Shown here: piece after piece, positions 1-64,000 of the stretch
Numbering within the stretch: the first letter of the stretch is position 1
Layout of the letters: each line of letters starts with the position of its first letter
NCBI GenBank assembly: GCA_000381605.1
Contig: KB906758.1
Span: 1 to 64,000, forward strand
Direction: 5' to 3'
DNA length: 64,000 bases
Origin: Acidobacteriaceae bacterium KBS 89
GTDB taxonomy: Bacteria > Acidobacteriota > Terriglobia > Terriglobales > Acidobacteriaceae
The notes under the pieces: generated by a model
Told to the model about the DNA's origin: nothing
The model's database searches: none
Seen by the model: the letters and a program-made list of their open reading frames with translations, nothing else
Translations under genes and position numbers: made by a program

Positions 1-228
1 CTCTCCTGGACGGCACCCGGCAGCTCTCCCGTTCAAATCGCAGGCTACAACGTCTACCGGTCCGTCGGCGGGTCAACTCAAATGGTTAGTCCGTCAAAAG
101 TCGCACAGACTACCTTTGTCGATAAAACCGTTACAAGTGGTACCACTTACAGCTACACCGTAACCAGCGTAGACAGCACTGGAGTCGAAAGCGTTCCTTC
201 GAGTCCATACAGCGTAACAATTCCCTGA
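1..228 (+). CDS. C-terminal end of a fibronectin type III domain protein (5' truncated by window)
   Basis: Frame 1 is open from the window edge to a TGA at 226-228. It encodes 75 residues with the pattern of a fibronectin type III module: LSWTAPGS, then YNVYRSVGG, then YSYTVTSVDSTGVES, ending SSPYSVTIP. Such domains usually sit at the C-terminus of secreted or cell-surface proteins in Acidobacteriota. The N-terminal part lies outside the window, so the function of the whole protein is unknown. A strong terminator follows directly. Confidence 0.8.
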   Translation, partial: LSWTAPGSSPVQIAGYNVYRSVGGSTQMVSPSKVAQTTFVDKTVTSGTTYSYTVTSVDSTGVESVPSSPYSVTIP

Positions 229-248
229 CAAAGGGTGTGCCCCACAAT

Positions 249-299
249 AGGCCCCACGTCAGGCGCGGTCTCACCGCGTCTGTCATGGGGCCTTTTTTT
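249..299 (+). terminator. Rho-independent terminator of the fibronectin III gene
   Basis: GGCCCCA at 250-256 pairs with TGGGGCC at 286-292, with a second small hairpin (GCGG/CCGC) inside the loop. A run of seven T follows. It lies 21 bases after the stop codon of the upstream gene, on the same strand. Confidence 0.85.
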
Positions 300-303
300 G
301 CCC

Positions 304-1578
304 TCAACCCGCTCGCCCACGTCCTCCTCGAGCGGCAATCATCTCCATGGCCACCTTGCTCACGAAGATCTGCTTGTGAAACCGCTCGCCCCACGAGAGC
401 GGAGTAACGTCACGATACTCATGCATCGCCTCTTCTCCATATCCAGGATGTAGCTGCTTCCGCAGCGAGGCCCTCGCATTCGGATTCGCGCCCCTATCCA
501 GCAGCAGTTGCGTAAACGGAGCCACCTGCGGCGTCCCCTTGTGATTCATCCAGAAGTTCGGCTGCGACACCACCGTCGCAAACAGTGCCGTATGACCGCC
601 AAATCCATCAGCATCGACAGCAGCCTTCGCATCCACATCCATCCCGCGATCCAGCAGCCACCGCGCGATCTCCATCTCGTCGTAGTCCACACACATATGC
701 AGCAACGTCGTTCCCGCCAGCGGTGTCCCATGCGTCGCAAGCACCTCGTCATGACACCCCATCTCGGGCGGATAGATCTCCTCATGCGAAAACGTCCGCC
801 GCAACATCTGCGGATCGCGCCGCAGATGCTCTGCGAGCAGATCGATACGTCCTCGATGCAGCGCCATCGTCGGTGTGTCCGGCAGCGTCAACCCATGCTG
901 CGCATACATCTCCAGAATGTCGTGCTTCGCAGAAGGATTACGGCTATCGGTCTCCAGCACCACATCCACCGGCGCAATCCGCCTCCCCCGGTCATCATGC
1001 GTCTTCGCGCCTAGCTCGAACATCAGCGCAGTCCCATCAGCGCTGAGCGTATACGCCGGCCCACCCAACGCATCCTCCGGCACAGGTGGTCGGCCCATCA
1101 TCGCGTGCAGTCGCCGAGCGGTGCCAATCTTCGTCTGCAGTGTCGCTCGCCCCAGCGCATGCGCATGATCCGTAGCACCCAACTCATGAAGCATCTCAAC
1201 AATCCCATCGCGGCCCAGATTTGCCGCATAGCTCATCGGAGGCCCCCAGTTACTCCTCTGAATCCGAGCATCCTCATGCAACAAGTAAGGATGCTTCTCC
1301 ACCATCTCCCTCACCGCCTCCAGATCGTCATTCCATATCGCATCGATCAGCCGGCATGACTGCACAAGCCGCGTCCAGCTCGGTGCCCCATAACTCCGCG
1401 CCAGAGCGAACTGCGCATCCGCCAGCTTCACCTCAGACAAATCACTTTTTTCAGGACAACAGGCCTTCAACTCTGCAACAGCAACAGCATCTCCGCTTCG
1501 TATCTGTCGAAGCAGCTCCTTTGCCTGGTGCCTGAGTTGATCAAGGTTGGGACGAACCGGAAGACGACGCTCGGACAT
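304..1578 (-). CDS. Ankyrin repeat protein
   Basis: A 424-residue protein with ankyrin-type repeats. Recognisable units lie near residues 83-137 (LEAVREMVEKHP...GIVEMLHELGATD), 288-340 (TTLLHMCVDYDEMEIARWLL, then GGHTALFATVV) and 350-372 (FTQLLLDRGANPNAR). Ankyrin repeats bind proteins; the partner is unknown. No signal peptide is visible, so it is probably cytoplasmic. The ATG has an excellent ribosome site (AAGGAGG, 6 bases upstream). It converges on the fibronectin III gene. A catalytic role is unlikely, since no other domain is visible in the first 80 residues. Confidence 0.85.
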   Translation of the reverse strand: MSERRLPVRPNLDQLRHQAKELLRQIRSGDAVAVAELKACCPEKSDLSEVKLADAQFALARSYGAPSWTRLVQSCRLIDAIWNDDLEAVREMVEKHPYLLHEDARIQRSNWGPPMSYAANLGRDGIVEMLHELGATDHAHALGRATLQTKIGTARRLHAMMGRPPVPEDALGGPAYTLSADGTALMFELGAKTHDDRGRRIAPVDVVLETDSRNPSAKHDILEMYAQHGLTLPDTPTMALHRGRIDLLAEHLRRDPQMLRRTFSHEEIYPPEMGCHDEVLATHGTPLAGTTLLHMCVDYDEMEIARWLLDRGMDVDAKAAVDADGFGGHTALFATVVSQPNFWMNHKGTPQVAPFTQLLLDRGANPNARASLRKQLHPGYGEEAMHEYRDVTPLSWGERFHKQIFVSKVAMEMIAARGGRGRAG

Positions 1579-1763
1579 GAAAAACCTCCTTCGAAGAGAC
1601 CCGCGGTCCGCTAATGCCGGGCGAAAGGAGATTTGGAAAATTTAGACTTCAGCTTTCGGCAGGTGGACTCAGTCCTCTCCGCGGACGGGTGGCGTCCTGC
1701 ACGCCTGCCCACATATTAACAGTGGTTTGGATAGTCAGCAAAAACTCGCCGTCCAGACTCCAT

Positions 1764-3821
1764 CTACATATTCTTCGGCAACCCATTCTGCGGAAGCATA
1801 TGCGGAGCCACAAGTTTCCGCGGCGGTATCGGCCGCGGAGGCAGCGGCTTCAGTCGCAGCACCGGAAACGCCGGCATCCCGAACGTCGGAAACAGATCCG
1901 TAGTTCCCCAGTCATGATTCCGCGCCGCATCCGTCAACACCTGATACGGCGAAAACCAGTTCGGCCCCGTCGGGGTCATGCCATTCCAGCAAATCACCGT
2001 AGAGATCCCACCCGTCTCGAAGTGCACGCCATTCTGACTCGTCGTCATGCTTCCGCCCTTGTCGCCCGCATACAAGTGGTTCGCAGCATCCGTCACAAAC
2101 ACATCGTCGAACCCATGCGGATACGCTCCGTTCCCCGCCGCATTCGCCATCCAGCTCTGCAGCGTCGCCAGGCTCATCATCGGGTTCTGATACGTCACGC
2201 TCAGCGCCGCCAGCAGTCGCGCAACATCCGTCGCCGCCGCCGACAACCCTCCGCCGCCACCGATGTCCTCCAGATTCCACTCCCCATACCCCAGCGCACA
2301 CAACGGCTGTCCCACCGCCATCACCGACGGCAGCGCCGTCAGTGGACGCGAGTGATACCGCACCTCATCCGCAGGCTGTCCCGAAGCCAGCGTCACCGCC
2401 GACCGCACCCTCGTCATCTGCAGCTTATTCAGCAGCGGCCCGATCCCTCCAATGTAGTTCGCCGCGCCGCGTATGCGCGCCACCACCATACCCAGCAGCA
2501 TGTAGCCCGCATTGCTGTATACGACCTTCGTCTTGTCTCCCGGCGTATTCGTCAGCGGCTGCCGATACAACCACTGCGCCATCGTCATCGCGTTCACCGG
2601 CAGCGTCGGAGACATACCCGGGTCCGAACCCAAAATGTTCGCCGTCACCCCGCTCGTCATCTCCAGCAGGTGCCGAATCGTGATGTCATTCCAGTGCGCC
2701 ACCGGTGGCCCATTCGCAATATTCGGCAACGCAGTCGCCAGATGCGTGTCCAGAGCCAGCACCAGAGTGCTTCCCGGAAGATGCGCCCCCTCATCGATCA
2801 GCTGATAGATCGCTGCCGCCGTAAACATCTTCGACACACTCGCCTGCCGGAAGAACGTCGTCGGCTGAACATCGGGATACCCCGCCTCCGCCATCGTGTA
2901 GCCCTTCGCATAGACCAGCCTCGTGCCGTGCACAATCGCCAGCGAAGCTCCGCGCAACATATTCGCGGTCATCACCGCCACCATCGCATCATCGATCGCG
3001 GCCACAGCCGACGACCCACTCGCCCCACTCATACGCAGCGTCCTCGCATCGCTGTCCTCGCGCGTCGCAAAGATCGCACTGAACCGCGCATTGCCGCCCG
3101 TTCCCTGCGCACTTACTCTCACTGGCCGTAGCCCCTGCGGATAAAGCGTATTGAACCGCGTCTGATACTCCGCGCTCGTCATATTGTCCCGAGCGTCCCA
3201 CTGTCCTCCTGTGCTGTCGTCATACATCACAAGATTGCCCATCTCCGGCGTCGTCGCCATATGCACCGGCCGCGCAAACCCCGACACCAGCGCATTGAAC
3301 CGTGCCTGCACTGTCGCAAGTGAGTCCGCAAACCCATCGCAGTTCCACGCCCGCTTATCAGTGTTTGCCACCCACACGCCAATAAAGCGCAGGTCGCCCG
3401 GATTCCCATAGACATCCGCCCAGCGGAGAATATTTCCCGCCGTCATCTGCGCCTTGTTCAGCGCATCGAAATCCCCAGCAGTCATCCCATGCCGCGTCAG
3501 CGGAATCGACCCCGTCTGAATAAAGCACGCCGCAAAGACAGGATTATTCGCTGGCCCCATCGCACTCACAATCTCGGGACCCCAACCCTGCGCGGCCATC
3601 TCGTTGAACTTCGCCTGCCACGCCGCCGCATCCAGTCCAAAGAACTGCCGCTCCCCCACCAGCGCCGCTCGCTTAATCATGGACGCCGCATACCGCGGAT
3701 CGTTCCGGTCTCCATACACACACAGCGAGATCGTGCGATACCCCGCAGCAGCCGCGTTATTCAGTTGTATTTGGTGGTCCGCAGTCGTGCGATCGTGCCA
3801 GGCAACGATGTCCAAAGCCAT
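1764..3821 (-). CDS. Serine hydrolase (class C beta-lactamase fold) with five N-terminal tandem repeats
   Basis: A 685-residue two-part protein. Residues about 9-258 contain five repeats of about 44 residues, each with an 'xxF(N)xLxxxG' helix followed by a short strand and 'RFxAxF'-like ending. Visible copies begin near residues 9, 63, 111, 166 and 214. This resembles the bacterial tandem repeat domain found in front of beta-lactamase-like domains, including fungal polyglycine hydrolases. Residues about 275-660 are a class C beta-lactamase/DD-peptidase type domain with SxxK (S328-V-S-K331) and YxN (Y435-S-N437). No signal peptide is visible, which is odd for an enzyme of this fold. The ATG is preceded by AAGGACGG. 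Substrate is unknown: a peptidase, esterase or amidase are all possible. Confidence 0.85.
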   Translation of the reverse strand: MALDIVAWHDRTTADHQIQLNNAAAAGYRTISLCVYGDRNDPRYAASMIKRAALVGERQFFGLDAAAWQAKFNEMAAQGWGPEIVSAMGPANNPVFAACFIQTGSIPLTRHGMTAGDFDALNKAQMTAGNILRWADVYGNPGDLRFIGVWVANTDKRAWNCDGFADSLATVQARFNALVSGFARPVHMATTPEMGNLVMYDDSTGGQWDARDNMTSAEYQTRFNTLYPQGLRPVRVSAQGTGGNARFSAIFATREDSDARTLRMSGASGSSAVAAIDDAMVAVMTANMLRGASLAIVHGTRLVYAKGYTMAEAGYPDVQPTTFFRQASVSKMFTAAAIYQLIDEGAHLPGSTLVLALDTHLATALPNIANGPPVAHWNDITIRHLLEMTSGVTANILGSDPGMSPTLPVNAMTMAQWLYRQPLTNTPGDKTKVVYSNAGYMLLGMVVARIRGAANYIGGIGPLLNKLQMTRVRSAVTLASGQPADEVRYHSRPLTALPSVMAVGQPLCALGYGEWNLEDIGGGGGLSAAATDVARLLAALSVTYQNPMMSLATLQSWMANAAGNGAYPHGFDDVFVTDAANHLYAGDKGGSMTTSQNGVHFETGGISTVICWNGMTPTGPNWFSPYQVLTDAARNHDWGTTDLFPTFGMPAFPVLRLKPLPPRPIPPRKLVAPHMLPQNGLPKNM

Positions 3822-3930
3822 AGCGGTTCCGTCCTTGTCTCAAACGGGGAATTTCACTTCCGAATGGCCCACCTGCACTAACGTCGGCCTATCCTAGTCC
3901 TTTTTCACCCCATTCGTTCAAGTCGTCACC

Positions 3931-4413
3931 CTAGGCGTCAAAGCACCCCGTCAACACAGAGGCCGGCGCACGCAGACTCAAGCTGCTGATTGCACTACGG
4001 ACCAATTCACGCACCCTCCCTGGAGTGACGTGAAGAAACTTCGCGACCTCCGACTCCGGCGACCGCAGAATCAGCTTCAACATGAACGCCAGCCGGACAA
4101 GGTTAGGAAGCTCAACGATAGTCGGAGGCATCAGAACGCCCTCGGCCTCGCGCTCCAGCTCCAGCAACGCAATCGACTGCTGGATCAGAACCTCGCGTGC
4201 CTGACTGTACGCAAGCTTTGGAGTCGAACCGTCGAAGGAAATTTCATCCAGCCGAACCATGGTGCGCAGAATCGCAATCTCCACCAGCTTCGCGTCGGCG
4301 ACCAGATACCATGCCAGCCGCGCGAATTCATCAAGATGCTCAAGAAACAACAAGCACCATCCAGCCTGGTCGCGTCCAGCCCTTACATCCTGCAATTCAA
4401 GTGAAGCTGCCAT
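3931..4413 (-). CDS. Small sigma-70-like (degenerate ECF-like) protein
   Basis: 160 residues. The open frame extends to 4515, but the ATG at 4413 has a clear AGGAGG six bases upstream and is preferred. The N-terminal half (LEHLDEFARLAWYLVADAKL) resembles sigma region 2.1. The C-terminal part (LVRLAFMLKLILRSPESEVA followed by FLHVTPGRVRELVRSAISSL) looks like a region 4 helix-turn-helix. The usual acidic-aromatic core of region 2.2 is missing, so promoter melting is doubtful. It lies 46 bases downstream of an omega-like gene on the same strand and is probably co-transcribed with it. It could be a sigma-derived regulator rather than a working sigma factor. Confidence 0.65.
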   Translation of the reverse strand: MAASLELQDVRAGRDQAGWCLLFLEHLDEFARLAWYLVADAKLVEIAILRTMVRLDEISFDGSTPKLAYSQAREVLIQQSIALLELEREAEGVLMPPTIVELPNLVRLAFMLKLILRSPESEVAKFLHVTPGRVRELVRSAISSLSLRAPASVLTGCFDA

Positions 4414-4459
4414 TGTGTTCCTCCTGGCAAAACGTAGTCGACAATAAAGCAGCGACTCG

Positions 4460-4672
4460 CTAGGCAGCGCGGCGACCTTGCTCCTCCACAGGCCCTGACA
4501 TCCGGACCGCGACACCTGGACGACGACCGAACCGTCGAAGCACCTCGTTCATCGTGTCCTGCAACCGGGTATTCGGCCTATGCATCCCGCGTGTTCCCTT
4601 GGCCAGTAATTTCACCAGCCGATAATGGTTCGGTTCATGTGCGACAGCTTTGAAGATCAACTCAGAACGCAT
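4460..4672 (-). CDS. Small RNA polymerase omega-like protein
   Basis: 70 residues starting at an ATG with a strong AGGAGGG site three bases upstream of the start codon. The segment HYRLVKLLAKGTRGMHRPNT followed by RLQDTMNEVL resembles the N-terminal helix of RNA polymerase omega (consensus 'NRFxLVxxAxxRARxL'). If the resemblance is real, the product may bind the beta-prime subunit. It is unlikely to be the housekeeping RpoZ because the sequence is diverged and the next gene is sigma-like. An unrelated small DNA-binding protein is the main alternative. Confidence 0.5.
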   Translation of the reverse strand: MRSELIFKAVAHEPNHYRLVKLLAKGTRGMHRPNTRLQDTMNEVLRRFGRRPGVAVRMSGPVEEQGRRAA

Positions 4673-5009
4673 AGTCCCTCCTGTTAATGACTGCGATTCG
4701 ACCTGGTCTTATCGCCTCTTGCTCATCCGATGGAAGCCGCCAACGCAGCCGAGACTTCGGGCTTCGACGCTCTCGCACCAGGCCTTCGAACATTGCCTTT
4801 GAATCGCTGCGCCGCATTGAGCCAGGGTGACCAACCCATCGCAACTCGTCGCTCAGCTCATGCAGTCTTCGCGCTAGCTTACGAAGGAGATTACTCGAGC
4901 CTCACGGCGCGAACCACCCCTGAAATAGCAGTATTCATCCTGCATTTTTCTGCAGCCTGCCAATGACCCTGTGAAGGAGTAGCTGTGTAATTGACTCGAA
5001 GTGAAATAC
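4673..5009. other. Intergenic region, no gene recognised
   Basis: About 337 bases between the Rieske gene end and the omega-like gene start, both on the minus strand. It should hold the promoter of the small two-gene cassette. Short open frames here lack ribosome sites and recognisable sequence. No strong hairpin was found. Confidence 0.5.
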
Positions 5010-6098
5010 CTAACTTCGCCAGTGCAGCGTCACAGGCCCCTGCAGCGGATGTTCGCCCGTCCCCTTCTGCCGCGCCTGTTTCAGCGCAAAGTACCACTTC
5101 GCGGGCTTATCCGCATCATCGATCAGCATCAGCCCCGGATTAAACCTCAACCCCTCCGCCTGCTCAATCATCGTCTGCTGATCCTGTCGCACAAACCGCG
5201 CCCCGAAAAACGTAGCGATCGAAGTTACAAATGGTACGTTGTAAAAAACATTCCACGCCGCACAAACATCGATCCTGCAAGTCGAAGCCGTTAACGGAGT
5301 CACCGTAGTCAGACTCGCAAACCACTTCTCCCCCGCGCGAATCGTCTCATACCGCCGGTTCGGCAGCACAAAATCGATCGTCGTCGTAATCGGCTCCCCA
5401 TAGACACCCAGCAGCTTATACGGTGCCGAGTTCGCACTCGGAGCATGCGACGACATCCGAAATCCCTCCGGGATCGGCTCGAAATTTTTTGCCTTCTCGT
5501 GAATACTCGCCTTACTCCTCCACCACCACGCCTGATGCACAAACGGCCCATGCGCCGGATCCATCAACCCGATGATCCCGTGATCAACATTACAAGGCAG
5601 CTCCGCCGTCAGATGCGCGCTCCGAAACCGCGCCGAAAACTTCGGCACCTCCGGCACTGGCGGTAGCGCATCACCCACCCGCCCCGTACCAGGCAGTGGC
5701 AGATATACCCACGCATACCCATCACGCTCCTCACAAGGAAACGCCCCGGCAAAAATCTTCGTAGGATCCAGCGTCTCGTGACTAGTCAGCGAAGGGATCT
5801 CCTTGCACTGTCCACTGCAAGGCTCAAACCGCCATCCATGGTACTTGCACGTCACCGTCTCCCCATCGAACCACCCAGCCGACAGCGGAATCCCCCGATG
5901 CGGACAAAGATCACGCATCGCAAACACCTTCCCATCATTCTTCCGCCCCACCAGCAGCGGCACGCCGAGCAGCAAAGCCTTCGCCGTCTTGCCGGCACGC
6001 AGCTCGCCAATCCGCATCGCCGGATACCAATCTCCAAAGATCAGCTCCGTCGGCGGCCCCGCAATCTCCGCAGCTCGCACCACATCACTCAAGCGCAA
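5010..6098 (-). CDS. Rieske [2Fe-2S] non-haem iron oxygenase, alpha subunit type
   Basis: 362 residues. The N-terminal Rieske domain has C65-P-H67 and C84-K-Y-H87 as cluster ligands. The catalytic domain has the mononuclear iron motif D180-P-A-H183-x4-H188, preceded by N170-V-D172, which in this family carries electrons to the active site. Length and motifs fit the VanA/aromatic-ring or sterol-type demethylase/hydroxylase group. A reductase partner is not encoded nearby, so it must use one encoded elsewhere. Substrate cannot be told from sequence. It is transcribed divergently from the GT39 gene, with 133 bases between them. Confidence 0.9.
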   Translation of the reverse strand: MRLSDVVRAAEIAGPPTELIFGDWYPAMRIGELRAGKTAKALLLGVPLLVGRKNDGKVFAMRDLCPHRGIPLSAGWFDGETVTCKYHGWRFEPCSGQCKEIPSLTSHETLDPTKIFAGAFPCEERDGYAWVYLPLPGTGRVGDALPPVPEVPKFSARFRSAHLTAELPCNVDHGIIGLMDPAHGPFVHQAWWWRSKASIHEKAKNFEPIPEGFRMSSHAPSANSAPYKLLGVYGEPITTTIDFVLPNRRYETIRAGEKWFASLTTVTPLTASTCRIDVCAAWNVFYNVPFVTSIATFFGARFVRQDQQTMIEQAEGLRFNPGLMLIDDADKPAKWYFALKQARQKGTGEHPLQGPVTLHWRS

Positions 6099-6231
6099 CT
6101 CCCATCCTTCGCATCAATGCAACAACACGCGCCTTCCCATCATAGCCGCGCACTGCTCCACCCAAGCCTTCATTGATAGCTCAATCCCCCTAACGTAAAC
6201 TCGGCTGATAACCAGCGTCTCACCAGCCGCA

Positions 6232-8163
6232 ATGCAAACCACCCTCTCACCCACCCAGCCCGAGATAAAGCGCAACCGCCTCATCCTCTTCGCACTCTGG
6301 CTCCTCTTCTACTCCACCGTCGCCCTCATCACCCCTCCTCTCCTCGACGACGCCGACTCGGTACACGCCGAAGTCTCCCGCGAGATGCTCGTCCGCCACA
6401 ACTGGGTCACCCTCTACGCCAACGGCATCCGCTACCTCGAAAAAGCCCCACTCCTCTACTGGTCCATGGCCACCAGCTTCAAACTCTTCGGTGTCGGCAC
6501 CGCTCCCGCACGGCTCCCCCTCGCCTTCACCGTTCTCGCACTCGCATTCACCATCGAAACCTTCGCCCGCCGCGCCTTCCACTCCGCACGCACCGGCCTC
6601 TACGCCGGACTCATCCTCCTCTCCAGCTTCGGCATCTTCATCTTCACCCGCATCATCATCCCCGACGCCATCGTCTGCCTCTGGCTCACCGTCGCCCTCT
6701 ACTGCTACTGGCTCACCGAACAATCCGATCGCCACTCCAACCCACCCCGCCTCCTCTGCTGGGCCTTCGCCGCCTGCTGCGCCCTCAACGTCCTCACCAA
6801 GGGCCTCATCGGCATCGTCTTCCCCATCCTCATCGTCCTTACCCACCTTGCACTCACACGTCGCAACGCGAGAGCAGTCCTCACCCGCATCAAACAACTC
6901 GCTCCCATCTCAAGCACCATCGTCTTTCTATTAATCGCCGCCCCCTGGCACATCCTCATCGCCCTAGCCAACCCCACACAAGGCAACCCCGGCAGCCTCA
7001 CCTTCACCCACGGCCACTGGTCCGTCCCGCAACCAACCGACGGCAACGTGCACGGCTGGCTCTGGTTCTACTTCATCAACGAGCATCTCCTCCGCTACCT
7101 CAACCTCCGGGTCCCCCGCGACTACGACACCGTTCCGCTCTACCTCTTCTGGGCACTCCTCCTCATCTGGCTCATGCCCTGGAGCGCGTACCTCCTCCGC
7201 GCCCTAGCCACCGTTCCCTGGCGCAAATCCATCCGCCCCCTCGTCTCTATCCGCACCCTCACCGCAACCGAGAGCACACGCCTTCTCCTCGGTCTCTGGG
7301 CCGTCATCCCCATGCTCTTCTTCAGCCTCTCCACTCGCCAGGAGTACTACGTCCTCCCCTCGCTCCCCCCGCTGATCCTTCTCATCGCCGCCTGGCTCAA
7401 CGATGAAGCCGCCGAAGCCGAATCCTTCATCGTCCCCAACCCACTCACCCGCGCCGGCCAGCGCATCTCAGTCGTACTTCTCGTCCTCGGATCTATAGCT
7501 GCACTCATCGCAGGATTCTTCATCCTCCACGCACACCCGCCCGGCCCGAACACAGACCTCGCCACCCTCCTCAAGCAAAACCCTAGTGACTACGCCCTTT
7601 CCTTCGGTCACTTCCTCGACCTCAACGCCCAGGCCATGGGTGCCTTCCGCGACCCGCTCATCCTCACCATCATTGCGCTCTTCGGCGGCACGCTCGCAAA
7701 CTGGCTCTTCCGCCGCAACTACAAGCCCCACGCCGCAAATCTCTGCCTCATCGCCGCGACCTTTATGTTTCTACTCGCCGCCCACGTAGGCCTGCAGATC
7801 TTCTCCCCTATCCTCACCTCGCGGCAACTTGCCACCGCCATCTCCGCCCAGCTCAAACCCAGCGACATCATCGTCATCCACGGCGAATACGAAGCCGCCA
7901 GCACCCTAGGCTTCTATCTCCACCGCGACGACCTGCACATCCTCAACGGCCGCAGCTCCAACCTCTGGTATGGCAGCTTCTTCCCCGACGCCCCCCACAT
8001 CTTCGAAGACGATCTCTCCCTCAGCCTCAAGTGGACTGAACCACGGCGCGTCTTCCTCTGGCAAGACCTCAACGACCCCGTCCCCAACCTACACGGCAGA
8101 ACCTACTTCATCGCGCAGAGCGGCGGCAAAGAGATCCTCAGCAACCAGCCCAACCCCTACTAG
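6232..8163 (+). CDS. GT39/ArnT-like membrane glycosyltransferase
   Basis: 643 residues with about a dozen hydrophobic segments. Near the N-terminus it shows the family hallmarks D39-D40 in the first periplasmic loop, E47, and the segment RYLEKAPLLYW (about 67-77), as in ArnT and protein-O-mannosyltransferase-type enzymes that use polyprenyl-phosphate sugars. The soluble C-terminal part (about 530-643) would be periplasmic. It probably modifies lipid A, cell-envelope glycans or proteins; the acceptor is unknown. Its coding strand is strikingly pyrimidine-rich (CTC, ATC, TTC codons). The next gene starts 12 bases after its stop, suggesting an operon. Confidence 0.85.
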   Translation: MQTTLSPTQPEIKRNRLILFALWLLFYSTVALITPPLLDDADSVHAEVSREMLVRHNWVTLYANGIRYLEKAPLLYWSMATSFKLFGVGTAPARLPLAFTVLALAFTIETFARRAFHSARTGLYAGLILLSSFGIFIFTRIIIPDAIVCLWLTVALYCYWLTEQSDRHSNPPRLLCWAFAACCALNVLTKGLIGIVFPILIVLTHLALTRRNARAVLTRIKQLAPISSTIVFLLIAAPWHILIALANPTQGNPGSLTFTHGHWSVPQPTDGNVHGWLWFYFINEHLLRYLNLRVPRDYDTVPLYLFWALLLIWLMPWSAYLLRALATVPWRKSIRPLVSIRTLTATESTRLLLGLWAVIPMLFFSLSTRQEYYVLPSLPPLILLIAAWLNDEAAEAESFIVPNPLTRAGQRISVVLLVLGSIAALIAGFFILHAHPPGPNTDLATLLKQNPSDYALSFGHFLDLNAQAMGAFRDPLILTIIALFGGTLANWLFRRNYKPHAANLCLIAATFMFLLAAHVGLQIFSPILTSRQLATAISAQLKPSDIIVIHGEYEAASTLGFYLHRDDLHILNGRSSNLWYGSFFPDAPHIFEDDLSLSLKWTEPRRVFLWQDLNDPVPNLHGRTYFIAQSGGKEILSNQPNPY

Positions 8164-8175
8164 GAGACGCGTCCT

Positions 8176-8643
8176 TTGACCATCCGCCGTCGCATCTCAA
8201 TCGCAACCATCACTCTCGCCCTGGTCTTCTCCGCTCAACTCGCAACAGCAAAGTCCCAACAAAAATCGCCCACCGCCGACACCACAGAAATTGTCGACAC
8301 AGTAAAGGCCCTATTCACCGACCTGAGCAATGACGACCTCACAAAATTCAACTCTCTCGTCACACCCGACTTCTACATGTACGACGGAGGCCAACGATTC
8401 ACCAGTGAATCCATCGTCGCCCTCATCAAAGCCGAACAAGCCGCCGGCAAACACTACGAATGGAACGTCACTCAACCCGACGTCCACGTCACCGGCAACG
8501 CCGCATGGATCGCCTACGTCGCCTCCGGCACCCTACACCGCAAATGGTTGGAATCAGCCTTCCTCACAAAGAATGCGGGCCATTGGAAGATCGCCTTCTT
8601 CCATAGCACTCGCGTCCCTCCGCCGCCACCGGAGACCCACTAG
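8176..8643 (+). CDS. Secreted SnoaL/DUF4440-like (NTF2-fold) protein
   Basis: 155 residues from a TTG start, with AGGAG at 8162-8166 overlapping the stop codon of the GT39 gene. It has an N-terminal signal peptide (RRRISIATITLALVFSAQLA, cleavage after ATA or nearby). The mature part reads like an NTF2-fold protein of the DUF4440 group: TVKALFTDLSNDDLTKFNSL, DFYMYDGGQ, AAWIAYVASG, then AFFHSTRV. Family members are often of unknown function or act as small binding domains. Co-transcription with the glycosyltransferase suggests an envelope role, but this is inference. Confidence 0.75.
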   Translation: MTIRRRISIATITLALVFSAQLATAKSQQKSPTADTTEIVDTVKALFTDLSNDDLTKFNSLVTPDFYMYDGGQRFTSESIVALIKAEQAAGKHYEWNVTQPDVHVTGNAAWIAYVASGTLHRKWLESAFLTKNAGHWKIAFFHSTRVPPPPPETH

Positions 8644-8688
8644 TAAAGTGAACCCGTCAACGGATGGTCGTAATTACTTCTCTATGCC

Positions 8689-8991
8689 TCAAAGACCCGC
8701 TTCCTCTTTGTCCGTCTTCCAGACATAAAGGAACTCGTCGTTACTCGACGTGGCCAGATTGATCTTTTGCTGTCGCGCAGCCCGGCTCAACGCCGACCGA
8801 ATATTCTCCTTCGTATCCGGCAACTCGGATAGAGGGATCTTCAGCGCCGCTCCTAAACTCAGCTGGGCAATGTCACTCAGCAACTGCGAAATGATTTGCT
8901 TATGCTTGCCGTCACGGCCCTTCGGGACATCGACCTGCTGCACCGACTCAAACTTCATAGAACCCGCAACAAACTCGGCATCGCCACTCAT
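8689..8991 (-). CDS. Conserved-looking small protein of unknown function
   Basis: 100 residues with a very good ribosome site (GGAGGGG, 5 bases before the ATG). The middle (IISQLLSDIAQLSLGAALKI) is helical and a charged C-terminal half follows, with ENIRSALSRAARQQKINLAT resembling a winged or ribbon-type DNA-binding helix. No signal peptide or membrane segment. An inverted repeat lies just upstream at 9016-9038, which might be its operator. I do not recognise the family. Confidence 0.65.
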   Translation of the reverse strand: MSGDAEFVAGSMKFESVQQVDVPKGRDGKHKQIISQLLSDIAQLSLGAALKIPLSELPDTKENIRSALSRAARQQKINLATSSNDEFLYVWKTDKEEAGL

Positions 8992-9015
8992 GACATCCCC
9001 TCCCTATGTGTTATT

Positions 9016-9038
9016 TATCACGATAACCTAACGTGATA
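9016..9038. promoter_or_regulatory. Inverted repeat, possible operator
   Basis: TATCACG at 9016-9022 and CGTGATA at 9032-9038 form a perfect 7-base inverted repeat with a 9-base spacer, the size of a typical dimeric regulator site. It sits 25 bases upstream of the minus-strand start at 8991, in an AT-rich stretch (9010-9080) that should hold promoters in both directions. Confidence 0.4.
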
Positions 9039-9206
9039 TAAAATTGACGTAAACGAAACCATAATCTAATTATAATATCCAGATGTCAAGTCCCAATCGT
9101 CGCACCGTCCTCTGCAAAAGCTAATTTCGCCTCTATCTGACCGTTACAAAAGAGTTAACCCGTATAAACAAAACAGGACTACGGTGGAATTAAGAGGTAC
9201 CTATAA

Positions 9207-9725
9207 ATGACTCCCAAACTGAAATTTGAAGTTATTCCCATGGCTGATGTTCCGAAGGAAGACGTAGTCGCCCTCCCAAAGAAGAAACAACCGGTCGTAC
9301 TAGTAGTCGACGACGAGCGAGTCATCGCCGACACGCTATCTATGATCCTCTCGCGAAGCGGCTTTTCAACCATGACCGCCTACGATGGACCCAGCGCACT
9401 GCAGCTTGCTATGGCCATCGCACCCGACCTTCTTATCTCGGACGTAGTCATGCCGGGAATGTCTGGCATCGATCTGGCAATTGCCATGACGGGAACCATC
9501 CCGAAATGCAAAGTCCTCTTGTTCTCCGGACAGGCCGCCACCGTCGATCTCCTCGAAAGAGCGCGTCAGGCCGGCCACAACTTCACGACCTTGGCGAAGC
9601 CCATCCATCCGACCGACATGCTAAAACGCATCTCAGAGTGCCTCACGACACGCGAGACGAAAGACAAACCCACTCCACCCCTCGCCGAGATCAGCCCCAA
9701 AACCGCTGCCGCCATCCTCAACTAA
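9207..9725 (+). CDS. Stand-alone response regulator (receiver domain)
   Basis: 172 residues. The receiver domain spans about 30-143, with the acidic pair D35-D36, phospho-acceptor D79 (SDVVMPGMSG), S107 in the switch position normally Ser/Thr, and K121 in the AKP motif. There is no output domain: the N-terminal 28 residues and the Pro-rich C-terminus look unstructured. It therefore probably acts by protein contact in a phosphorelay. The ATG at 9207 has AAGAGG upstream; an in-frame ATG at 9240 is an alternative start. No histidine kinase gene is near. Confidence 0.9.
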   Translation: MTPKLKFEVIPMADVPKEDVVALPKKKQPVVLVVDDERVIADTLSMILSRSGFSTMTAYDGPSALQLAMAIAPDLLISDVVMPGMSGIDLAIAMTGTIPKCKVLLFSGQAATVDLLERARQAGHNFTTLAKPIHPTDMLKRISECLTTRETKDKPTPPLAEISPKTAAAILN

Positions 9726-10180
9726 GGTTTGACCCCGCAAACGCGGCAAATGCACTGACCCAACAACGACGTCCTTGTTTTGTCCTTGTCTTTGCCGTCG
9801 CCTTTCTTGTTGTCATTCCCGCACGGAATAAGGCATTAATTGGCCAACAATTTAGGAGCGAAGTACAAGCCGAATTCATCCTGCAACGACGCCTTATCAG
9901 TACCGACCAGCCAATTGCGAGGATAACTTCAGGGTTGCCCATGATCCTTAGAGCAATGCGCCAACGCTGATGTAGAATCGCCGATCACTTCCGCTATGCC
10001 GATTGGCGGTACTTATCCTTCCTCGATAAGTGCATTGGCGATTTAGCACCAATTGAGAACAGCTAACTTCCGGATTGCCGACCCTCTACCCGCAGCGCAT
10101 CAGTGCTGAAACGAATCGGTTGCCTTGATTAGCTGCCCGGGTGGATAATCGCCCATCTATCTTGCATCCAGGAGGATGCT
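9726..10180. other. Intergenic region with a possible dispersed repeat
   Basis: About 455 bases without a convincing gene. The stretch 9770-9850 (TTGTCCTTGTCTTTGCCGTC and neighbours) reads on the minus strand as a low-complexity 'MTTRKATAKTRTK' peptide. Such sequence is typical of spurious genes called inside dispersed repeats; only one copy is present here. GGAGG at 10171-10175 is the ribosome site of the next gene. Confidence 0.45.
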
Positions 10181-11017
10181 TTGGCTCAGCCCTTGGTGCC
10201 CTCGACTGCGTTCGCAGACGCGTGGATTCAGGTAGATCGAACCGAAGACCCACGCTTCTTTGTGAACCTTCTGGATGGTACCCGCGCTCGCCTTCTTGAG
10301 CGCGCTCGCACGTCGCCCCGGGAATTCTTTGCGCCGCTGGCTCTCCGCCCCGGACTCAACATACTTGACGTTGGCTGCGGTACGGGGGATTTTCTTCGCC
10401 TCCTGGCTCCGATTGTCTCTCCGGGGACAGCCGTTGGCGTAGATCTCAGTGAGACCATGATCGCCGAGGCACGCCAACGTTCTGCTGAGGATGTCGACAA
10501 CCTCTCGTTTCAGGTGGGGAGCGTCCTGGAACTTCCGTTCCCGGTTGCGAGCTTTGATCGTGTGCTTGCAACGCAATTACTCCTGCATGTTCCCGATCCC
10601 CTGAAAGCCTTGGTGGAGATAAAACGAGTCCTCGCTCCATCAGGGCTAATCTCCATCACAGAAATCGACTGGGGAACCCTGGTCGTGCAATCGTCGGACA
10701 ACGAACTAGGGCGCCGATTCAGCGATCTCGCCTGCAGGGAACTGCGAAATGGGCTCATCATACGAGAGCTTCCAGGCCAACTTCGCGAACTTGGATTCAA
10801 TCACATTCTCATTGCGCCCGAAGTTGAGGTCTCGCAGGATCTTGATGCGTTTTATACATGGTTTGTGGAGCCGTCACTTAAGCACTTCAAAGGAATAGGG
10901 GCATTCTCTGAAGCTGAAGCTGACGTGTTCCTCACCGACCTTAGGGCACGTGCAGGTCGGGGGCACTATTTCTCTTCTCGCACTTACTACACAGTTCTCG
11001 CATCGCAATCGAGCTGA
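10181..11017 (+). CDS. Class I SAM-dependent methyltransferase
   Basis: 278 residues from a TTG start with GGAGG five bases upstream. Motif I is ILDVGCGTGD at about 61-70, followed by the acidic residue after strand beta-2 (AVGVDLSETM) and a motif of the Methyltransf_11 type (DRVLATQLLLHVPDPLKALV). It resembles UbiE/arsenite- or small-molecule methyltransferases, but lacks ArsM cysteines. The MFS transporter gene starts 15 bases downstream, so the pair probably forms an operon that modifies and exports or imports one compound. Substrate unknown. Confidence 0.85.
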   Translation: MAQPLVPSTAFADAWIQVDRTEDPRFFVNLLDGTRARLLERARTSPREFFAPLALRPGLNILDVGCGTGDFLRLLAPIVSPGTAVGVDLSETMIAEARQRSAEDVDNLSFQVGSVLELPFPVASFDRVLATQLLLHVPDPLKALVEIKRVLAPSGLISITEIDWGTLVVQSSDNELGRRFSDLACRELRNGLIIRELPGQLRELGFNHILIAPEVEVSQDLDAFYTWFVEPSLKHFKGIGAFSEAEADVFLTDLRARAGRGHYFSSRTYYTVLASQSS

Positions 11018-11032
11018 AAGCCACATTAACTC

Positions 11033-12388
11033 ATGGCGCAGACGGAACAATTGACGCTTGGAGAAGCTTCTGATCGCCTTGATCGTCTCCCCGTGTCACG
11101 GTTCCACGCGAAGATCCTTATCGTCGCTGCCCTGTCACTGCTGTTCGACACATTGGATACGGCTGTCACTGGTTTTGTTCTCGCATCACTTCGCACTGTC
11201 TGGCATTTCGATGCGAAGACGATTGGCGTCGTCTCGGCCATCGGGCTGTCCGGCTACCTTGTGGGCTCTGCCATTTGTGGCTTTAGTGCCGATCATCTGG
11301 GTAGAAAGAAGACGATCTTGTTCACACTGATTTTGTACTCTGTCTTCTCTGCGTCCCGAGGGCTGACTGATACGGTTGGCGCATTTGCCTTCTTGAACTT
11401 TTTCACATGGTTCTTCGTCGGAGCTGAGAGTTCGACCGTTCCTCCTTACTTGGCGGAATTGTGGCCCTCACGAATACGAGGAAAATTAGTTGGTTGGATG
11501 ATGGCTTTCTTCGGAGCCGGCATTGCACTCTCATCGATCTGGGCTCTGCTGATCATTCCGACCCTGGGCTGGCGCTGGGCGCTGTTTCTGACGGCTCCGT
11601 TTGCTCTTATTGGAGGCGTCATGCGATCGGTGCTGCCCGAATCGCCCAGGTGGTTGATCCGAGTCGGTCGCATGGCCGACGCGGAAGCAGTGCTCAGGCG
11701 AGTCGAGGATGAGGTCGCGAAGTCCACTGGTCGCGTCCTACCACCAGTCGTTCCCAGCCACGGCGGACCACAAGTGTCCCAGAGGCGGGTGTACCCCAGG
11801 GAACTGCTTGGCTCAGCCTATCGGAGCCTCACACTCATGCTCTGGGCCGCGTGGTTCGCGGAATACGGAGTGCTCTACACGTATCAGATTTTTGTCCCGA
11901 CCATACTGTCGGCAGAAGGGCATTCCATCGTGAACTCTTTCCGATACTCTGTCGTCATCTATTCCGCGGCAATTCCCGGTTATGTACTGGGAGGGTATGT
12001 AGTTGAATGGCTCGATCGCAAATACGCGATCGTACTCTCATTTGTTTCGGTCGCTGCGTTTGGAACACTGTTTGGAGAGTCGCAATCACCTGCCCAGATA
12101 ATGACGTTCGCTGGATCAACAGTCTTCTTTCTCTCCCTTGGATCCACTGCGATATACACTTACACTCCCGAACTGTATCCCACGGAGATTCGCGCGACCG
12201 CGATGGGGATCGCGTCCGCTTGGGGACGGGTAGGTGCCGTGACAATGCTTTTAGTTTTTGGACACTTGTTTGCGATCCACGGCAAATCGCTGTTGTTTTT
12301 GATCATCGACCCGATTCTTATCACTGCCTTAATTGTGGTTCTCTGCCTTGGTCCACCAACTCGCGGAAAGCCGCTTCAAGAGGCATAG
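11033..12388 (+). CDS. MFS transporter (metabolite:H+ symporter type)
   Basis: 451 residues with about 12 membrane segments. The loop 2-3 signature is present (GFSADHLGRKKTILF), as is a PESPRWL motif after segment 6 (PESPRWLIRVGRMADAEAVL), which marks the sugar porter/aromatic acid symporter branch of the superfamily. The second-half signature (EWLDRKYAIV) is also present. Cytoplasmic membrane protein; the substrate is unknown. It shares an operon with the methyltransferase just upstream. Confidence 0.9.
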   Translation: MAQTEQLTLGEASDRLDRLPVSRFHAKILIVAALSLLFDTLDTAVTGFVLASLRTVWHFDAKTIGVVSAIGLSGYLVGSAICGFSADHLGRKKTILFTLILYSVFSASRGLTDTVGAFAFLNFFTWFFVGAESSTVPPYLAELWPSRIRGKLVGWMMAFFGAGIALSSIWALLIIPTLGWRWALFLTAPFALIGGVMRSVLPESPRWLIRVGRMADAEAVLRRVEDEVAKSTGRVLPPVVPSHGGPQVSQRRVYPRELLGSAYRSLTLMLWAAWFAEYGVLYTYQIFVPTILSAEGHSIVNSFRYSVVIYSAAIPGYVLGGYVVEWLDRKYAIVLSFVSVAAFGTLFGESQSPAQIMTFAGSTVFFLSLGSTAIYTYTPELYPTEIRATAMGIASAWGRVGAVTMLLVFGHLFAIHGKSLLFLIIDPILITALIVVLCLGPPTRGKPLQEA

Positions 12389-12434
12389 TGTGCTGCCAGA
12401 GAACCTCTGAGTGGTTGACGGGCTAACCGGAAGG

Positions 12435-12470
12435 AATTTACGCGCGGGCAATAGGGGGGGGCCTCCCCCC
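12435..12470. repeat. Copy 1 of a 26-bp dispersed repeat with G/C hairpin
   Basis: Positions 12435-12460 match 18910-18935 at 24 of 26 bases; the core is CGGGCAATAGGGGGGG. The G-run is followed by CCTCCCCCC, so the element can fold into a GC hairpin. It overlaps the 3' end of hpnI and supplies its stop codon; the second copy sits just behind ruvA. It may act as a transcription end for minus-strand genes. Confidence 0.6.
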
Positions 12471-13649
12471 GGAAGCATCCTGCCCCACCGGCGTAATCCG
12501 CCCATCCCGTAGCCGGAAAAGATGCCCCCGCCACACCACCGTGTCTCCGGCAAAGCTCCACGCCCAGAAACCCAGCCCAAAGAAGTCCCGCAACGGCAGC
12601 AGCCAAAGATCGCGCAACACCTGCCCATCCCGCAACACCCCCACCCCGATCGACAATGCCACCGCCACCCGCGCTAGCGCCACCACGCTCAACAATGAAA
12701 AACTCCAGAGCGCAAATCCGCTCGCAACACAATTCATCAGCGCCCACGGCAAGGCATAAGTAACCCCCAACCCCATATACCCCAGCTTGCGCGAGTCACG
12801 AGTCGACCGCGCCCAACGCAGTTGATGGTCTCGAAATCCGCGAAACCCATACGCAGGAACCGTAGTCTCCACGACCTCGCTGCAAAGCTCAACCCGATAC
12901 CCAGCCTTCGCGACACGCTCACCCATCTCATAGTCATCCGCGAGATACTCGACAAGCGGCTCCAGCCCTCCCGCCTTGGCCAACGCAGTCTTGCTCGTCG
13001 CCAGCGTCGAACCAAGCCCGAAGCGAATGCCTCCCTCAAGCCACCGGGCAGCCAGCACTCCCGGCAGAAAATCGGTAGAAATCCCCAACGCCTCCAGCCG
13101 CGACCAGATCGTCATCCCAGGCCACGCCTCTGCCGTCCTGCCAATGTAAGGCGCTGTCACCATTCCCACCTGCGCGTCCGCAAAACAAGCCATCACCCGA
13201 GTCAAATATCCCGAAGAAACAAAAATATCGCTGTCGTTGATGATCACGTGTTCATAGCGCGCCTCGCGCAGCATCTGCACCAGGTTGCTCACCTTGCCCG
13301 ACGTTCCCAGCCGCTCGCGACACTCCACCAGCCGAATCGCACAATCGGGAAACTCCGCCCGAAGCCGCTCGACCTCGCCAACAGCAGGATCATCAAGATC
13401 GCTCACACCAAAGACAATCTCAAAGCGACCCGCATATTGCTGCCGGCAATGACTCGCCAGACCCGCATACATCCGCGGATCAACGCCTTTCACCGGCTTC
13501 AGGATCGTTACGTCTGGAGCGAAACCATCATCCAGCTTCATCTTGAACCAGGTGTGAGCGAAGCTTCGCGCTCCCCACAGCGCGAGCAGCAGATAAGCCA
13601 GCCCAGCAAGAGTCAGCAGTGTCGTGATCGCCTCAATTGCTGTGGCCAT
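12438..13649 (-). CDS. hpnI: Hopanoid-type glycosyltransferase HpnI (GT21-like)
   Basis: 403 residues. There is one N-terminal membrane segment (about 8-27), then a GT2/GT21 catalytic domain with D139-S-D141 (NDSDIFV) and a Q-L-R-W motif (DHQLRWARSTR), then two or three C-terminal membrane segments. This is the layout of ceramide glucosyltransferase and of HpnI, which adds N-acetylglucosamine to bacteriohopanetetrol at the cytoplasmic membrane. Acidobacteria make hopanoids, which supports HpnI. No other hpn genes are in the window. The last dozen residues (SGGRPPPIARA) are encoded by a dispersed repeat and are probably not part of the ancestral protein. Confidence 0.75.
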   Translation of the reverse strand: MATAIEAITTLLTLAGLAYLLLALWGARSFAHTWFKMKLDDGFAPDVTILKPVKGVDPRMYAGLASHCRQQYAGRFEIVFGVSDLDDPAVGEVERLRAEFPDCAIRLVECRERLGTSGKVSNLVQMLREARYEHVIINDSDIFVSSGYLTRVMACFADAQVGMVTAPYIGRTAEAWPGMTIWSRLEALGISTDFLPGVLAARWLEGGIRFGLGSTLATSKTALAKAGGLEPLVEYLADDYEMGERVAKAGYRVELCSEVVETTVPAYGFRGFRDHQLRWARSTRDSRKLGYMGLGVTYALPWALMNCVASGFALWSFSLLSVVALARVAVALSIGVGVLRDGQVLRDLWLLPLRDFFGLGFWAWSFAGDTVVWRGHLFRLRDGRITPVGQDASGGRPPPIARA

Positions 13650-13686
13650 CCGCTAAGTTTACCAACCGCAGAAGCAGTCCAGCCGG

Positions 13687-14934
13687 CTACTCGTAACGCA
13701 ATGCTTCGATCGGGTTCAGGTTCGCCGCCTTCCACGCCGGATAGATCCCGAACAAAAGCCCAATCCCGCACGAGCTGAGAAACGCGACCGCAATCCAGAC
13801 AGGAGACAGCAGCGAAGCAAACACCAATCGTATCGCAAGCGCAATCGCGCTCCCGAAAAACACGCCGATGAAGCCCCCAACAGCACAAAGCGTGATCGCC
13901 TCCAGCGTGAACTGTGCCAGAATGACCTGCTTCGACGCGCCTATCGCCTTCCTCACCCCAATCTCTCGCGTTCGTTCCGTCACACTGACCAGCATGATAT
14001 TCATCACACCAACTCCGCCCACTAGCAGCCCCACCGCAGAGAGCGAGAGCATCAACCCAAACAGCCCGAATGTAATCTGGTCCCAAAGCCGCGTCAGCGA
14101 ATCGGTACCAAAGATCGCGAAGTTGTCCGGCGCGTCGTTCTTCACCTTACGTCTGCGCCGCAGCAGCTCCTGCAACTCATCCTGCACCAGCGCCTTGTTC
14201 TTCTGGTCGTCGAACTTCAGGCTGATCCAGTAATCCAACACTTCGGGATGGATCTTGTGGAACGTCGTCACAGGGAAGAATGCCTTATTGTCGTCCGGGT
14301 TTTTCCCTCCACCGAACGCCTGCTTCTGTTTATCCATCACTCCAACCACGGTAAACACCATGCCCGCGATGGTCACGTCCTGGCCTATCGGACTCATCGT
14401 GCCGAACAGTCCGTCTGCAGTATCGCTCCCTATCACGACAACATTCGCCGCCCGCTCTTGGTCGCCCTCGTTAAAGAACCGGCCTTCTTTCAGGTTCAGG
14501 TCATACACATCCTTGACGCCCGGCGTGTCGCCCTCAAGTACCGTTCCTTCCAGCTTCTTGGTGCCATACTTCACCGCCACACTGCCCTGATTCCCGGTAT
14601 TGTCCCGCCATTGCAATCCCGGCGACACCGCCACAACATGCGGCAGGTCCTTCATCGCCATCGCGTCGTCATAAGTCATCTGCTTACGCGTCAACATCTC
14701 TGTCGTCGGGCGTGCCCCAATTACCGGAAACCGGAACACCCAGATCACATTGGTCCCCAACGACTCCACCAGGCTCGAAACATTGTTGTTCAGTCCATTG
14801 ACGACAGACGAAATGATGATCACCGTCATCACCCCAATCACAATTCCGAGGATCGTCAAACCGCTGCGCAGTTTATTGGCACGCAACGTATCCAGCGCCA
14901 TCTTGATGGTCTCTTTTGTATCGACGATCCGCAT
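13687..14934 (-). CDS. MacB-like ABC transporter permease (FtsX fold), second of pair
   Basis: About 415 residues. An N-terminal membrane segment (SGLTILGIVIGVMTVIIIS) is followed by a periplasmic MacB_PCD domain and a C-terminal three-helix FtsX domain with the signature LVSVTERTREIGVRKAIGAS, ending NPIEALRYE. The ATG at 14934 is preferred over the GTG at 14940 because GGAAGG lies five bases before it. It forms an operon with the paralogue upstream, separated by 20 bases. Such permeases form mechanotransmission-type exporters with an ATPase, which is not encoded in this window. Confidence 0.88.
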   Translation of the reverse strand: MRIVDTKETIKMALDTLRANKLRSGLTILGIVIGVMTVIIISSVVNGLNNNVSSLVESLGTNVIWVFRFPVIGARPTTEMLTRKQMTYDDAMAMKDLPHVVAVSPGLQWRDNTGNQGSVAVKYGTKKLEGTVLEGDTPGVKDVYDLNLKEGRFFNEGDQERAANVVVIGSDTADGLFGTMSPIGQDVTIAGMVFTVVGVMDKQKQAFGGGKNPDDNKAFFPVTTFHKIHPEVLDYWISLKFDDQKNKALVQDELQELLRRRRKVKNDAPDNFAIFGTDSLTRLWDQITFGLFGLMLSLSAVGLLVGGVGVMNIMLVSVTERTREIGVRKAIGASKQVILAQFTLEAITLCAVGGFIGVFFGSAIALAIRLVFASLLSPVWIAVAFLSSCGIGLLFGIYPAWKAANLNPIEALRYE

Positions 14935-14954
14935 AAACACCTTCCCTGTCCGTT

Positions 14955-16178
14955 CTAATCCGCCCTCAGCGCTACGATCGGATCCAACTGCGCAGCTTTA
15001 CGCGCCGGATACACTCCGAAGAAGATGCCCGTCGAGGTCGCCATGAACAGACCCAGAAGCACGCTCCACAACGCGACAGTCGATGGGAATCCAGCCACAA
15101 TCGTTATGAGCTGAGCCACGATGATCCCTCCGAGCACACCAAAGGCCCCACCTACCAGGGCCATCGTTCCCGACTCAATCAGAAACTGGATCATGATGTC
15201 ACGAGGCCGCGCACCGAGAGCCTTACGAATCCCGATCTCTCGCGTCCGCTCGGTCACACTAACCAGCATGATGTTCATAATGACGATCCCTCCTACGACC
15301 AGAGAGATCAACGCAATTCCACCGGCAACTGCGCCGAACGAGTTCGTGATGGTGCTGAAGAACCCCACCAGGGTGTTGTTGGTGTCCAGTTCAAACGAGT
15401 CCGGCGATCCGGGCGCGTCGTGCCTTCGCGACCGCACCAGCACCCGCACCTCATCTGCCGCGTTGTCGAGTGCAGCGCCCGCGGCACCGGCCTTGATGTA
15501 CACCGTCAGCGTCTTCGCCGTCCCATAGGTCTTCTGGTAAGCCGAAAGTGGCACCCCAACCCAGTTGTCCTGACTCTGGCCGAAGGTGCTGCCCTGCTTC
15601 TCGCTGACGCCAATGACGGTGTAAGGCATTCCATCGACGCGCAGCTCCTGCCCAATGGGATTTACTCCCTCAAACAAGTGGTCCTGGATATCGGTTCCGA
15701 TGATAGCGACATGGGAAGCATGCTCTTCATCGATATCGGTAAAGCCGCGCCCCTGCTCGATATTCAAGTTTTGCAGCAACAACATCTGTGACGTGTAACC
15801 TCGGACGCGAGTGTCGGTAACCGATTGGGTTCCACGCACAACCTTGGCTGTCGTCGACTGCATTGCGCCAATGCCGACGCAGTGTCCACAGTTGTCTTTG
15901 ATGTATTGAAAGTCAGGAAGCAGAATGTCTTTGCGCTTTCGAAATCGTTGATAGTCTTCGGAGCTGGTAATGATCTGCGGCATCTTGGAAACGGTGAACA
16001 CGTCCGCGCCGTAGCTGGAGAACTTGGTTGTAACGTAGGTATTCGCGCCGTTGACCAGCGTTACCACCGCGATCACGCTGGCTACGCCGATGACGACGCC
16101 CAGAAGCGTCAGCACCGAACGCAGCTTGTTCGCCCACAGCGACTGCAGCGCGAGCTTTATCGCTTCTTTGAATTCCAT
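14955..16178 (-). CDS. MacB-like ABC transporter permease (FtsX fold), first of pair
   Basis: 407 residues from the ATG at 16178 (MEFKEAIKLALQSLWANKLR). The open frame reaches 16259, but the extra 27 residues run towards rnpB and lack a ribosome site; AGGGAAG precedes 16178. The architecture matches its neighbour: one N-terminal helix, a MacB_PCD periplasmic domain, then three helices with LVSVTERTREIGIRKALGAR and the ending DPIVALRAD. The two proteins probably form a heterodimer. The cognate ATP-binding subunit and any membrane-fusion protein must be encoded elsewhere or on the far side of a rearrangement. Confidence 0.88.
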   Translation of the reverse strand: MEFKEAIKLALQSLWANKLRSVLTLLGVVIGVASVIAVVTLVNGANTYVTTKFSSYGADVFTVSKMPQIITSSEDYQRFRKRKDILLPDFQYIKDNCGHCVGIGAMQSTTAKVVRGTQSVTDTRVRGYTSQMLLLQNLNIEQGRGFTDIDEEHASHVAIIGTDIQDHLFEGVNPIGQELRVDGMPYTVIGVSEKQGSTFGQSQDNWVGVPLSAYQKTYGTAKTLTVYIKAGAAGAALDNAADEVRVLVRSRRHDAPGSPDSFELDTNNTLVGFFSTITNSFGAVAGGIALISLVVGGIVIMNIMLVSVTERTREIGIRKALGARPRDIMIQFLIESGTMALVGGAFGVLGGIIVAQLITIVAGFPSTVALWSVLLGLFMATSTGIFFGVYPARKAAQLDPIVALRAD

Positions 16179-16300
16179 TGTTCTGTCTTCCCTGGATTCC
16201 CTTGAGACTACCAGCCGGAGGCTCCCAAAGCGAGGCCCAACCTGTTGTCTTCTACGCAATTAGACGGGGTTTTGTTCACCTTGGTGGGTTACACTTGGAA

Positions 16301-16783
16301 CTGCAGGCGGCTGGATGATCGCTGCCGCCTTCACCATGAGGCCCAGGCCGAAAGGTGTTAGGCGGGGGAGGAAAGTCCGAACTCCGCAGGGCAGTGTGCC
16401 GGATAACGTCCGGGACGGATGGTTTAAGCCATCTGGACGGCTAGTGCAACAGAGAACGAACCGCCTCAAGTTATTGATTTGCTTCGGCAAATCTGCACGT
16501 TCTTGAGGTAAGGGTGAAAAGGTGCGGTAAGAGCGCACCGCGCGGGCAGTAATGTCCGCGGCAGGGTAAACCCCACACGGAGCAAGACCAAATAGGCAGG
16601 GATCGTGCCGCTTCTCTTCAGGCGGCAGGAGCGTATCGGCCCGATGCGCCCAGGCGAAGAGCTAGGCTGTGCTCTCGGGTACAGCGGCCGAAACTTGCGG
16701 GTAGGTTGCTAAAGCGCCGCAGTAATGCGTCGCGTAGAGGAATGATCGTCTAAAACAGAATTCGGCTTACGGGCCGCCTGCAG
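16301..16783 (+). ncRNA. rnpB: RNase P RNA, class A
   Basis: The RNA component of RNase P, which trims tRNA 5' ends. The universally conserved segments are present: GAGGAAAGTCCGAACTCC near 16368, AACAGAGA near 16448, the GGTAAGGGTGAAAAGG stretch near 16508, ACCCCACACGGAGCAAGACC near 16570 and the 3' region with AGAGGAATGATCGTC near 16735. Helix P1 is formed by CTGCAGGCGGC at 16301-16311 and GCCGCCTGCAG at 16773-16783, which sets the ends. A terminator follows at once. It is divergent from the permease operon. Confidence 0.97.
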
Positions 16784-16788
16784 ACCGA

Positions 16789-16828
16789 TGACCCCGGAAT
16801 CGCTAAAACGCTTCCGGGGTCTTCTCTT
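16789..16828 (+). terminator. Terminator of rnpB
   Basis: GACCCCGGAA pairs with TTCCGGGGTC across a loop of about 14 bases and is followed by the T-rich TTCTCTTT. It begins six bases after the end of helix P1. Confidence 0.85.
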
Positions 16829-17049
16829 TGCCACTCATTGGTTTTGGGAAGAGATGCGGCAGGTATCCAAAGCCGAGACGGTTTGAACAGAGAAGAAGGT
16901 TCAGAGGAATAGAACCGGTCGGAGCAACAGGATAAGGTGCGGATAGCACGTGTCCGCGGATGAGGCTATTGGGACGACCCGAGCTACGGTCAATCTGACC
17001 GTGGGCTACCTCGACGATAAAATCAGCGCATTGTCAGCGTAAACGGTCT
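16829..17049. other. Intergenic region with a perfect 7-bp hairpin
   Basis: About 220 bases between rnpB and the YdeI-like gene. ACGGTCA at 16986-16992 and TGACCGT at 16996-17002 form a hairpin with a 3-base loop but no T-run. No open frame with a ribosome site was found. It might be a processed RNA tail or simply the end region of the convergent YdeI-like gene. Confidence 0.35.
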
Positions 17050-17619
17050 TCAGCGCAGCTTTGTCTCTTTCTCCAGCATTGACAGAATTTGGGCCATGCG
17101 TTTTGCCCGCGTTTCCGGCTTTTTGGCAGAGTGAAGCCGGTAATAAATCGAGAACAGATTTTGCCTGTTCAGGGTGGCAAAGAATTTCTTTGCCCTTGGA
17201 AGCTTGTTCAAAGCCGTTAGGAAATCTTCGGGAATTTCCATATCTGCGGAGCCGGCATAAGCCTTCTCCCAGCGCCCATCTCTATTGGCCGCTTCAACAT
17301 GCGCCAGTCCCGCTGGGGCCATGCGCCCCTCTTGAATCAGCTTCTTCGCATGTTCGCGGTTCTTGCTAGACCAGTTGGATCCGGTCTTGCGTGGCGATAA
17401 CCTCTGCAAAAATGAACTGTCGTCCAGGGGTTTCTTCTGACCATCGATCCACCCGTAGCGCATTGCCTCGACAACACAATCGGCCCAGGTCACTGAGGGC
17501 TTGCCTGAAGCAGATTTATAAATCCTAACCCAAACCTCCTTTGAGCTGGCGTGATTGTCAGCCATCCACTCGCCAAGCGCCTGCGAATTTGGAAAAGACT
17601 TGTGAGAAACTGGCTTCAT
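17050..17619 (-). CDS. YdeI/OmpD-associated (OmdA) family protein
   Basis: 189 residues. The N-terminal half has the family pattern LGEWMADNHASSKEVWVRIY, then WADCVVEAMRYGWIDGQKKP and FLQRLSPRKTGSNWSSKNRE. The C-terminal OmdA-type helical region contains PEDFLTALNKLPRAKKFF and ends with a Lys/Arg-rich helix. The family is cytoplasmic and widespread; members have been linked to bacteriocin or peptide stress, but the biochemical role is not settled. No strong ribosome site is visible. A decayed cupin gene lies just behind its start, on the same strand. Confidence 0.85.
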   Translation of the reverse strand: MKPVSHKSFPNSQALGEWMADNHASSKEVWVRIYKSASGKPSVTWADCVVEAMRYGWIDGQKKPLDDSSFLQRLSPRKTGSNWSSKNREHAKKLIQEGRMAPAGLAHVEAANRDGRWEKAYAGSADMEIPEDFLTALNKLPRAKKFFATLNRQNLFSIYYRLHSAKKPETRAKRMAQILSMLEKETKLR

Positions 17620-17654
17620 AAAGATTGGAGCAGCTGCAAAATACGACAGTCCAT

Positions 17655-17878
17655 CTATTCACCTTCCCAGTAATATAAGCTGTCCCCCTTCTTGCCGACA
17701 TACATCATTGTGCGCGGCCTTCCGGTTTCATCTGGCGCGAGACCTGCGAGCACGCCAAGGCGGTTTGTATCGGGATATTCAGCGATTTCAGGCTATAACT
17801 TGGTGCCAACAGCCAGTAAGCGCAATTCCTCTTCACTGGGGTTGATGATCTGATGAGTATAGAGATGGCCCCAGGATG
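17655..17878 (-). pseudogene. Remnant of a cupin-domain gene with in-frame stop
   Basis: Read on the minus strand, this gives HQIINPSEEELRLLAVGTKL, then a TAG stop at 17793-17795, then PEIAEYPDTNRLGVLAGLAP and ending with GKKGDSLYYWEGE before a TAG at 17655-17657. The frame is the same on both sides of the inner stop. The sequence is the C-terminal part of a cupin-fold protein family in which the 'HQIINPSDEEL' stretch is recognisable. The N-terminal half is missing: the remnant ends where greB begins. It is therefore a truncated pseudogene with an additional nonsense mutation. Confidence 0.7.
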
Positions 17879-18475
17879 CGAAAAGGGTTTACGAGAAGAC
17901 CGAAAGCAGAGGAGCCCGCGGCGAACCACGGCAAAAACTACATCACTCCAGGTGGGATCGAACGCCTGAAAGATGAGCGCCATTTTTTGCTCACCAAGGA
18001 TCGCCCTGCCGTGGTGGAGGTGGTGGCGTGGGCTGCGGGTAATGGCGATCGCAGTGAAAACGCCGACTATCAGTACAGCAAGCGGCGACTGCGGCAGATC
18101 GATGGACGGGTTCGCTTCCTGACAAAGCGAATCGAAGCCGCGGAGGTGGTAGATCCGGAAGCTCCGAGAACGGGGCAGCGGGCGACAAGGGCGTTCTTTG
18201 GAGCCACCGTTCGCTATGCGAATGCCGCGGGGGCAGAGCGAGTGGTAAGTATCGTCGGTACAGATGAAGTCAATCTCGACCGCAACCACATCAGTTGGGC
18301 CTCACCCCTGGGGCGCGCGTTAATGAGAGCGGCAGAGGGCGACGAAGTGGTTCTTCATGCGCCGGGCGGCACTGAAACCCTGACGGTGCTGGAAGTGCTG
18401 TACGAGCGCATCTCCGTAGAACCGTTCCACGTACCATCTGGGCCCGAAGTCGCGAAAAAGAGATTGGATCGCTGA
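17876..18475 (+). CDS. greB: Transcription elongation factor GreB
   Basis: 199 residues. The N-terminal coiled coil carries the tip motif GNGDRSENADYQYSKRRLRQ with the two acidic residues D58 and E61 that enter the RNA polymerase secondary channel and promote cleavage of backtracked RNA. The C-terminal FKBP-like domain (about 105-190) contains FGATVRYANAAG and SWASPLGRALMRAAEGDEVV. A linker phrase RIEAAEVVDP marks GreB rather than GreA. The protein is about 40 residues longer than the E. coli form, with an extended basic N-terminus. The start lies on top of the decayed cupin remnant, so the promoter has probably been newly acquired. Confidence 0.92.
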   Translation: MRKGFTRRPKAEEPAANHGKNYITPGGIERLKDERHFLLTKDRPAVVEVVAWAAGNGDRSENADYQYSKRRLRQIDGRVRFLTKRIEAAEVVDPEAPRTGQRATRAFFGATVRYANAAGAERVVSIVGTDEVNLDRNHISWASPLGRALMRAAEGDEVVLHAPGGTETLTVLEVLYERISVEPFHVPSGPEVAKKRLDR

Positions 18476-18942
18476 CACTCAATGAGCGAAATTATCGGCT
18501 CCTGGCGGCCGAAAAGGTGAGTCCTGATAAACGCGCTTCTCGTCGCTTGCTGTCGGATTATCGGCAAACCGCACCCCCTGAGCCACGTCGAAGGGCCGGA
18601 GCGTAGCCCGAAAGCGAAACGACTGATTTATTGCCTTTCGCCTTTGCCGTTAATTTTTTTCGCGTTTTCAGCCCAAAAATCGCATGTCAAGTCCCCAAAC
18701 CACCTAAGCCCCACAAAGCAAAGCGAATAGAGTTGGCAGGTTAGTTCCACTCAATCCGTTACACTTAAAACAGAAGGAAACACAAAGCAAAGCCTCGCCG
18801 GACACACTCCTGTCGGGGCTAACTTGTTTATTTGCCAAAATTTAGCCGTAAGCCCTTTGTTATGACTTATTTGCAGACGTAAACACGCGATAAATCATTG
18901 ATTCTAAGTAATTTATGCCCGGGCAATAGGGGGGGACCCCGG
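18476..18942. other. Intergenic region with dispersed-repeat-like sequence
   Basis: About 465 bases between the convergent greB and ruvA. It contains TTTTTTTCGCG near 18655, ATGTCAAGTCCC at 18684-18695 (the same 12 bases occur at 9083-9094), an imperfect GC hairpin AGCCTCGCCGGA/TGTCGGGGCT near 18793-18821, and the 26-bp repeat at 18910-18935. No gene was recognised. Confidence 0.5.
18910..18940. repeat. Copy 2 of a 26-bp dispersed repeat
   Basis: 24 of 26 bases agree with 12435-12460, including CGGGCAATAGGGGGGG. The G-run is followed by ACCCC, making a short GC hairpin. It begins right behind the ruvA stop codon, as copy 1 does at hpnI. Confidence 0.6.
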
Positions 18943-19542
18943 CTACCGGATGACGAGCATGGCAGCGCGGAAGAGGGTTTCGAAGTCGTGGGCCGCGTCG
19001 GGGTCTTTGGTGATGGCGGTCTCGATTGCTTTTTGCGCGATGGGGCGGGCGTAGCCGAGATTGACGAGGGCGGAGAGCGCGTCGTCACCGGCTGGGCCAT
19101 GGTGCGGGCCTCCGGCAGGAGCCGGAATGGAGACGGCGAGGTCGTCGAGCTTGTCCTTGAGTTCGAGAACGACACGTTCGGCTGTCTTTTTGCCGATGCC
19201 GGGGATGCGGGTGAGCGTGGCGTGGTCACCGGAGCGGATAGCGGTGACGAGTCGGCCGGAGTCGATGCCGCTGAGAACCGTGATGGCCAGCTTGGGCCCG
19301 ATGCCAGAGATGGTGAGGAGTTTTTCGAAGAGACGCTTCTCCTGAGTTTCGGAGAAGCCGAAGAGGGCGATCTGGTCTTCGCGGACGTGGGTGTGGATGT
19401 GAAGCGTAGCTTCAGCGCCTTCGTCGGGAAGAGCGGAGAAGGTGGCGACGCTGATGGTGACGTCGTAGCCTACGCCGGCGCACTCGACGATGGCCTGGTT
19501 CGGGGTTTTGGAGAGAAGACGTCCGCGGAGATGAGCAATCAT
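18943..19542 (-). CDS. ruvA: Holliday junction branch migration protein RuvA
   Basis: 199 residues from the canonical start MIAHLRGRLL; an upstream in-frame start at 19596 would add 18 residues not found in the family. Domain I is the OB fold (1-62), domain II holds two helix-hairpin-helix motifs (LLTISGIGPKLAITVLSGID near 71-90 and LTRIPGIGKKTAERVVLELK near 106-125), and domain III (about 145-199) is the RuvB-contacting helical bundle. RuvA binds the four-way junction and loads the RuvB motor. ruvB and ruvC are not adjacent. Confidence 0.95.
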   Translation of the reverse strand: MIAHLRGRLLSKTPNQAIVECAGVGYDVTISVATFSALPDEGAEATLHIHTHVREDQIALFGFSETQEKRLFEKLLTISGIGPKLAITVLSGIDSGRLVTAIRSGDHATLTRIPGIGKKTAERVVLELKDKLDDLAVSIPAPAGGPHHGPAGDDALSALVNLGYARPIAQKAIETAITKDPDAAHDFETLFRAAMLVIR

Positions 19543-19638
19543 GCCTGGCTGATTGTAGCGTGTGGGGTTCAAGCTGGACAGTGTGGTGATCTGCAACTGG
19601 TTGACCTGTTCGGGACCTGAAACAACCTCGATGGGCCG

Positions 19639-22380
19639 TTACTGCGCGCGGTTGCGTATTTCGCGACGTGTGTAGAGGGCTTGAATGAGAGTGGCAGCGA
19701 GCGCAGTCCAGCCAGTCTGATGCGAAGCGCCCAGGCCGCGACCCGTGTCGCCATCAAAGTACTCGCTGAAGAGGATCAGGTCTTTCCAGTAGGGATCGGT
19801 AGCGTAACGTTCCTCTTTGCCGTGGCTCGGCCTGCGACCATCCTTGTCCGGGAGGAAGAGATTCACCAGCCTTCGCGCAATGTCCTCGGCAATTTCGACA
19901 AGTGTGTGCTGCTGGCCGCTGCCGGCGGGGTATTCCAGCTTGAAGTCGTCCCCGTAGACGAGTGAGTAGCGCTCCAGGGCATTGAGCAAAAGCATATTCA
20001 TTGGAAACCAGACGGGGCCACGCCAGTTGCTGTTGCCGCCGAACATGCCGCTATCTCCTTCTGCCGGCGTATAACGAACGGCAAGGCGCTGTCCGTGAAG
20101 CTCTGCTTCGAAGGGATTCTCACGATGATGCCGGGACAGTGCCCGTATTCCGAACGGAGAAAGAAACTCCGACTCATCGAGAACTCTCTGAAGAATGCGT
20201 TGAAATCGATCGCGCGGCGCAATAGCAATCCATTGCGAGCCATTGATTTCAGGGTTGGAAGATTTAGCCGTACTGACGTACTCCGAGAGTTCTTCCTTGT
20301 ACCGCAAGAACCAATTCGTGCGCTTCTCGAAATCCTTCAGGCCCTCGACAGTGCCGCGTTTCATAATGCACACAGCAAAGAGCGGTGCTATACCAACCAT
20401 AGAACGCACCTTCAGCGAGATGCTGCGCCCATCGTCATGCTCCAGCTGATCGAAATAAAATCCCTCTCCTTCGTCCCAAAGTCCGGTTCCTCCAACAGAG
20501 TTGATGGCGTCGATGACAGCGATGTAATGCTCGAAAAACTTACTTGCGATGTCCTCGTAAGCCTTTGAGCGCCGATGTGCAAGTTCGAGTGCGATCTGCA
20601 ACATGACGGAGCAGTACAGTCCCATCCAGGCTGTGCCGTCGGCCTGATGCAGGTGCAGCCCGTCTGGCAGTGTCACAGAACGATCGAATACCCCGATGTT
20701 GTCGAGGCCCAGGAAACCTCCGCCAAAGAGGTTTCGTCCCTTCTCATCGTTGCGGTTCACCCACCAGGTGAAGTTCAGCATGAGCTTCTGGAACGCACGC
20801 TCCAGGAAGTCGAGGTCGCCGACGCCGTTCTCATCCACACCCAGGCGGTAGACATGCCACACCGCCCATCCGTGCACGGGCGGATTGACGTCGCCGAAGG
20901 AAAATTCATACGCGGGCATCTGCCCGTTCGGGTGCATGTACCACTCGCGCAGCAGGAGAAGAAGCTGGTTCTTCGCAAACTCCGGATCGATCCTTGCCAA
21001 GGGAATCATGTGGAACGCCGTGTCCCAGGCAGCAAACCAGGGATATTCCCATTTATCAGGCATGGAAAGGACATCACGGCAGAAGAGGTGCCTCCAGTCT
21101 TCCGATTTTTCCATCCGTTCGGCCGGGGGAGCGATCTGCGTGGGGTCACCCGTCATCCATTGTTCTGCAATGAAGTAGTAAAACTGCTTACACCACAGCA
21201 GTCCGGCAAAGGCTTGACGCGAGACGTTGCACTCCTCCGCCGTAGCCTCCTGAGGAATGTGCTTTGCGTAGAAGTCGTCTGCCTCCGACTTGCGGGTAGC
21301 GAATATCTGTTCCGCATGAGCGACGTCGATCACCGCTGGTTCGATGTCCGATGAGTCCTCGGTTTTTTTGCCAGTCTCGTTGTCGACGCCTACAAGACGC
21401 AGGTAAAGTGTCTGGCTGGCCCCAGGCTGCAGCATGAAGCGATATAGGAGTGCGCACTTTGTGCCGCTGCCTTCCTTCACGGCGCTCTGGTCATCATGGA
21501 CGAGATAACGGTCGAAAGCGTCTTTGCTGTAGTGGTCCGGTCCGTTGTAGTTTGGATCCAGGCGGTGCATGTTGCTGTCGTTTTCGGTAAAGAGAACACG
21601 CTCAGGCTGTAGCGCGTTTCCATCGAGCGGTTCGAAACGATAAACTCCCAGAATCTTATGTTCCGCTCGTACACGGAATGGGCCGCTCTGCGATATGAGA
21701 GGCCTTGTCTTTCCCGTCGCCTCTAAATTCTTCCACGACCAGTTGTTGCGTAGCGTAAGCTGCGGCAATATTGTGAGCGGAGCGGCATCTGGACCGCGAT
21801 TATGCGCAGTGATGCGGATCAGAGTATCTTCCGTGTCGACTTTCGCGTACTCAATGAAGACGTCGAAGTAGCGATTGTCGTCGAAGATGCCGGTATCCAG
21901 CAGTTCATACTCCGGCTGGTCATAGCCGCGACGCTTGTTCTCCTGGCGAAGCTGATCATAAGGAAAAGCGCTTTGCGGGTACTTGTACAGAGCCTTGCAA
22001 TAACTATGCGTTGGCAGAGCGTCCAAATAGTAGAACTGCTCTTTGACGTCTTCGCCGTGATTGCCTTCGGGGTTGCCGAGACCAAAGAGCCGTTCCTTCA
22101 ATGTGCGGTCTTGCCCATTCCAAAGCACCGTGCTGAAGCATAGACGGCACTGGCGGTCGGTCCATCCGAGCAGGCCGTCTTCTCCCCAACGGTAGGCGCG
22201 GTACTGCCCCATCTCGTAGGGGAACGAATTCCACACGTCACCGTTGTACGAATAATCCTCTCGAACGGTGCCCCATTGGCGCTCTGGAAGATATGTGCCC
22301 CATCGCTGCCAGTTTTTGGTTCGAGCCTTGTTTTCGATAAGGCGCTGGCCCTCTACGGTCGTCGGGACTATGTCGCGCAT
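19639..22380 (-). CDS. GH63/MGH1-like glucosidase
   Basis: 913 residues. It begins TVEGQRLIENKARTKNWQRW and WGTYLPERQWGTVREDYSYN, the entry signature of bacterial GH63-like enzymes. A beta-sandwich N-terminal part (about 1-370) is followed by an (alpha/alpha)6 barrel containing EYPWFAAWDTAFHMIPLARI, FGGGFLGLDNIGVFDRS and SNWRGPVWFPMNMLLLNALE, where the acidic residues supply catalysis in this clan. No signal peptide is visible, so it is probably cytoplasmic and acts on alpha-glucosides or trehalose-like sugars. GAGGTA precedes the ATG. Transcription is divergent from coaBC. Confidence 0.88.
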   Translation of the reverse strand: MRDIVPTTVEGQRLIENKARTKNWQRWGTYLPERQWGTVREDYSYNGDVWNSFPYEMGQYRAYRWGEDGLLGWTDRQCRLCFSTVLWNGQDRTLKERLFGLGNPEGNHGEDVKEQFYYLDALPTHSYCKALYKYPQSAFPYDQLRQENKRRGYDQPEYELLDTGIFDDNRYFDVFIEYAKVDTEDTLIRITAHNRGPDAAPLTILPQLTLRNNWSWKNLEATGKTRPLISQSGPFRVRAEHKILGVYRFEPLDGNALQPERVLFTENDSNMHRLDPNYNGPDHYSKDAFDRYLVHDDQSAVKEGSGTKCALLYRFMLQPGASQTLYLRLVGVDNETGKKTEDSSDIEPAVIDVAHAEQIFATRKSEADDFYAKHIPQEATAEECNVSRQAFAGLLWCKQFYYFIAEQWMTGDPTQIAPPAERMEKSEDWRHLFCRDVLSMPDKWEYPWFAAWDTAFHMIPLARIDPEFAKNQLLLLLREWYMHPNGQMPAYEFSFGDVNPPVHGWAVWHVYRLGVDENGVGDLDFLERAFQKLMLNFTWWVNRNDEKGRNLFGGGFLGLDNIGVFDRSVTLPDGLHLHQADGTAWMGLYCSVMLQIALELAHRRSKAYEDIASKFFEHYIAVIDAINSVGGTGLWDEGEGFYFDQLEHDDGRSISLKVRSMVGIAPLFAVCIMKRGTVEGLKDFEKRTNWFLRYKEELSEYVSTAKSSNPEINGSQWIAIAPRDRFQRILQRVLDESEFLSPFGIRALSRHHRENPFEAELHGQRLAVRYTPAEGDSGMFGGNSNWRGPVWFPMNMLLLNALERYSLVYGDDFKLEYPAGSGQQHTLVEIAEDIARRLVNLFLPDKDGRRPSHGKEERYATDPYWKDLILFSEYFDGDTGRGLGASHQTGWTALAATLIQALYTRREIRNRAQ

Positions 22381-22571
22381 AATCTACCTCAGCTTATCGA
22401 AGCGTTGATGATAGGATGCACGACCCACGCTGGAGTCTTGCGCGGAGGAGTTCGTGCTACTACAACGATGTGTTGTCTGGACGTTGAGCAGACTCGGCTA
22501 TCAGCTAGAAACTCTGTCACTATACCGTACTTGGGGTGCATATGAGACCATTTCATGTAGCAGGGATCGAT

Positions 22572-23858
22572 ATGAGTGCAGAGCGCACCAAGGTTACGGT
22601 TGGGGTTTGCGGTGGGATTGCGGCGTATAAGTCGGTTGAGTTGGTGCGCCTGCTGCAGGACACCGGGTACGATCCGCATGTCGTGATGACGAAGGCGGCG
22701 GAGGAGTTTGTTCGGCCGCTGACTTTTGCGGCAATCTCCGGGCACAAGGTGATTACTACGCTGTGGGGTGAGGACGCCGGAAGTGATTCGGAGGAAGAGG
22801 CGTCGTCGATTGAACATATTAATGAGGCGCAGACGACGAAGCTGTTGATTGTGGCGCCGGCGACTGCGGATATTCTCGCGAAGTTTGCGCATGGGCTTGC
22901 GGATGATTTTCTGTCGACGATGTATCTGGCGACTACTGCTCCGGTGATCGTGGCGCCGGCGATGAATGTGGTTATGTGGGAGCACCCGGCGACTCGGGCA
23001 AATGTGGAGACGCTGCGGGCGCGTGGGGTGAAGGTGATTGAGCCTGGGAGCGGCTACCTGGCGTGCGGGATGGTCGGAGGCGGGCGATTGGCTGAGCCGG
23101 CGACGATTGTGATGGCGGTGGTTGAGACGCTTAGTAAAGGTTCCGTCGGGTTGCGTGCGGACGAAGCGGCTTATGGCTCACCGGGTCTCGAAGCGGCTGA
23201 GCAGGAACTTGATTTTGCCGGGGAGACGGTGCTGGTGACGGCCGGGGGAACACGAGAGGCGATCGATCCGGTACGGTTTATCGGGAACCGGTCGAGCGGG
23301 CGAATGGGCTATGCCGTGGCGGCGGCGGCGCGACGGCGGGGGGCACGGGTGATCCTGATTACTGCGCCTACCGATTTGGCTTGCCCTGCAGGAGTTGAGG
23401 TGGTCCAGGTCGTCAGCGCAGGGGAGATGCGGGATTCAGTAATGCAACGCCTGCGAGAGGCCACGATTGTGGTGATGGCGGCCGCGGTGAGTGACTACCG
23501 GGTGCGGAGTGTTGCGGCGCAGAAGATCAAGCGCGAGTCGGCACGGGCGGTGCTGCTGGAGCTCGAGGCCACGGAAGATATTCTGCGTGAGGTGGTGGCG
23601 CAGCGGGTTGTGGGGACGATCGTGGTTGGATTTGCGGCGGAGACCCAGGACGCGTTGGCGAACGGACGTGCCAAGCTCGCAGGCAAAGGCGTCGACGCAG
23701 TTGTGGTGAACGATGTTTCGGTAGAGGGGATTGGGTTCGATTCGGAAAAGAACGCAGGTAGTTTTTTGACGAGAGACGGCGCGGTGGAGCTGCCGGTGAT
23801 GAGCAAAGCGACGATGGCGGAACGGATTCTGGATGAGGTTGCGAAGCTGCGAGGGTAG
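22572..23858 (+). CDS. coaBC: Bifunctional phosphopantothenoylcysteine decarboxylase/ligase
   Basis: 428 residues from the ATG at 22572 (CAGGG upstream); in-frame GTG 22536 and ATG 22542 would add 10-12 residues. The CoaC flavoprotein half has VGVCGGIAAYKSVELVRLLQ, the catalytic histidine in IEHINEAQ, APATADILAKFA, PAMN and the substrate clamp SGYLACGMVGGGR. The CoaB half (from about 215) has VTAGGTREAIDPVRFIGNRS and SGRMGYAVA for CTP binding, and AAVSDYRV. Together they make 4'-phosphopantetheine from phosphopantothenate and cysteine in coenzyme A synthesis. A Glu/Ser-rich insert (SDSEEEASS) lies in the CoaC part. Confidence 0.95.
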   Translation: MSAERTKVTVGVCGGIAAYKSVELVRLLQDTGYDPHVVMTKAAEEFVRPLTFAAISGHKVITTLWGEDAGSDSEEEASSIEHINEAQTTKLLIVAPATADILAKFAHGLADDFLSTMYLATTAPVIVAPAMNVVMWEHPATRANVETLRARGVKVIEPGSGYLACGMVGGGRLAEPATIVMAVVETLSKGSVGLRADEAAYGSPGLEAAEQELDFAGETVLVTAGGTREAIDPVRFIGNRSSGRMGYAVAAAARRRGARVILITAPTDLACPAGVEVVQVVSAGEMRDSVMQRLREATIVVMAAAVSDYRVRSVAAQKIKRESARAVLLELEATEDILREVVAQRVVGTIVVGFAAETQDALANGRAKLAGKGVDAVVVNDVSVEGIGFDSEKNAGSFLTRDGAVELPVMSKATMAERILDEVAKLRG

Positions 23859-23865
23859 CTCGCGG

Positions 23866-24909
23866 TTACGGTTTCGCCTCAATCTTTCGTTCAGCGTCGT
23901 ACTGTTTGCGTTGTTCGTCCTGCGCAGCCTGAGATGGAACGCCCAGCTTTTTACGTATCGCATCTGAGATCAACGTTCGGTCGTAAGGTTCCTGCGTTGT
24001 TGGCTGGCTGGGCGCGGTGTGATATTGAGTGCCGTAGATCTGCGGTTGATGAATTGATTGCAGGTATCGGTCGAGAGTCGCCGTTGCGATCCACACAGCG
24101 CTGGTCCGTCCCTTTTTTATCGCGATCATAGCGAGGGTATGGGCCAGAAGATAGTCATCGGGCGTGGAGCCATGCTGAAAGAGAAACGCTGCACGCTCGA
24201 AGTCTTCGCCGGTGTGCAACTTGCCGTCGCTGAGCAACTTCTGTGTTACTTCCCGGCGCTCTGCATCGGATTTTGTGACGGCCGACCAGTCGATTTTGAC
24301 ACCCGACAGCCGGACTTTCTGGTCCCCCTCGTAGATGCGCTTCATTTCAGGGTTCGAGAGGAACGAATCCTCATCGGAGTACGTCTTTTCCAGCTCCCAA
24401 TCGTTGGCTGGAGTTGAGGGCTCCTGTGTCCTGGTGAGGATCAACGGATCAAGAGGAACTCCAACCATTTTCAACTTCAGATGAGTACGGTCTGTCAGAG
24501 ACGGCTGGTAATAGTCTTCATCGAATGGGTTCTTCGGATTCTGGACAATGATGGTGAGCTGGCCATCCCTTATCTCCGAACGGGTGATGAGCTCTTGAAT
24601 CGTTTCCTTGCTGATCTGCGTGAACGAGTGCCCGTCGCTGGTCCCAAAGTTACGTGGTCGAACTATGAATCTAGCGATGGGCTGCCCTTCTTTCTGAGGA
24701 GAGATCGTGAGCACAAGGAAGGTCCTCTGGCCCAATTTCATGACCCATTGGCCCATAAGCTCGTTAACTGTCTGAGGAGCGGCTCCCTTGGCGAATGCGA
24801 ACAGAAGTATGGGCAAAATCCAGCGTCTGGAGATCAAGGGGGCGATCATTCGCAGATTGTATGTCATTGGTTCTGGCGGCTTCTGCCCTTCACAATTCCG
24901 GTCTGCCAC
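23866..24909 (-). CDS. Exported protein with DUF6624-like C-terminal domain
   Basis: 347 residues as the longest frame. The start is uncertain: GTG 24909, ATG 24867 and ATG 24849 are in frame, and none has a good ribosome site. The segment RWILPILLFAFAKGAAPQ is a signal peptide, which favours one of the later starts. Residues about 45-130 form a beta-rich domain. The C-terminal region (DFERAAFLFQHGSTPDDYLL, AVWIATATLDRYLQ, IYGTQYH) resembles the DUF6624 domain. Function is unknown. It ends only 8 bases from coaBC, convergently. Confidence 0.7.
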   Translation of the reverse strand: MADRNCEGQKPPEPMTYNLRMIAPLISRRWILPILLFAFAKGAAPQTVNELMGQWVMKLGQRTFLVLTISPQKEGQPIARFIVRPRNFGTSDGHSFTQISKETIQELITRSEIRDGQLTIIVQNPKNPFDEDYYQPSLTDRTHLKLKMVGVPLDPLILTRTQEPSTPANDWELEKTYSDEDSFLSNPEMKRIYEGDQKVRLSGVKIDWSAVTKSDAERREVTQKLLSDGKLHTGEDFERAAFLFQHGSTPDDYLLAHTLAMIAIKKGRTSAVWIATATLDRYLQSIHQPQIYGTQYHTAPSQPTTQEPYDRTLISDAIRKKLGVPSQAAQDEQRKQYDAERKIEAKP

Positions 24910-24946
24910 TGCACTCGGGCGGTCGGAGCTAGTAAACTAAACCCAC

Positions 24947-25576
24947 ATGATTCTCCGCAAAGCAGTTCTCATCCTTGCCGCAGTTGCCGTTGTCAGTACC
25001 GCCTCCGCTCACGCACAATTCGGCGTTTATGGCATGTTCACCGTAGATAGTCTCAGCAATATTGCCTCGTCACCGCAGCCGACGACACCGACGGATCTGG
25101 CGAATACCCGCTCCAACTCGGTCAATCCATTGGGCGGTACCGGGGGCGTGTACTACGACTTTATGAAGCTTGGACCGATGCGGCTTGGAGCGGATGTGCG
25201 CGGTAGCATCCTGACGACCAAGCGTGGGGCCTACGTCAACTTCAACGGCGGGGGGGCCAGAATCTACTCGGTTCTCGGCGGTGTTCGGGGTAGCTTTCGC
25301 ACGAAGTATGCGCCGGTGAAGCCTTATCTTCAGCTGTCGGCTGGCCTGGGTCGGAGCGATTACGGCCTGTTTACGCAGGGTTCGACCAACGGCCAGGTGG
25401 TGATTCACAGCAACTTCCAGTACGAGGGGCTTGCGGGGCTCGATCTGAAGCTGCTTCCCATCATGGATTGGCGGGTGATCGAGCTGGGGTATGGTGGTCT
25501 GGATCCGTTTGGCACTTACAGCCACAACTACCCTATTAAACAGATCGGCATGGGCTTCGTCTTCCACCTTCCGTAG
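24947..25576 (+). CDS. Outer-membrane beta-barrel protein (OmpA/OmpX-like)
   Basis: 209 residues. The signal peptide is residues 1-23 (ending STASAHA). The mature part shows alternating hydrophobic and polar strands: FGVYGMFTVDSL, GGVYYDFMKLGPMRLGADVR, ARIYSVLGGVRGSF, VKPYLQLSAGLGRSDYGLF, GLAGLDLKLLPIMDWRVIEL. It ends with the strand GMGFVFHLP, fitting an 8-stranded barrel closing at an aromatic-rich C-terminus. Probably a small outer-membrane protein of unknown ligand. nadD begins 24 bases downstream and may be co-transcribed. Confidence 0.8.
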   Translation: MILRKAVLILAAVAVVSTASAHAQFGVYGMFTVDSLSNIASSPQPTTPTDLANTRSNSVNPLGGTGGVYYDFMKLGPMRLGADVRGSILTTKRGAYVNFNGGGARIYSVLGGVRGSFRTKYAPVKPYLQLSAGLGRSDYGLFTQGSTNGQVVIHSNFQYEGLAGLDLKLLPIMDWRVIELGYGGLDPFGTYSHNYPIKQIGMGFVFHLP

Positions 25577-25600
25577 AGATGCGGTGTGGTTCTCGAGAGA

Positions 25601-26206
25601 ATGCGAATGCGAGTAGCTCTCTTCGGCGGCAGCTTCGATCCACCGCACCACGGGCATATCGCCATCGCCACGGCTGCCGCAGATGTGTTCGATCTGGAAC
25701 GCGTCCTGTTTGCGCCGGTGGGTCGCCAGCCCCTGAAGGCTGGTGGCGTTCCGACTGCGTTCGCCGACCGGCTTGCGATGGTGGAGCTTGCTTGTATGCC
25801 GGACCGGCGCTTTGTCGTCTCGGACCTGGATTCGCCGCGCCCGGATGGAATGCCGAACTACACCGTCGAGACGTTTGCTTCGCTGCACGAGGCGCTGCCG
25901 AATGATCGGATCTTCAACCTGGTGGGGGCGGACAGCTTTCTCGACCTTCCGCGCTGGCACGAACCGCAACGGCTGCTAGAACTTGCAGAGTGGATTGTGG
26001 TTAGCAGGCCGGGCTTTCCGCTGGCCGACCTCTCACCGCTGGGATTGACGCCCTATCAGCGGGGACGGGTTCATCTGCTGCAGACCGTGCATGAAGACGT
26101 GGCGGCGACCAATCTGCGGGAGCGTCTTGAGGCGGGCGATCCGTGTTCTGATGTGCTGTCTCCGGGGGTCTCCGCCTACATTGAGAGCCACCACCTGTAT
26201 CGCTAG
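25601..26206 (+). CDS. nadD: Nicotinate-nucleotide adenylyltransferase
   Basis: About 201 residues; possible starts are GTG 25586, ATG 25601 and ATG 25607, all just before MRVALFGGSF. The nucleotidyltransferase motif is GGSFDPPHHGH (HxGH). The substrate loop contains ADSFLDLPRWHEPQRLLELA, and the second ATP motif is ATNLRERL in place of the common ISSTxIR. It ends SAYIESHHLYR as in NadD. It joins ATP and nicotinate mononucleotide in NAD synthesis. In many bacteria nadD is followed by rsfS and rlmH; here both follow within 7 kb but are separated by other genes. Confidence 0.93.
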   Translation: MRMRVALFGGSFDPPHHGHIAIATAAADVFDLERVLFAPVGRQPLKAGGVPTAFADRLAMVELACMPDRRFVVSDLDSPRPDGMPNYTVETFASLHEALPNDRIFNLVGADSFLDLPRWHEPQRLLELAEWIVVSRPGFPLADLSPLGLTPYQRGRVHLLQTVHEDVAATNLRERLEAGDPCSDVLSPGVSAYIESHHLYR

Positions 26207-26256
26207 ACAGTTCAGGCAAAAAACTGCTCCAACATTGGAAATCTCCCCATTTTTTT

Positions 26257-26281
26257 GAAACTTTTGGGGCCGCGAGATGTC
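26257..26281 (+). promoter_or_regulatory. Possible ECF-sigma-type promoter
   Basis: GAAACTTTT at 26257-26265 and GTCTCT from 26279 have the 17-base spacing (AAAC to GTC) seen in many extracytoplasmic-function sigma promoters. Transcription would start near 26288, at or after the GTG start of the following gene, which would favour the later ATG at 26375 or a leaderless message. Based on pattern only. Confidence 0.35.
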
Positions 26282-26287
26282 TCTTAA

Positions 26288-27766
26288 GTGACGGCGTCTT
26301 TCCGACCACCTCCCTCTTTTCCACCCGACGATTTGGCACCACTACCAACCAAGCCGAGAGCAACTTTTGACCCTATGGCCGAACTATTGACATTGCCCGC
26401 TCTCCCCACGTTTCGCGACCCAGCGGGCAGCGTCGAGATCAGGCCAGATGGCGCTTATCGGAGCGTCCGCGCTCCGTTCGACGCGGAGATTCTCGACTTC
26501 CTGTCGCTGCCCTTGGCTTCGAAGCTGGTTGCACAGGGACGGCTTGTCGCGAGCGAGGTCGTATCGCCGTCGGGTGCAGAGATGCTGGTGCTGCGACACC
26601 CGCGGATTTCCTTCCAGTCGTACCCGTGGGAGTGGGCACCGGGGCTGTGGCTGGCTGCTGCGGAGCTTACGCTGGAGATGTGCAGCGAACTCGTTGTGCA
26701 GGGGTGGTTGCTGAAGGACGCGACACCGCTCAACGTTCTGTTTCAAGGCACGCGGCCAATCTTCGTTGACGTGCTCTCGATCGAACGGCTGGACCCGCAC
26801 CAGCCGATATGGCTCGCGTATGGGCAGTTTGTCCGCACGTTTCTTCTGCCGATGCTTGCGCACTCGCGGCTGGGATGGCCGCTGCAGACTTCGTTGACGC
26901 GTCGCGATGGCTACGAGCCGGAGGACATCTACTCTGCGCTATCGTGGCCGGCGCGGCTGCAGCAGCCTGCGCTTTCAGCTGTTACGCTGCCGTCTCTGCT
27001 GGCGAATAGCAAGAAGATGCAGGGTGGGGATGTTGCTTCGCGGTCGGTGAAGGATCCTGATCTTGCCAAGCAGATCCTGCTGAAGACACTCAAGGGGCTG
27101 CTATCGCAGATGCGCAAGGTCACGCCGGCACAACGCTCGTCTACATGGTCGAACTACGCTGAGACGGCGACCCACTACAGCGACGAAGACCATGCAAAAA
27201 AGCGAAGCTTCGTCACGCGGGCACTGGCAGCGGCGCAACCGGCGTGCGTGCTTGATGTTGGCTGCAATACCGGGGTGTACTCGAACCTGGCCGCCGACGC
27301 GGGCGCCGAAGTGGTTTCGATCGATACCGACCTGCAGGCCGTCGACCGGCTCTGCGCCAGCTTGAAGGGGAGCGGGAAGCATATCCTCCCGCTGTGCGTG
27401 GATCTCGCCTATCCGACGCCAGCAGCTGGTTGGGAGAATCGCGAAAGCGCCTCGTTCCTGAGCCGCTGCGTCGGCCACTTCGATACTGTGATGATGCTTG
27501 CCGTGCTGCACCACCTGCTGCTTCGCAACCAGGTCCCGATGGACCGCATCGCGACGCTCTGCAGCGGCTTGACGACGCAGGACCTCATTCTCGAATGGGT
27601 GCCTCCGGCCGATCCGAAGTTCAAAGAGCTTCTACGTGGCCGCGAGGCAATCTACGCGCATATTACCGAGGCCGCGTTCCGCGAAGCCTTCGCCGAACAC
27701 TTCGGTATCGTCGACGAGCTGACTCTGAAGAACGGCCGTGTCATGCTCCACCTTCGAAAAAAGTAA
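26288..27766 (+). CDS. Kinase-like/SAM methyltransferase fusion protein
   Basis: 492 residues from GTG 26288 (463 from ATG 26375). The C-terminal third is a class I methyltransferase: ACVLDVGCNTGVYSNLAADA at about 319-338, then SIDTD, and HFDTVMMLAVLHHLLLRNQV. The N-terminal 280 residues are unusual: LLKDATPLNVLFQGTRPIFV at about 141-160, followed by DVLS, looks like the catalytic loop and metal-binding Asp of aminoglycoside-phosphotransferase-like kinases. The general methyltransferase class has been seen near nodulation genes (NoeA-like), but its substrate is not known. It sits between nadD and rsfS, which usually adjoin. Confidence 0.75.
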   Translation: MTASFRPPPSFPPDDLAPLPTKPRATFDPMAELLTLPALPTFRDPAGSVEIRPDGAYRSVRAPFDAEILDFLSLPLASKLVAQGRLVASEVVSPSGAEMLVLRHPRISFQSYPWEWAPGLWLAAAELTLEMCSELVVQGWLLKDATPLNVLFQGTRPIFVDVLSIERLDPHQPIWLAYGQFVRTFLLPMLAHSRLGWPLQTSLTRRDGYEPEDIYSALSWPARLQQPALSAVTLPSLLANSKKMQGGDVASRSVKDPDLAKQILLKTLKGLLSQMRKVTPAQRSSTWSNYAETATHYSDEDHAKKRSFVTRALAAAQPACVLDVGCNTGVYSNLAADAGAEVVSIDTDLQAVDRLCASLKGSGKHILPLCVDLAYPTPAAGWENRESASFLSRCVGHFDTVMMLAVLHHLLLRNQVPMDRIATLCSGLTTQDLILEWVPPADPKFKELLRGREAIYAHITEAAFREAFAEHFGIVDELTLKNGRVMLHLRKK

Positions 27767-27961
27767 CCGCCTAGACCTGAACGCGCCCGGAGGTCGCGCG
27801 TTCTCGTCTCTGCGCTGAGGGTGAACGGTACTTCCTGGCAAACGCGACGGGGAGAGCGCGACGCTTCGTCGCCATGAGGTCTTGAGGCGCAAGCGTTTGC
27901 CTGCGCGTAAACACTGGCTTCCGAGAGCGCGACCCGTTACCATGGGAGTTCAAGGAGTCTC

Positions 27962-28501
27962 ATGCCATCGATTGAAAGCAACCAGCTACTGCTTGCCGCC
28001 GCTGCAGCGTGCGAGGACAAGAAAGCTGAAGACATCCGCATCCTCGCCCTCGACCCGGCTGAGAGCGGCCTCACCGACTACTTTCTGATCTGTAACGGCA
28101 CCAATGAGCGACAGAACGTCGCGATCACGGACGAGATCGAGCTTCGCCTGAAGCGCGAATTTGGCGTCTATCCCAACTCCGTTGAAGGTCGCCGACAGGG
28201 CGAATGGATACTGATGGACTATGTCGACTTCATCGTCCACGTTTTTTCGGCCGAGAAACGCGCTTTTTACGGACTAGAGCGCCTGCGCAAATCCGCCACG
28301 ACGATTAGTGTTGCCGATCTGAATGCCGCGGTCAGTGCACGAATTACAGAGACACGAGCGAAGAAGACAACACCCGCCAAGAAGGTTGCGGCAAAGAAGA
28401 CTCCGCCTAAAGCGACGCCGGCGAAGAAAACCGCCGCAAAGAAGGTTGTCGTCAAGAAGGCGGCTAAGTCTGCGGCGCGGAGATCCACCGCGAAGAAATA
28501 G
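27962..28501 (+). CDS. rsfS: Ribosomal silencing factor RsfS with histone-H1-like tail
   Basis: 179 residues; AAGGAGT precedes the ATG. Residues 1-115 are the RsfS/Iojap domain: DKKAEDIRILALDPAESGLT, DYFLICNGTNERQNVAITDE, VEGRRQGEWILMDYVDFIVH and FYGLERLR. RsfS binds ribosomal protein uL14 and blocks joining of the subunits when nutrients are scarce. Residues about 126-179 are an extra tail of Lys, Ala, Pro and Thr with repeated PAKK, AAKK and VKKA units, like histone H1 tails. Typical RsfS is 105-120 residues, so the tail is an addition, likely to bind RNA or DNA. Confidence 0.92.
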   Translation: MPSIESNQLLLAAAAACEDKKAEDIRILALDPAESGLTDYFLICNGTNERQNVAITDEIELRLKREFGVYPNSVEGRRQGEWILMDYVDFIVHVFSAEKRAFYGLERLRKSATTISVADLNAAVSARITETRAKKTTPAKKVAAKKTPPKATPAKKTAAKKVVVKKAAKSAARRSTAKK

Positions 28502-28594
28502 TTAGCCGATCGCGATATGGTCATAGGTAGATCAGTTAAGACGCGTGGTGCGCTGAGTGAGAGCGCCCTCTTTATTTGGACTGTTGCTTTAGAC

Positions 28595-28627
28595 AAAAAA
28601 AGGCGGAGAGCTGGCGCTCTCCGCCTT
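28595..28627. terminator. Bidirectional terminator between rsfS and the TonB receptor gene
   Basis: AAAGGCGGAGAGC and GCTCTCCGCCTTT form a 13-bp stem with a 4-base loop, flanked by an A-run on the left. It can end transcription of both convergent genes. Confidence 0.92.
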
Positions 28628-28663
28628 TGATATTGTTCACCTTCACAGGTAAAACACGACCAG

Positions 28664-31600
28664 CTAGAAGTAGATCTTTGCTGCGAGCTGTGTCTGACGA
28701 GCAGCTGCGGCCGTAGAGATCTTGCCGAAGGAGGCCGAGAGTCCCTGATCAGCCCACGTGGCTGCAGGGTTGGCGAATTGTGTGTGATTGAAGACGTTGT
28801 CGCTTTCCATACGGATCTGGAGTCTGCGAAAACCGTCAGCGGAGAGATTGAAGTTCTTCGCGAGGATCATATTGGTGTTGTTGATGCCAGGACCGTGATA
28901 CGGGTTACGGTGCGTGTTACCGAACGTACCGAGCGTCTCAGGCGCCCAGCTTGTTGGTGCAAAATAGGTCGTTAGACCCGCCGCATTCTTGGTGCGGATA
29001 TTAAAGTTTTTGTTGATAGGAGCGATCTGGTTTGGCGCATCCGGACAAGCGTAGAAGCTGGAGTTAATCGCGCACCAGAGAGAGTTCGAGGTTCCGAAGC
29101 CTCCGTAGGAGATGTCAAACGGCAGTCCAGTTGCGAGGGTCATGATACCGCTGACCTGCCAACCCGATACGAGGAGGTTGAGTGGAGAGTACCAGTTACC
29201 GCTCTTGAGGCTGGGAACGACGTAGACCGGAGAGAAGACAAAACGTTGACGGGCGTCATTCAGCGAGTCGCCCCAGTTGCGCGAGGTGTCGTACTGGTTG
29301 TAACCGCGTCCGTTTGTGCCGCCGAAGCCGGAGTTCTCGAAGTTCGAGGCAGAGTCCTGCGCGTGCGCATAGGTGTAGCTCATCTGGAAAGAAAGGCCAT
29401 GGGTTGATCCCTTCTGCACGCTCACCTGAAGCGAGTGGTAGCTCGACGTAGCATCCGATCCAACTAATCCCATTTCGGCAAAGTTCGGGTCAAGAGTGGT
29501 CGTGTGGGTACCGGCGTAGGTGAGAGCCTGATTATCAGGATCGTTGTAGCAGGCCGGGCTCGCCAGACACGCCGCATGGCCGGCCGGAGTTATTGGAATG
29601 CCTTCGTAGCCCTGCTGGTTATGACGAGCCAGTGCACCTACATAACTCACGCGCGCTACGATTTGGGACGGCATCTCGCGCTCTACAGAGAGCTGGAAGT
29701 TCTCTGCATAGGGAGCGCGGAACCCTGGGCCCCAGCCACTAATGTTGACGATTTGACCATATTGCGAAAAATCAACTGCCTGGCCAGCCGTAGGAGGTAC
29801 GTAGGGGAACCGGTTCGCCTCAGAAGCCTTTGGAAGAGGTGCACCTGCAACTCCGCCTGCGGACTGCCTCTTGCCGTTATTGATATCCGCGTAGGGGTTA
29901 GCAAACTGTGGCCTGCCGGTAAAGTCCCCGGCGCCGAGGGCAGTGAAGCCGAACGGAGGCGTGCCAAGTGTTTGGAGAGCGGTCTCTTCTTCGGTGCGGT
30001 TATAGTACATGCCGAATCCGCCACGGATAGAGAGCTTGTTCTGGCCGCCAGAGATGACGCCAAGGTCAGGTGCCCACGCAAAGCCGATGCGCGGTCCGAA
30101 CTCGTTATAACGCGTGTACGCCGCACCGCTGGAGGTGCAACCAGGATCCCCAGGATAGTTCAAACCCTTGGGTGCGCCGGCGAATACTTTCGACTGCTGC
30201 GACGTTATCGCGCAGCCCACAGCTATGCCGCCGTACTGGTGGTTCTGCAGCGGCGTGTCGATTGAGTAACCGAGCCCGTAGTTAAGGGTGAAGGTGGGAA
30301 AGACCTTCCACGAATCCTGCGCGAACATATAGTTCAGGAACGCCGTCGCCTGGATGATATTGCCGGTGCCCTGAGAATAAGTCGAGGGGTTGCCGAAGGC
30401 GAAGTCGAGAGATTGGTCGCCAGAGCTGAAGGGGTTGTTTGTAGCGAATGTGTACGCACCGCTGTTGGATGCGAGGAACGAATTGACGACACTGAATTTG
30501 CGGAAATCGTACCCGATCTTCAGATTGTGGTGTCCGAAGGTCTTACTGAAGATGTCGTCGAACTGCATGTTCCCATCGACGCGTGGCTGCGGCCCATTGT
30601 TCGTGCCGCCCAGTGTAAAGTATGGAGCGCCAAGAGCAATCCTCGGGATCGTCTGTGCACCGGTCGTAACCTGCGGGGTGATGGCAAAGCCGACGCTGCT
30701 GGGGGCGACGGACTTCTGTGGTGCACCGGAGTTGAAGTCGAGACGGGTGTAGTGGCCGGCGAGATCGTTCACTGCCGAAGAACTAAACTGATGGACCCAG
30801 TCCCCAGTCCACACCTGAGAGTGAGTCAAACTGCCATCCCCGAAGCCGGGAAGGGTGGAACCGCTGAAGGGCAGACCGTTGCTAACAGTTGATTGGTTAT
30901 ACAGGCCAACAACCGTAAACTGATTCCTGGTGTTGAGGGCATAGTCGAAGCGTCCGATGTACTGATTGCCACTTGTAACAGACGTCGAGTTGTAGACAAA
31001 GTTTGTGCCGCTGTTGGCTGGCGGAACGTACTGCTTGATCAGCGTGCTGGAGATGGAATTGAACGCCGTGGTCGGGAATACACCCTTCCTGTCAAAGGCG
31101 CATTGAGCCCAGGTTTCCAGCGGAGTTGTGCAACCCGGGACACTAATCGTGCTGGGAATGGAATTGCCCGAGAATTTTCCATAGGCTTGGCCCGCAACAG
31201 TCTTGGTAGTTCCGTCGGGGTTCGTTACGATTGTTCCACTTGCCGGACGAGTCGCCGCCGTTCCATTAAAGGAAGAGAAGTCGCCGCCGAGCTGAGCAGG
31301 CGTGTAGACGGTCGCGTTCGTGGTGGGGGTTTGGGGAACGGCCTGACGGGTTCCCTGGTAAGCGACGAAGAAGAAAAGCTTGTCTTTCAGGATGGGGCCG
31401 CCGATAGTTCCACCGAAGATATTCTGGTGGAAGGTTGCTGGGCGATTCGTCACCTGGCCGGCAGCGTTGAATGTCTTTTGGAAGAAGTTGTTCGTGTTCA
31501 GGAAGGTGTCACGGTAGAACTCGAACACGTTACCGTGGAAGTGATTCGAGCCCTGCTTGATGGTTGCACTGATGATGCCGCCGGAGTTACGGTCATACTC

Positions 31601-32269
31601 TGCATTGAGTGGGCCATCGATGAGGTTGAACTGGTCAATCGCATCAAGGTTTGGGGAGACGACAAGGGTGTTCAGCGCGAAGTCGTTGTCGTCAGCTCCG
31701 TTGATCAAGTAACTCGTCTGCTGCGACTGACCACCGCTGACCGAGACAGTTCCGAAGCGGTCACTCGTGCCTTGTACGCCCGGGAGGGTCAGTGCGAGAC
31801 CGGCAAAGGCTCGATTGATCAGGGGAAGCTCTACCATCTGGGTAGAGTTCACCACGTTGCTGAGCTGCATGTCGGTGGTGTTGACCTGGACAGCGTCGGC
31901 ATGAATTTCAACCGAATCGGTAGTTGCACCGACCGTGAGGACAACGGACTCAACAAACTCCTGGGCGATGTTCAGCGTGATACCGGTCGCAGAAAACTCT
32001 TTGAATCCAGGTGCGGAGACCTTGACCGTGTAGGTGCCGATCGGGAGCTGCGGGAAGAGATACTCACCTGTCCCTGAAGTTTCTGTGGTGTATTTGACGC
32101 CGGTGGCTTCGTTAGTGGCAATGACGCTCGCCTTGGCAACAACAGCGCCTGCGGCATCAGTCACGGTACCTTTAATATGCGCATTGACGTCGGCAGCGTT
32201 GGCATAGCTGAACGATGCGGCTAGGATGGCTCCCAAAACAACTCGACGCCACACAGAAATATGTCTCAT
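28664..32269 (-). CDS. Oar-like TonB-dependent outer-membrane receptor with carboxypeptidase-regulatory domain
   Basis: 1201 residues from the ATG at 32269 (GAGGGG upstream); the frame reaches 32329. The signal peptide ends near ANA (about 26). Residues about 28-110 are a carboxypeptidase D regulatory-like domain (IKGTVTDAAGAVVAKASVIA, YLFPQLPIGTYTVKVSAPGF). A plug domain follows (LINRAFAGLALTLPGV, SGGQSQQTSYLINGADDNDF), then a long beta-barrel that ends RQTQLAAKIYF with a terminal Phe. This architecture is abundant in Acidobacteriota and is thought to import plant-polymer oligosaccharides or other large ligands. No TonB box is obvious. The gene splits the rsfS-rlmH neighbourhood, opposite in direction. 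Confidence 0.93.
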   Translation of the reverse strand: MRHISVWRRVVLGAILAASFSYANAADVNAHIKGTVTDAAGAVVAKASVIATNEATGVKYTTETSGTGEYLFPQLPIGTYTVKVSAPGFKEFSATGITLNIAQEFVESVVLTVGATTDSVEIHADAVQVNTTDMQLSNVVNSTQMVELPLINRAFAGLALTLPGVQGTSDRFGTVSVSGGQSQQTSYLINGADDNDFALNTLVVSPNLDAIDQFNLIDGPLNAEYDRNSGGIISATIKQGSNHFHGNVFEFYRDTFLNTNNFFQKTFNAAGQVTNRPATFHQNIFGGTIGGPILKDKLFFFVAYQGTRQAVPQTPTTNATVYTPAQLGGDFSSFNGTAATRPASGTIVTNPDGTTKTVAGQAYGKFSGNSIPSTISVPGCTTPLETWAQCAFDRKGVFPTTAFNSISSTLIKQYVPPANSGTNFVYNSTSVTSGNQYIGRFDYALNTRNQFTVVGLYNQSTVSNGLPFSGSTLPGFGDGSLTHSQVWTGDWVHQFSSSAVNDLAGHYTRLDFNSGAPQKSVAPSSVGFAITPQVTTGAQTIPRIALGAPYFTLGGTNNGPQPRVDGNMQFDDIFSKTFGHHNLKIGYDFRKFSVVNSFLASNSGAYTFATNNPFSSGDQSLDFAFGNPSTYSQGTGNIIQATAFLNYMFAQDSWKVFPTFTLNYGLGYSIDTPLQNHQYGGIAVGCAITSQQSKVFAGAPKGLNYPGDPGCTSSGAAYTRYNEFGPRIGFAWAPDLGVISGGQNKLSIRGGFGMYYNRTEEETALQTLGTPPFGFTALGAGDFTGRPQFANPYADINNGKRQSAGGVAGAPLPKASEANRFPYVPPTAGQAVDFSQYGQIVNISGWGPGFRAPYAENFQLSVEREMPSQIVARVSYVGALARHNQQGYEGIPITPAGHAACLASPACYNDPDNQALTYAGTHTTTLDPNFAEMGLVGSDATSSYHSLQVSVQKGSTHGLSFQMSYTYAHAQDSASNFENSGFGGTNGRGYNQYDTSRNWGDSLNDARQRFVFSPVYVVPSLKSGNWYSPLNLLVSGWQVSGIMTLATGLPFDISYGGFGTSNSLWCAINSSFYACPDAPNQIAPINKNFNIRTKNAAGLTTYFAPTSWAPETLGTFGNTHRNPYHGPGINNTNMILAKNFNLSADGFRRLQIRMESDNVFNHTQFANPAATWADQGLSASFGKISTAAAARQTQLAAKIYF

Positions 32270-32448
32270 TTCGCGATTCCCCTCTAAATTGTCTTGTCTT
32301 GGTTTTCCAGAATGCACGTGAAGGGCCAAATTGCGGAAGGGCAGATTTCGGAGAATCTCAGCCTTTTTGTGACGAAGCGTTAAGCGGTTCTATGAAATAT
32401 TGGATAATTCGAACAGGGAATCTACGAAACCTGAAGTGCCAGACATTG

Positions 32449-32904
32449 ATGAAGATCACCCTCGCCGCCATCGCCGCTCGACTGACGCGCTCCCGGTCCG
32501 AAGCCACGGACCGCCTGCTCTCCGACTATGTTGAGCGCGCCGCCCGCTATAGTCCTTGCGAATCTCAACTGTTTGAGTCCGAGTCCGCGCTGCTCGATTG
32601 GTTAACCCGCCAACCGGGTCGCACCCCGGCATATTCCATTCTGCTGGATAGCCGTGGCCAGCAGTGCACCTCCGAAGAGCTTTCCACCCACATTGGACGG
32701 GTCCGCGACGAGGGAATTCAGCGTCTCGTGCTGGCTATCGGGCCAGCCGATGGTTGGTCCGCTGGGGCACGTCAGGGCGCGAATCTTCTTGTTTCCTTCG
32801 GCCGCATCACCCTGCCCCATCAACTCGCGCGTGTCGTTCTGGCCGAACAGGTCTATCGTGCGCTGACCATCCTGGCTGGACATCCCTACCACTCGGGCCA
32901 CTAA
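32449..32904 (+). CDS. rlmH: 23S rRNA pseudouridine-1915 N3-methyltransferase RlmH
   Basis: 151 residues from ATG 32449 (MKITLAAIAA); the open frame starts earlier, within the receptor gene's leader, and that part is not homologous. SPOUT-fold features: YSILLDSRGQQCTSEELSTH, LAIGPADGW (the SAM-binding knot) and the highly conserved C-terminus LPHQLARVVLAEQVYRAL followed by GHPYHSGH. RlmH methylates pseudouridine 1915 in helix 69 of 23S rRNA. The start of the gene lies about 180 bases from the divergent receptor gene, so the two promoters share this stretch. Confidence 0.93.
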   Translation: MKITLAAIAARLTRSRSEATDRLLSDYVERAARYSPCESQLFESESALLDWLTRQPGRTPAYSILLDSRGQQCTSEELSTHIGRVRDEGIQRLVLAIGPADGWSAGARQGANLLVSFGRITLPHQLARVVLAEQVYRALTILAGHPYHSGH

Positions 32905-32971
32905 TTTTTTCTGGAGGCTTAGGAGACTGTCTGATCGGGCCCGCTCGACTCAAGAAACCTCGGGAGCAGCG

Positions 32972-33217
32972 TTATTCGTCTCCTGCTCTTTCCCTCGCCT
33001 TGTAGGCCCGAGTCACCGAGGAAGACTCGGCGACACACTTCTCCGAGACACGTTGCGGAGTCGCGCACTTGCCTGCAGCTGCGCGCGTAAAAGCGCGGTA
33101 GAGACGGTCGACGTCCACCTGTCCTTTGCGCCCCTGGCTCTCCAGGGCCGAGTGCATTGCGGAGAGCAGCTCCGACCGCAGTTCATGGAAGATCTTATCG
33201 ATGTAGATATACGGCAA
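32972..33217 (-). CDS. Small protein of unknown function with TTG start
   Basis: 81 residues. The chosen TTG at 33217 has a near-perfect GGAGG, five bases upstream; a longer frame from 33325 overlaps the upstream region of the opposite gene and has no ribosome site. The sequence has an alpha-helical core (YIDKIFHELRSELLSAMHSA) followed by VDVDRLYRAFTRAAAGKCAT and a Cys (KCVAES). The 'LYRAFxRAxxxKC' pattern suggests a small conserved, possibly metal-binding or DNA-related protein. It is divergent from the arabinofuranosidase gene. Confidence 0.55.
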   Translation of the reverse strand: MPYIYIDKIFHELRSELLSAMHSALESQGRKGQVDVDRLYRAFTRAAAGKCATPQRVSEKCVAESSSVTRAYKARERAGDE

Positions 33218-33386
33218 TCGGGCCTCCGGAGCGCACCTGTCACACGATACATGGCCCCGCCCTTTCTTTTGGCGCTGCCACGAATAACGGATTTGAATGT
33301 CGATTCGGAAGATCCTGGATTGCACCCGCTTGCGCGCTCGGGCGCGACTCTATATTGTTTCAATCGTCACCGGAGAACGTTTTCTC

Positions 33387-35093
33387 ATGTCATTGCATCC
33401 AACCACGCGACGCTCCTTTCTTAAGGCTTCTACACTTGCCGCCACCGCCGTGGCTCTTCGCGGCTCCAATTTAGCGGCCCAGGCTACACAGGCCGACGCG
33501 CGCATCGATATTGTGACTGCCGAACCTATTGCTACGATTTCGCCTGAGATTTACTCGCACTTCATCGAACAGCTTGGAGGAGTGATCTACGACGGCGTGT
33601 GGGTTGGCGAAGGCTCCAAGATTCCCAACGTCAACGGCGTTCGCAAGGCGTTCATCGACACGATGCGCGCCGTTAAGGCGCCGGTACTTCGCTGGCCTGG
33701 CGGGTGCTTTGCCGACAGTTACGACTGGCGCGACGGCATTGGCCCAGCGTCCAAGCGTCCCGCGCGGACCGGTTTCTGGGACCAGCAGGACCCGAACACC
33801 TATGGCCTGCATGAGTTTATGCATACGTGCCGCGCTATCGGTTGCAAACCGTACCTTGCCGCCGATCTGCGGGCGCTTCCCGCGCGCGACTTCTACCAGG
33901 AGATTGAGTACTGCAACGCTCCTGCTGGTGACGTGCCTTCCAACTCCGCGGCCAAGGCGCAACCAAACGCGCTTGCCGCACTACGGGCCGCTAACGGAGA
34001 TCCTGCGCCGTTCGACGTTGAGATGTGGGGCGTTGGCAACGAGAGTTGGGGATGCGGCGGTAACCTGAACCCCGAGGAGTACGCGGCTGAGTTCCGCAGA
34101 TACACCGCCTGGACGCCGAGCTATAGCAAGACTCCGCTGCGCTTTGTCGCTGTTGGTCCGAACGGCGATGATGTCGACTGGACTGAGCGTCTTTTTAAGG
34201 CGCTCTACGCTAACCCGGAGCGCCGCCATCTGTGGGGGCTTTCCGTGCACTACTACACTTCCGGGAGCCCGTCGAAGTTCGCTGCCGGCGATGCCCTTAA
34301 CTTCAACAGCGACGATTACTACGATCTGCTCACACGTGGCAGCATCATGGAGCGCGTCGTCACCGACCACTGGCGTGCCATGGGCACAACTGCAGGGCAG
34401 CCTAAAGTAAAGCTTGTCGTCGACGAGTGGGGTGCGTGGTACGGCAAAGGAACCGAACTTGCGCCTGAATACAACCTATCCCAGCAGTCCACGATGCGTG
34501 ATGCGTTGCTGACGGGCATCACCTTCGACATCTTCCAGCGTCATGCGGACAAAGTTGCCGTTGCCGCGGTTGCGCAGTCCATCAACTGCATTCACTCGCT
34601 GATGCTGGCGCAGGGTGACAAGTTCACTGTCACGCCGACCTTCCACGTCTTCCAGATGTACCTGCCGCACATGGGAGCACAGGCTATTCGTACCGAGTTC
34701 ACCGCGCCGAGTATCAGCAATCCTCTCGCTAACGCGCCTATTCCTGCGGGGGGCAACAGCTATCGCGGATCGCTCGACGCCAGCAAGACTCTTGCCGGGC
34801 TTAGCGGCTCTGCCTCTGTGGCTACGTCGGGCAACGGCAAGCAGATCACGCTGACTGTGGTGAATCCGCATCTGGATAAGGCGCTGACTACCGAGGTCGT
34901 GGTTCAGGGAGCCAGCATTGCGAATGCTACGGGCACGGTTCTCAACGAACCGGATGTTCATGCTCACAATGATTTCGACCACCCCAATGCGGTTCATCCG
35001 CGTCCCGCGACTGTGGGACAGGCGACCGCGGGTCGGCTGCTCCACACTTTTCCGGCTGCGAGTGTTACGACACTGAATATTACGTTGTCCTGA
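33387..35093 (+). CDS. Tat-exported GH51 alpha-L-arabinofuranosidase
   Basis: 568 residues from ATG 33387, 30 residues inside a longer frame. The N-terminus (TRRSFLKASTLAATAVALRG) is a Tat signal. The GH51 core shows VLRWPGGCFADSYDWRDGIG (100-119), the acid/base Glu E219 in GVGNESWGCGG and the nucleophile E347 in LVVDEWGAWYG. A C-terminal beta-sandwich follows (about 450-568). It releases arabinose from arabinan or arabinoxylan side chains, outside the cytoplasmic membrane. The neighbouring TonB receptor may import the products, although direct linkage is inference. Confidence 0.93.
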   Translation: MSLHPTTRRSFLKASTLAATAVALRGSNLAAQATQADARIDIVTAEPIATISPEIYSHFIEQLGGVIYDGVWVGEGSKIPNVNGVRKAFIDTMRAVKAPVLRWPGGCFADSYDWRDGIGPASKRPARTGFWDQQDPNTYGLHEFMHTCRAIGCKPYLAADLRALPARDFYQEIEYCNAPAGDVPSNSAAKAQPNALAALRAANGDPAPFDVEMWGVGNESWGCGGNLNPEEYAAEFRRYTAWTPSYSKTPLRFVAVGPNGDDVDWTERLFKALYANPERRHLWGLSVHYYTSGSPSKFAAGDALNFNSDDYYDLLTRGSIMERVVTDHWRAMGTTAGQPKVKLVVDEWGAWYGKGTELAPEYNLSQQSTMRDALLTGITFDIFQRHADKVAVAAVAQSINCIHSLMLAQGDKFTVTPTFHVFQMYLPHMGAQAIRTEFTAPSISNPLANAPIPAGGNSYRGSLDASKTLAGLSGSASVATSGNGKQITLTVVNPHLDKALTTEVVVQGASIANATGTVLNEPDVHAHNDFDHPNAVHPRPATVGQATAGRLLHTFPAASVTTLNITLS

Positions 35094-35252
35094 GACAAAG
35101 TATTCCGAGAGGGCTGGCCGATTTACATGGCCGGCGGCGCGTCGTCGGCCCTTCAGTTACATTTGGAGTCGCGCCAGAGCAGTTGCAACTTTCGCGTTTG
35201 ACCTTCCGTCCTATCGCCAGTAGAGTTTTACCGAAACAGGACAGGTGAACCG

Positions 35253-36818
35253 ATGTCTTCCCCAATGTTCTCAACTGTCGTTGTCGTTTTTGGTTTGTTC
35301 TCTGCCTTTGTAGTCTCCGCTAATGCGCAGTCGGCGGCCGACCCTCCCTCCACGCAGCAACCCGTATATACCCTTCACGCCGACAAACGCGTCGTTCTCA
35401 CCGACGTGACGGTGACCGACCGCCAAGGAAATCCGATCCGGGGCTTGGATGCATCTGCCTTTCGAATCTCGGACAACGGGAAGCCCCAGGACCTTGCCTC
35501 CTTTGAGGAGCACTCCGGCGCGCCAGTCGAATCTGTTCCGTCTGCGGTTACGAAACCGGGGATGTACAGCAACGACTTCCTGCAGCACCCTCCGCCCGTG
35601 TTCAACGTTTTGCTCATTGACTTGGTTTCAATCAAAAATTTGCCCTACCAGATGTCTCTTCGCTACGAACTCACTCAATTCCTCAATCGTCTGCAAGCCG
35701 GTGAGCCTTTGGCGATTTACATGCGCTGGGGGCCGTACTTGATGCTTCTGCAAAATGTTACGTCGGACCACGCCCTTCTTCTCGCTGCAGTTAACCGGGC
35801 TCTTCCACGATTTCCTTCGCACGAGGGAATCCGAATCCTCAGCGAAGTCGGATTAATACACGAACTCGCTCTCGACTTAGGTAAACTCCCAGGTCGTAAG
35901 AATGTTTTCTGGTTTTGCGGAGACGTCGGCGGAGACCCCTTCAGGCCAGACCCCACTACGCTGAGCGGCTACAGTGATCTACGCCCCAACTATGATGAGC
36001 TCGAGGCGGGCCGAATCGCCATCTATCCGATCGACGCTCGCGGTCTCTTCGACCCCGGGCATATGTGGGGCGCTTTGTGGTCTGAACACTTGACGATGAC
36101 CAATGTAGCCGAAGCCACCGGCGGCCGAGCAATCTATAACCGAAATTTTGTTGCGGAGATTACCCAACACCTGATTGATGCGTCGAACGATTTCTATACT
36201 TTGTCCTACTCGCCCCACGATTTCCGCTATGACAACTCGTGGCACAAGGTCAAGGTCACAGTTAATGAGAAGTCTTACTTTCTCAGCTATCGTCATGGTT
36301 ATTTTGCCGACGGAAACGATCCCCGTAACAAAGCCGAAGACCTAGAGCCTGCTGGATCGAGGACGAAGCTTCTCGCCAATGGGGAGACGATCGAGATGAA
36401 GGAGATTCGGGGTCCTTCCATCGTCTTCAAGGCCCACGTCGTGCCTGCGTCCAACCCTTCTTCAACCCAAGCGAAGAAAGGGGCCATCCCTTACACGATC
36501 CGATACACCGTGCCGCTGGATAAATTTGTTATGCGGAATGTGGATGGGAAACAACAGGTCACAATGGGATTCGCCTCCATGGCGTTTGATGCCAATGGCA
36601 ATTCAACCGCAAAGCTTACGCAGGAAGTTACGGCCAGTTTCAGCCAGCAGAACCTCAGCGTGAGCGGTCAGCCCGTTTACAGCTTTGAGCAACCGATCAA
36701 CCTCAGAGACGGGGAGAACTATCTCTACCTCGGCGTTTGGGACGCGAACACTGGTCAATTCGGCACAATTCAGCTATCACTGGACGCAATACACCCCAAA
36801 AGCCGGTCAGAACATTAG
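35253..36818 (+). CDS. Exported VWA-domain protein (acidobacterial VWFA-related family)
   Basis: 521 residues with a signal peptide (VVVVFGLFSAFVVSANAQS). Residues about 44-90 hold a repeated motif YTLHADKRVVLTDVTVTDRQ...GLDASAFRISDNGKPQDLAS typical of these proteins. A von Willebrand A-like domain follows (about 105-355), with a degenerate metal site (NVLLIDLVSIKN instead of DxSxS) and AIYPIDARGLFD, TGGRAIYN and FYTLSYSP motifs. The C-terminal part (about 360-521) is beta-rich. Such proteins are very common in Acidobacteriota; the function is unknown, probably protein binding in the periplasm. Confidence 0.88.
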   Translation: MSSPMFSTVVVVFGLFSAFVVSANAQSAADPPSTQQPVYTLHADKRVVLTDVTVTDRQGNPIRGLDASAFRISDNGKPQDLASFEEHSGAPVESVPSAVTKPGMYSNDFLQHPPPVFNVLLIDLVSIKNLPYQMSLRYELTQFLNRLQAGEPLAIYMRWGPYLMLLQNVTSDHALLLAAVNRALPRFPSHEGIRILSEVGLIHELALDLGKLPGRKNVFWFCGDVGGDPFRPDPTTLSGYSDLRPNYDELEAGRIAIYPIDARGLFDPGHMWGALWSEHLTMTNVAEATGGRAIYNRNFVAEITQHLIDASNDFYTLSYSPHDFRYDNSWHKVKVTVNEKSYFLSYRHGYFADGNDPRNKAEDLEPAGSRTKLLANGETIEMKEIRGPSIVFKAHVVPASNPSSTQAKKGAIPYTIRYTVPLDKFVMRNVDGKQQVTMGFASMAFDANGNSTAKLTQEVTASFSQQNLSVSGQPVYSFEQPINLRDGENYLYLGVWDANTGQFGTIQLSLDAIHPKSRSEH

Positions 36819-36863
36819 CGAGAACTGACAGGGATCGCTCCGACGAAGCGTTTTTGGTGGCGG

Positions 36864-38885
36864 CTACCAGAGCACGCAGCGCTCTGTTTCGATTCGCACC
36901 ATCGCGGATCCGTCCTTACAGGCGAATGCCTTCTGGAACTCTGGCATGTTGGAGAGTGGTCCGAGCACGCGGAATTTTCCTGGCGGATGGGGATCTGTCT
37001 GGGCCGACATGCGCGCGGCCTCAGGACGTACGATGTCGCCTCTCCATTGGCCCTCTGCCAGGAAGAACTGCTGATCCGGTGTCAGGCCATCTATTGTTGG
37101 CTCGGGGCCTTTGCCTTCGCGCGATTTTTTGTAAGCCCGGTAGGCGAGGTTGACGCCGCCAAGATCTCCCAGCGCCTCGCCGAGTACGAGCTTTCCGTTC
37201 AGGTGGACTCCGGGCTCGATGAAGTACGCGTCATACTGCTTTGCGGTGCATGCGGTTTTTTCTTTGAACTTGGTGTAGTTCTCTGGCGTCCACCAGTTCG
37301 TCAACGCTCCCTTTGCGTCGAACTGCGCGCCCTCATCGTCTACGCCGTGGCTGATCTCGTGTCCAATCGTGACACCGATGGCGCCGTAGTTTATTGCGTC
37401 TATCCCGTGCAGGTTAAATCCGGGCGGCTGGAGATAGCCGGCCGGCACGACGATCTCGTTCATCTGTGGGTTGTAGTAGGCATTCAGCGTCGGCGGCGTC
37501 ATGCCCCAGCGACCGCGGTCGAGTGGCTTGCCGATTTGTCCCAGGTCGTCGCGAACGGCATAGCCACGCATCGCCATGAGATCTTTTAGGTACTCGCCGC
37601 GTGTGATCTGTACGGAGGCATAGCTCTTCCACTTGTCGGGATAGCCGACTTTAATGTTTAGTGCACCGACCTTCTCGAGCGCCTTTGCCTTGGTCTCGGG
37701 CGTCATCCAGTCGTTGTTCTGGATGCTGAGTTTCAACTGATCCACGATGTTGACTGCCATCTGGCGGGCGCGGGCTTTGGCCTCCGGCGGAAAGTACGCT
37801 TCGACGTACTTCTTCCCCAAAGCATCGCCGAGCCGCGCGTCGGTCTCTCGCACGCAGCGCTGCCAACGCGTGCGCTGCTCCTTCGCACCGGTCATCACGG
37901 TACCATTGAACGCGAACGACTCATCGCCGAACGCTACCGGCAGTGCGCTTGCCTCTGCGCGCAGCAGGTGCCACTTCAAATAACTCTTCCAATCGGCGAT
38001 GGGTGTCGCCTCGATCTCCGCATCGAAGACGCGGATGAGCTTTGGCTCTTCAACATTCAACTTGCCCTGCGGAATTTCGAGTACACGATAGGCACTCGCC
38101 CAATCGAAGTGTGGCGTCATTGCCTGCAGGTCGGCAAAACTTGTTGGATTGTCCGTGAGCTTGGGATCGCGCCGCTCGACCCTGGTCAACTTCGCGGCGG
38201 CGAGCTTGGTTTCGAACCGCAACACTGCGGCTGCAGCCTCTTTTGCATGCGTGTCGTCGTAACCAGCCAAGGAGAACATTCGTTGCACATGCAGGACGTA
38301 CTTCTCGCGGATGTCCTTGAATCGCGGCTCATCGCGCAGATAGTAGTCGCGGTCGGGCAATCCCATGCCGCTCACCTCGAGGTCCGCGATCACGTCGGTG
38401 GGAGAGTGCGGGTCCTGCTCGGAGTTCAATGCGATCGGCGTGTTGATGCCGTAACGTTGCAGCTCCACGATCTCCTTCGCCACGCCTTTGGCGTCCTTGA
38501 CTGCATCGATCCTTGCAAGTGCGGGCTCAAGAGGTTTCAGGCCGAGGGAGTTGATGTGCGTCTCGTCCATGCAGGCTCCGTAGAAGTCCCCGATCAACTG
38601 ATCCGTCGACCCTATTGGCGCTTTCTTCGAGGAGGCTTCCTCGAGCAGCGTGTGGAGCTTGGCTAGCGTCTCGTCCTGCGTTACGGACTTGCGGGACCAG
38701 CGCGTCTGAATTGCGGGCATCGAGTGCTCTGTGCGCCATGCTCCATTTGCATAGGCGTCAAAGTCCTGGCAAGCATCGACGTTGTGGTCGATGTCGCCCG
38801 CCTTTACGCCCTCCAGAGTGCTGTCCTGCGCCACCATTACGCCACACAATAGACTGCACAGGGTTCCCGTAAGCAAGCGTCTCAT
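36864..38885 (-). CDS. M13-family metalloendopeptidase (neprilysin/PepO-like)
   Basis: 673 residues. It starts with a short signal peptide (RRLLTGTLCSLLCGVMVAQD). The zinc motif is HEISH (about 509-513) with a third ligand E570 in GEALGDLGG, and the family's substrate motif NAYYNPQMNEIVVPAGYLQP lies just before. The C-terminus ends RCVLW; a Cys followed by a terminal Trp is the hallmark of the M13 family. It cleaves peptides, probably outside the cytoplasmic membrane. The stop faces the VWA gene with 45 bases between them and only a weak hairpin (CGCT/AGCG then five T) near 36850. Confidence 0.93.
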   Translation of the reverse strand: MRRLLTGTLCSLLCGVMVAQDSTLEGVKAGDIDHNVDACQDFDAYANGAWRTEHSMPAIQTRWSRKSVTQDETLAKLHTLLEEASSKKAPIGSTDQLIGDFYGACMDETHINSLGLKPLEPALARIDAVKDAKGVAKEIVELQRYGINTPIALNSEQDPHSPTDVIADLEVSGMGLPDRDYYLRDEPRFKDIREKYVLHVQRMFSLAGYDDTHAKEAAAAVLRFETKLAAAKLTRVERRDPKLTDNPTSFADLQAMTPHFDWASAYRVLEIPQGKLNVEEPKLIRVFDAEIEATPIADWKSYLKWHLLRAEASALPVAFGDESFAFNGTVMTGAKEQRTRWQRCVRETDARLGDALGKKYVEAYFPPEAKARARQMAVNIVDQLKLSIQNNDWMTPETKAKALEKVGALNIKVGYPDKWKSYASVQITRGEYLKDLMAMRGYAVRDDLGQIGKPLDRGRWGMTPPTLNAYYNPQMNEIVVPAGYLQPPGFNLHGIDAINYGAIGVTIGHEISHGVDDEGAQFDAKGALTNWWTPENYTKFKEKTACTAKQYDAYFIEPGVHLNGKLVLGEALGDLGGVNLAYRAYKKSREGKGPEPTIDGLTPDQQFFLAEGQWRGDIVRPEAARMSAQTDPHPPGKFRVLGPLSNMPEFQKAFACKDGSAMVRIETERCVLW

Positions 38886-39024
38886 TCGTCGTCATCGACT
38901 CCGTTGGAAGTAGAAAGGAATGCCTCACCCTAGCATCTTCCTGCTACCTCGGTAAACGATTATTGGGAGATTGTCAGTTTTGTCAGCTTCTGGATGGTTG
39001 CGGCCGTATCCTGAGACCGATGCC

Positions 39025-40554
39025 TCACCGACGCAATCTGAAGTCGACGGCGATAGTAGTCGCGACCTCTACCGGTTGGCCGTCGCGTATATAGGGTCTA
39101 TATCGCCTCTTATAGACAGACTCGGCTGCCGCATTGCGCAGGCGTGAGTCTCCCTGGATTATGTGAACGTGCTTGACCATCCCGTCCTTGGAGATGATCG
39201 CCTCCATCACCACATTCCCTTCGACCCGGTCCAGCTTCGCGTTTTCCGGATAGACAGGGACTCTCGACATAACAAGATTCGCTTCCATCGTCGACGGCGC
39301 TACCTTGATCGCATTGGCCTCTTCGGCGCTGGATATGCCGTCTGGCGGGACCTGGTCGACCTGCGGGATAACGCGACTTGTCGCCACGTTGCTGCTGCTG
39401 TTGCTGTTGGGACCAGGTATCTCTTGGGCGATCAGCGGTGCGATTGAAGGTGTCTGCTGCGGCACAGCTTCTACACTCGTCGATGGAGGCGTAGACATAG
39501 ACGTGCCCTGAAAGGCAGGCAGCCCCCCTTGCTCAACTGATGGAGGCGCGGGCGGCGGGGGCGCAAATCGGTATCCCGAGGCAGCTTGCTTTGTCTCCGG
39601 GCTGAAGTGACCGTCCATCAACGCGACGATCCTGTTTCCCAAGAAGATTCGGTTTTCATAGACTGCGTCGGCACCTTCAAATATTGCCAAGGCAAGCACC
39701 ACGCCGAGGATAAGCATTCCGAGTCCCCTTGGGGGAGAATAGTTTTCCAAGGGAATATTCATCGGGATATCGTCGTCATCTGGAGGCTCCAAAACGAGCC
39801 TCGGTCTGCCAATCGGGAAGATCGGCGGGTCTTCCATTTCATCTTTTGGCGGCTTATCCGGCTGTTCCTCGAGTGATCGGGGAGTTGTTGCGTTCGCAAC
39901 GGTACCCATCGGCACCCCCCGCCGCCGACGGGACTCCACTTTACTGACCCTATTGTCGAGATCTTCGAGATATTGCTTTACAAGGTTGCTGATCTCGTAG
40001 CGCAGTACGTTCTCATCCAGTTGTGGAGGCAGCGGTGTCGGGGAATGCGTTGCTTGTTGCACCTCCCTCTCGACGGCAGCGGAGATATAGGCCGCTCGCG
40101 CTTCCGACCGCTTTGGGGGAAGGTCGACGAGGTGAGGTGTCGACTCTCGGGGGTCTTCCTGCGCGACGGACTCTTTTGGCGGAAATGGCGCCAGTTCAAC
40201 CTGGCCGTATCCAGGACCCTGAATATCCACGCCGGAGAGCATCGCGCGCAGATTGTCGACGTCCTGCTTTAATTCTGCGTCTTCCGCCGAAGACTCCCCG
40301 GTAACGCCTTCGACGACGATGGCAAGGATCTGATCGTCTGAGAACTCGCCGCCCTCGCGGTCACTCAGGTCGCCGACGAACCCCCAAAATTTCATAGAGA
40401 GGTGTCGGTCGTCCATCAACTTCTGCATGAATCCATGGAGGTCCCCACCTGACCCCACTTCGACGCCATGCATCATACAGAGCGCACGAAATTTTCTTAC
40501 GTATAGATCGAAGCGTTCAGGCTTCTGAAGGCTGTTCGCAATCGCAGACATCAT
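39025..40554 (-). CDS. TonB C-terminal-domain protein with large cytoplasmic N-terminal region
   Basis: 509 residues. A single membrane segment lies at about 277-296 (RGLGMLILGVVLALAIFEGA). The C-terminal TonB domain occupies about 425-509 (YPENAKLDRVEGNVVMEAII, then AAAESVYKRRYRPYIRDG and AVDFRLRR). Upstream is a Pro-rich linker. The first 275 residues face the cytoplasm and are unusual for TonB, whose inner tail is usually very short. They include a helical region (6-110, with YVRKFRALCMMHGVEVGSGG) and a coiled stretch near 184-212. The start may be ATG 40554 or 40551. Confidence 0.82.
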   Translation of the reverse strand: MMSAIANSLQKPERFDLYVRKFRALCMMHGVEVGSGGDLHGFMQKLMDDRHLSMKFWGFVGDLSDREGGEFSDDQILAIVVEGVTGESSAEDAELKQDVDNLRAMLSGVDIQGPGYGQVELAPFPPKESVAQEDPRESTPHLVDLPPKRSEARAAYISAAVEREVQQATHSPTPLPPQLDENVLRYEISNLVKQYLEDLDNRVSKVESRRRRGVPMGTVANATTPRSLEEQPDKPPKDEMEDPPIFPIGRPRLVLEPPDDDDIPMNIPLENYSPPRGLGMLILGVVLALAIFEGADAVYENRIFLGNRIVALMDGHFSPETKQAASGYRFAPPPPAPPSVEQGGLPAFQGTSMSTPPSTSVEAVPQQTPSIAPLIAQEIPGPNSNSSSNVATSRVIPQVDQVPPDGISSAEEANAIKVAPSTMEANLVMSRVPVYPENAKLDRVEGNVVMEAIISKDGMVKHVHIIQGDSRLRNAAAESVYKRRYRPYIRDGQPVEVATTIAVDFRLRR

Positions 40555-40926
40555 GTCACCTTGGATGCCAACTATGGCTGATTGTTGGCTTTTCCACCGT
40601 CAGGGCCGCTGACGGGCCGTGGGGCTCGACGGAACTGCTAAGCTGCTCTTCTAACAGGAATAAGGGCCGCCGGGGCTCCAGATTTCGCGTGAAGCGAAGC
40701 GTTCAAACCCAAAAAAAATATGGGCGGAGATGCCCGGAAATTCAAGAGTGTCGCAAGCTTACCAGAAATCGGTTTTCGCTGCTAAATCCGGTGGCGATTT
40801 GTCCCTGTTCCTCTCGGACCAGATCATCTGCCTACAAACAGGCAACTTACCCGAAGTCGTCCCGGTAAACTCATTCTCTGCTTCACCGCTACAATGGTCA
40901 AGGCACCTGAGGGAAGGCAAGAAGGT
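40555..40926. other. Intergenic region between tonB-like and accD
   Basis: About 370 bases that must hold divergent promoters. CCGTCAG and CTGACGG near 40599-40616 form a 7-bp hairpin; a poly-A run lies near 40713. No gene-like frame is seen. The ribosome region of accD is AGGGAAGG...AAGAAGGT just before 40927. Confidence 0.5.
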
Positions 40927-41796
40927 ATGAGCTGGTTTAAACGCGAAGACCACGAGATCGTCAACGACTCGGAGAAGACCGTCCGCACCGAAGGCCTTTG
41001 GATCCGATGCCCTGACTGCGGCAAGATCCTTTTTAAGGCCGAGCTCGAAGCCAACCAGCATGTCTGTCCCCACTGCGGTCATCATTTCCGGATTGACGCC
41101 CGCACCCGGATCGAAAACCTGCTTGAACCGGGCTACGAACTGGTGGACCTTGGGTTGCGCTCCACGGACCCGCTCCAGTTTACGGACCTTAAGCCCTACA
41201 AAAAGCGGCTCGCCGAGGCGCAGCGCAAGACCGGCCTCAATGATGCGATCATCAACGCCGTCGGGCAGCTTGGCCCGCACAACGTCGTCCTGAGCGTGAT
41301 GGAGTACAACTTCATCGGCGGCAGTATGGGCTCGGTCGTGGGCGAAACGATCGCCCGCGCCGTCGACCGCTCGCTCGCTACCCGCAATCCGCTAATCATT
41401 GTGGCGGCCTCCGGGGGCGCCCGGATGATGGAGGGCATCGCCTCGCTGATGCAACTCGCCAAAATCTCCGCCGGCCTCGCGCGCATGGACGATGCGAAGA
41501 TTCCCTACATCTCCGTGATGACTGATCCCACCACGGGCGGCGTGACCGCAAGCTTCGCCATGCTGGGCGACCTGAACATCGCTGAACCGAATGCACTCAT
41601 CGGGTTTGCCGGCCCCCGCGTCATCGAACAGACTATTCGGCAGAAACTTCCTGAGGGTTTCCAACGCTCCGAGTTTCTTCTCGAGCACGGCTTCCTCGAC
41701 GCGATCGTTCCCCGCAAAGAGATGAAGCAGTACCTCGCCCAGACTCTCACCTGGATGAATCATCAGACCGCTGAATCGAGCTCGAAGACGGCCTGA
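40927..41796 (+). CDS. accD: Acetyl-CoA carboxylase carboxyltransferase subunit beta
   Basis: 289 residues from ATG 40927 (MSWFKREDHE), with AAGAAGGT directly upstream; the frame continues up to 40894. A zinc ribbon has C28/C31 (CPDC) and C47/C50 (CPHC). The carboxyltransferase core holds VAASGGARMMEGIASLMQLA, ISVMTDPTTGGVTASFAMLG, NALIGFAGPRVIEQTIRQKL and LLEHGFLDAIVPR. With AccA it transfers CO2 from biotin to acetyl-CoA, the first step of fatty acid synthesis. accA is not nearby. The following gene starts 18 bases on, so an operon is likely. Confidence 0.96.
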   Translation: MSWFKREDHEIVNDSEKTVRTEGLWIRCPDCGKILFKAELEANQHVCPHCGHHFRIDARTRIENLLEPGYELVDLGLRSTDPLQFTDLKPYKKRLAEAQRKTGLNDAIINAVGQLGPHNVVLSVMEYNFIGGSMGSVVGETIARAVDRSLATRNPLIIVAASGGARMMEGIASLMQLAKISAGLARMDDAKIPYISVMTDPTTGGVTASFAMLGDLNIAEPNALIGFAGPRVIEQTIRQKLPEGFQRSEFLLEHGFLDAIVPRKEMKQYLAQTLTWMNHQTAESSSKTA

Positions 41797-41814
41797 CCGG
41801 CCTCTCGTATCGTC

Positions 41815-42660
41815 ATGGAAGAAGCGCGCCCCTCCAAAACTGCACTTCGCGTGGCCCTTCGCCGAGCGGCGCACCAGCTTTACGATGCTAAACCACTTGT
41901 CCTCGACGACCCCGTCGCCGTCGCAATCCTTGGCGACAGCTACGCCGAAGAGCTCCGCCGGACGCCGACTCGCCCTGACCGGCCTTTCTCTGTAAGCCTT
42001 CGTGCCTTCTTGGTCGCACGCAGCCGCTACGCCGAAGATACGCTTGCCCGCGCCGTTTCCCACGATGTCACACAGTATGTACTGCTCGGTGCGGGCCTCG
42101 ACACATTCGCTCACCGCAATCCCCACCCGCAGCTCCGCGTATTCGAGGTAGATCACCCTGCCACGCAGGAATGGAAACGCGAGCTGCTTATGGCCAGCGC
42201 TCTGCCTGCTCCTGCAAACCTCACCTACGCTCCGGTCGACTTCGAACGTCAGTCACTCCGCGAGCAACTCCACGCCGCCGGATTCGACCCGACCGTTCCA
42301 ACCTTTTTCGCCTGGCTTGGCGTCGTTCCATACCTCACTCTCGAAGCCTTTCGCTCGACGATCGCGTCCATTGCATCGCAACCGGAAGGATCTGGTGTCG
42401 TCCTCGACTATGGCCAACCGCGCTCGGCACTTCCGTTCTTGGAAAAACTTGCCCACGACTCCCTCGCCGCGAGAGTAAAACTCGCAGGAGAACCCTTTCA
42501 ACTCTTCTTTACGCCTCCGAAGATAGCAGCTGAGCTAACCGCGTTCCGTAATCTTGAAGACATCGGTTCTTCTGAAATCAACGCGCGCTACTTCGCGAAC
42601 CGCACAGACAATTTGAAGATCCTCGGGTCAGCAGGCCGTCTGCTCAGCGCCTGGCTCTAA
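41815..42660 (+). CDS. Leucine-carboxylmethyltransferase-like (TIGR00027-type) SAM methyltransferase
   Basis: 281 residues. It begins SKTALRVALRRAAHQLYDAK and PLVLDDPVA, and contains SRYAEDTLARAV, QYVLLGAGLDTFAHR, FEVDHPATQEWKRELL and FFAWLGVVPYLTLEAF. These match the PF04072-like family common in actinobacteria and acidobacteria, often linked to polyketides or methyl esterification. Substrate is unknown. It lies 18 bases after accD. Confidence 0.85.
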   Translation: MEEARPSKTALRVALRRAAHQLYDAKPLVLDDPVAVAILGDSYAEELRRTPTRPDRPFSVSLRAFLVARSRYAEDTLARAVSHDVTQYVLLGAGLDTFAHRNPHPQLRVFEVDHPATQEWKRELLMASALPAPANLTYAPVDFERQSLREQLHAAGFDPTVPTFFAWLGVVPYLTLEAFRSTIASIASQPEGSGVVLDYGQPRSALPFLEKLAHDSLAARVKLAGEPFQLFFTPPKIAAELTAFRNLEDIGSSEINARYFANRTDNLKILGSAGRLLSAWL

Positions 42661-42726
42661 CGTTGCATAGTCTCGCTGCAGCGTATTCGTCTGATGGATC
42701 GGCTATTCTTTTCATCTGGAGATGGC

Positions 42727-43293
42727 ATGGCGAAAGAGGAGATCAAGATCCATCGTTGCTCGTGGGCGGAGAACGGCCAGCTGATGCGCACCTATCACGA
42801 CGAGGAGTGGGGTGTGCCCCAGCGTGACAGTCGTGCGCTTTGGGAGGCGCTTATGCTCGACGGGTTCCAGGCTGGCCTCTCCTGGCTTACGATCCTGCGC
42901 AAACGCGAGGCGTTCCGCAAAGCCTTTCGCAATTTTGATCCAAAGAAGGTGGCGCGAATGGGTGAAGCCGATATCGCGCGACTTCTCCAGAACGAAGCGA
43001 TCATTCGTTCACGCGCCAAGATCGAAGCGACCATCAACGGTGCACGGATCTATCTCGCAATGGCAGACGCTGGCGAAGACTTCTCTACGTGGATATGGAA
43101 GATGGCGGGTGACAAACCGATCCAGAACCGCGGACCCGTTCCGGCGAAGACTGCGTTGTCCGAAGAGATCTCCGCGGCACTCAAGAAGCGCGGCTTCAAG
43201 TTCGTCGGTCCGGTCATCGTCTATGCGTGGATGCAGGCGACGGGCATTGTCAACGATCACAGCCCTGACTGCTTCCGCCGTAAAGCCATTTAG
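42727..43293 (+). CDS. tag: DNA-3-methyladenine glycosylase I
   Basis: 188 residues from ATG 42727, with GGAG upstream; an earlier ATG at 42694 is in frame. It opens CSWAENGQLMRTYHDEEWGV and later has DSRALWEALMLDGFQAGLSW and FVGPVIVYAWMQATGIVNDH, ending SPDCF. The N-terminal Cys and the C-terminal H/C residues form the zinc snap of the Tag family, and the helical core holds 3-methyladenine. It removes 3-methyladenine from alkylated DNA. No adjacent repair partner. A large inverted repeat and a terminator follow. Confidence 0.94.
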   Translation: MAKEEIKIHRCSWAENGQLMRTYHDEEWGVPQRDSRALWEALMLDGFQAGLSWLTILRKREAFRKAFRNFDPKKVARMGEADIARLLQNEAIIRSRAKIEATINGARIYLAMADAGEDFSTWIWKMAGDKPIQNRGPVPAKTALSEEISAALKKRGFKFVGPVIVYAWMQATGIVNDHSPDCFRRKAI

Positions 43294-43304
43294 AGCGAAC
43301 GGCG

Positions 43305-43395
43305 TAACAGTGATCAAAGAGATAAAGACGGATAAGAGCGATAAGACGAGGACTTGATCATTTTTTATCTGTTCTTATCCCTTTGATCACTGTTA
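43305..43395. repeat. Perfect 15-bp inverted repeat with 10-base-periodic arm
   Basis: TAACAGTGATCAAAG at 43305-43319 pairs with its exact reverse complement at 43381-43395. Between the arms, 43321-43350 is a run of three near-identical 10-mers (GATAAAGACG, GATAAGAGCG, ATAAGACGAG), and GGATAAG at 43330-43336 pairs with CTTATCC at 43374-43380. The whole can fold into a long hairpin behind tag. It may be a small mobile-element-like repeat or an RNA-stability structure. Confidence 0.65.
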
Positions 43396-43453
43396 TGCCT
43401 TTGGCTGACAGTCCAAGTGCACCTATCATGATTATGCTTGACGCTAGAGCAAG

Positions 43454-43476
43454 ACCCCCTCCAATAAGGAGGGGGT
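43454..43476. terminator. Bidirectional terminator-like hairpin between tag and M28 peptidase gene
   Basis: ACCCCCTCC (43454-43462) and GGAGGGGGT (43468-43476) form a 9-bp stem with a 5-base loop. The T-run is weak on either side, so efficiency is uncertain. Confidence 0.6.
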
Positions 43477-43510
43477 TGCATTGCGTCTCTTCTTCGACAA
43501 AACAAAAAGC

Positions 43511-45289
43511 CTACTTTGCAGGAGGGACCGCGTTCGGGTAGATATCCTGAATCGGCGCTGACTGCTGCTTTTCCAGTTCAGGATGTGGGAATGGCTTGCG
43601 CGGCATCATTGCCTCACGCTCGCTGGTGTTGTAGAGGAAGATCGCCTCGAGCACGGCACCCTGTTCCAAATCAAGCGCGTGCAGCCGGTCGTAGGTGTCC
43701 ATATCGGAGTGGTGCGTCCGAGTGTCATAGTCCATCGGGTCCTGAATGTACTGGAATCCCGGCAGACCAACCGCGTCGAATGACAGGTGATCGGTACCGC
43801 CCGTGTTTCGGTAGGAGATTGTGCTCACTCCGAGGTCAGCCAGCGGAGCGATCCACTGCCGGAAGATGGGGGCGACTGCGAAGTTCTCTTGCGTATATAC
43901 GCCGCGCACCTTGCCGGTGCCATTGTCGAGGTTGTAGTAGGCGTCGAGCGTCTCCCACTCTTTGGTCGTCGTCAGTTTTCCGCGCTGCCGTTGAAATCCT
44001 GGGACAGCGGCAGGATCTGGATGCTCGGGTTCGGCAAACGTACCGAAGTGTTTCTTCACATATCCCTGTGAACCGAACAGCCCCTGCTCCTCACCCGACC
44101 AGAGAGCGATCCGAATCGTCCGTTTGGGCTTAATGTTGAGAGCCTTCAGGATACGCACCGCCTCCATCGCCATGATCGAGCCTGCACCATTGTCGGTCGC
44201 GCCTGTGCCGGAGATCCAGCTATCGAGGTGGCCGCCGACCATTACCACCTGGTCCTTCAACTTCGGATCGGTCCCCGGAATCTCTGCAACGGTATCGAAG
44301 CCGTGTTCGTGATCGCCCGTAAACTTCGTCTCGATGTTCACTTCGAGCGTCACCGGCACGTGATTTTGCAGCAGGCGGCCGAGGCGGTTATAGTGCTCGA
44401 TCATCATTACAGCGTTCGGAATCGTGACGGCGTTCGCTTTAACCTGCGCGTTCCGCGCTATGTTTGCGCCGTTGTCGTCGAAGATGATGCCCGTTCCTCC
44501 GCCATTGCCTCCATCCCGGCTGGGAGTAATGATGACGGCAACATGTTCTTCCGTCATCATCTTCACGGCGGCTGTGCGGAGCGCAGTAAGGCGGGCGCGG
44601 TCAGCCAACAACTGCTGAAGATTTGGTGCACCGCGTCGTCCTTCGCCCGTCGGATAAGTCTCCATCTCCGCCAACTCCGCGGTGGTGTAGCGATGGAACA
44701 GCGGCTCAGTTAGGTCCGGCGTCGTTCGCATTGCACCGAGCAGCACAATCTTGCCGCTCAGCTTGCCCTTGAACTTGTCGAGGTCTTTCTCGCTCTGCAG
44801 ATCCACGTAAACTGCTTCGCCGGTCACCGGTCCGTTTGTGGACGGTGACCATGGGGCGGCCTGCATCCACAGCGGCTCCGGGTCAGGCGAAACCAAACGT
44901 GCCCAGGTGTTGATCTGCTGCCATCCCATGCCGAACTCGCCCCAGTCTTCCAGGTGCGCGTTCTCCAAACCGATCTTCGTCAGCGTTTCGCACGTCCACG
45001 CATTGGCCTTTGCCATGTTCGGCGAACCCGTCAACCGCGGCCCGATCCCGTCCGACAGCGCGCTGCCAAACTCCATCACGTGCGAGTGGTGAAAGCCCTC
45101 GTCACGGATCCGCGCGTACATCGTCAGGTCGATGTTTTCGGTCGCGGGCTGAGGACCATAGTACGAAGGCGCCTCTGGGGTCACAGCAGTTTCTTTGGGT
45201 TTCTTGTCGGCGGAAAATGCTGGAACGGCAAGGCTTGCGACTGCGGCCGTACAGCAGCCCCAACGCACAAAGGCGCGAACGAATGACAT
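43511..45289 (-). CDS. M28-family (aminopeptidase) zinc metallopeptidase with PA domain
   Basis: 592 residues with a signal peptide (residues 1-26, ending PAFSA). A PA-like insert lies near 165-310 (GKLSGKIVLLGAMRT, GGGTGIIFDDNG). The M28 core contains VMVGGHLDSWISGTGATDNG, where His and Asp bind zinc, RIALWSGEEQGLFGSQGYVK with the catalytic Glu pair, NLDNGTG, and GGTDHLSFDAVG, with a further His in MDYDTRTHHSDMDTYDR. It probably trims amino acids or dipeptides in the periplasm. Convergent to tag. Confidence 0.9.
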   Translation of the reverse strand: MSFVRAFVRWGCCTAAVASLAVPAFSADKKPKETAVTPEAPSYYGPQPATENIDLTMYARIRDEGFHHSHVMEFGSALSDGIGPRLTGSPNMAKANAWTCETLTKIGLENAHLEDWGEFGMGWQQINTWARLVSPDPEPLWMQAAPWSPSTNGPVTGEAVYVDLQSEKDLDKFKGKLSGKIVLLGAMRTTPDLTEPLFHRYTTAELAEMETYPTGEGRRGAPNLQQLLADRARLTALRTAAVKMMTEEHVAVIITPSRDGGNGGGTGIIFDDNGANIARNAQVKANAVTIPNAVMMIEHYNRLGRLLQNHVPVTLEVNIETKFTGDHEHGFDTVAEIPGTDPKLKDQVVMVGGHLDSWISGTGATDNGAGSIMAMEAVRILKALNIKPKRTIRIALWSGEEQGLFGSQGYVKKHFGTFAEPEHPDPAAVPGFQRQRGKLTTTKEWETLDAYYNLDNGTGKVRGVYTQENFAVAPIFRQWIAPLADLGVSTISYRNTGGTDHLSFDAVGLPGFQYIQDPMDYDTRTHHSDMDTYDRLHALDLEQGAVLEAIFLYNTSEREAMMPRKPFPHPELEKQQSAPIQDIYPNAVPPAK

Positions 45290-45403
45290 ACTCGGTGGTC
45301 CTCCAGGAATAATGCCCTAAATTTAGGTTAGGAACGAAGAATAGCAGAACACTCTAGAGACGCGAGCGCAGCCGACATTGTTTCGCCGACTCCTTACCCA
45401 CGA

Positions 45404-45721
45404 TCACGCCTTGTGAAGCTGACGCCGCACCCACAGCGTCCCCAGATACCCCAGCGTCACCACCAGCACCAGCAGTCCAACGGGCAGCCCAACCCTCTTG
45501 TAGGTCAATGAAAAGTCAATCGCGTGATGCGTCGCCGTGTTGTAGAACAGCGTGCCGATGATGGCGCAAAAGGTCGCTGCAAAGAACGCCGCAAACCCCA
45601 GCGCAAAGCTCATTAGCAGGCTCGAGAGCCAGCCCAGGTCGCCGAGGGGAACACCAAACAAATAGCCCGAGCCAACCGTCTGGGGAGAGGTAGAGTTTCC
45701 ATGCTGCGATACGTCCGCCAT
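45404..45721 (-). CDS. Small integral membrane protein
   Basis: 105 residues with two or three membrane segments (about 32-60: SSLLMSFALGFAAFFAATFC; about 75-96: VGLPVGLLVLVVTLGYLGTL), and a short basic C-terminus (VRRQLHKA). Starts are divergent from the gene at 45741, with only 19 bases between them. I do not recognise the family. Confidence 0.6.
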   Translation of the reverse strand: MADVSQHGNSTSPQTVGSGYLFGVPLGDLGWLSSLLMSFALGFAAFFAATFCAIIGTLFYNTATHHAIDFSLTYKRVGLPVGLLVLVVTLGYLGTLWVRRQLHKA

Positions 45722-45740
45722 ACAAGTAGAATACTGCTTT

Positions 45741-46511
45741 ATGGCAGAAGGTGTTCAAAGCGACTTGGTCCAGGCAGTGCAGGTCATTCACGAGGCGACA
45801 GTTCGTCATGCAGCGAACGGTGTCCGCTTCTCTTCGTTCGGCGAAAACAACCTCGGCGACAGCGAACTCGAACGTATGGTTCAGGCGGTTCCGATAGCGA
45901 TCGCCGGCGCGCTGGCCCGGAAGACTTACTACTTCGTCCCGCTTGCACTGAGCGACCGTCGCGGCGGCGAGGCCACCTTGGTCGCCCCCTCCTACACGTC
46001 CGAACTCGGCGACCAGGCCATCTGCCACCGCAATGTCACCCACGACGGTACCGAGGGCGTCTTTATCTCGACGCGCTTACTGGGGGACCGTTTCGCGCTG
46101 GCCTTTGAATTCTTTATCAACGTCGGCCACGCCTTTGTTGACGTCATTGGCGTCCCCGAGGCCTTCGATCAACTCGTCTGGGGCCAGGCCCTTGCCGACG
46201 TCCGCGGCGAGACCAGTCAGGACGCTTGGGAGAGCCGCAATCTCTCCCTCGCAGCAAAATCGGAAAAGATTGACGGCAAACCAACCATCGACGAGAAGGC
46301 GCGGAACAACTTCCTCGAATCCGCCTTCTCCGACGCCGTCGCCATCTACCAACTCTCGCTTTCGGTCGACTTCGATTACTCCGAACTGCGCGAACGCGAG
46401 TACCCACTTCTGGCCCCCCAGGCCCTCGCTGACCGGTTACGTCTCGTCGCCCGCCTCTTCCCGCCTAATCCAACCTACGAGTTCGCTATCCGCTACCGCC
46501 GCCGCGCGTAA
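45741..46511 (+). CDS. Protein of unknown function
   Basis: 256 residues, no signal peptide and no clear membrane segment. Mixed alpha/beta composition: VQAVQVIHEATVRHAANGVR, LERMVQAVPIAIAGALARKT, ATLVAPSYTSELGDQAICHR, ALAFEFFINVGHAFVDVIGV. The latter is moderately hydrophobic. The C-terminal RLFPPNPTYEFAIRYRRRA is basic. I cannot assign a family. It is divergent from the small membrane-protein gene, with only 19 bases between the starts, suggesting a shared regulatory region. Confidence 0.65.
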   Translation: MAEGVQSDLVQAVQVIHEATVRHAANGVRFSSFGENNLGDSELERMVQAVPIAIAGALARKTYYFVPLALSDRRGGEATLVAPSYTSELGDQAICHRNVTHDGTEGVFISTRLLGDRFALAFEFFINVGHAFVDVIGVPEAFDQLVWGQALADVRGETSQDAWESRNLSLAAKSEKIDGKPTIDEKARNNFLESAFSDAVAIYQLSLSVDFDYSELREREYPLLAPQALADRLRLVARLFPPNPTYEFAIRYRRRA

Positions 46512-46652
46512 CAGTGTTGCGAGTTGGGGTCGCGGGGCATCCGCCGACTCGATTGTATGGGCTCGCTGAGCCGGTTCGATCGATACGGGATTGCTGCCGA
46601 GCAGCGATGCAACCAATCACTCTCAATACGATCCAATGCTTAGGAGCGTCCA

Positions 46653-47099
46653 ATGCCTACGATAAGAACCTGCAAAACCTGTGGCCAGAAAAACCGCCTT
46701 GCTGCGAACCACCTCGCGGATACCGGCCGTTGCGGTGCATGCAAAAATCCGCTCCCCCCACTCGACGAACCTCTGCAGGTCGACACGGTGCTCTTCGATG
46801 AGATCATCCAAAGCTCGCGCGTTCCCGTTCTCGTCGATTTCTGGGCAGACTGGTGTGGTCCCTGTCACGCTGCCGCCCCAGAGGTGGCGCGTACTGCAAA
46901 AGACATGGCCGGCCAAGCTATTGTCCTCAAAGTCGACACCGACAAGCATCAGCAACTCGCCGCCCGTTTTGCTGTGCGCGGCATCCCGAACTTCGCTGTC
47001 TTCACCTCCGGCAAACTGATCAAACAGCAGGCCGGAGTCGTCGATCACAATGTTATGGAAGGCTGGCTGAGGTCTGCCGTGCCGACGCCCTCTGTTTGA
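46653..47099 (+). CDS. trxC: Thioredoxin 2 (zinc-ribbon type)
   Basis: 148 residues. The N-terminal zinc ribbon has C7-x2-C10 and C27-x2-C30 (TCKTCGQ, CGACK). The thioredoxin domain has the active site W67-C68-G-P-C71 in VDFWADWCGPCHAAAPEVAR, and the conserved cis-proline in RGIPNFAVF. This layout is TrxC, which reduces disulfides in the cytoplasm under oxidative stress and may be redox-sensitive through its zinc site. No oxidative-stress operon is nearby. Confidence 0.93.
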   Translation: MPTIRTCKTCGQKNRLAANHLADTGRCGACKNPLPPLDEPLQVDTVLFDEIIQSSRVPVLVDFWADWCGPCHAAAPEVARTAKDMAGQAIVLKVDTDKHQQLAARFAVRGIPNFAVFTSGKLIKQQAGVVDHNVMEGWLRSAVPTPSV

Positions 47100-47265
47100 A
47101 AGACACCCTCGATCCGCGGTGAGGCCCCAGCGATCCTAACAGCCCAATCGCCTACAACTGCCAGGTAATCACGGCGATGGCAAAATGCACCCGCTCCTAG
47201 TCCAATCGAATTCACAAATATGGGCAACCAGGCAACTTCTCGTCTGCTCGGTCGCGCGTGCCCCG

Positions 47266-47475
47266 CTACCAATCCCGCCCATGATGAGGAATTCGTGCAC
47301 AATCGCCTTCGGTCAGATAACAGCGCAGCAACCCGCAGACAACTGTGCACGCTGCGCCGAAGATCATGAAGGGGACTCCGGCCGTAATTCTGCCAGTAAA
47401 GTATGGAAAGAGGAAGACGCCGACTCCCGCATACATCAGAATCGTCAGCACAATTCGTAGAATGCCCTTCGACAT
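47266..47475 (-). CDS. Small membrane protein (two transmembrane segments)
   Basis: 69 residues with an excellent GGGAGGT site five bases before the ATG. Two hydrophobic segments (LRIVLTILMYAGVGVFLFPY; AGVPFMIFGAACTVVCGLLR) are joined by a short loop, and the C-terminus is polar. Probably an inner-membrane protein; family unknown. Confidence 0.6.
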   Translation of the reverse strand: MSKGILRIVLTILMYAGVGVFLFPYFTGRITAGVPFMIFGAACTVVCGLLRCYLTEGDCARIPHHGRDW

Positions 47476-47649
47476 GGTCTACCTCCCGCACGCTTCAGCA
47501 TCAGCTCAAGCCCTGGAAGCGACCTTCTCGACTTGCCTTCGTGTCTGGCCGAGCCTTCAGTACGGCACATCCTACTCTAACCAAGTGACTTTACGCCACA
47601 TTTAACACACTAGGGACCTCAAAAGCCGATGCCTTTGATCGGACGGCCC

Positions 47650-47946
47650 TTAATGAACTATCCCTGGCTTATTGAAAGCGAACATTTCCATGAGCTTGGG
47701 GGTTGAAACAACGCGGAAAGTAAAATCCATCTCCTCGTCCGAAAGAGTTATCAACGCCGCCTCGTGGACCAGACCAAGCTCCCTGAACTGCGTTGCCAAT
47801 TGCTCACGGCTCCCAAAAACCGCCGGCCACTGCAACGGGATCTCTCCGGAGAGAAGGCCGTAGTGGACGTCTAACCCGCCCATCGGATAGACGCGTACAA
47901 CTAACGAAATCAGGCCTGGAGTCGAGTTGCTTACGTGAGGACGCAT
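47650..47946 (-). CDS. Small protein of unknown function
   Basis: 98 residues with a good AGGAGA site 4 bases before the ATG. No membrane segment or signal peptide. The sequence (LISLVVRVYPMGGLDVHYGL, LVHEAALITLSDEEMDFTFR) suggests a compact alpha/beta fold. No family recognised; separate from its neighbours by more than 150 bases on each side. Confidence 0.55.
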   Translation of the reverse strand: MRPHVSNSTPGLISLVVRVYPMGGLDVHYGLLSGEIPLQWPAVFGSREQLATQFRELGLVHEAALITLSDEEMDFTFRVVSTPKLMEMFAFNKPGIVH

Positions 47947-48278
47947 CGGTTCTCCTGTCTGGCGCTTGTGTCTCTCTGACGAAATCGCGTCCGCTAATTT
48001 TTGTTTCGAGCCCGGCGTGGTCGATTAGACGACGGCCCGGACGATGCCTTAAACTGGAACTCGTAGACCTCGATTTGCGTGCCCTTTAGTTTGTCTGAAC
48101 AGATTCTCGAAACTTCGCGGTTTCCTGAACTCGTAAAAATGCTAGACCTCACGGAAATAAGTGGCAGGGGAGCACTCGGGGAATTTGGCGTGCGCGCTCC
48201 TTCGTCGCAACACTTACAGAAGTATTACTCGACAGACACACATCTCCCGCGTCCAATAACGACACAGGAGAAATACGT
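47947..48278. other. Intergenic region between divergent genes
   Basis: About 330 bases holding the promoters of the small protein (minus) and the desaturase (plus). A short open frame from 48079 runs into the desaturase gene in another frame and has no clear ribosome site. CAGGAG precedes the desaturase start. No strong inverted repeat was seen. Confidence 0.45.
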
Positions 48279-49133
48279 ATGCGTGCACTATGGCGCGACC
48301 GAACGTTTACGCAACCGGTCGTTTGGGTAACGACCTTCTTTATGATTGCCTTTCATATCGGAGCTATCGCTGCACTATTCGTTTTCACATGGAAGGCATT
48401 TTTTGTTGCGATGCTATTGTGGTGGATCGCCGGCGGTGTCGGAATCGGCATGGGATACCATCGGCTCTTGACCCATCGCGGCTACAAGACACCGAAATGG
48501 GTGGAGTATCTTCTCACCATCTTTGCAACACTCACTTTGGAAGGAGGTCCGATCTTCTGGGTCGCGATCCATCGCATGCATCATCAGAACACCGACAAAG
48601 AAGGCGACCCACATTCTCCTCAGGACGGCGGCTTGTGGTCGCATATGGGTTGGATCGTCACAGGTCAGAGTATTCACAACGACTCTGCGGTTCTTCTTCC
48701 CTTTGTTCCCGACCTTCGCAAAGACAGGTTCCACGTCTGGATCAGCAAGTGGCATTGGATACCCATGACAGTTCTGGGCGCAGGGCTTTTGTTCTTCGGA
48801 GGATGGTCCTTTCTCCTGTGGGGGATCTTTTTCCGCACTGTCCTTGGACTTCACTCGACATGGCTCGTCAACTCCGCCACGCACATGTGGGGCTCACGCC
48901 GATTTCAGACCGGAGACACCTCACGCAATAGCTTCTGGGTCGCCTTGCTGACCTTTGGAGAAGGATGGCACAACAATCATCATGCGCATCCGCAATCCTC
49001 TCGACATGGTTTGGCCTGGTACGAGTTCGATCCGAACTGGTACGGTATCGCTGCACTACGGATGATGGGGCTCGCGTGGGACGTCAAAGCCGGAAAGCTC
49101 GAAGCACCCCACCCGGTTCACTCGTCGAGCTAG
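48279..49133 (+). CDS. Acyl-CoA/acyl-lipid delta-9-type fatty acid desaturase
   Basis: 284 residues. The three histidine boxes are HRLLTH (61-66), HRMHH (98-102) and HNNHH (231-235), which bind the di-iron centre. Membrane segments lie at about 13-54 and 160-187. It introduces a double bond into saturated acyl chains in the inner membrane, adjusting membrane fluidity. AGGAG precedes the ATG. It converges on pilT with only 5 bases between the stops. Confidence 0.92.
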   Translation: MRALWRDRTFTQPVVWVTTFFMIAFHIGAIAALFVFTWKAFFVAMLLWWIAGGVGIGMGYHRLLTHRGYKTPKWVEYLLTIFATLTLEGGPIFWVAIHRMHHQNTDKEGDPHSPQDGGLWSHMGWIVTGQSIHNDSAVLLPFVPDLRKDRFHVWISKWHWIPMTVLGAGLLFFGGWSFLLWGIFFRTVLGLHSTWLVNSATHMWGSRRFQTGDTSRNSFWVALLTFGEGWHNNHHAHPQSSRHGLAWYEFDPNWYGIAALRMMGLAWDVKAGKLEAPHPVHSSS

Positions 49134-49138
49134 GTAAT

Positions 49139-50290
49139 TCAAACCGATTGAATGGAATCACCCAGGTGGAAACGCAACTCGTCTGGGTGGTAGCAGTGAG
49201 CTGAAGCAGTCTCCCGCGAGATACGTCCTGTTCGAACCAGCTCGGCCAGCGATTGATCCATCGTCATCATGCCTTCTCCACGTCCTGTCGAGATGTGGGA
49301 ACGAAGCTGGTGGTCCTGACCGGTACGAATTAGATTGCGGATCGCGATTGTCGCCATCATGACCTCCACAGCCGGATAGCGGCCCACGTTGCCGATTGCA
49401 GGAACGAGCTGCTGCGCGATGACTGCCAGCAGAGCCAACGATAGCTGCTGTCGAATTTGAGATTGATTGCTTATCGGAAAGCTATCCAGGATGCGCGACA
49501 TCGTCTGAGCAGCGTCATTCGTATGCAAAGAGGACAGCACGAGGTGCCCGGTCTCGGCCGCTGTAAGCGCAGCTGAAATGGTTTCACCGTCACGCATCTC
49601 TCCTACCAGGATCACATCGGGATTCTGACGCAAGACGGCTCGGACGGCCTGTGCGAAACCAGGTGTGTCATGTCCGACTTCGATTTGTTCGACGATGGAG
49701 CTACGGTTCGTGTGTTGATATTCGATTGGATCTTCGATAGTGATGATATGGTCCCGTCTTCGTGCGTTAATCCGGTCGATGAGTGCAGCCATCGTCGAGG
49801 TCTTTCCACAGCCGGTCGGCCCGGTGAGCAGTATTAGCCCCTGTCGGCGTTCCGTTAGTCGCGCCAGTACGGAAGGCAGATGAAGAGACTCAATTGTGGG
49901 GATTTGAGCGGGCAGCAATCGAATGCTCGCCGCCAGCGTGCCTCGCTGATAGTGAAGGTTGGCTCGGAATCTCCCTATAGATCCGCGAACGAAGCAAAAA
50001 TCCAAGGCCCTCTCACCTTCAAGTTCCTTAGCTTGTTCCGTCGTTAAAAGTGGGAGCAAGAGGTTGCGAATATCCTCCGGAGACAACGCTTTGCCAGAAG
50101 CTGGCACCAGAGATCCGTTGACGCGCAACGTGATTGCGGAGCCTGTCACGAGGACGATGTCAGAAGCGTTCTGTTCGACCGCCAGCCCAAGCATGGCATC
50201 GAGAGAAGTTCTCTCATCGTTCTTCGCTCCGAGCGTCGAGCGATTTAATTCATCTACAAGCCGAGACAAATCACTTTCGTACACTGACAT
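49139..50290 (-). CDS. pilT: PilT-type twitching motility ATPase
   Basis: 383 residues. An N-terminal PAS-like domain (about 25-125, ASDIVLVTGSAITLRVNGSL) is followed by a GSPII_E ATPase core with Walker A GPTGCGKT (147-154), the Asp box, IITIEDPIEYQH, Walker B DVILVGEMRD and a His box (LVLSSLHTNDAAQTMSRILD). The C-terminal region has ALLAVIAQQLVPAIG and AIRNLIRTGQDHQL, close to the AIRNLIRE motif needed for pilus retraction. It powers retraction of type IV pili at the inner membrane. No other pilus genes adjoin. Confidence 0.93.
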   Translation of the reverse strand: MSVYESDLSRLVDELNRSTLGAKNDERTSLDAMLGLAVEQNASDIVLVTGSAITLRVNGSLVPASGKALSPEDIRNLLLPLLTTEQAKELEGERALDFCFVRGSIGRFRANLHYQRGTLAASIRLLPAQIPTIESLHLPSVLARLTERRQGLILLTGPTGCGKTSTMAALIDRINARRRDHIITIEDPIEYQHTNRSSIVEQIEVGHDTPGFAQAVRAVLRQNPDVILVGEMRDGETISAALTAAETGHLVLSSLHTNDAAQTMSRILDSFPISNQSQIRQQLSLALLAVIAQQLVPAIGNVGRYPAVEVMMATIAIRNLIRTGQDHQLRSHISTGRGEGMMTMDQSLAELVRTGRISRETASAHCYHPDELRFHLGDSIQSV

Positions 50291-50470
50291 TCGATCTCCA
50301 GAGTTTCAGCGCCATGGGGATGCCTCCCTCTCAGGCCCGGTTTCACGCAGTCTTCGTTGCCTTCATACTTAGACGGGCAAACTTGAGGGATGGATCGACC
50401 ATACTCTCCAATTCTTCAGCCCGCGATCCTCAGTCGACCCGCATGTCTTTCTTTGAACTCTCTTTTTGTC

Positions 50471-51776
50471 TTAGGTCTGAACGCATAACGATTGCCTCGG
50501 ACATTTTGGCTCCTGCTTCTGCGCGCCATGCTCATCTAGAGTGTCCCAACCAGAATTCGCGATGTAATAGAAGTGACCATCTACCACCACCCCGTGTGTC
50601 GGATCGCCCAGAGTGGGAGTGCAACGCTCGACGCTTGATTCGGATTCGATGCGAGACAACGATCGATTAAGCTCGAATCGAATGACGCGTTCAGGCAATG
50701 TCCCGTTCTGTGTCGCCAAGAGGGTTCGGCCAGCAAGATACAGTCCGTCAATCCCGCTCAGCGCATATCTGTCATTCATCGTTATCCACTCCACATGTTT
50801 CGTTTTCAAATTCAGGATACCGATGCCCCGCAGATAGTCAGGGATGAGCACCCGCTCACCGCCCGGTAGGATCGCAGGCGTCTGCGGTGAAATAAAGTCC
50901 CCTGCATCGAGCCGCTCGATCTTCTGGGATTCGCGGCGAACAAGATACACACCGCCGTGATCGCCGTCAGAGATGATCGCATCACCTTGTGTCGTAAGAG
51001 CCATGTCCCCGAGCGCCGCTTGGGCGGGACCGTCGACGCGCCACAAAAGCTTGCGGGACTTCAGATCGTAAAGAAGGATGGCCGACTTGCCCCAATCTTC
51101 ACTTGTAGACCAGGAAAGCCGGACAATGCGACCTCGGTGGCCCACAATAGATGGCGCTCCGCATCCACCTTCACCGCCATCATCGGCCAGCTGTCCCGCC
51201 CTGTCGCGAAGACATGCGCGTGGCCGGTCATGTTTACTGCGAGGATCTCTTTTTTCAAAACGCTGGTGACGTAGAAGAGCCTGGTCGTCGCATCGTAGTC
51301 GATATCTTCGGGGAGCAGGCCAGCGTCCGCAAAACTAAATGCCTTGGTTGCTTCCGATTTGCTTATATATCGTTCGCTACCATCGCCACATGAAGTGCCG
51401 AATACCGTGGCTGCGCTCGCAGCGGGTCGAACTGCTTCGAGCTCAGTGTCTCCTCGTTTGATTGCCCCATCCGCACATACTGTTCAAAGCTCTGCAATAC
51501 CTCGTCATTTTCGCCGGCGAAGAGTTGGGCGAGCATCAATTGAAGAATTGAAGTCGGCGATCCGTTGAGAAAATCACGGAAGGTGATTGCATTGCGTAAG
51601 TAGGCCGCTGCGTCCTTCGCGGCGTGGGTCTGCCGCAAGTTCTCCCGGATCGTACCGAATTGTTCGATCGCCGTCGGTTCACCTCTGAAGCCCAAATCTC
51701 CAGTTGAAGAAGAACCTGGTTTCGAAGTCATAAGAAAGACCGCAACCGGTACGACACACCGCAAGAAACTCCCCAT
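50471..51776 (-). pseudogene. TPR-like plus beta-propeller protein gene broken by two frameshifts
   Basis: Three frames together make one plausible protein. Frame A (51776-51363, 137 residues, RBS AAGGAAGG) has a signal peptide and a helical repeat region ending FDPLRAQPRYSALHVAMVAN. Frame B (about 51370-51125) continues YISKSEATKAFSFADAGLLP, EDIDYDATTRLFYVTSVLKK and HLLWATEVALSGF. Frame C (about 51128-50471) continues STSEDWGKSAILLYDLKSRK and then propeller-like strands (DAIISDGDHGGVYLVRR, ISPQTPAILPGGERVLIPDY). Frame A stops at 51363, and frame B is open only to 51061, so two shifts (near 51365 and 51125) must be crossed. Either this is a dead gene, or one or both shifts are sequencing errors or programmed slips. 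Confidence 0.7.
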
Positions 51777-51801
51777 GGGCCTTCCTTTGCAAAGGGACGA
51801 T

Positions 51802-52290
51802 TTATCCAGTTACCACGCCCATCGCCAGAACGGCACACAGAATGGCGCTCGCGTCTTCGATCACTGCCACCGGCCAGTCTTTGGATCCAAGGCGTAGCAC
51901 GATCTCCCGTCGAACCAGAAAACCGCCAAACGTGCCGATCAAAGCCCCACCGACTCCGAGAATGGCGCCTTCGAACTCCGAACCATTCAGGCCTGCCGCC
52001 ACAATCGCGCCTACGAGGCCCCCCATGAGCACCCTGGCAAGCAACAGCGGCGGTGCGGTCCGGTTGGGTGTCTTCGACAGCTTGTCAACGACATACTCTC
52101 CTAGGGCCAGCACCGAAAAGATGATTGCGGTCACGAGTTTTCCAGCCCAGAAGGCCCATGTCCCGTCCAACGGGAGGTCGCCACGATAGGCAAACCAGCA
52201 GAGCGCTGTCATGGCAGTCATCGTCCGCATCCCCGTCACCACGCCAAGGAGGGGGATGGCAATCAGCCACGTCATTATCGCCATCGCCAT
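51802..52290 (-). CDS. DUF4126-family membrane protein
   Basis: 162 residues, with four or five hydrophobic segments (LIAIPLLGVVTGMRTMTAMT, VTAIIFSVLALGEYVVDKLS, LMGGLVGAIVAAGLNG, AILGVGGALIGTFGGFLVRR, AVIEDASAILCAVLAMGVVT). The pattern GMRTMTAMTALCWFA and 'VDKLSKTPNRT' are typical of the DUF4126 family, inner-membrane proteins of unknown role. GAGGGA lies upstream of the ATG. Confidence 0.85.
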   Translation of the reverse strand: MAMAIMTWLIAIPLLGVVTGMRTMTAMTALCWFAYRGDLPLDGTWAFWAGKLVTAIIFSVLALGEYVVDKLSKTPNRTAPPLLLARVLMGGLVGAIVAAGLNGSEFEGAILGVGGALIGTFGGFLVRREIVLRLGSKDWPVAVIEDASAILCAVLAMGVVTG

Positions 52291-52336
52291 CTAACTTTCC
52301 CTCGTCACGAAACAGAAATGTGGCTTCGCCGAAAGC

Positions 52337-53602
52337 TTATTCCTTGTGCAACCAGCCGTAAAGCGGGAACTTCCCGGCCATATCTAACACGAGACCGCGA
52401 ATCTGCTGCAGCTTCGCAGCGTCCGTACGGTGCTCAAGTGCCTGTGCGATCCATCCTGCAATGACGCGCATCTCGGGTTCCTTCATCCCGCGGGTCGTCA
52501 AAGCTGGTGTTCCAATGCGAATGCCGCTCGGCTTCATTGGCGGGTTTGTATCGTATGGAATCGCATTCTTGTTGACTGTTATTCCCGCCTCTCCCAATGC
52601 ATGTTCTGCTTCCGAACCAAACATTCCTTTTTGAAAGACATCGATCAAGATCACATGCGTGTCCGTTCCGCCGGAGACGATGCGATAACCTTCTGCCGCG
52701 ATTGCTTCTGCGAGCACCTTTGCGTTTGTCACTACCTGCTTCGCATAGTTCGCAAACTCCGGTTGTAGTGCTTCTTTGAACGCCACCGCCTTCGCGGCAA
52801 CGATATGCATCAGGGGACCGCCTTGCTGACCAGGAAAGACGCTGCGATCGATACCGGCAGCGAACTCCTGCCCACAGAGGATGAGTCCGCTGCGCGGACC
52901 ACGGAGCGTTTTGTGAGTCGTTGTTGTGACGACGTGTGCGTGAGGCACGGGTGATGGATGCACGCCACCCGCGACGAGGCCGGCGAAATGCGCCATATCC
53001 ACCAAGAGATAAGCGCCAACTTTGTCGGCGATGGCGCGCATGCGCGGGAAGTCGAACTGGCGTGGATACGCGCTACCGCCACCGACGATGACCTTGGGCT
53101 TCTCGCGAAGGGCGGTGGCTTCGAGCTCGTCGTAGTCAATGGTTTCGGTGTCTTTGCGGACCTGGTAGCCGACGATTCTGTAGAGTTTGCCGGAGAAGTT
53201 GAGCTTGTGGCCGTGGGTGAGATGGCCGCCGTGAGCGAGATCCAGGCCTAGAATGCAGTCTCCTGGCGAGAGTAGCGTCATGTAGGCGGCGGCGTTGGCT
53301 TGTGAGCCGGAGTGGGGTTGGACGTTGACGTGGTCGGCGTTGAAGAGCTGTTTGGCGCGGGTGCGGGCGAGGTCTTCGACGATGTCGGCGTACTCGCAGC
53401 CGCCGTAGTAGCGCTTGCCGGGGTAGCCTTCTGCGTATTTGTTGGTAAATACGGTGCCTGCAGCCTCTAAAACCGCGCGGCTGACGAAGTTTTCGGAGGC
53501 GATCATCTCGAGGCCTTCGTGCTGGCGTTTTACTTCGTTTTCAATCTGGGCGGCGATCTCGGGGTCGGAGGTGGCCAGCGGGGCGTTGAGGTCTATAGGC
53601 AT
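52337..53602 (-). CDS. glyA: Serine hydroxymethyltransferase
   Basis: 421 residues. Motifs: [20 protein letters not shown] near the N-terminus, [40 protein letters not shown] and the PLP lysine in [20 protein letters not shown]. The C-terminal end holds [20 protein letters not shown]. It interconverts serine and glycine with tetrahydrofolate, giving one-carbon units. A G/T-rich spacer lies upstream; no glycine riboswitch motif was seen. Confidence 0.96.
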
Positions 53603-53816
53603 GGCGCTATTTTATGTCAGTGTTTTTGGGATTTTTTTTCTTTGAGGGGTCAGACGCGTCGATGGGTGGTTTTGGCCCGTTTTTTAAGGGTGTTTTTGGA
53701 AAAGTGATGGTTTTGGTGTGGTGTTTTTGTGGTGAATTCGTGGTGGATTGCGTGGTTTTCGTGGTGAGATGACACCACGTTGCGCTGAGGTTAAAAACAT
53801 GCCACTTTTTTGAACT
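53603..53816. repeat. G/T-rich low-complexity intergenic stretch
   Basis: About 214 bases composed mostly of G and T on the plus strand, with many short repeats of GGTG and TGTTTTTG and a 7-base inverted repeat GGTGTCA/TGACACC near 53765. It lies directly upstream of glyA. It should carry the glyA promoter on the minus strand and shows no gene. Confidence 0.5.
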
Positions 53817-55010
53817 TTATTTTTGGGTGGGTGTGGATTGCTGGGCGAGGCATTTGAAGGAGCTGTAGATGAAGGAGCCGAGGTACCAGCCGTCGATGTA
53901 TTTGTAGGGCGTTTCGCCGGTGGTGTAGTGGCCGCAGGGGAGGACCTTGGAGACGTAGTCGATCTTGAGGCGATCGAAGTTTTTGAGGACGTCGAGGGAG
54001 TACTCGAGGGGGAAGGTCAGGTCGTAGGTGGCGTGGACTACGAGAGAACGCTTCGGGTAGGAGGCGAAGCGGTCCATGTAGGACATGGGGCTGACGATGG
54101 AGAAGATCTGGCGGACCTGATCTTGCGTGAGGCCGGCTTGCTCGAAGGCGGCGCGGATGTGGCGGGTGCTCTGGCCGGCCCAGGTGACGTCGCCGAACCA
54201 GGTGGAGGCGTGGTTGAAGGCACAGACCTGGAGGCGCGGGTCGAAGGCGGCAGCGATGAAGGCGTAGCAACTGCCGAGGCTGGTTCCGAGGACGCCGAAC
54301 TGCTCATAGCCTTGTGATTGCAGCCAGTCGATGCAACTGCGGATGTCGACGACGGCCTGACGACAGGCTTCAGTGGTTCGGCCTACGTTGGCGCTGACGG
54401 CGTAGTCAGAGCGCTCGAGCTCGGCGGGACGGCGGATGTCGTGGTAGGGCTTGGAGAGGCGGAGGCAGGAGATGCCGAAGCGGTTGAACAGGGTGCAGAG
54501 GGCGTTGTGGGAGAAGGCGTCGGCGTTCCACTGGGGCATGACGATCATCGCCTGTTTGGGTTTGCCATTTTGGGTTTCGGGATGGGCGGGGTACCAGCGG
54601 GCGTTGACGGCGTCGTTTTCGGGGTAGAGGGTGCGGATGGGTGAGGTGAAGCGGAGGAATTGAGCCTCTTCGAGTTCGCCGGTTTCGGCCTGGCGCTTGA
54701 TCTCGGCGTCCTCCTGGAGAGTCTCGGGGCGGACGTTGGTGGGGAAGAGCTGGGGGTGGCGAGCCTCGAGGCGGAAGTCGGTGGGGGTGGTGTAGCCGTA
54801 GAACTCGTCGGCGCGAGCGACGATGTCGGCGTTGATGGCAATCATCCGATCGAAGTCGCTGAGGTGCGAGTCGGCTTCGAGGGCTATGGGACTGAAGTCT
54901 TTGAGCCAGTCGAAGCCCCACTCGAGGGGGCGGACGATGCGATTGGTGTCGCGTGTGGTGAGCGCGGTTTCCCAGGCGTACATCCACTTCGCGTAGAGCT
55001 TAGAGAGCAT
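53817..55010 (-). CDS. Alpha/beta hydrolase of the ABHD18 (PF09752-like) family
   Basis: 397 residues. The nucleophile elbow is GTSLGS in FGVLGTSLGSCYAFIAAAFD. Earlier, RIVRPLEWGFDWLKDF and YTTPTDFRLEARHPQL match the lipase-like ABHD18 family; later, YDLTFPLEYSLDVLKNFDRL supplies the acid and LPCGHYTTGETPYKYIDGWY the histidine. No signal peptide. It is probably an esterase or lipase-like enzyme with unknown substrate. Its stop codon is 45 bases from the G/T tract. Confidence 0.85.
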   Translation of the reverse strand: MLSKLYAKWMYAWETALTTRDTNRIVRPLEWGFDWLKDFSPIALEADSHLSDFDRMIAINADIVARADEFYGYTTPTDFRLEARHPQLFPTNVRPETLQEDAEIKRQAETGELEEAQFLRFTSPIRTLYPENDAVNARWYPAHPETQNGKPKQAMIVMPQWNADAFSHNALCTLFNRFGISCLRLSKPYHDIRRPAELERSDYAVSANVGRTTEACRQAVVDIRSCIDWLQSQGYEQFGVLGTSLGSCYAFIAAAFDPRLQVCAFNHASTWFGDVTWAGQSTRHIRAAFEQAGLTQDQVRQIFSIVSPMSYMDRFASYPKRSLVVHATYDLTFPLEYSLDVLKNFDRLKIDYVSKVLPCGHYTTGETPYKYIDGWYLGSFIYSSFKCLAQQSTPTQK

Positions 55011-55121
55011 TATCTATAAGTTTAGCAAGGCGGGTCCGGGCGAACCGTCATTTCACTTCCCACGCTTCGAATTTGAGTTCGCCTCTGCCGGGTACGCCGG
55101 CACGACCGTCTGAAATCGCGC

Positions 55122-55604
55122 TCAGTTCACCTGTAATGATTCAACCAGTTCATGCTCCTCTGCCTTAGGCGCAGGCGCCGGTTCTCTTCGTATGTCGATG
55201 CTCCCTGTCAGGTAAGCTCCTTCCTCAACGGAGATGCGCGACACCACAACATCTCCATATAAGGAGCCCTCGCAGCGAATATCGAGATGATCACTTGCGT
55301 TACAGTTACCAAGCACCTCGCCGAGCACGACGATATCCTGGGCCGCGATGTTTGCCGAAACTCGGCCATTGCGTCCCACCGTCACGCGATCGTCCGGCAG
55401 TTCAATAGAGCCCTCGACCTTCCCTTCTATCCGGACCGATCCCGAGCCGGTGATCTCACCCTTGATGAGCAATGTCTTGCCGATCGTACTCTGAGCGCCC
55501 ACCGCAGACAGGGACGAACCTGACGTGGGAGCATTTGAAGGCCGCACCTGGCGAACCGGATCTGGGACTGAAGATGATGCGGCGTCGACACGCTGATCTA
55601 ACAT
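55122..55604 (-). CDS. Bactofilin (polymer-forming cytoskeletal protein)
   Basis: 160 residues. The central domain (about 38-140) is a right-handed beta-helix with repeats of G-x-V/I: IGKTLLIKGEITGSGSVRIE, GKVEGSIELPDDRVTVGRNG, VSANIAAQDIVVLGEVLGNC, DIRCEGSLYGDVVVSRISVE. Disordered, proline-rich ends flank it as in bactofilins. It forms filaments without nucleotide and can scaffold peptidoglycan enzymes or polar structures. AGAGGA precedes the ATG. No M23 peptidase gene adjoins. Confidence 0.92.
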   Translation of the reverse strand: MLDQRVDAASSSVPDPVRQVRPSNAPTSGSSLSAVGAQSTIGKTLLIKGEITGSGSVRIEGKVEGSIELPDDRVTVGRNGRVSANIAAQDIVVLGEVLGNCNASDHLDIRCEGSLYGDVVVSRISVEEGAYLTGSIDIRREPAPAPKAEEHELVESLQVN

Positions 55605-55972
55605 GAAATCCTCTATTCGCCCTTTGTGGCTGTTGGATTAGAACACCTGCCTAAGGCGCCACGTTACGAGATATTGCGGCCGCACGATATAGCATCTTTG
55701 GGTGAGAGTCGAAGGACATCTCCGATGCGCCATACGCATAGCACGGGCGCGGCTTTGATAGAACGGCTTGAAATCAATGACGAGGGGTTTGGGTTCAACC
55801 CCGAAGCACAACGCCCTCAGGCCGACAGTGCCCTTCAAGAGGCTCACCGATCATTCTTGAAGTCCCTCACATTCAGCAGAAGCGCTTCAACCTCGAAGGC
55901 TACGACTCGCTTTACGACAAGTGCGTAGAAGATTGGAAGGAAATCTACGGCGTGGATTACATGGGATGACAA
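55605..55972. other. Intergenic region with gene remnants
   Basis: No intact gene in about 370 bases. A frame from 55626 includes ERLEINDEGFGFNPEAQRPQ but has no homologous end, and the 3' part holds a separate gene tail (55841-55969). The region borders the repeat copy at 55973, consistent with a rearranged or degraded area. Confidence 0.5.
55841..55969 (+). pseudogene. C-terminal tail of an unrecognised gene
   Basis: In frame 2 the plus strand reads SPIILEVPHIQQKRFNLEGY and DSLYDKCVEDWKEIYGVDYM, then G and a TGA at 55967-55969. The composition is that of a real soluble protein end, but no start or domain is present upstream, where the frame breaks down. I do not recognise the family. It lies just before a repeat copy, so it is probably a fragment left by rearrangement. 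Confidence 0.45.
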
Positions 55973-56034
55973 GAGCGTGGCTTGGAAGCTGCCGAGTATC
56001 GCCGGACGTGGAAGACTCTGCTGGCTTTCGCGAT
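55973..56034 (+). repeat. Direct repeat copy 1 (5' end of an EamA gene)
   Basis: 62 bases agreeing with 58263-58324 at 59 positions. The reading frame gives RGLEAAEYRRTWKTLLAFAI, as in the intact EamA transporter. After this the sequence diverges: the copy is a truncated duplicate of the transporter's beginning. Confidence 0.9.
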
Positions 56035-56083
56035 CACTGCATGGGCCGATTTTCGGATTTGGCGTTTTCTTCTGGGCCCTGAG

Positions 56084-56677
56084 TCAGACTCTTTCTCTCT
56101 GCTTCATTGCAGCCACCAGATTTTGGCAACCCGAACCCCATTTGGTGATTGTCGTGATGGCCTGTGTGAATGGAATATCCAGACGATGCACGCGATCCGG
56201 AGTAAGGACGTAGACCGCTCCAGCCATCGGCGTAGGCACCGAAGGGACAAAGACGGTGAAACGTCCATCGTCAAGCTCTTCAATGATGAATCCGGGAACA
56301 AGCGCATCCTCAATCTCGATCAGCGCCGTATCCCAGGCTTTGTCCTGCGTCTCTCCCGCCAGTCGTTGCGTAAAACTTCGCAAGAGCGAGTAACCGGGAA
56401 TCTTCTGAAATAACGACCTGTCCAGGCGATTCTTGATCACCCGTCCCATTCGTGTGCGAACCGCAAGCCCAACAAAAAAGCAAACGATCAACACGAGGAT
56501 GAGCGCAATGAGATTTTCAGCGGGGACCGATTTCGGAAGCACCTTTGCCACAGGCGCCATCAGGCCTATGATTGACTTCATTGCTTTGAGGAGAAGCAGA
56601 CAGGCGAGGTAGACCGGTGCGAGGACAAGAAGGCCGGCGATTATCCGACCCATGAAAAATGTAAGGAGTTTTTTCAC
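56084..56677 (-). CDS. DUF502-family membrane protein
   Basis: 197 residues from a GTG start with GGAG 8 bases upstream. Two membrane segments lie at about 8-32 (RIIAGLLVLAPVYLACLLLL) and 55-75 (LIALILVLIVCFFVGLAVRT), followed by a soluble domain with IPGYSLLRSFTQRLAGETQD, LVPGFIIEELDDGRFTVFVP and SVPTPMAGAVYVLTPDRVHR. These are the marks of the DUF502 family, of unknown function, known in bacteria and plants. It is divergent from the lipoprotein gene and lies inside the segment bounded by direct repeats. Confidence 0.88.
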   Translation of the reverse strand: MKKLLTFFMGRIIAGLLVLAPVYLACLLLLKAMKSIIGLMAPVAKVLPKSVPAENLIALILVLIVCFFVGLAVRTRMGRVIKNRLDRSLFQKIPGYSLLRSFTQRLAGETQDKAWDTALIEIEDALVPGFIIEELDDGRFTVFVPSVPTPMAGAVYVLTPDRVHRLDIPFTQAITTITKWGSGCQNLVAAMKQRERV

Positions 56678-56942
56678 GCGACTACTCCAGTGTGGGATTG
56701 GAGAGACGGTTCCCGCTCATTGCCGGAGAGAGTGGAACAAAGATAAATGCAGTTTCTCGCGTGCGTCCTGAAGGCCGTGATACCCGGGGGGATTGTACCA
56801 CGGGCTTACCTTGAACGCGAATGGGATAGGATCAATCCGTTCGGATTTGTTGCTTTGGTGATCTTCCTGTTCCTGCCAGTAGTTTCAATGCCCGGGGCTT
56901 CAGCGATTGTGGCTATTTCAGTGACAGCGGAAGTTGTCAGAC

Positions 56943-58205
56943 ATGGGGTGTGCCATGTTACGACAGGGGCAACATGCGAAGACATCAATACGAGTTGCTC
57001 AATTGCTTAGCTGCGCGGCTTGTGGCCTGGCACTGCTGGCCCAGGGGTGTCTGTCTGGAGACACCAGAAAAGCCTCTTCGATAAAGTCGACTAAGAATGT
57101 GCAGTCGACCGCGCCGGAACTGAGTTCGCGGAATCAATCGATGCTGGCCCTTTATTCGGCGGAGATAGAGGTCGCGGCTGATCGAATTATTTCGGAATCG
57201 CCCTCGCCCGCCACTCAGAGACAGGCACTGGTATGGAAGGCCGAGGCGATTCCGGTTATGCAGACATCCATGTTGAACACGGATCCTGTCGCAGCGGTTC
57301 TCGACACATGGGCGTTCATTTTCCAAATGACAGCGTATATGGAACGGCCAGCCGTGAAACAGAAATTCGGCGAGTCCTATCCCGTTGTCGCCGAGACGCT
57401 GAGAAACATGGACGCCGAGATGGAGCAGCTTGTGCGGGTGGGTGCGCCTACAGCCAATGTGGCCGACTTGCGTCAGAGAGTCAGCGCCTGGGCGGAGGCC
57501 CATCCCATACAGGCCAGTCTGACAGGCCGTCAGTCGGCCGATCCAGATGTAATCCGGAAGGTTGAACAATCTGATTTGGGAATGACAACCTCAATCAAGA
57601 CGCTGGCGGAAGGTTTGGGCGACTTTACGGCTCGCCTGGACTCCTATAACGTTTACCTCCCCAGACAGGCGCGCTGGCAAGCCGAACTCTTGCTGACGGA
57701 TTTCACGCATGACCCGCAAATTAGCGCCGGTATGTCCAACCTGGCGTTGCTTTCAGATAGCGCAGCGAAGATATCAGGCAACATAGAACAGATGCCCGGA
57801 CTTGTGGATCAAACACGCAAGGCGTTTAAGGCGGATGTTGATAGCGAGCGGTTGTCCGCACAGGCCTTTTTCCAGGAAGAGATCTTGAGAATCCTGTATG
57901 CCTTGCAGCAGGAGAGAATTGCCACCATGGACGCCGTGCATGGCGAACGACTAGCCACAACCGCAGAGATTCGTGAGGAACGACGAGCTGCAATGGAGGT
58001 GCTTCGTGGCCAGGAAATAGCGATGATGAAGGAATTCGACGAGGTCAGCAAGAGGGCCATTCAGGACCTTGACACAAGGGAACGCGTTCTCATCAATTAC
58101 TTTTTCCTGCGCGCTCTCGGACTGATGTTGCTAACGCTGGTCCTGTGTTCTCTTCTAGCATGGGTTTTTCTGCGGCGATTTGTCCTCGCGCCTGGCTCTC
58201 GGTGA
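56943..58205 (+). CDS. Lipoprotein with long coiled coil and C-terminal membrane anchor
   Basis: 420 residues from ATG 56943; TTG 56934 and ATG 56955 are alternatives. The N-terminal segment LLSCAACGLALLAQGC is a lipobox (cleavage before the Cys). The mature part is mostly helical, with a long coiled coil near 310-380 (LQQERIATMDAVHGERLATT, then AEIREERRAAMEVLRGQEIA). It ends with a membrane segment (ALGLMLLTLVLCSLLAWVFL) and a basic tail. It is thus tethered at both ends, an unusual layout. No family recognised. Divergent from the DUF502 gene, with which it may function. Confidence 0.7.
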   Translation: MGCAMLRQGQHAKTSIRVAQLLSCAACGLALLAQGCLSGDTRKASSIKSTKNVQSTAPELSSRNQSMLALYSAEIEVAADRIISESPSPATQRQALVWKAEAIPVMQTSMLNTDPVAAVLDTWAFIFQMTAYMERPAVKQKFGESYPVVAETLRNMDAEMEQLVRVGAPTANVADLRQRVSAWAEAHPIQASLTGRQSADPDVIRKVEQSDLGMTTSIKTLAEGLGDFTARLDSYNVYLPRQARWQAELLLTDFTHDPQISAGMSNLALLSDSAAKISGNIEQMPGLVDQTRKAFKADVDSERLSAQAFFQEEILRILYALQQERIATMDAVHGERLATTAEIREERRAAMEVLRGQEIAMMKEFDEVSKRAIQDLDTRERVLINYFFLRALGLMLLTLVLCSLLAWVFLRRFVLAPGSR

Positions 58206-58232
58206 GCAACTTGTTGGTCTCTGGCTTACCGG

Positions 58233-59192
58233 ATGCGTCCTGAGGGCTACCTGGTTGATGAGGAGCGTGGTTTGGAAGTTGCCGAGTATCGCCGGACGTG
58301 GAAGACTCTGCTCGCTTTCGCGATTATCTATTTTGTATGGGGATCGACGTTTCTTGCGATTCGGGTGGGCGTGCATGAAGTCCCGCCGCTTCTCTTCGCG
58401 GCGCTGCGGTTTTCGGTTGCGGGAGTTGTTCTTTTCGGCTGGATGATTGCGCGAGGAGAGCCTTCGCCGAACAGGCAACAGTGGATGTCGGTACTGCTGC
58501 TTGGCTTTGTGATCTTTGTCGTCGACTATGGGCTGCTGTTCTGGGCGGAGCAGCGTGTACCTTCGGGGATTGCTGCCGTGATTTTGGCGACGATTCCGGC
58601 GTTCATGGCGCTTTCGGAGATTGTGTTTCTTCGAACGCAGAGGTTGACTGTTCGTCTGGCTGTGGCGCTGCTGATTGGGCTTTGCGGGGTGGCTGTGCTG
58701 ATGATCCCGTCGTTGAAACTTGGCGGTGCACCGATCGACAGGGTAGGCGCGACGGCGATCATCATTGGAGCGATGAGCTGGGCGGTGGGATCGATCCTTA
58801 CGCGCAAACTGTCACTTCCTCCGTCGAAGGTGATGAGTTCGGGAGCGCAGATGCTTGCCGGGGGACTGATGCTGGCGCTAGCCTCGGGTGCGCTGGGGGA
58901 GTTTCGGAGGTTTCATCCCGGAGCGGTCTCGCGCGGTGCCTGGTTTTCGCTGCTGTACCTGATTGTGGCGGGATCCATTGTCGGGTTCACTGCTTATGTG
59001 TGGCTGATTCATCATGAGTCGCCGACGAAGGTGGGGACTTATGCTTATGTGAATCCGGTGGTGGCGGTGATCGTTGGATATTTTCTGGGTGGAGAGGCAC
59101 TAGGGCTGCGAACGATTCTGGGGACTTTGTTTGTTTTGATCAGCGTGGTGGTGATCACGACTACGCGGGCGAAGAAGACGGTAGGGGCATGA
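58233..59192 (+). CDS. EamA/DMT-family transporter
   Basis: 319 residues with 10 membrane segments in two EamA repeats. First repeat: LLAFAIIYFVWGSTFLAIRV, PPLLFAALRFSVAGVVLFGW, GIAAVILATIPAFMALSEIV. Second: IGAMSWAVGSILTRKLSLPP, SLLYLIVAGSIVGFTAYVWL, GTYAYVNPVVAVIVGYFLGG with the typical E in the last segment. Probably an inner-membrane exporter of a metabolite. Its first 31 codons (58233-58325) include the repeat also found at 55973, so the start codon here could be a rebuilt one. Confidence 0.9.
   Translation: MRPEGYLVDEERGLEVAEYRRTWKTLLAFAIIYFVWGSTFLAIRVGVHEVPPLLFAALRFSVAGVVLFGWMIARGEPSPNRQQWMSVLLLGFVIFVVDYGLLFWAEQRVPSGIAAVILATIPAFMALSEIVFLRTQRLTVRLAVALLIGLCGVAVLMIPSLKLGGAPIDRVGATAIIIGAMSWAVGSILTRKLSLPPSKVMSSGAQMLAGGLMLALASGALGEFRRFHPGAVSRGAWFSLLYLIVAGSIVGFTAYVWLIHHESPTKVGTYAYVNPVVAVIVGYFLGGEALGLRTILGTLFVLISVVVITTTRAKKTVGA
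58263..58324 (+). repeat. Direct repeat copy 2 (inside EamA gene start)
   Basis: This is the copy that belongs to the intact transporter. It lies 2290 bases from copy 1; the three differences are transitions or a single transversion at 58271, 58279 and 58313. Confidence 0.9.
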
Positions 59193-59258
59193 CCTGGTTC
59201 TCTATTGTCCGAGATTGGGCTTGTGATTTGCAGCGATTGTTGACGACGAGAGGAACGT

Positions 59259-59753
59259 TCAGCGAGTGCCGATAGTATCGATTTCTTTCTGGATTGCGAA
59301 TGATTCGAGGGTTGAAAGTGGAAGAGAGAGAAACAGACTAATTCTGCGATCGAGAATGGAGAATGCATCGCAGAACGCACAGTCGATCGCCTCTGGCGAG
59401 CCTTTGACTGCTGCGGGATCGGGGATGTCCCAATGAGCGGTCATGGGGTGTCCGGGCCAGATGGGGCAGACTTCGTTGGCGGCGTTGTCGCAGACGGTGA
59501 AGATGAAGTTGATGGGCGGAGCACCGGCGGCTGCGAACTCATCCCATGATTTGCTTCGCAGTCCGTCGATGGAGAGGCCGGCGAGCTGAAGCTGGTTGAG
59601 CGCCTCCGGCCGCACTGCCCCGGAGGGATGGCTGCCCGCGCTGTAGGCGGTGAACCTGCCTCCGCCTTTGTGGTTCAGGATCGCTTCCGCCATGATGGAG
59701 CGCGCCGAGTTTCCGGTGCAGAGAAAAAGAACGTTGTAGCGAGGGGTGGACAT
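59259..59753 (-). CDS. arsC: Arsenate reductase, low-molecular-weight-phosphatase type
   Basis: 164 residues from ATG 59753. The P-loop is LCTGNSARS with C12 and R18 (C-x5-R). The further redox cysteines C88 and C96 lie in FTVCDNAANEVCPIWPGHP, as expected for thioredoxin-coupled ArsC. YSAGSHPSG and WDIPDP also match. It reduces arsenate to arsenite using thioredoxin. It follows arsM by 11 bases on the same strand; both probably leave from the arsR-side promoter. Confidence 0.92.
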   Translation of the reverse strand: MSTPRYNVLFLCTGNSARSIMAEAILNHKGGGRFTAYSAGSHPSGAVRPEALNQLQLAGLSIDGLRSKSWDEFAAAGAPPINFIFTVCDNAANEVCPIWPGHPMTAHWDIPDPAAVKGSPEAIDCAFCDAFSILDRRISLFLSLPLSTLESFAIQKEIDTIGTR

Positions 59754-59764
59754 GGTTGGCAGGC

Positions 59765-60616
59765 TCACGCAGTAACGGCGGCTGGATCGCAGCACCCCGG
59801 CTCACAACATGGAGTGGTGGGCTTGGTGGCGCGGATGAAGGCGCTGATGAATTTGTCTTCGACCTGAGGGGCGATCTCGTCGACCGCGATGCCAGCCTCA
59901 GTGAGGAACTGTCGCGCGTCTTCGATGTCGTAGGTACGGGTTGGTTCGAGATCGATGTTCAAGAAGCCGGCGTCTGCCAGCTTGGCGCGGTAGTCCGATT
60001 CTTCGAGTGCTCCGGCGATGCAGCCTACCCAGAGCAGCATGCTTTGGCGAACGGAGTTGGGGACGTGGCCGCGGACGACGACGTCGGAGACTGCGAAGCG
60101 GCCGCTTGGGCGGAGTACGCGGAACGCTTCCCGGAGGACCTTTGACTTGTCCGCGGAGAGATTGATGACGCAGTTTGAGATCACGACGTCGACGGAGCTA
60201 TCGGGCAAAGGAATGTTTTCAATTTCGCCTTTGAGGAACTCGACGTTGGTGGCTCCCGCCTTTCGCTGGTTTTCGCGGGCGAGGGCGAGCATGTCGTCGG
60301 TCATGTCCAAGCCGTAGGCTTTGCCGGTTGGGCCGACGCGCTTTGCGGAGAGGAGAACGTCAATTCCGCCGCCGGAGCCGAGGTCGAGTACGGTCTCGCC
60401 GGGTTTGAGTTCGATGAGGGCAGTTGGGTTGCCGCATCCCAGGGAAGCGAGGACGGCTTTTTCGGGGAGTTCGCCCTTTTCCGAGTCAGCGTAGAGGTTT
60501 TTGGTGATGGGGTCGCAGCAGCGCATGGCGGGATCGCAGCATGCGGCGGCCGCGGTTTCTGTGACGGAGCGAGCGATTGAGCCGTACTTGTTGCGGATGT
60601 TTTCCTGCATTTCCAT
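59765..60616 (-). CDS. arsM: Arsenite S-adenosylmethionine methyltransferase
   Basis: 283 residues from ATG 60616, with GGAGG upstream; a longer open frame through to 61753 is not coding. SAM motif I is [10 protein letters not shown] (77-86). Cysteines C61, C149 (SNCVINL) and C199 (GCIAGA) match conserved arsenic-binding cysteines of the ArsM family; C26/C27 and C33/C34 form an extra N-terminal cysteine set and [10 protein letters not shown] lies at the C-terminus. It methylates As(III) to di- and trimethyl arsenicals. Confidence 0.94.
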
Positions 60617-60636
60617 GGTCGGGCGCCTCCAGTTTC

Positions 60637-60690
60637 GTATACGCCAAGACGAATGTATTGAAGTTTGAACATATCTGTCAAGGCGTATAT
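60637..60690. promoter_or_regulatory. ArsR-type operator region between arsM and arsR
   Basis: GTATACGCC (60637-60645) and GGCGTATAT (60682-60690) are the outer ends of two inverted half-sites. Reading the left side on the minus strand gives TTCGTCTTGGCGTATAC, and the right side on the plus strand gives TATCTGTCAAGGCGTATAT. The half-sites fit a winged-helix ArsR dimer, and the region should hold both divergent promoters. Confidence 0.7.
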
Positions 60691-60699
60691 TATTTTGCA

Positions 60700-61107
60700 A
60701 TGGCTCGAAGCGGACAATCTGTCGATCTTGCTCGCCTGTTTGCGGCTCTTGCCGATCCAACGAGGCTGCGGTTGCTGAACCTGATGAATGGGCGCGAGGT
60801 TTGCGTCTGCTACTTTGTTGAGATTTTGAAGCAGAGCCAGCCGAAGATATCGAGGCACCTGGCTTATTTGCGAAATGCGGGCGTGGTGTCGGCGCGGCGT
60901 GAAGGCAAGTGGATGCATTACAGCATCGAGCGGCCGGAGGATGGGGGGGCGGCGGCTGTTCTGGATGCGGCTTTGAGGTCATTTGAAGCGGACCGTGAGA
61001 TGCAGTTGGATCTCGCGAGGCTGGATAAGGCGTGTTGCGTTCCGCAGCGCTCGGTGACGCTACAGGGTGCGCCGTCCCCGATTCGATTGGAAGCGGAGAC
61101 GGCTTGA
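60700..61107 (+). CDS. arsR: ArsR/SmtB-family arsenic-responsive repressor
   Basis: 135 residues from ATG 60700; the frame extends further up but lies in the intergenic region. The winged-helix core is FAALADPTRLRLLNLMNG, EILKQSQPKISRHLAYLRNA and VVSARREGKWMHYSI. The metal-binding motif of ArsR is EVCVCYFV (C35 and C37), a variant of ELCVCDL. Arsenite binding would release it from the operator between arsR and arsM, so it controls its own gene and arsM-arsC. A further Cys pair (KACCVPQ) is near the C-terminus. Confidence 0.93.
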   Translation: MARSGQSVDLARLFAALADPTRLRLLNLMNGREVCVCYFVEILKQSQPKISRHLAYLRNAGVVSARREGKWMHYSIERPEDGGAAAVLDAALRSFEADREMQLDLARLDKACCVPQRSVTLQGAPSPIRLEAETA

Positions 61108-61134
61108 GTTCGTTTGGCTGTGCTGCAGGTTCTG

Positions 61135-62220
61135 TCAGGGCTCGCGGTTGACGATGGCTACGCGGAAGGGCGGTCTGGCGGCTTCGGCGGGATCCTGGGT
61201 GAAGGTTTCGGAGGTTTTGGCTGGATCGTAGCCTCGCCATAGCCAGGTCATCTCTTCGGCGAACTCGGCTCCGCCCTCGCCTGCAGAGTGGGGGCCTTTG
61301 CCGAAGGTGAAGCGGAAGTCGTAGTCCTTGAGCTTGAGGGCGTTGGCCATGCGGATGTTGGCCATGGGCCAAGAGCCGTACTTGGGATTCTCCTGATCGT
61401 TGCTGCCGTCCTGGAGCCAGACGCGGAGGTTGCGATGGTCTTCGCGGAGGATCTTGTCGGGGTAGTCCTGGCCGCCGTCGGGGACTGCGGGGTCTTCGTG
61501 CCATTGGATGGAGGTGAAGGAGCCGATCCAGGAGATGACGCGGCTGAAGTCGGCGGGGCGCTGCCAGGCGACGTTGAAGGAGCAGATGCCGCCGGAGCTC
61601 AGGCCGGTGATGGCGTGGGAGTAGGCGTCGGTGCGGAGGTTGTATTGTTTGGCGACGACGGGGAGGAGTTCGTCGTGGAGGAAGCGGGCGTAACGGTCGG
61701 AGACGGTGTCGTATTCGGTGGAGCGCATGGAGTCCTTGAGGGTGCGGGACCACTTTTTGCCGTAGGCTTCGACGAAGTTGTAGGTGGGGGTTCCGGGGGA
61801 GGCGGAGATGTCGCCGGGATTGGTGAAGACGCCGATGATGACCGGGATCTTGCCCTGGGCGATGAGATTGTCGAGGACGTTGAGGGCGGGGTGGTCGCCT
61901 TTGCGATTGGTGTAGCCCTCGCCATCCTGAAAGACCATGACGGCTGCGGGTTTATTCGGGTCGTACTGGGCAGGGACGTAGATCCAGTAGTCGCTGACCA
62001 TGCCGTCGTAGATCTGACTGCGAAGGCTGAGACGCTCGGAGAGTTTGCCGGTAGGGACGCCGGGATGTTGCAGGGAGTCTCCGGTGAGAGGTGGAGCGGC
62101 GGGCGCGGGGCCGGAGTTGGGGCCGCCGGGACGTGGCGGGGTTTGGGGTGCGGGTTGTTGTGCGGCTAGCTGTAAGGAGAGTGCGAGCAGTGTGGGGTAC
62201 AGGACGCGGCGAATCGGCAA
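61135..62220 (-). CDS. Exported esterase (Esterase D/enterochelin-esterase-like)
   Basis: 361 residues from the TTG at 62220, with AGGAGA seven bases upstream; the open frame is longer, but the upstream part is low-complexity Ser/Thr/Pro. The signal peptide is RRVLYPTLLALSLQLAAQQP. A Pro-rich linker follows. The catalytic domain has YVPAQYDPNKPAAVMVFQDG, the nucleophile elbow ITGLSSGGICSFNVAW and LQDGSNDQENPKYGSWPM, with the His in FGKGPHSAGEGG. It is in the PF00756 family, whose members hydrolyse siderophore, feruloyl or acetyl esters. Confidence 0.87.
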   Translation of the reverse strand: MPIRRVLYPTLLALSLQLAAQQPAPQTPPRPGGPNSGPAPAAPPLTGDSLQHPGVPTGKLSERLSLRSQIYDGMVSDYWIYVPAQYDPNKPAAVMVFQDGEGYTNRKGDHPALNVLDNLIAQGKIPVIIGVFTNPGDISASPGTPTYNFVEAYGKKWSRTLKDSMRSTEYDTVSDRYARFLHDELLPVVAKQYNLRTDAYSHAITGLSSGGICSFNVAWQRPADFSRVISWIGSFTSIQWHEDPAVPDGGQDYPDKILREDHRNLRVWLQDGSNDQENPKYGSWPMANIRMANALKLKDYDFRFTFGKGPHSAGEGGAEFAEEMTWLWRGYDPAKTSETFTQDPAEAARPPFRVAIVNREP

Positions 62221-62314
62221 GGAGGTTCTCCTGTGAGCGTGGCCAGATTTGATGGCCTTCAGCTCAGTGGCAGCATACATGGTTCGGTTGTTTTCGAGTC
62301 GGTGAGCGAGCGAA

Positions 62315-63898
62315 TTATCGGGCTTGTTGCGGCGAGGGGTTGGTGGATCGCGGGGTGAAGAATGAGTCGTTTCTTTGCCAGATGGTGTCGCCGTCGGAGA
62401 AGACTTGTACGGGGGTGTATTTGGCGCGGAGGTATTCGCGCAGAGGGTTGAGGTGGTCGTGCGGGGAGGGGTGCAGGTCAAAGTTGGCGGCCCAGAGGAT
62501 GTATTGGACGCGATTTGCGTCGAGCTGCTGGATCGCCAATTCGACATACTGCGGACGGGTCTCCTCGCGGGGGACGAGCTCGTCGACGAAGAGTGGATTG
62601 CGCAGGTGAAGCGGCACATAGAAGCCGGGCCAACTTGCGCGGAAGAAGAGATCTCCGGGCTGGGTGTGCTGGGTGAGCCAGGAGAGCATCTCGTCGAGTG
62701 CGGGTGTGGTGGCGACCTCGCCGGCGGGGAGTTGGATTCTGATGGGCTGATTGATGTAGACGGATTTGATCTGGCGGAGCGCGAAGATGACGATGATTAG
62801 CGACATCAGGAGAGCCGCGGAGGGGATTGGCTTCGCTGCGCGAATGAACATCCAGACAGTGAGGACGATTACGGGCAGGGAGATTGCGTAGAAGCGTGTC
62901 CAGTTGGGGTGGATGGCGCATTCGAGCATCAGGAAAGAACCGACGAGGGAGAGGAGGACGATCTGATCCCAGGGGAAGCCCGGATTGCGGCGGTTGCGCC
63001 AGCATTGCCAGAGCGTCGCGGGATAGATGGCCACGGCGATGGCAACAATGAGGTAAGGCAACAACGCGGCGGGAGAGTGCAAGACGAGGGAGTTGGGTCG
63101 TTCGAGGAATTCGCCGGGAACTTTTTCGACCATGAATTGGCGGACATAGGTGACCTGGAAGTACCGAAGGCGCTGGAATCCTGCGGTGGCGAGGAACCAG
63201 GTGCTGAGGGAGAGGAGTGAGAGGAGAAATGTGAAGAACAGAGTGGCCTGGCGGCGAAGGAGATCGGGCCAGGGTGTCTTGTTGCGTGAGTGCTGAAGGA
63301 GAAGGAAGGTGGAGAAGGCGAGGAGGGCCACGACGCCGTGGGTCTGAGAGAAGAAGGAGGCGAAGCCGAGTAATGCCCCGGCTGCGAAGACGCGCAAGGT
63401 TGCCGTGCTTTCGAAGCAGATTGTGACGGCGGCCATGATCGCGAGAATGCTGAACCAGTGGTGGGTTGCGTTGAGGATTTTGCCGTAGACGGCTACAAGG
63501 AAGAACGTTGTCGTGAAGAGGGCGAAGCTGCGATGCATGATGCCGCGCGCCAGACGAAAGCAGACCCAGCAAAGAGCGACACCGAGGAGGAGCACGGTGA
63601 GGTTGGTGACCCAGATGTTCAGGCCGAAGAGCTTGAACATGGCGAGAAAGATGAGGTCAGTGCCGGGAGGCGTGAACTGAAAGAAGTCCTGATAGATGCG
63701 CTGCCCGTCGAGCATGCGCTGGGCGTCGGTCCAGAAATAGACCTGGTCGCCGGTGAGGAGGACTGGGGTGTAGGGAAGAGTGAACAGCTTGAGGTAGAGG
63801 AAGACGACAGCTCCGAGTAGCAGAAAAACGGCGGGGCGATCGCGGGTTTGCCGAGCGGTGCTGTTCGTGGATAGTTCAGATAGTTGATCTTCGGGCAT
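62315..63898 (-). CDS. GT39-like membrane glycosyltransferase
   Basis: 527 residues from ATG 63898; GTG 63907 is also in frame. About ten hydrophobic segments. The first extracytoplasmic loop has the acidic residue in TGDQVYFWTDAQRMLDGQRI and the FTPPGTDLIFL segment. The C-terminal part (about 440-527) is soluble: LPRE-like stretch ELVPREETRPQYVELAIQQL and VQYILWAANFDLHPSPHD. It resembles ArnT-type enzymes that transfer a sugar from a lipid carrier. It is separated by 94 bases from the esterase on the same strand and could be co-transcribed with it. Confidence 0.82.
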   Translation of the reverse strand: MPEDQLSELSTNSTARQTRDRPAVFLLLGAVVFLYLKLFTLPYTPVLLTGDQVYFWTDAQRMLDGQRIYQDFFQFTPPGTDLIFLAMFKLFGLNIWVTNLTVLLLGVALCWVCFRLARGIMHRSFALFTTTFFLVAVYGKILNATHHWFSILAIMAAVTICFESTATLRVFAAGALLGFASFFSQTHGVVALLAFSTFLLLQHSRNKTPWPDLLRRQATLFFTFLLSLLSLSTWFLATAGFQRLRYFQVTYVRQFMVEKVPGEFLERPNSLVLHSPAALLPYLIVAIAVAIYPATLWQCWRNRRNPGFPWDQIVLLSLVGSFLMLECAIHPNWTRFYAISLPVIVLTVWMFIRAAKPIPSAALLMSLIIVIFALRQIKSVYINQPIRIQLPAGEVATTPALDEMLSWLTQHTQPGDLFFRASWPGFYVPLHLRNPLFVDELVPREETRPQYVELAIQQLDANRVQYILWAANFDLHPSPHDHLNPLREYLRAKYTPVQVFSDGDTIWQRNDSFFTPRSTNPSPQQAR

Positions 63899-64000
63899 CG
63901 GCGACACTGACCCAGCTTAGGGGTCGGTAGTGTTCGGCGTCCATATCGTTTCGTGTTTTCGGCGGGCAATGTGGAGTATCGGCTTTGCGACTGCTTCGGT
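63899..64000. other. Window end, no gene recognised
   Basis: About 100 bases upstream of the minus-strand GT39-like gene. No start with a ribosome site is visible; promoter sequences for that gene are expected here. Confidence 0.4.

Follow-up and report, generated by a model that had tools for sequence, protein, structure and literature searches.

The locus described here raises the question of how the beginning of one transporter gene came to stand on both sides of a foreign segment of DNA. The window, a stretch of 64,000 nucleotides from contig KB906758.1 of Acidobacteriaceae bacterium KBS 89, contains a pair of direct repeats of 62 bp, at 55973-56034 and 58263-58324 on the forward strand. 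The original prediction had described the two copies as identical at 59 of 62 bases and as encoding the same start of an EamA protein, and both statements were confirmed, with the coordinates exactly as claimed. The repeat comprises the 9 bases upstream of the EamA start, followed by 17 codons and 2 bases, and the copies differ at repeat positions 9, 17, and 51. The right copy forms the RBS region and the first 17 codons of an intact EamA gene, while the left copy, a truncated 5' end with the same RBS region and 17 codons, passes directly into unrelated DNA. Downstream of the 62 bp no similarity was found between the two copies, and an upstream extension of the similarity was not significant (its score was attained in 32 of 300 shuffles).

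Two simple sources of such a pair were considered and rejected. When the left copy was used as query in a DNA search of its own genome, the right copy scored E = 2.3e-21. In a census of non-overlapping direct pairs (35-399 bp, at least 85% identity, spacing 200-8000 bp) covering 464 kb of the same contig, only three comparable pairs were found, of which the EamA pair was the sole one with more than 90% identity. This rarity, together with the E-value and the 59 matching bases, speaks against a chance match. A widespread gene-internal repeat was rejected as well, the 62-bp query having returned the right copy in its own genome and, in the genus search, the starts of EamA genes and otherwise short and weak matches.

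The gene to which the repeat belongs is located at 58272-59192 on the forward strand and encodes an EamA-family transporter, in which two EamA stretches were recognized (Pfam EamA, E = 2.6e-40). Its start is probably the TTG at 58272 and not the ATG at 58233, because 13 of 14 relatives have ATG at the aligned position and in-frame stops occur upstream of it in 8 of 10 relatives (L045-L054). From the stop codon of the preceding lipoprotein gene this start is 66 bp away. Relatives with 64-79% identity are present in other members of the genus, and in all 14 for which the start lies on the contig the segment is absent from that position. Compared with these 14, the left stub has the base of 10 of them at repeat position 17 and of 12 at position 51, while the working gene differs at both; at position 9 the relatives have mixed bases. 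The three differences in 62 bases fit a donor and a recipient copy, and equally well plain mutation.

Between the repeats lies the putative inserted segment (56035-58262), the left junction of which (56034/56035) is set by homology to a second genome described below and the right junction of which we infer solely from where the right repeat begins. As originally predicted, the segment holds a divergent pair of genes for a DUF502 membrane protein and a lipoprotein, the former identified by Pfam and the latter by features read by eye in the translation, namely a lipobox (LLAQGC) and a hydrophobic stretch at the C terminus. The DUF502 gene (56084-56677, reverse strand) encodes 197 amino acids and matches PF04367 with E = 2.8e-7, its 30.8 bits exceeding the curated cut-off of 23.8. 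The family was found in 185 of 396 genomes of the phylum, and of the genomes listed, the 20 of the same genus other than the own one had no match. Judged from its sequence, the window protein is a divergent member of the family, scoring E = 4.3e-7 versus 1.8e-24 to 4.2e-23 for proteins in four genomes from another genus of the family Acidobacteriaceae. A divergent intergenic region (56678-56957) separates it from the lipoprotein gene (56958-58205, forward strand), which encodes 415 amino acids and has distant relatives in a few Acidobacteriota. In total, lipoprotein relatives were found in 8 of the 396 phylum genomes, including the own genome and a weak match in G117 with two internal stops.

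A conserved DUF502-lipoprotein operon is not supported by these data. The window DUF502 protein had no match in the seven loci around lipoprotein relatives, although a DUF502 neighbour could have been missed in three of them, which are complete contigs of 3.4-8.6 kb, and in four genomes (G297, G127, G327, and G358) the DUF502-family match and the lipoprotein are located on different contigs. Among the family matches listed, G181 appeared with no position and G061 and G117 had no entry. Carriage by a plasmid or phage also found no support, as neither protein had a match in plasmids and the lipoprotein had none in phages. Searches of the PDB returned no relative of either protein, and the structure models were weak, with a mean pLDDT of 60.6 for the DUF502 protein and 50.3 for the lipoprotein, the body of which is mostly helical in this weak model. 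The predicted N-terminal lipid anchor and C-terminal membrane stretch make an envelope role likely for the lipoprotein. No recombinase gene was found in the segment, either among the translated open reading frames or in the Pfam and NCBIfam searches, and there is no inverted repeat of at least 6 bp between the outermost 60 bp of the segment ends. The G+C content of the segment is 54.3%, compared with a window mean of 57.4% (standard deviation 2.0); because this is only ~1.5 standard deviations below the mean, base composition alone does not mark the segment as foreign.

A second copy of the segment was found in Edaphobacter modestus DSM 18101 (G442). When 62 genomes of the genus were searched with a 375-base query carrying the left copy, this genome matched at 93% from query base 320, which corresponds to window position 56035. 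The homology spans window positions 56035-56999 at 89.5% and thus starts at the first base after the left repeat. Since the window sequence no longer matches to the left of 56035, this junction is one of the window genome, and E. modestus may retain more of the original segment past it. The shared DNA includes the DUF502 gene (89% protein identity), the divergent spacer with several indels (81% over ~300 bases of 56701-56999), and the bases that correspond to lipoprotein codons 1-14, interrupted by a 1-base indel, after which the two genomes diverge. Most of the lipoprotein gene is missing from E. modestus, which therefore offers no independent witness of the right junction.

The two copies of the segment stand at different sites. 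The E. modestus copy is flanked by genes read by eye as pheT and zapB, the window copy by the bactofilin gene and the EamA gene; no other window sequence matched the 19-kb E. modestus locus. The EamA repeat is absent from that locus, and the E. modestus genome gave no match to it at E 0.001 (40 of 59 first-look candidates scored). The proposed check of the edges of this other copy for a comparable repeat came out negative, the longest exact match between its two flanks being 9 bp. Therefore, the repeat is a property of the window site and not of the segment.

The pheT-zapB spacer was itself found to be variable. It measures 1463 bp in E. modestus (L098:8476-9938), 87-117 bp in 7 of the 16 other loci computed and 173-705 bp in the remaining 9. 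Compared with 29 other loci, the E. modestus spacer matched 11, the similarity being limited to ~135 bases leading up to and into zapB and to one short dispersed repeat. Because the matches are confined to these parts, the remainder of the spacer varies. With a length of 87-1463 bp across the genus genomes, the spacer seems to hold different inserts and looks like an insertion hotspot.

The similarity of the segment between the two genomes also greatly exceeds that of the genes used for comparison. The DUF502 coding sequences are 93.7% identical, with a dS of 0.10 and a dN of 0.053, while three other window genes, glyA and an esterase (both named by eye) and a hydrolase (NCBIfam), gave dS values of 1.51, 0.61, and 2.56 against their best E. 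modestus matches, for which orthology is not proven. The zapB-zapA stretch shows 72% DNA identity between the genomes. A dS of 0.10 versus 0.6-2.6 argues for horizontal movement of the segment. The dN/dS of ~0.5, with an intact frame in both genomes, suggests that the DUF502 gene is under weak constraint.

Edge queries and the DNA of 56700-58265 placed the segment in two of the 62 genus genomes; a third match, of 36 bp in G006 (E = 4.5e-4), was judged to be due to chance. The body of the DUF502 gene was found in none of 36 relatives from the genus, and neither protein occurred in 60 other genomes, 36 of them of the same genus, a set that does not include E. modestus G442. In a wider collection of genome contigs, a two-row DUF502 alignment used as query found E. 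modestus alone, and the single DUF502 protein used as query had no match. The patchy occurrence within the genus, the high similarity between the carriers, and the unrelated sites together show that the segment has spread horizontally. The earlier reading of the locus as an insertion is thereby largely supported, through one other genome, E. modestus: the second copy lies elsewhere, homology starts right where the left repeat stops, and the similarity of the segment far exceeds that of the three comparison genes. The suggestion that the insertion had duplicated its target is consistent with a repeat made of EamA sequence that is absent at the E. modestus site, and with the 14 EamA starts that carry no segment. 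That the insertion produced the duplication is the part that we only infer, because none of the 15 EamA loci of relatives showed the window flanks around an uninterrupted EamA start. None of these loci (11 + 4) shared neighbours with the window when compared with 12 other validly tested window proteins.

The surroundings of the locus were also inspected. Downstream of the EamA gene, at 59259-61107, we identified an arsC-like gene, an arsM-like methyltransferase gene (both named by eye), and an ArsR-type regulator (ArsR/SmtB by NCBIfam). Upstream, the bactofilin gene at 55122-55604 (region 55075-55716 including its upstream DNA) has a second copy in the same genome (C6), with 74% DNA identity. 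Two bactofilin copies each were also found in G034 and G018, and the gene neighbours differ. A stretch of ~110 bp upstream of the bactofilin start is conserved in all six copies and includes the block CTCACCCAAAGATG; it seems to be a promoter or leader that has been strongly conserved in a family apparently prone to repeated duplication. Searched against the 62 genus genomes, the DNA at 55716-55972, which separates the bactofilin upstream region from the EamA stub, gave only short matches (none above 48 bp, best E = 8.7e-4) and probably consists of decayed gene pieces. One frame resembles what we take to be a fragment of a glycosyltransferase. Searches of Pfam, NCBIfam, and PDB with these fragments gave nothing useful, and the best short genus match inspected lies inside a gene of another kind.

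This apparently decaying stretch directly to the left of the stub is what would be expected if the left copy were what is left of a decayed second or duplicated EamA gene, with the segment merely lying in between. Such a history is unlikely, however. On the right the 62 bp stop abruptly at foreign DNA, the similarity extends significantly neither upstream nor downstream of the repeat, and the own genome holds no second EamA gene of the same type, the next match being 34% identical.

The position of the stub on one side and of a complete gene on the other also calls to mind a different class of elements. Certain integrative elements insert at the 5' end of a gene, whose severed start then remains as a stub on one side while the gene is restored on the other. 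The segment could thus be a small non-autonomous integrative element for which the 62 bp served as attachment site at the start of a gene that it rebuilds on integrating, with a recombinase acting in trans to move it, and its movement between species would agree with this. We nevertheless regard such an origin as very improbable: the E. modestus copy is located in an intergenic spacer, where it shares no attachment site with the window, carries no EamA repeat, and has no exact flanking repeat longer than 9 bp, and the segment contains no recombinase gene. It would be just as improbable to regard the segment as a non-autonomous mobile cassette that duplicates the start of a gene on landing so that the host gene is rebuilt, that can be lost again through the 62-bp repeats, and that is moved in trans by a recombinase or an uptake pathway. 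An ordinary transposon or insertion sequence finds no support, as the ends are not inverted and as 62 bp in the window against a longest flank match of 9 bp in E. modestus leaves no fixed short duplication. In general, a transposon or site-specific element is disfavoured by the lack of inverted termini, of a recombinase gene in the segment, and of a repeat at the second copy.

The remaining readings differ in the source of the second EamA start. Most likely, with a probability of roughly 0.62, an acquired segment of ~2.2 kb was inserted into the EamA start, and 62 bp of that start came to lie on both sides. The route that we consider most likely is recombination. The incoming DNA would already have borne a short, slightly different EamA 5' end beside the segment, and would have been joined either by a single crossover of a circle or by homology on one side and an illegitimate join at the other end. 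The EamA start, with its RBS and 17 codons, would thereby have been left on both sides of the DUF502/lipoprotein segment, the right copy leading into the full EamA gene and the left copy remaining as a dead stub. A donor with a differing EamA start explains both the anatomy and the 5% difference between the copies by known processes. A donor in which the segment adjoins an EamA gene is not known.

Comparable anatomy has been described elsewhere. In a study on E. coli, the PCR product that indicates partial duplication of the homologous locus was obtained from 56 of 60 clones, and 14 sequenced clones contained partial duplications of 109-950 bp, which the authors ascribe to a single crossover of a circle (PMC3240628). 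These integrants resemble the window locus in having foreign DNA between two copies of part of the target gene; they differ in that they were made in E. coli by plasmid conjugation and have duplications of 109-950 bp, whereas the repeat here is 62 bp and has no known donor (PMC3240628). Small variable segments provide a second likeness. In a study of bacterial microdiversity in three species, direct repeats were seen at the base of 10-18% of such segments (PMC2884548). They share with the present locus a short accessory segment, basal direct repeats, and no known mobile element, but most of their repeats are shorter than 30 bp, whereas the segment here is 2.2 kb and its repeat of 62 bp clearly derives from the interrupted gene (PMC2884548).

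The near rival of this recombination route is end joining at a staggered break with a long target duplication. The segment would have been captured at a double-strand break with overhangs of ~62 nt in the EamA start, and fill-in and end joining would have produced two copies that later diverged. A repeat that consists wholly of target sequence and has its 3' end exactly at the junction with foreign DNA agrees with such an event, as do the absence of the repeat from the E. modestus locus and of an inverted repeat between the segment ends. There is, however, no positive signature of it, and a literature search for such duplications yielded no paper. The copies moreover differ at 3 of 62 sites, and therefore the event was not recent or the copies come from two sources. 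Altogether, capture at a staggered break appears possible but clearly less probable than a recombination route.

The unusual mechanism that the length of the repeat had originally suggested was not borne out. The segment has no recombinase gene and no terminal inverted repeat, no long repeat flanks its second copy, and ordinary routes, either a single crossover of donor DNA bearing an EamA start or illegitimate joining, would give the same anatomy. By itself the locus reveals no new mechanism, and we consider it a cleanly readable and fairly ordinary scar of gene acquisition. It provides a well-resolved case of a soil acidobacterium gaining genes without a visible mobile element, in which comparison with another species fixes one junction to the base and the interrupted gene has been restored where it stood. 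A stub of a gene start beside foreign DNA may thus serve as a marker for finding similar events in other genomes.
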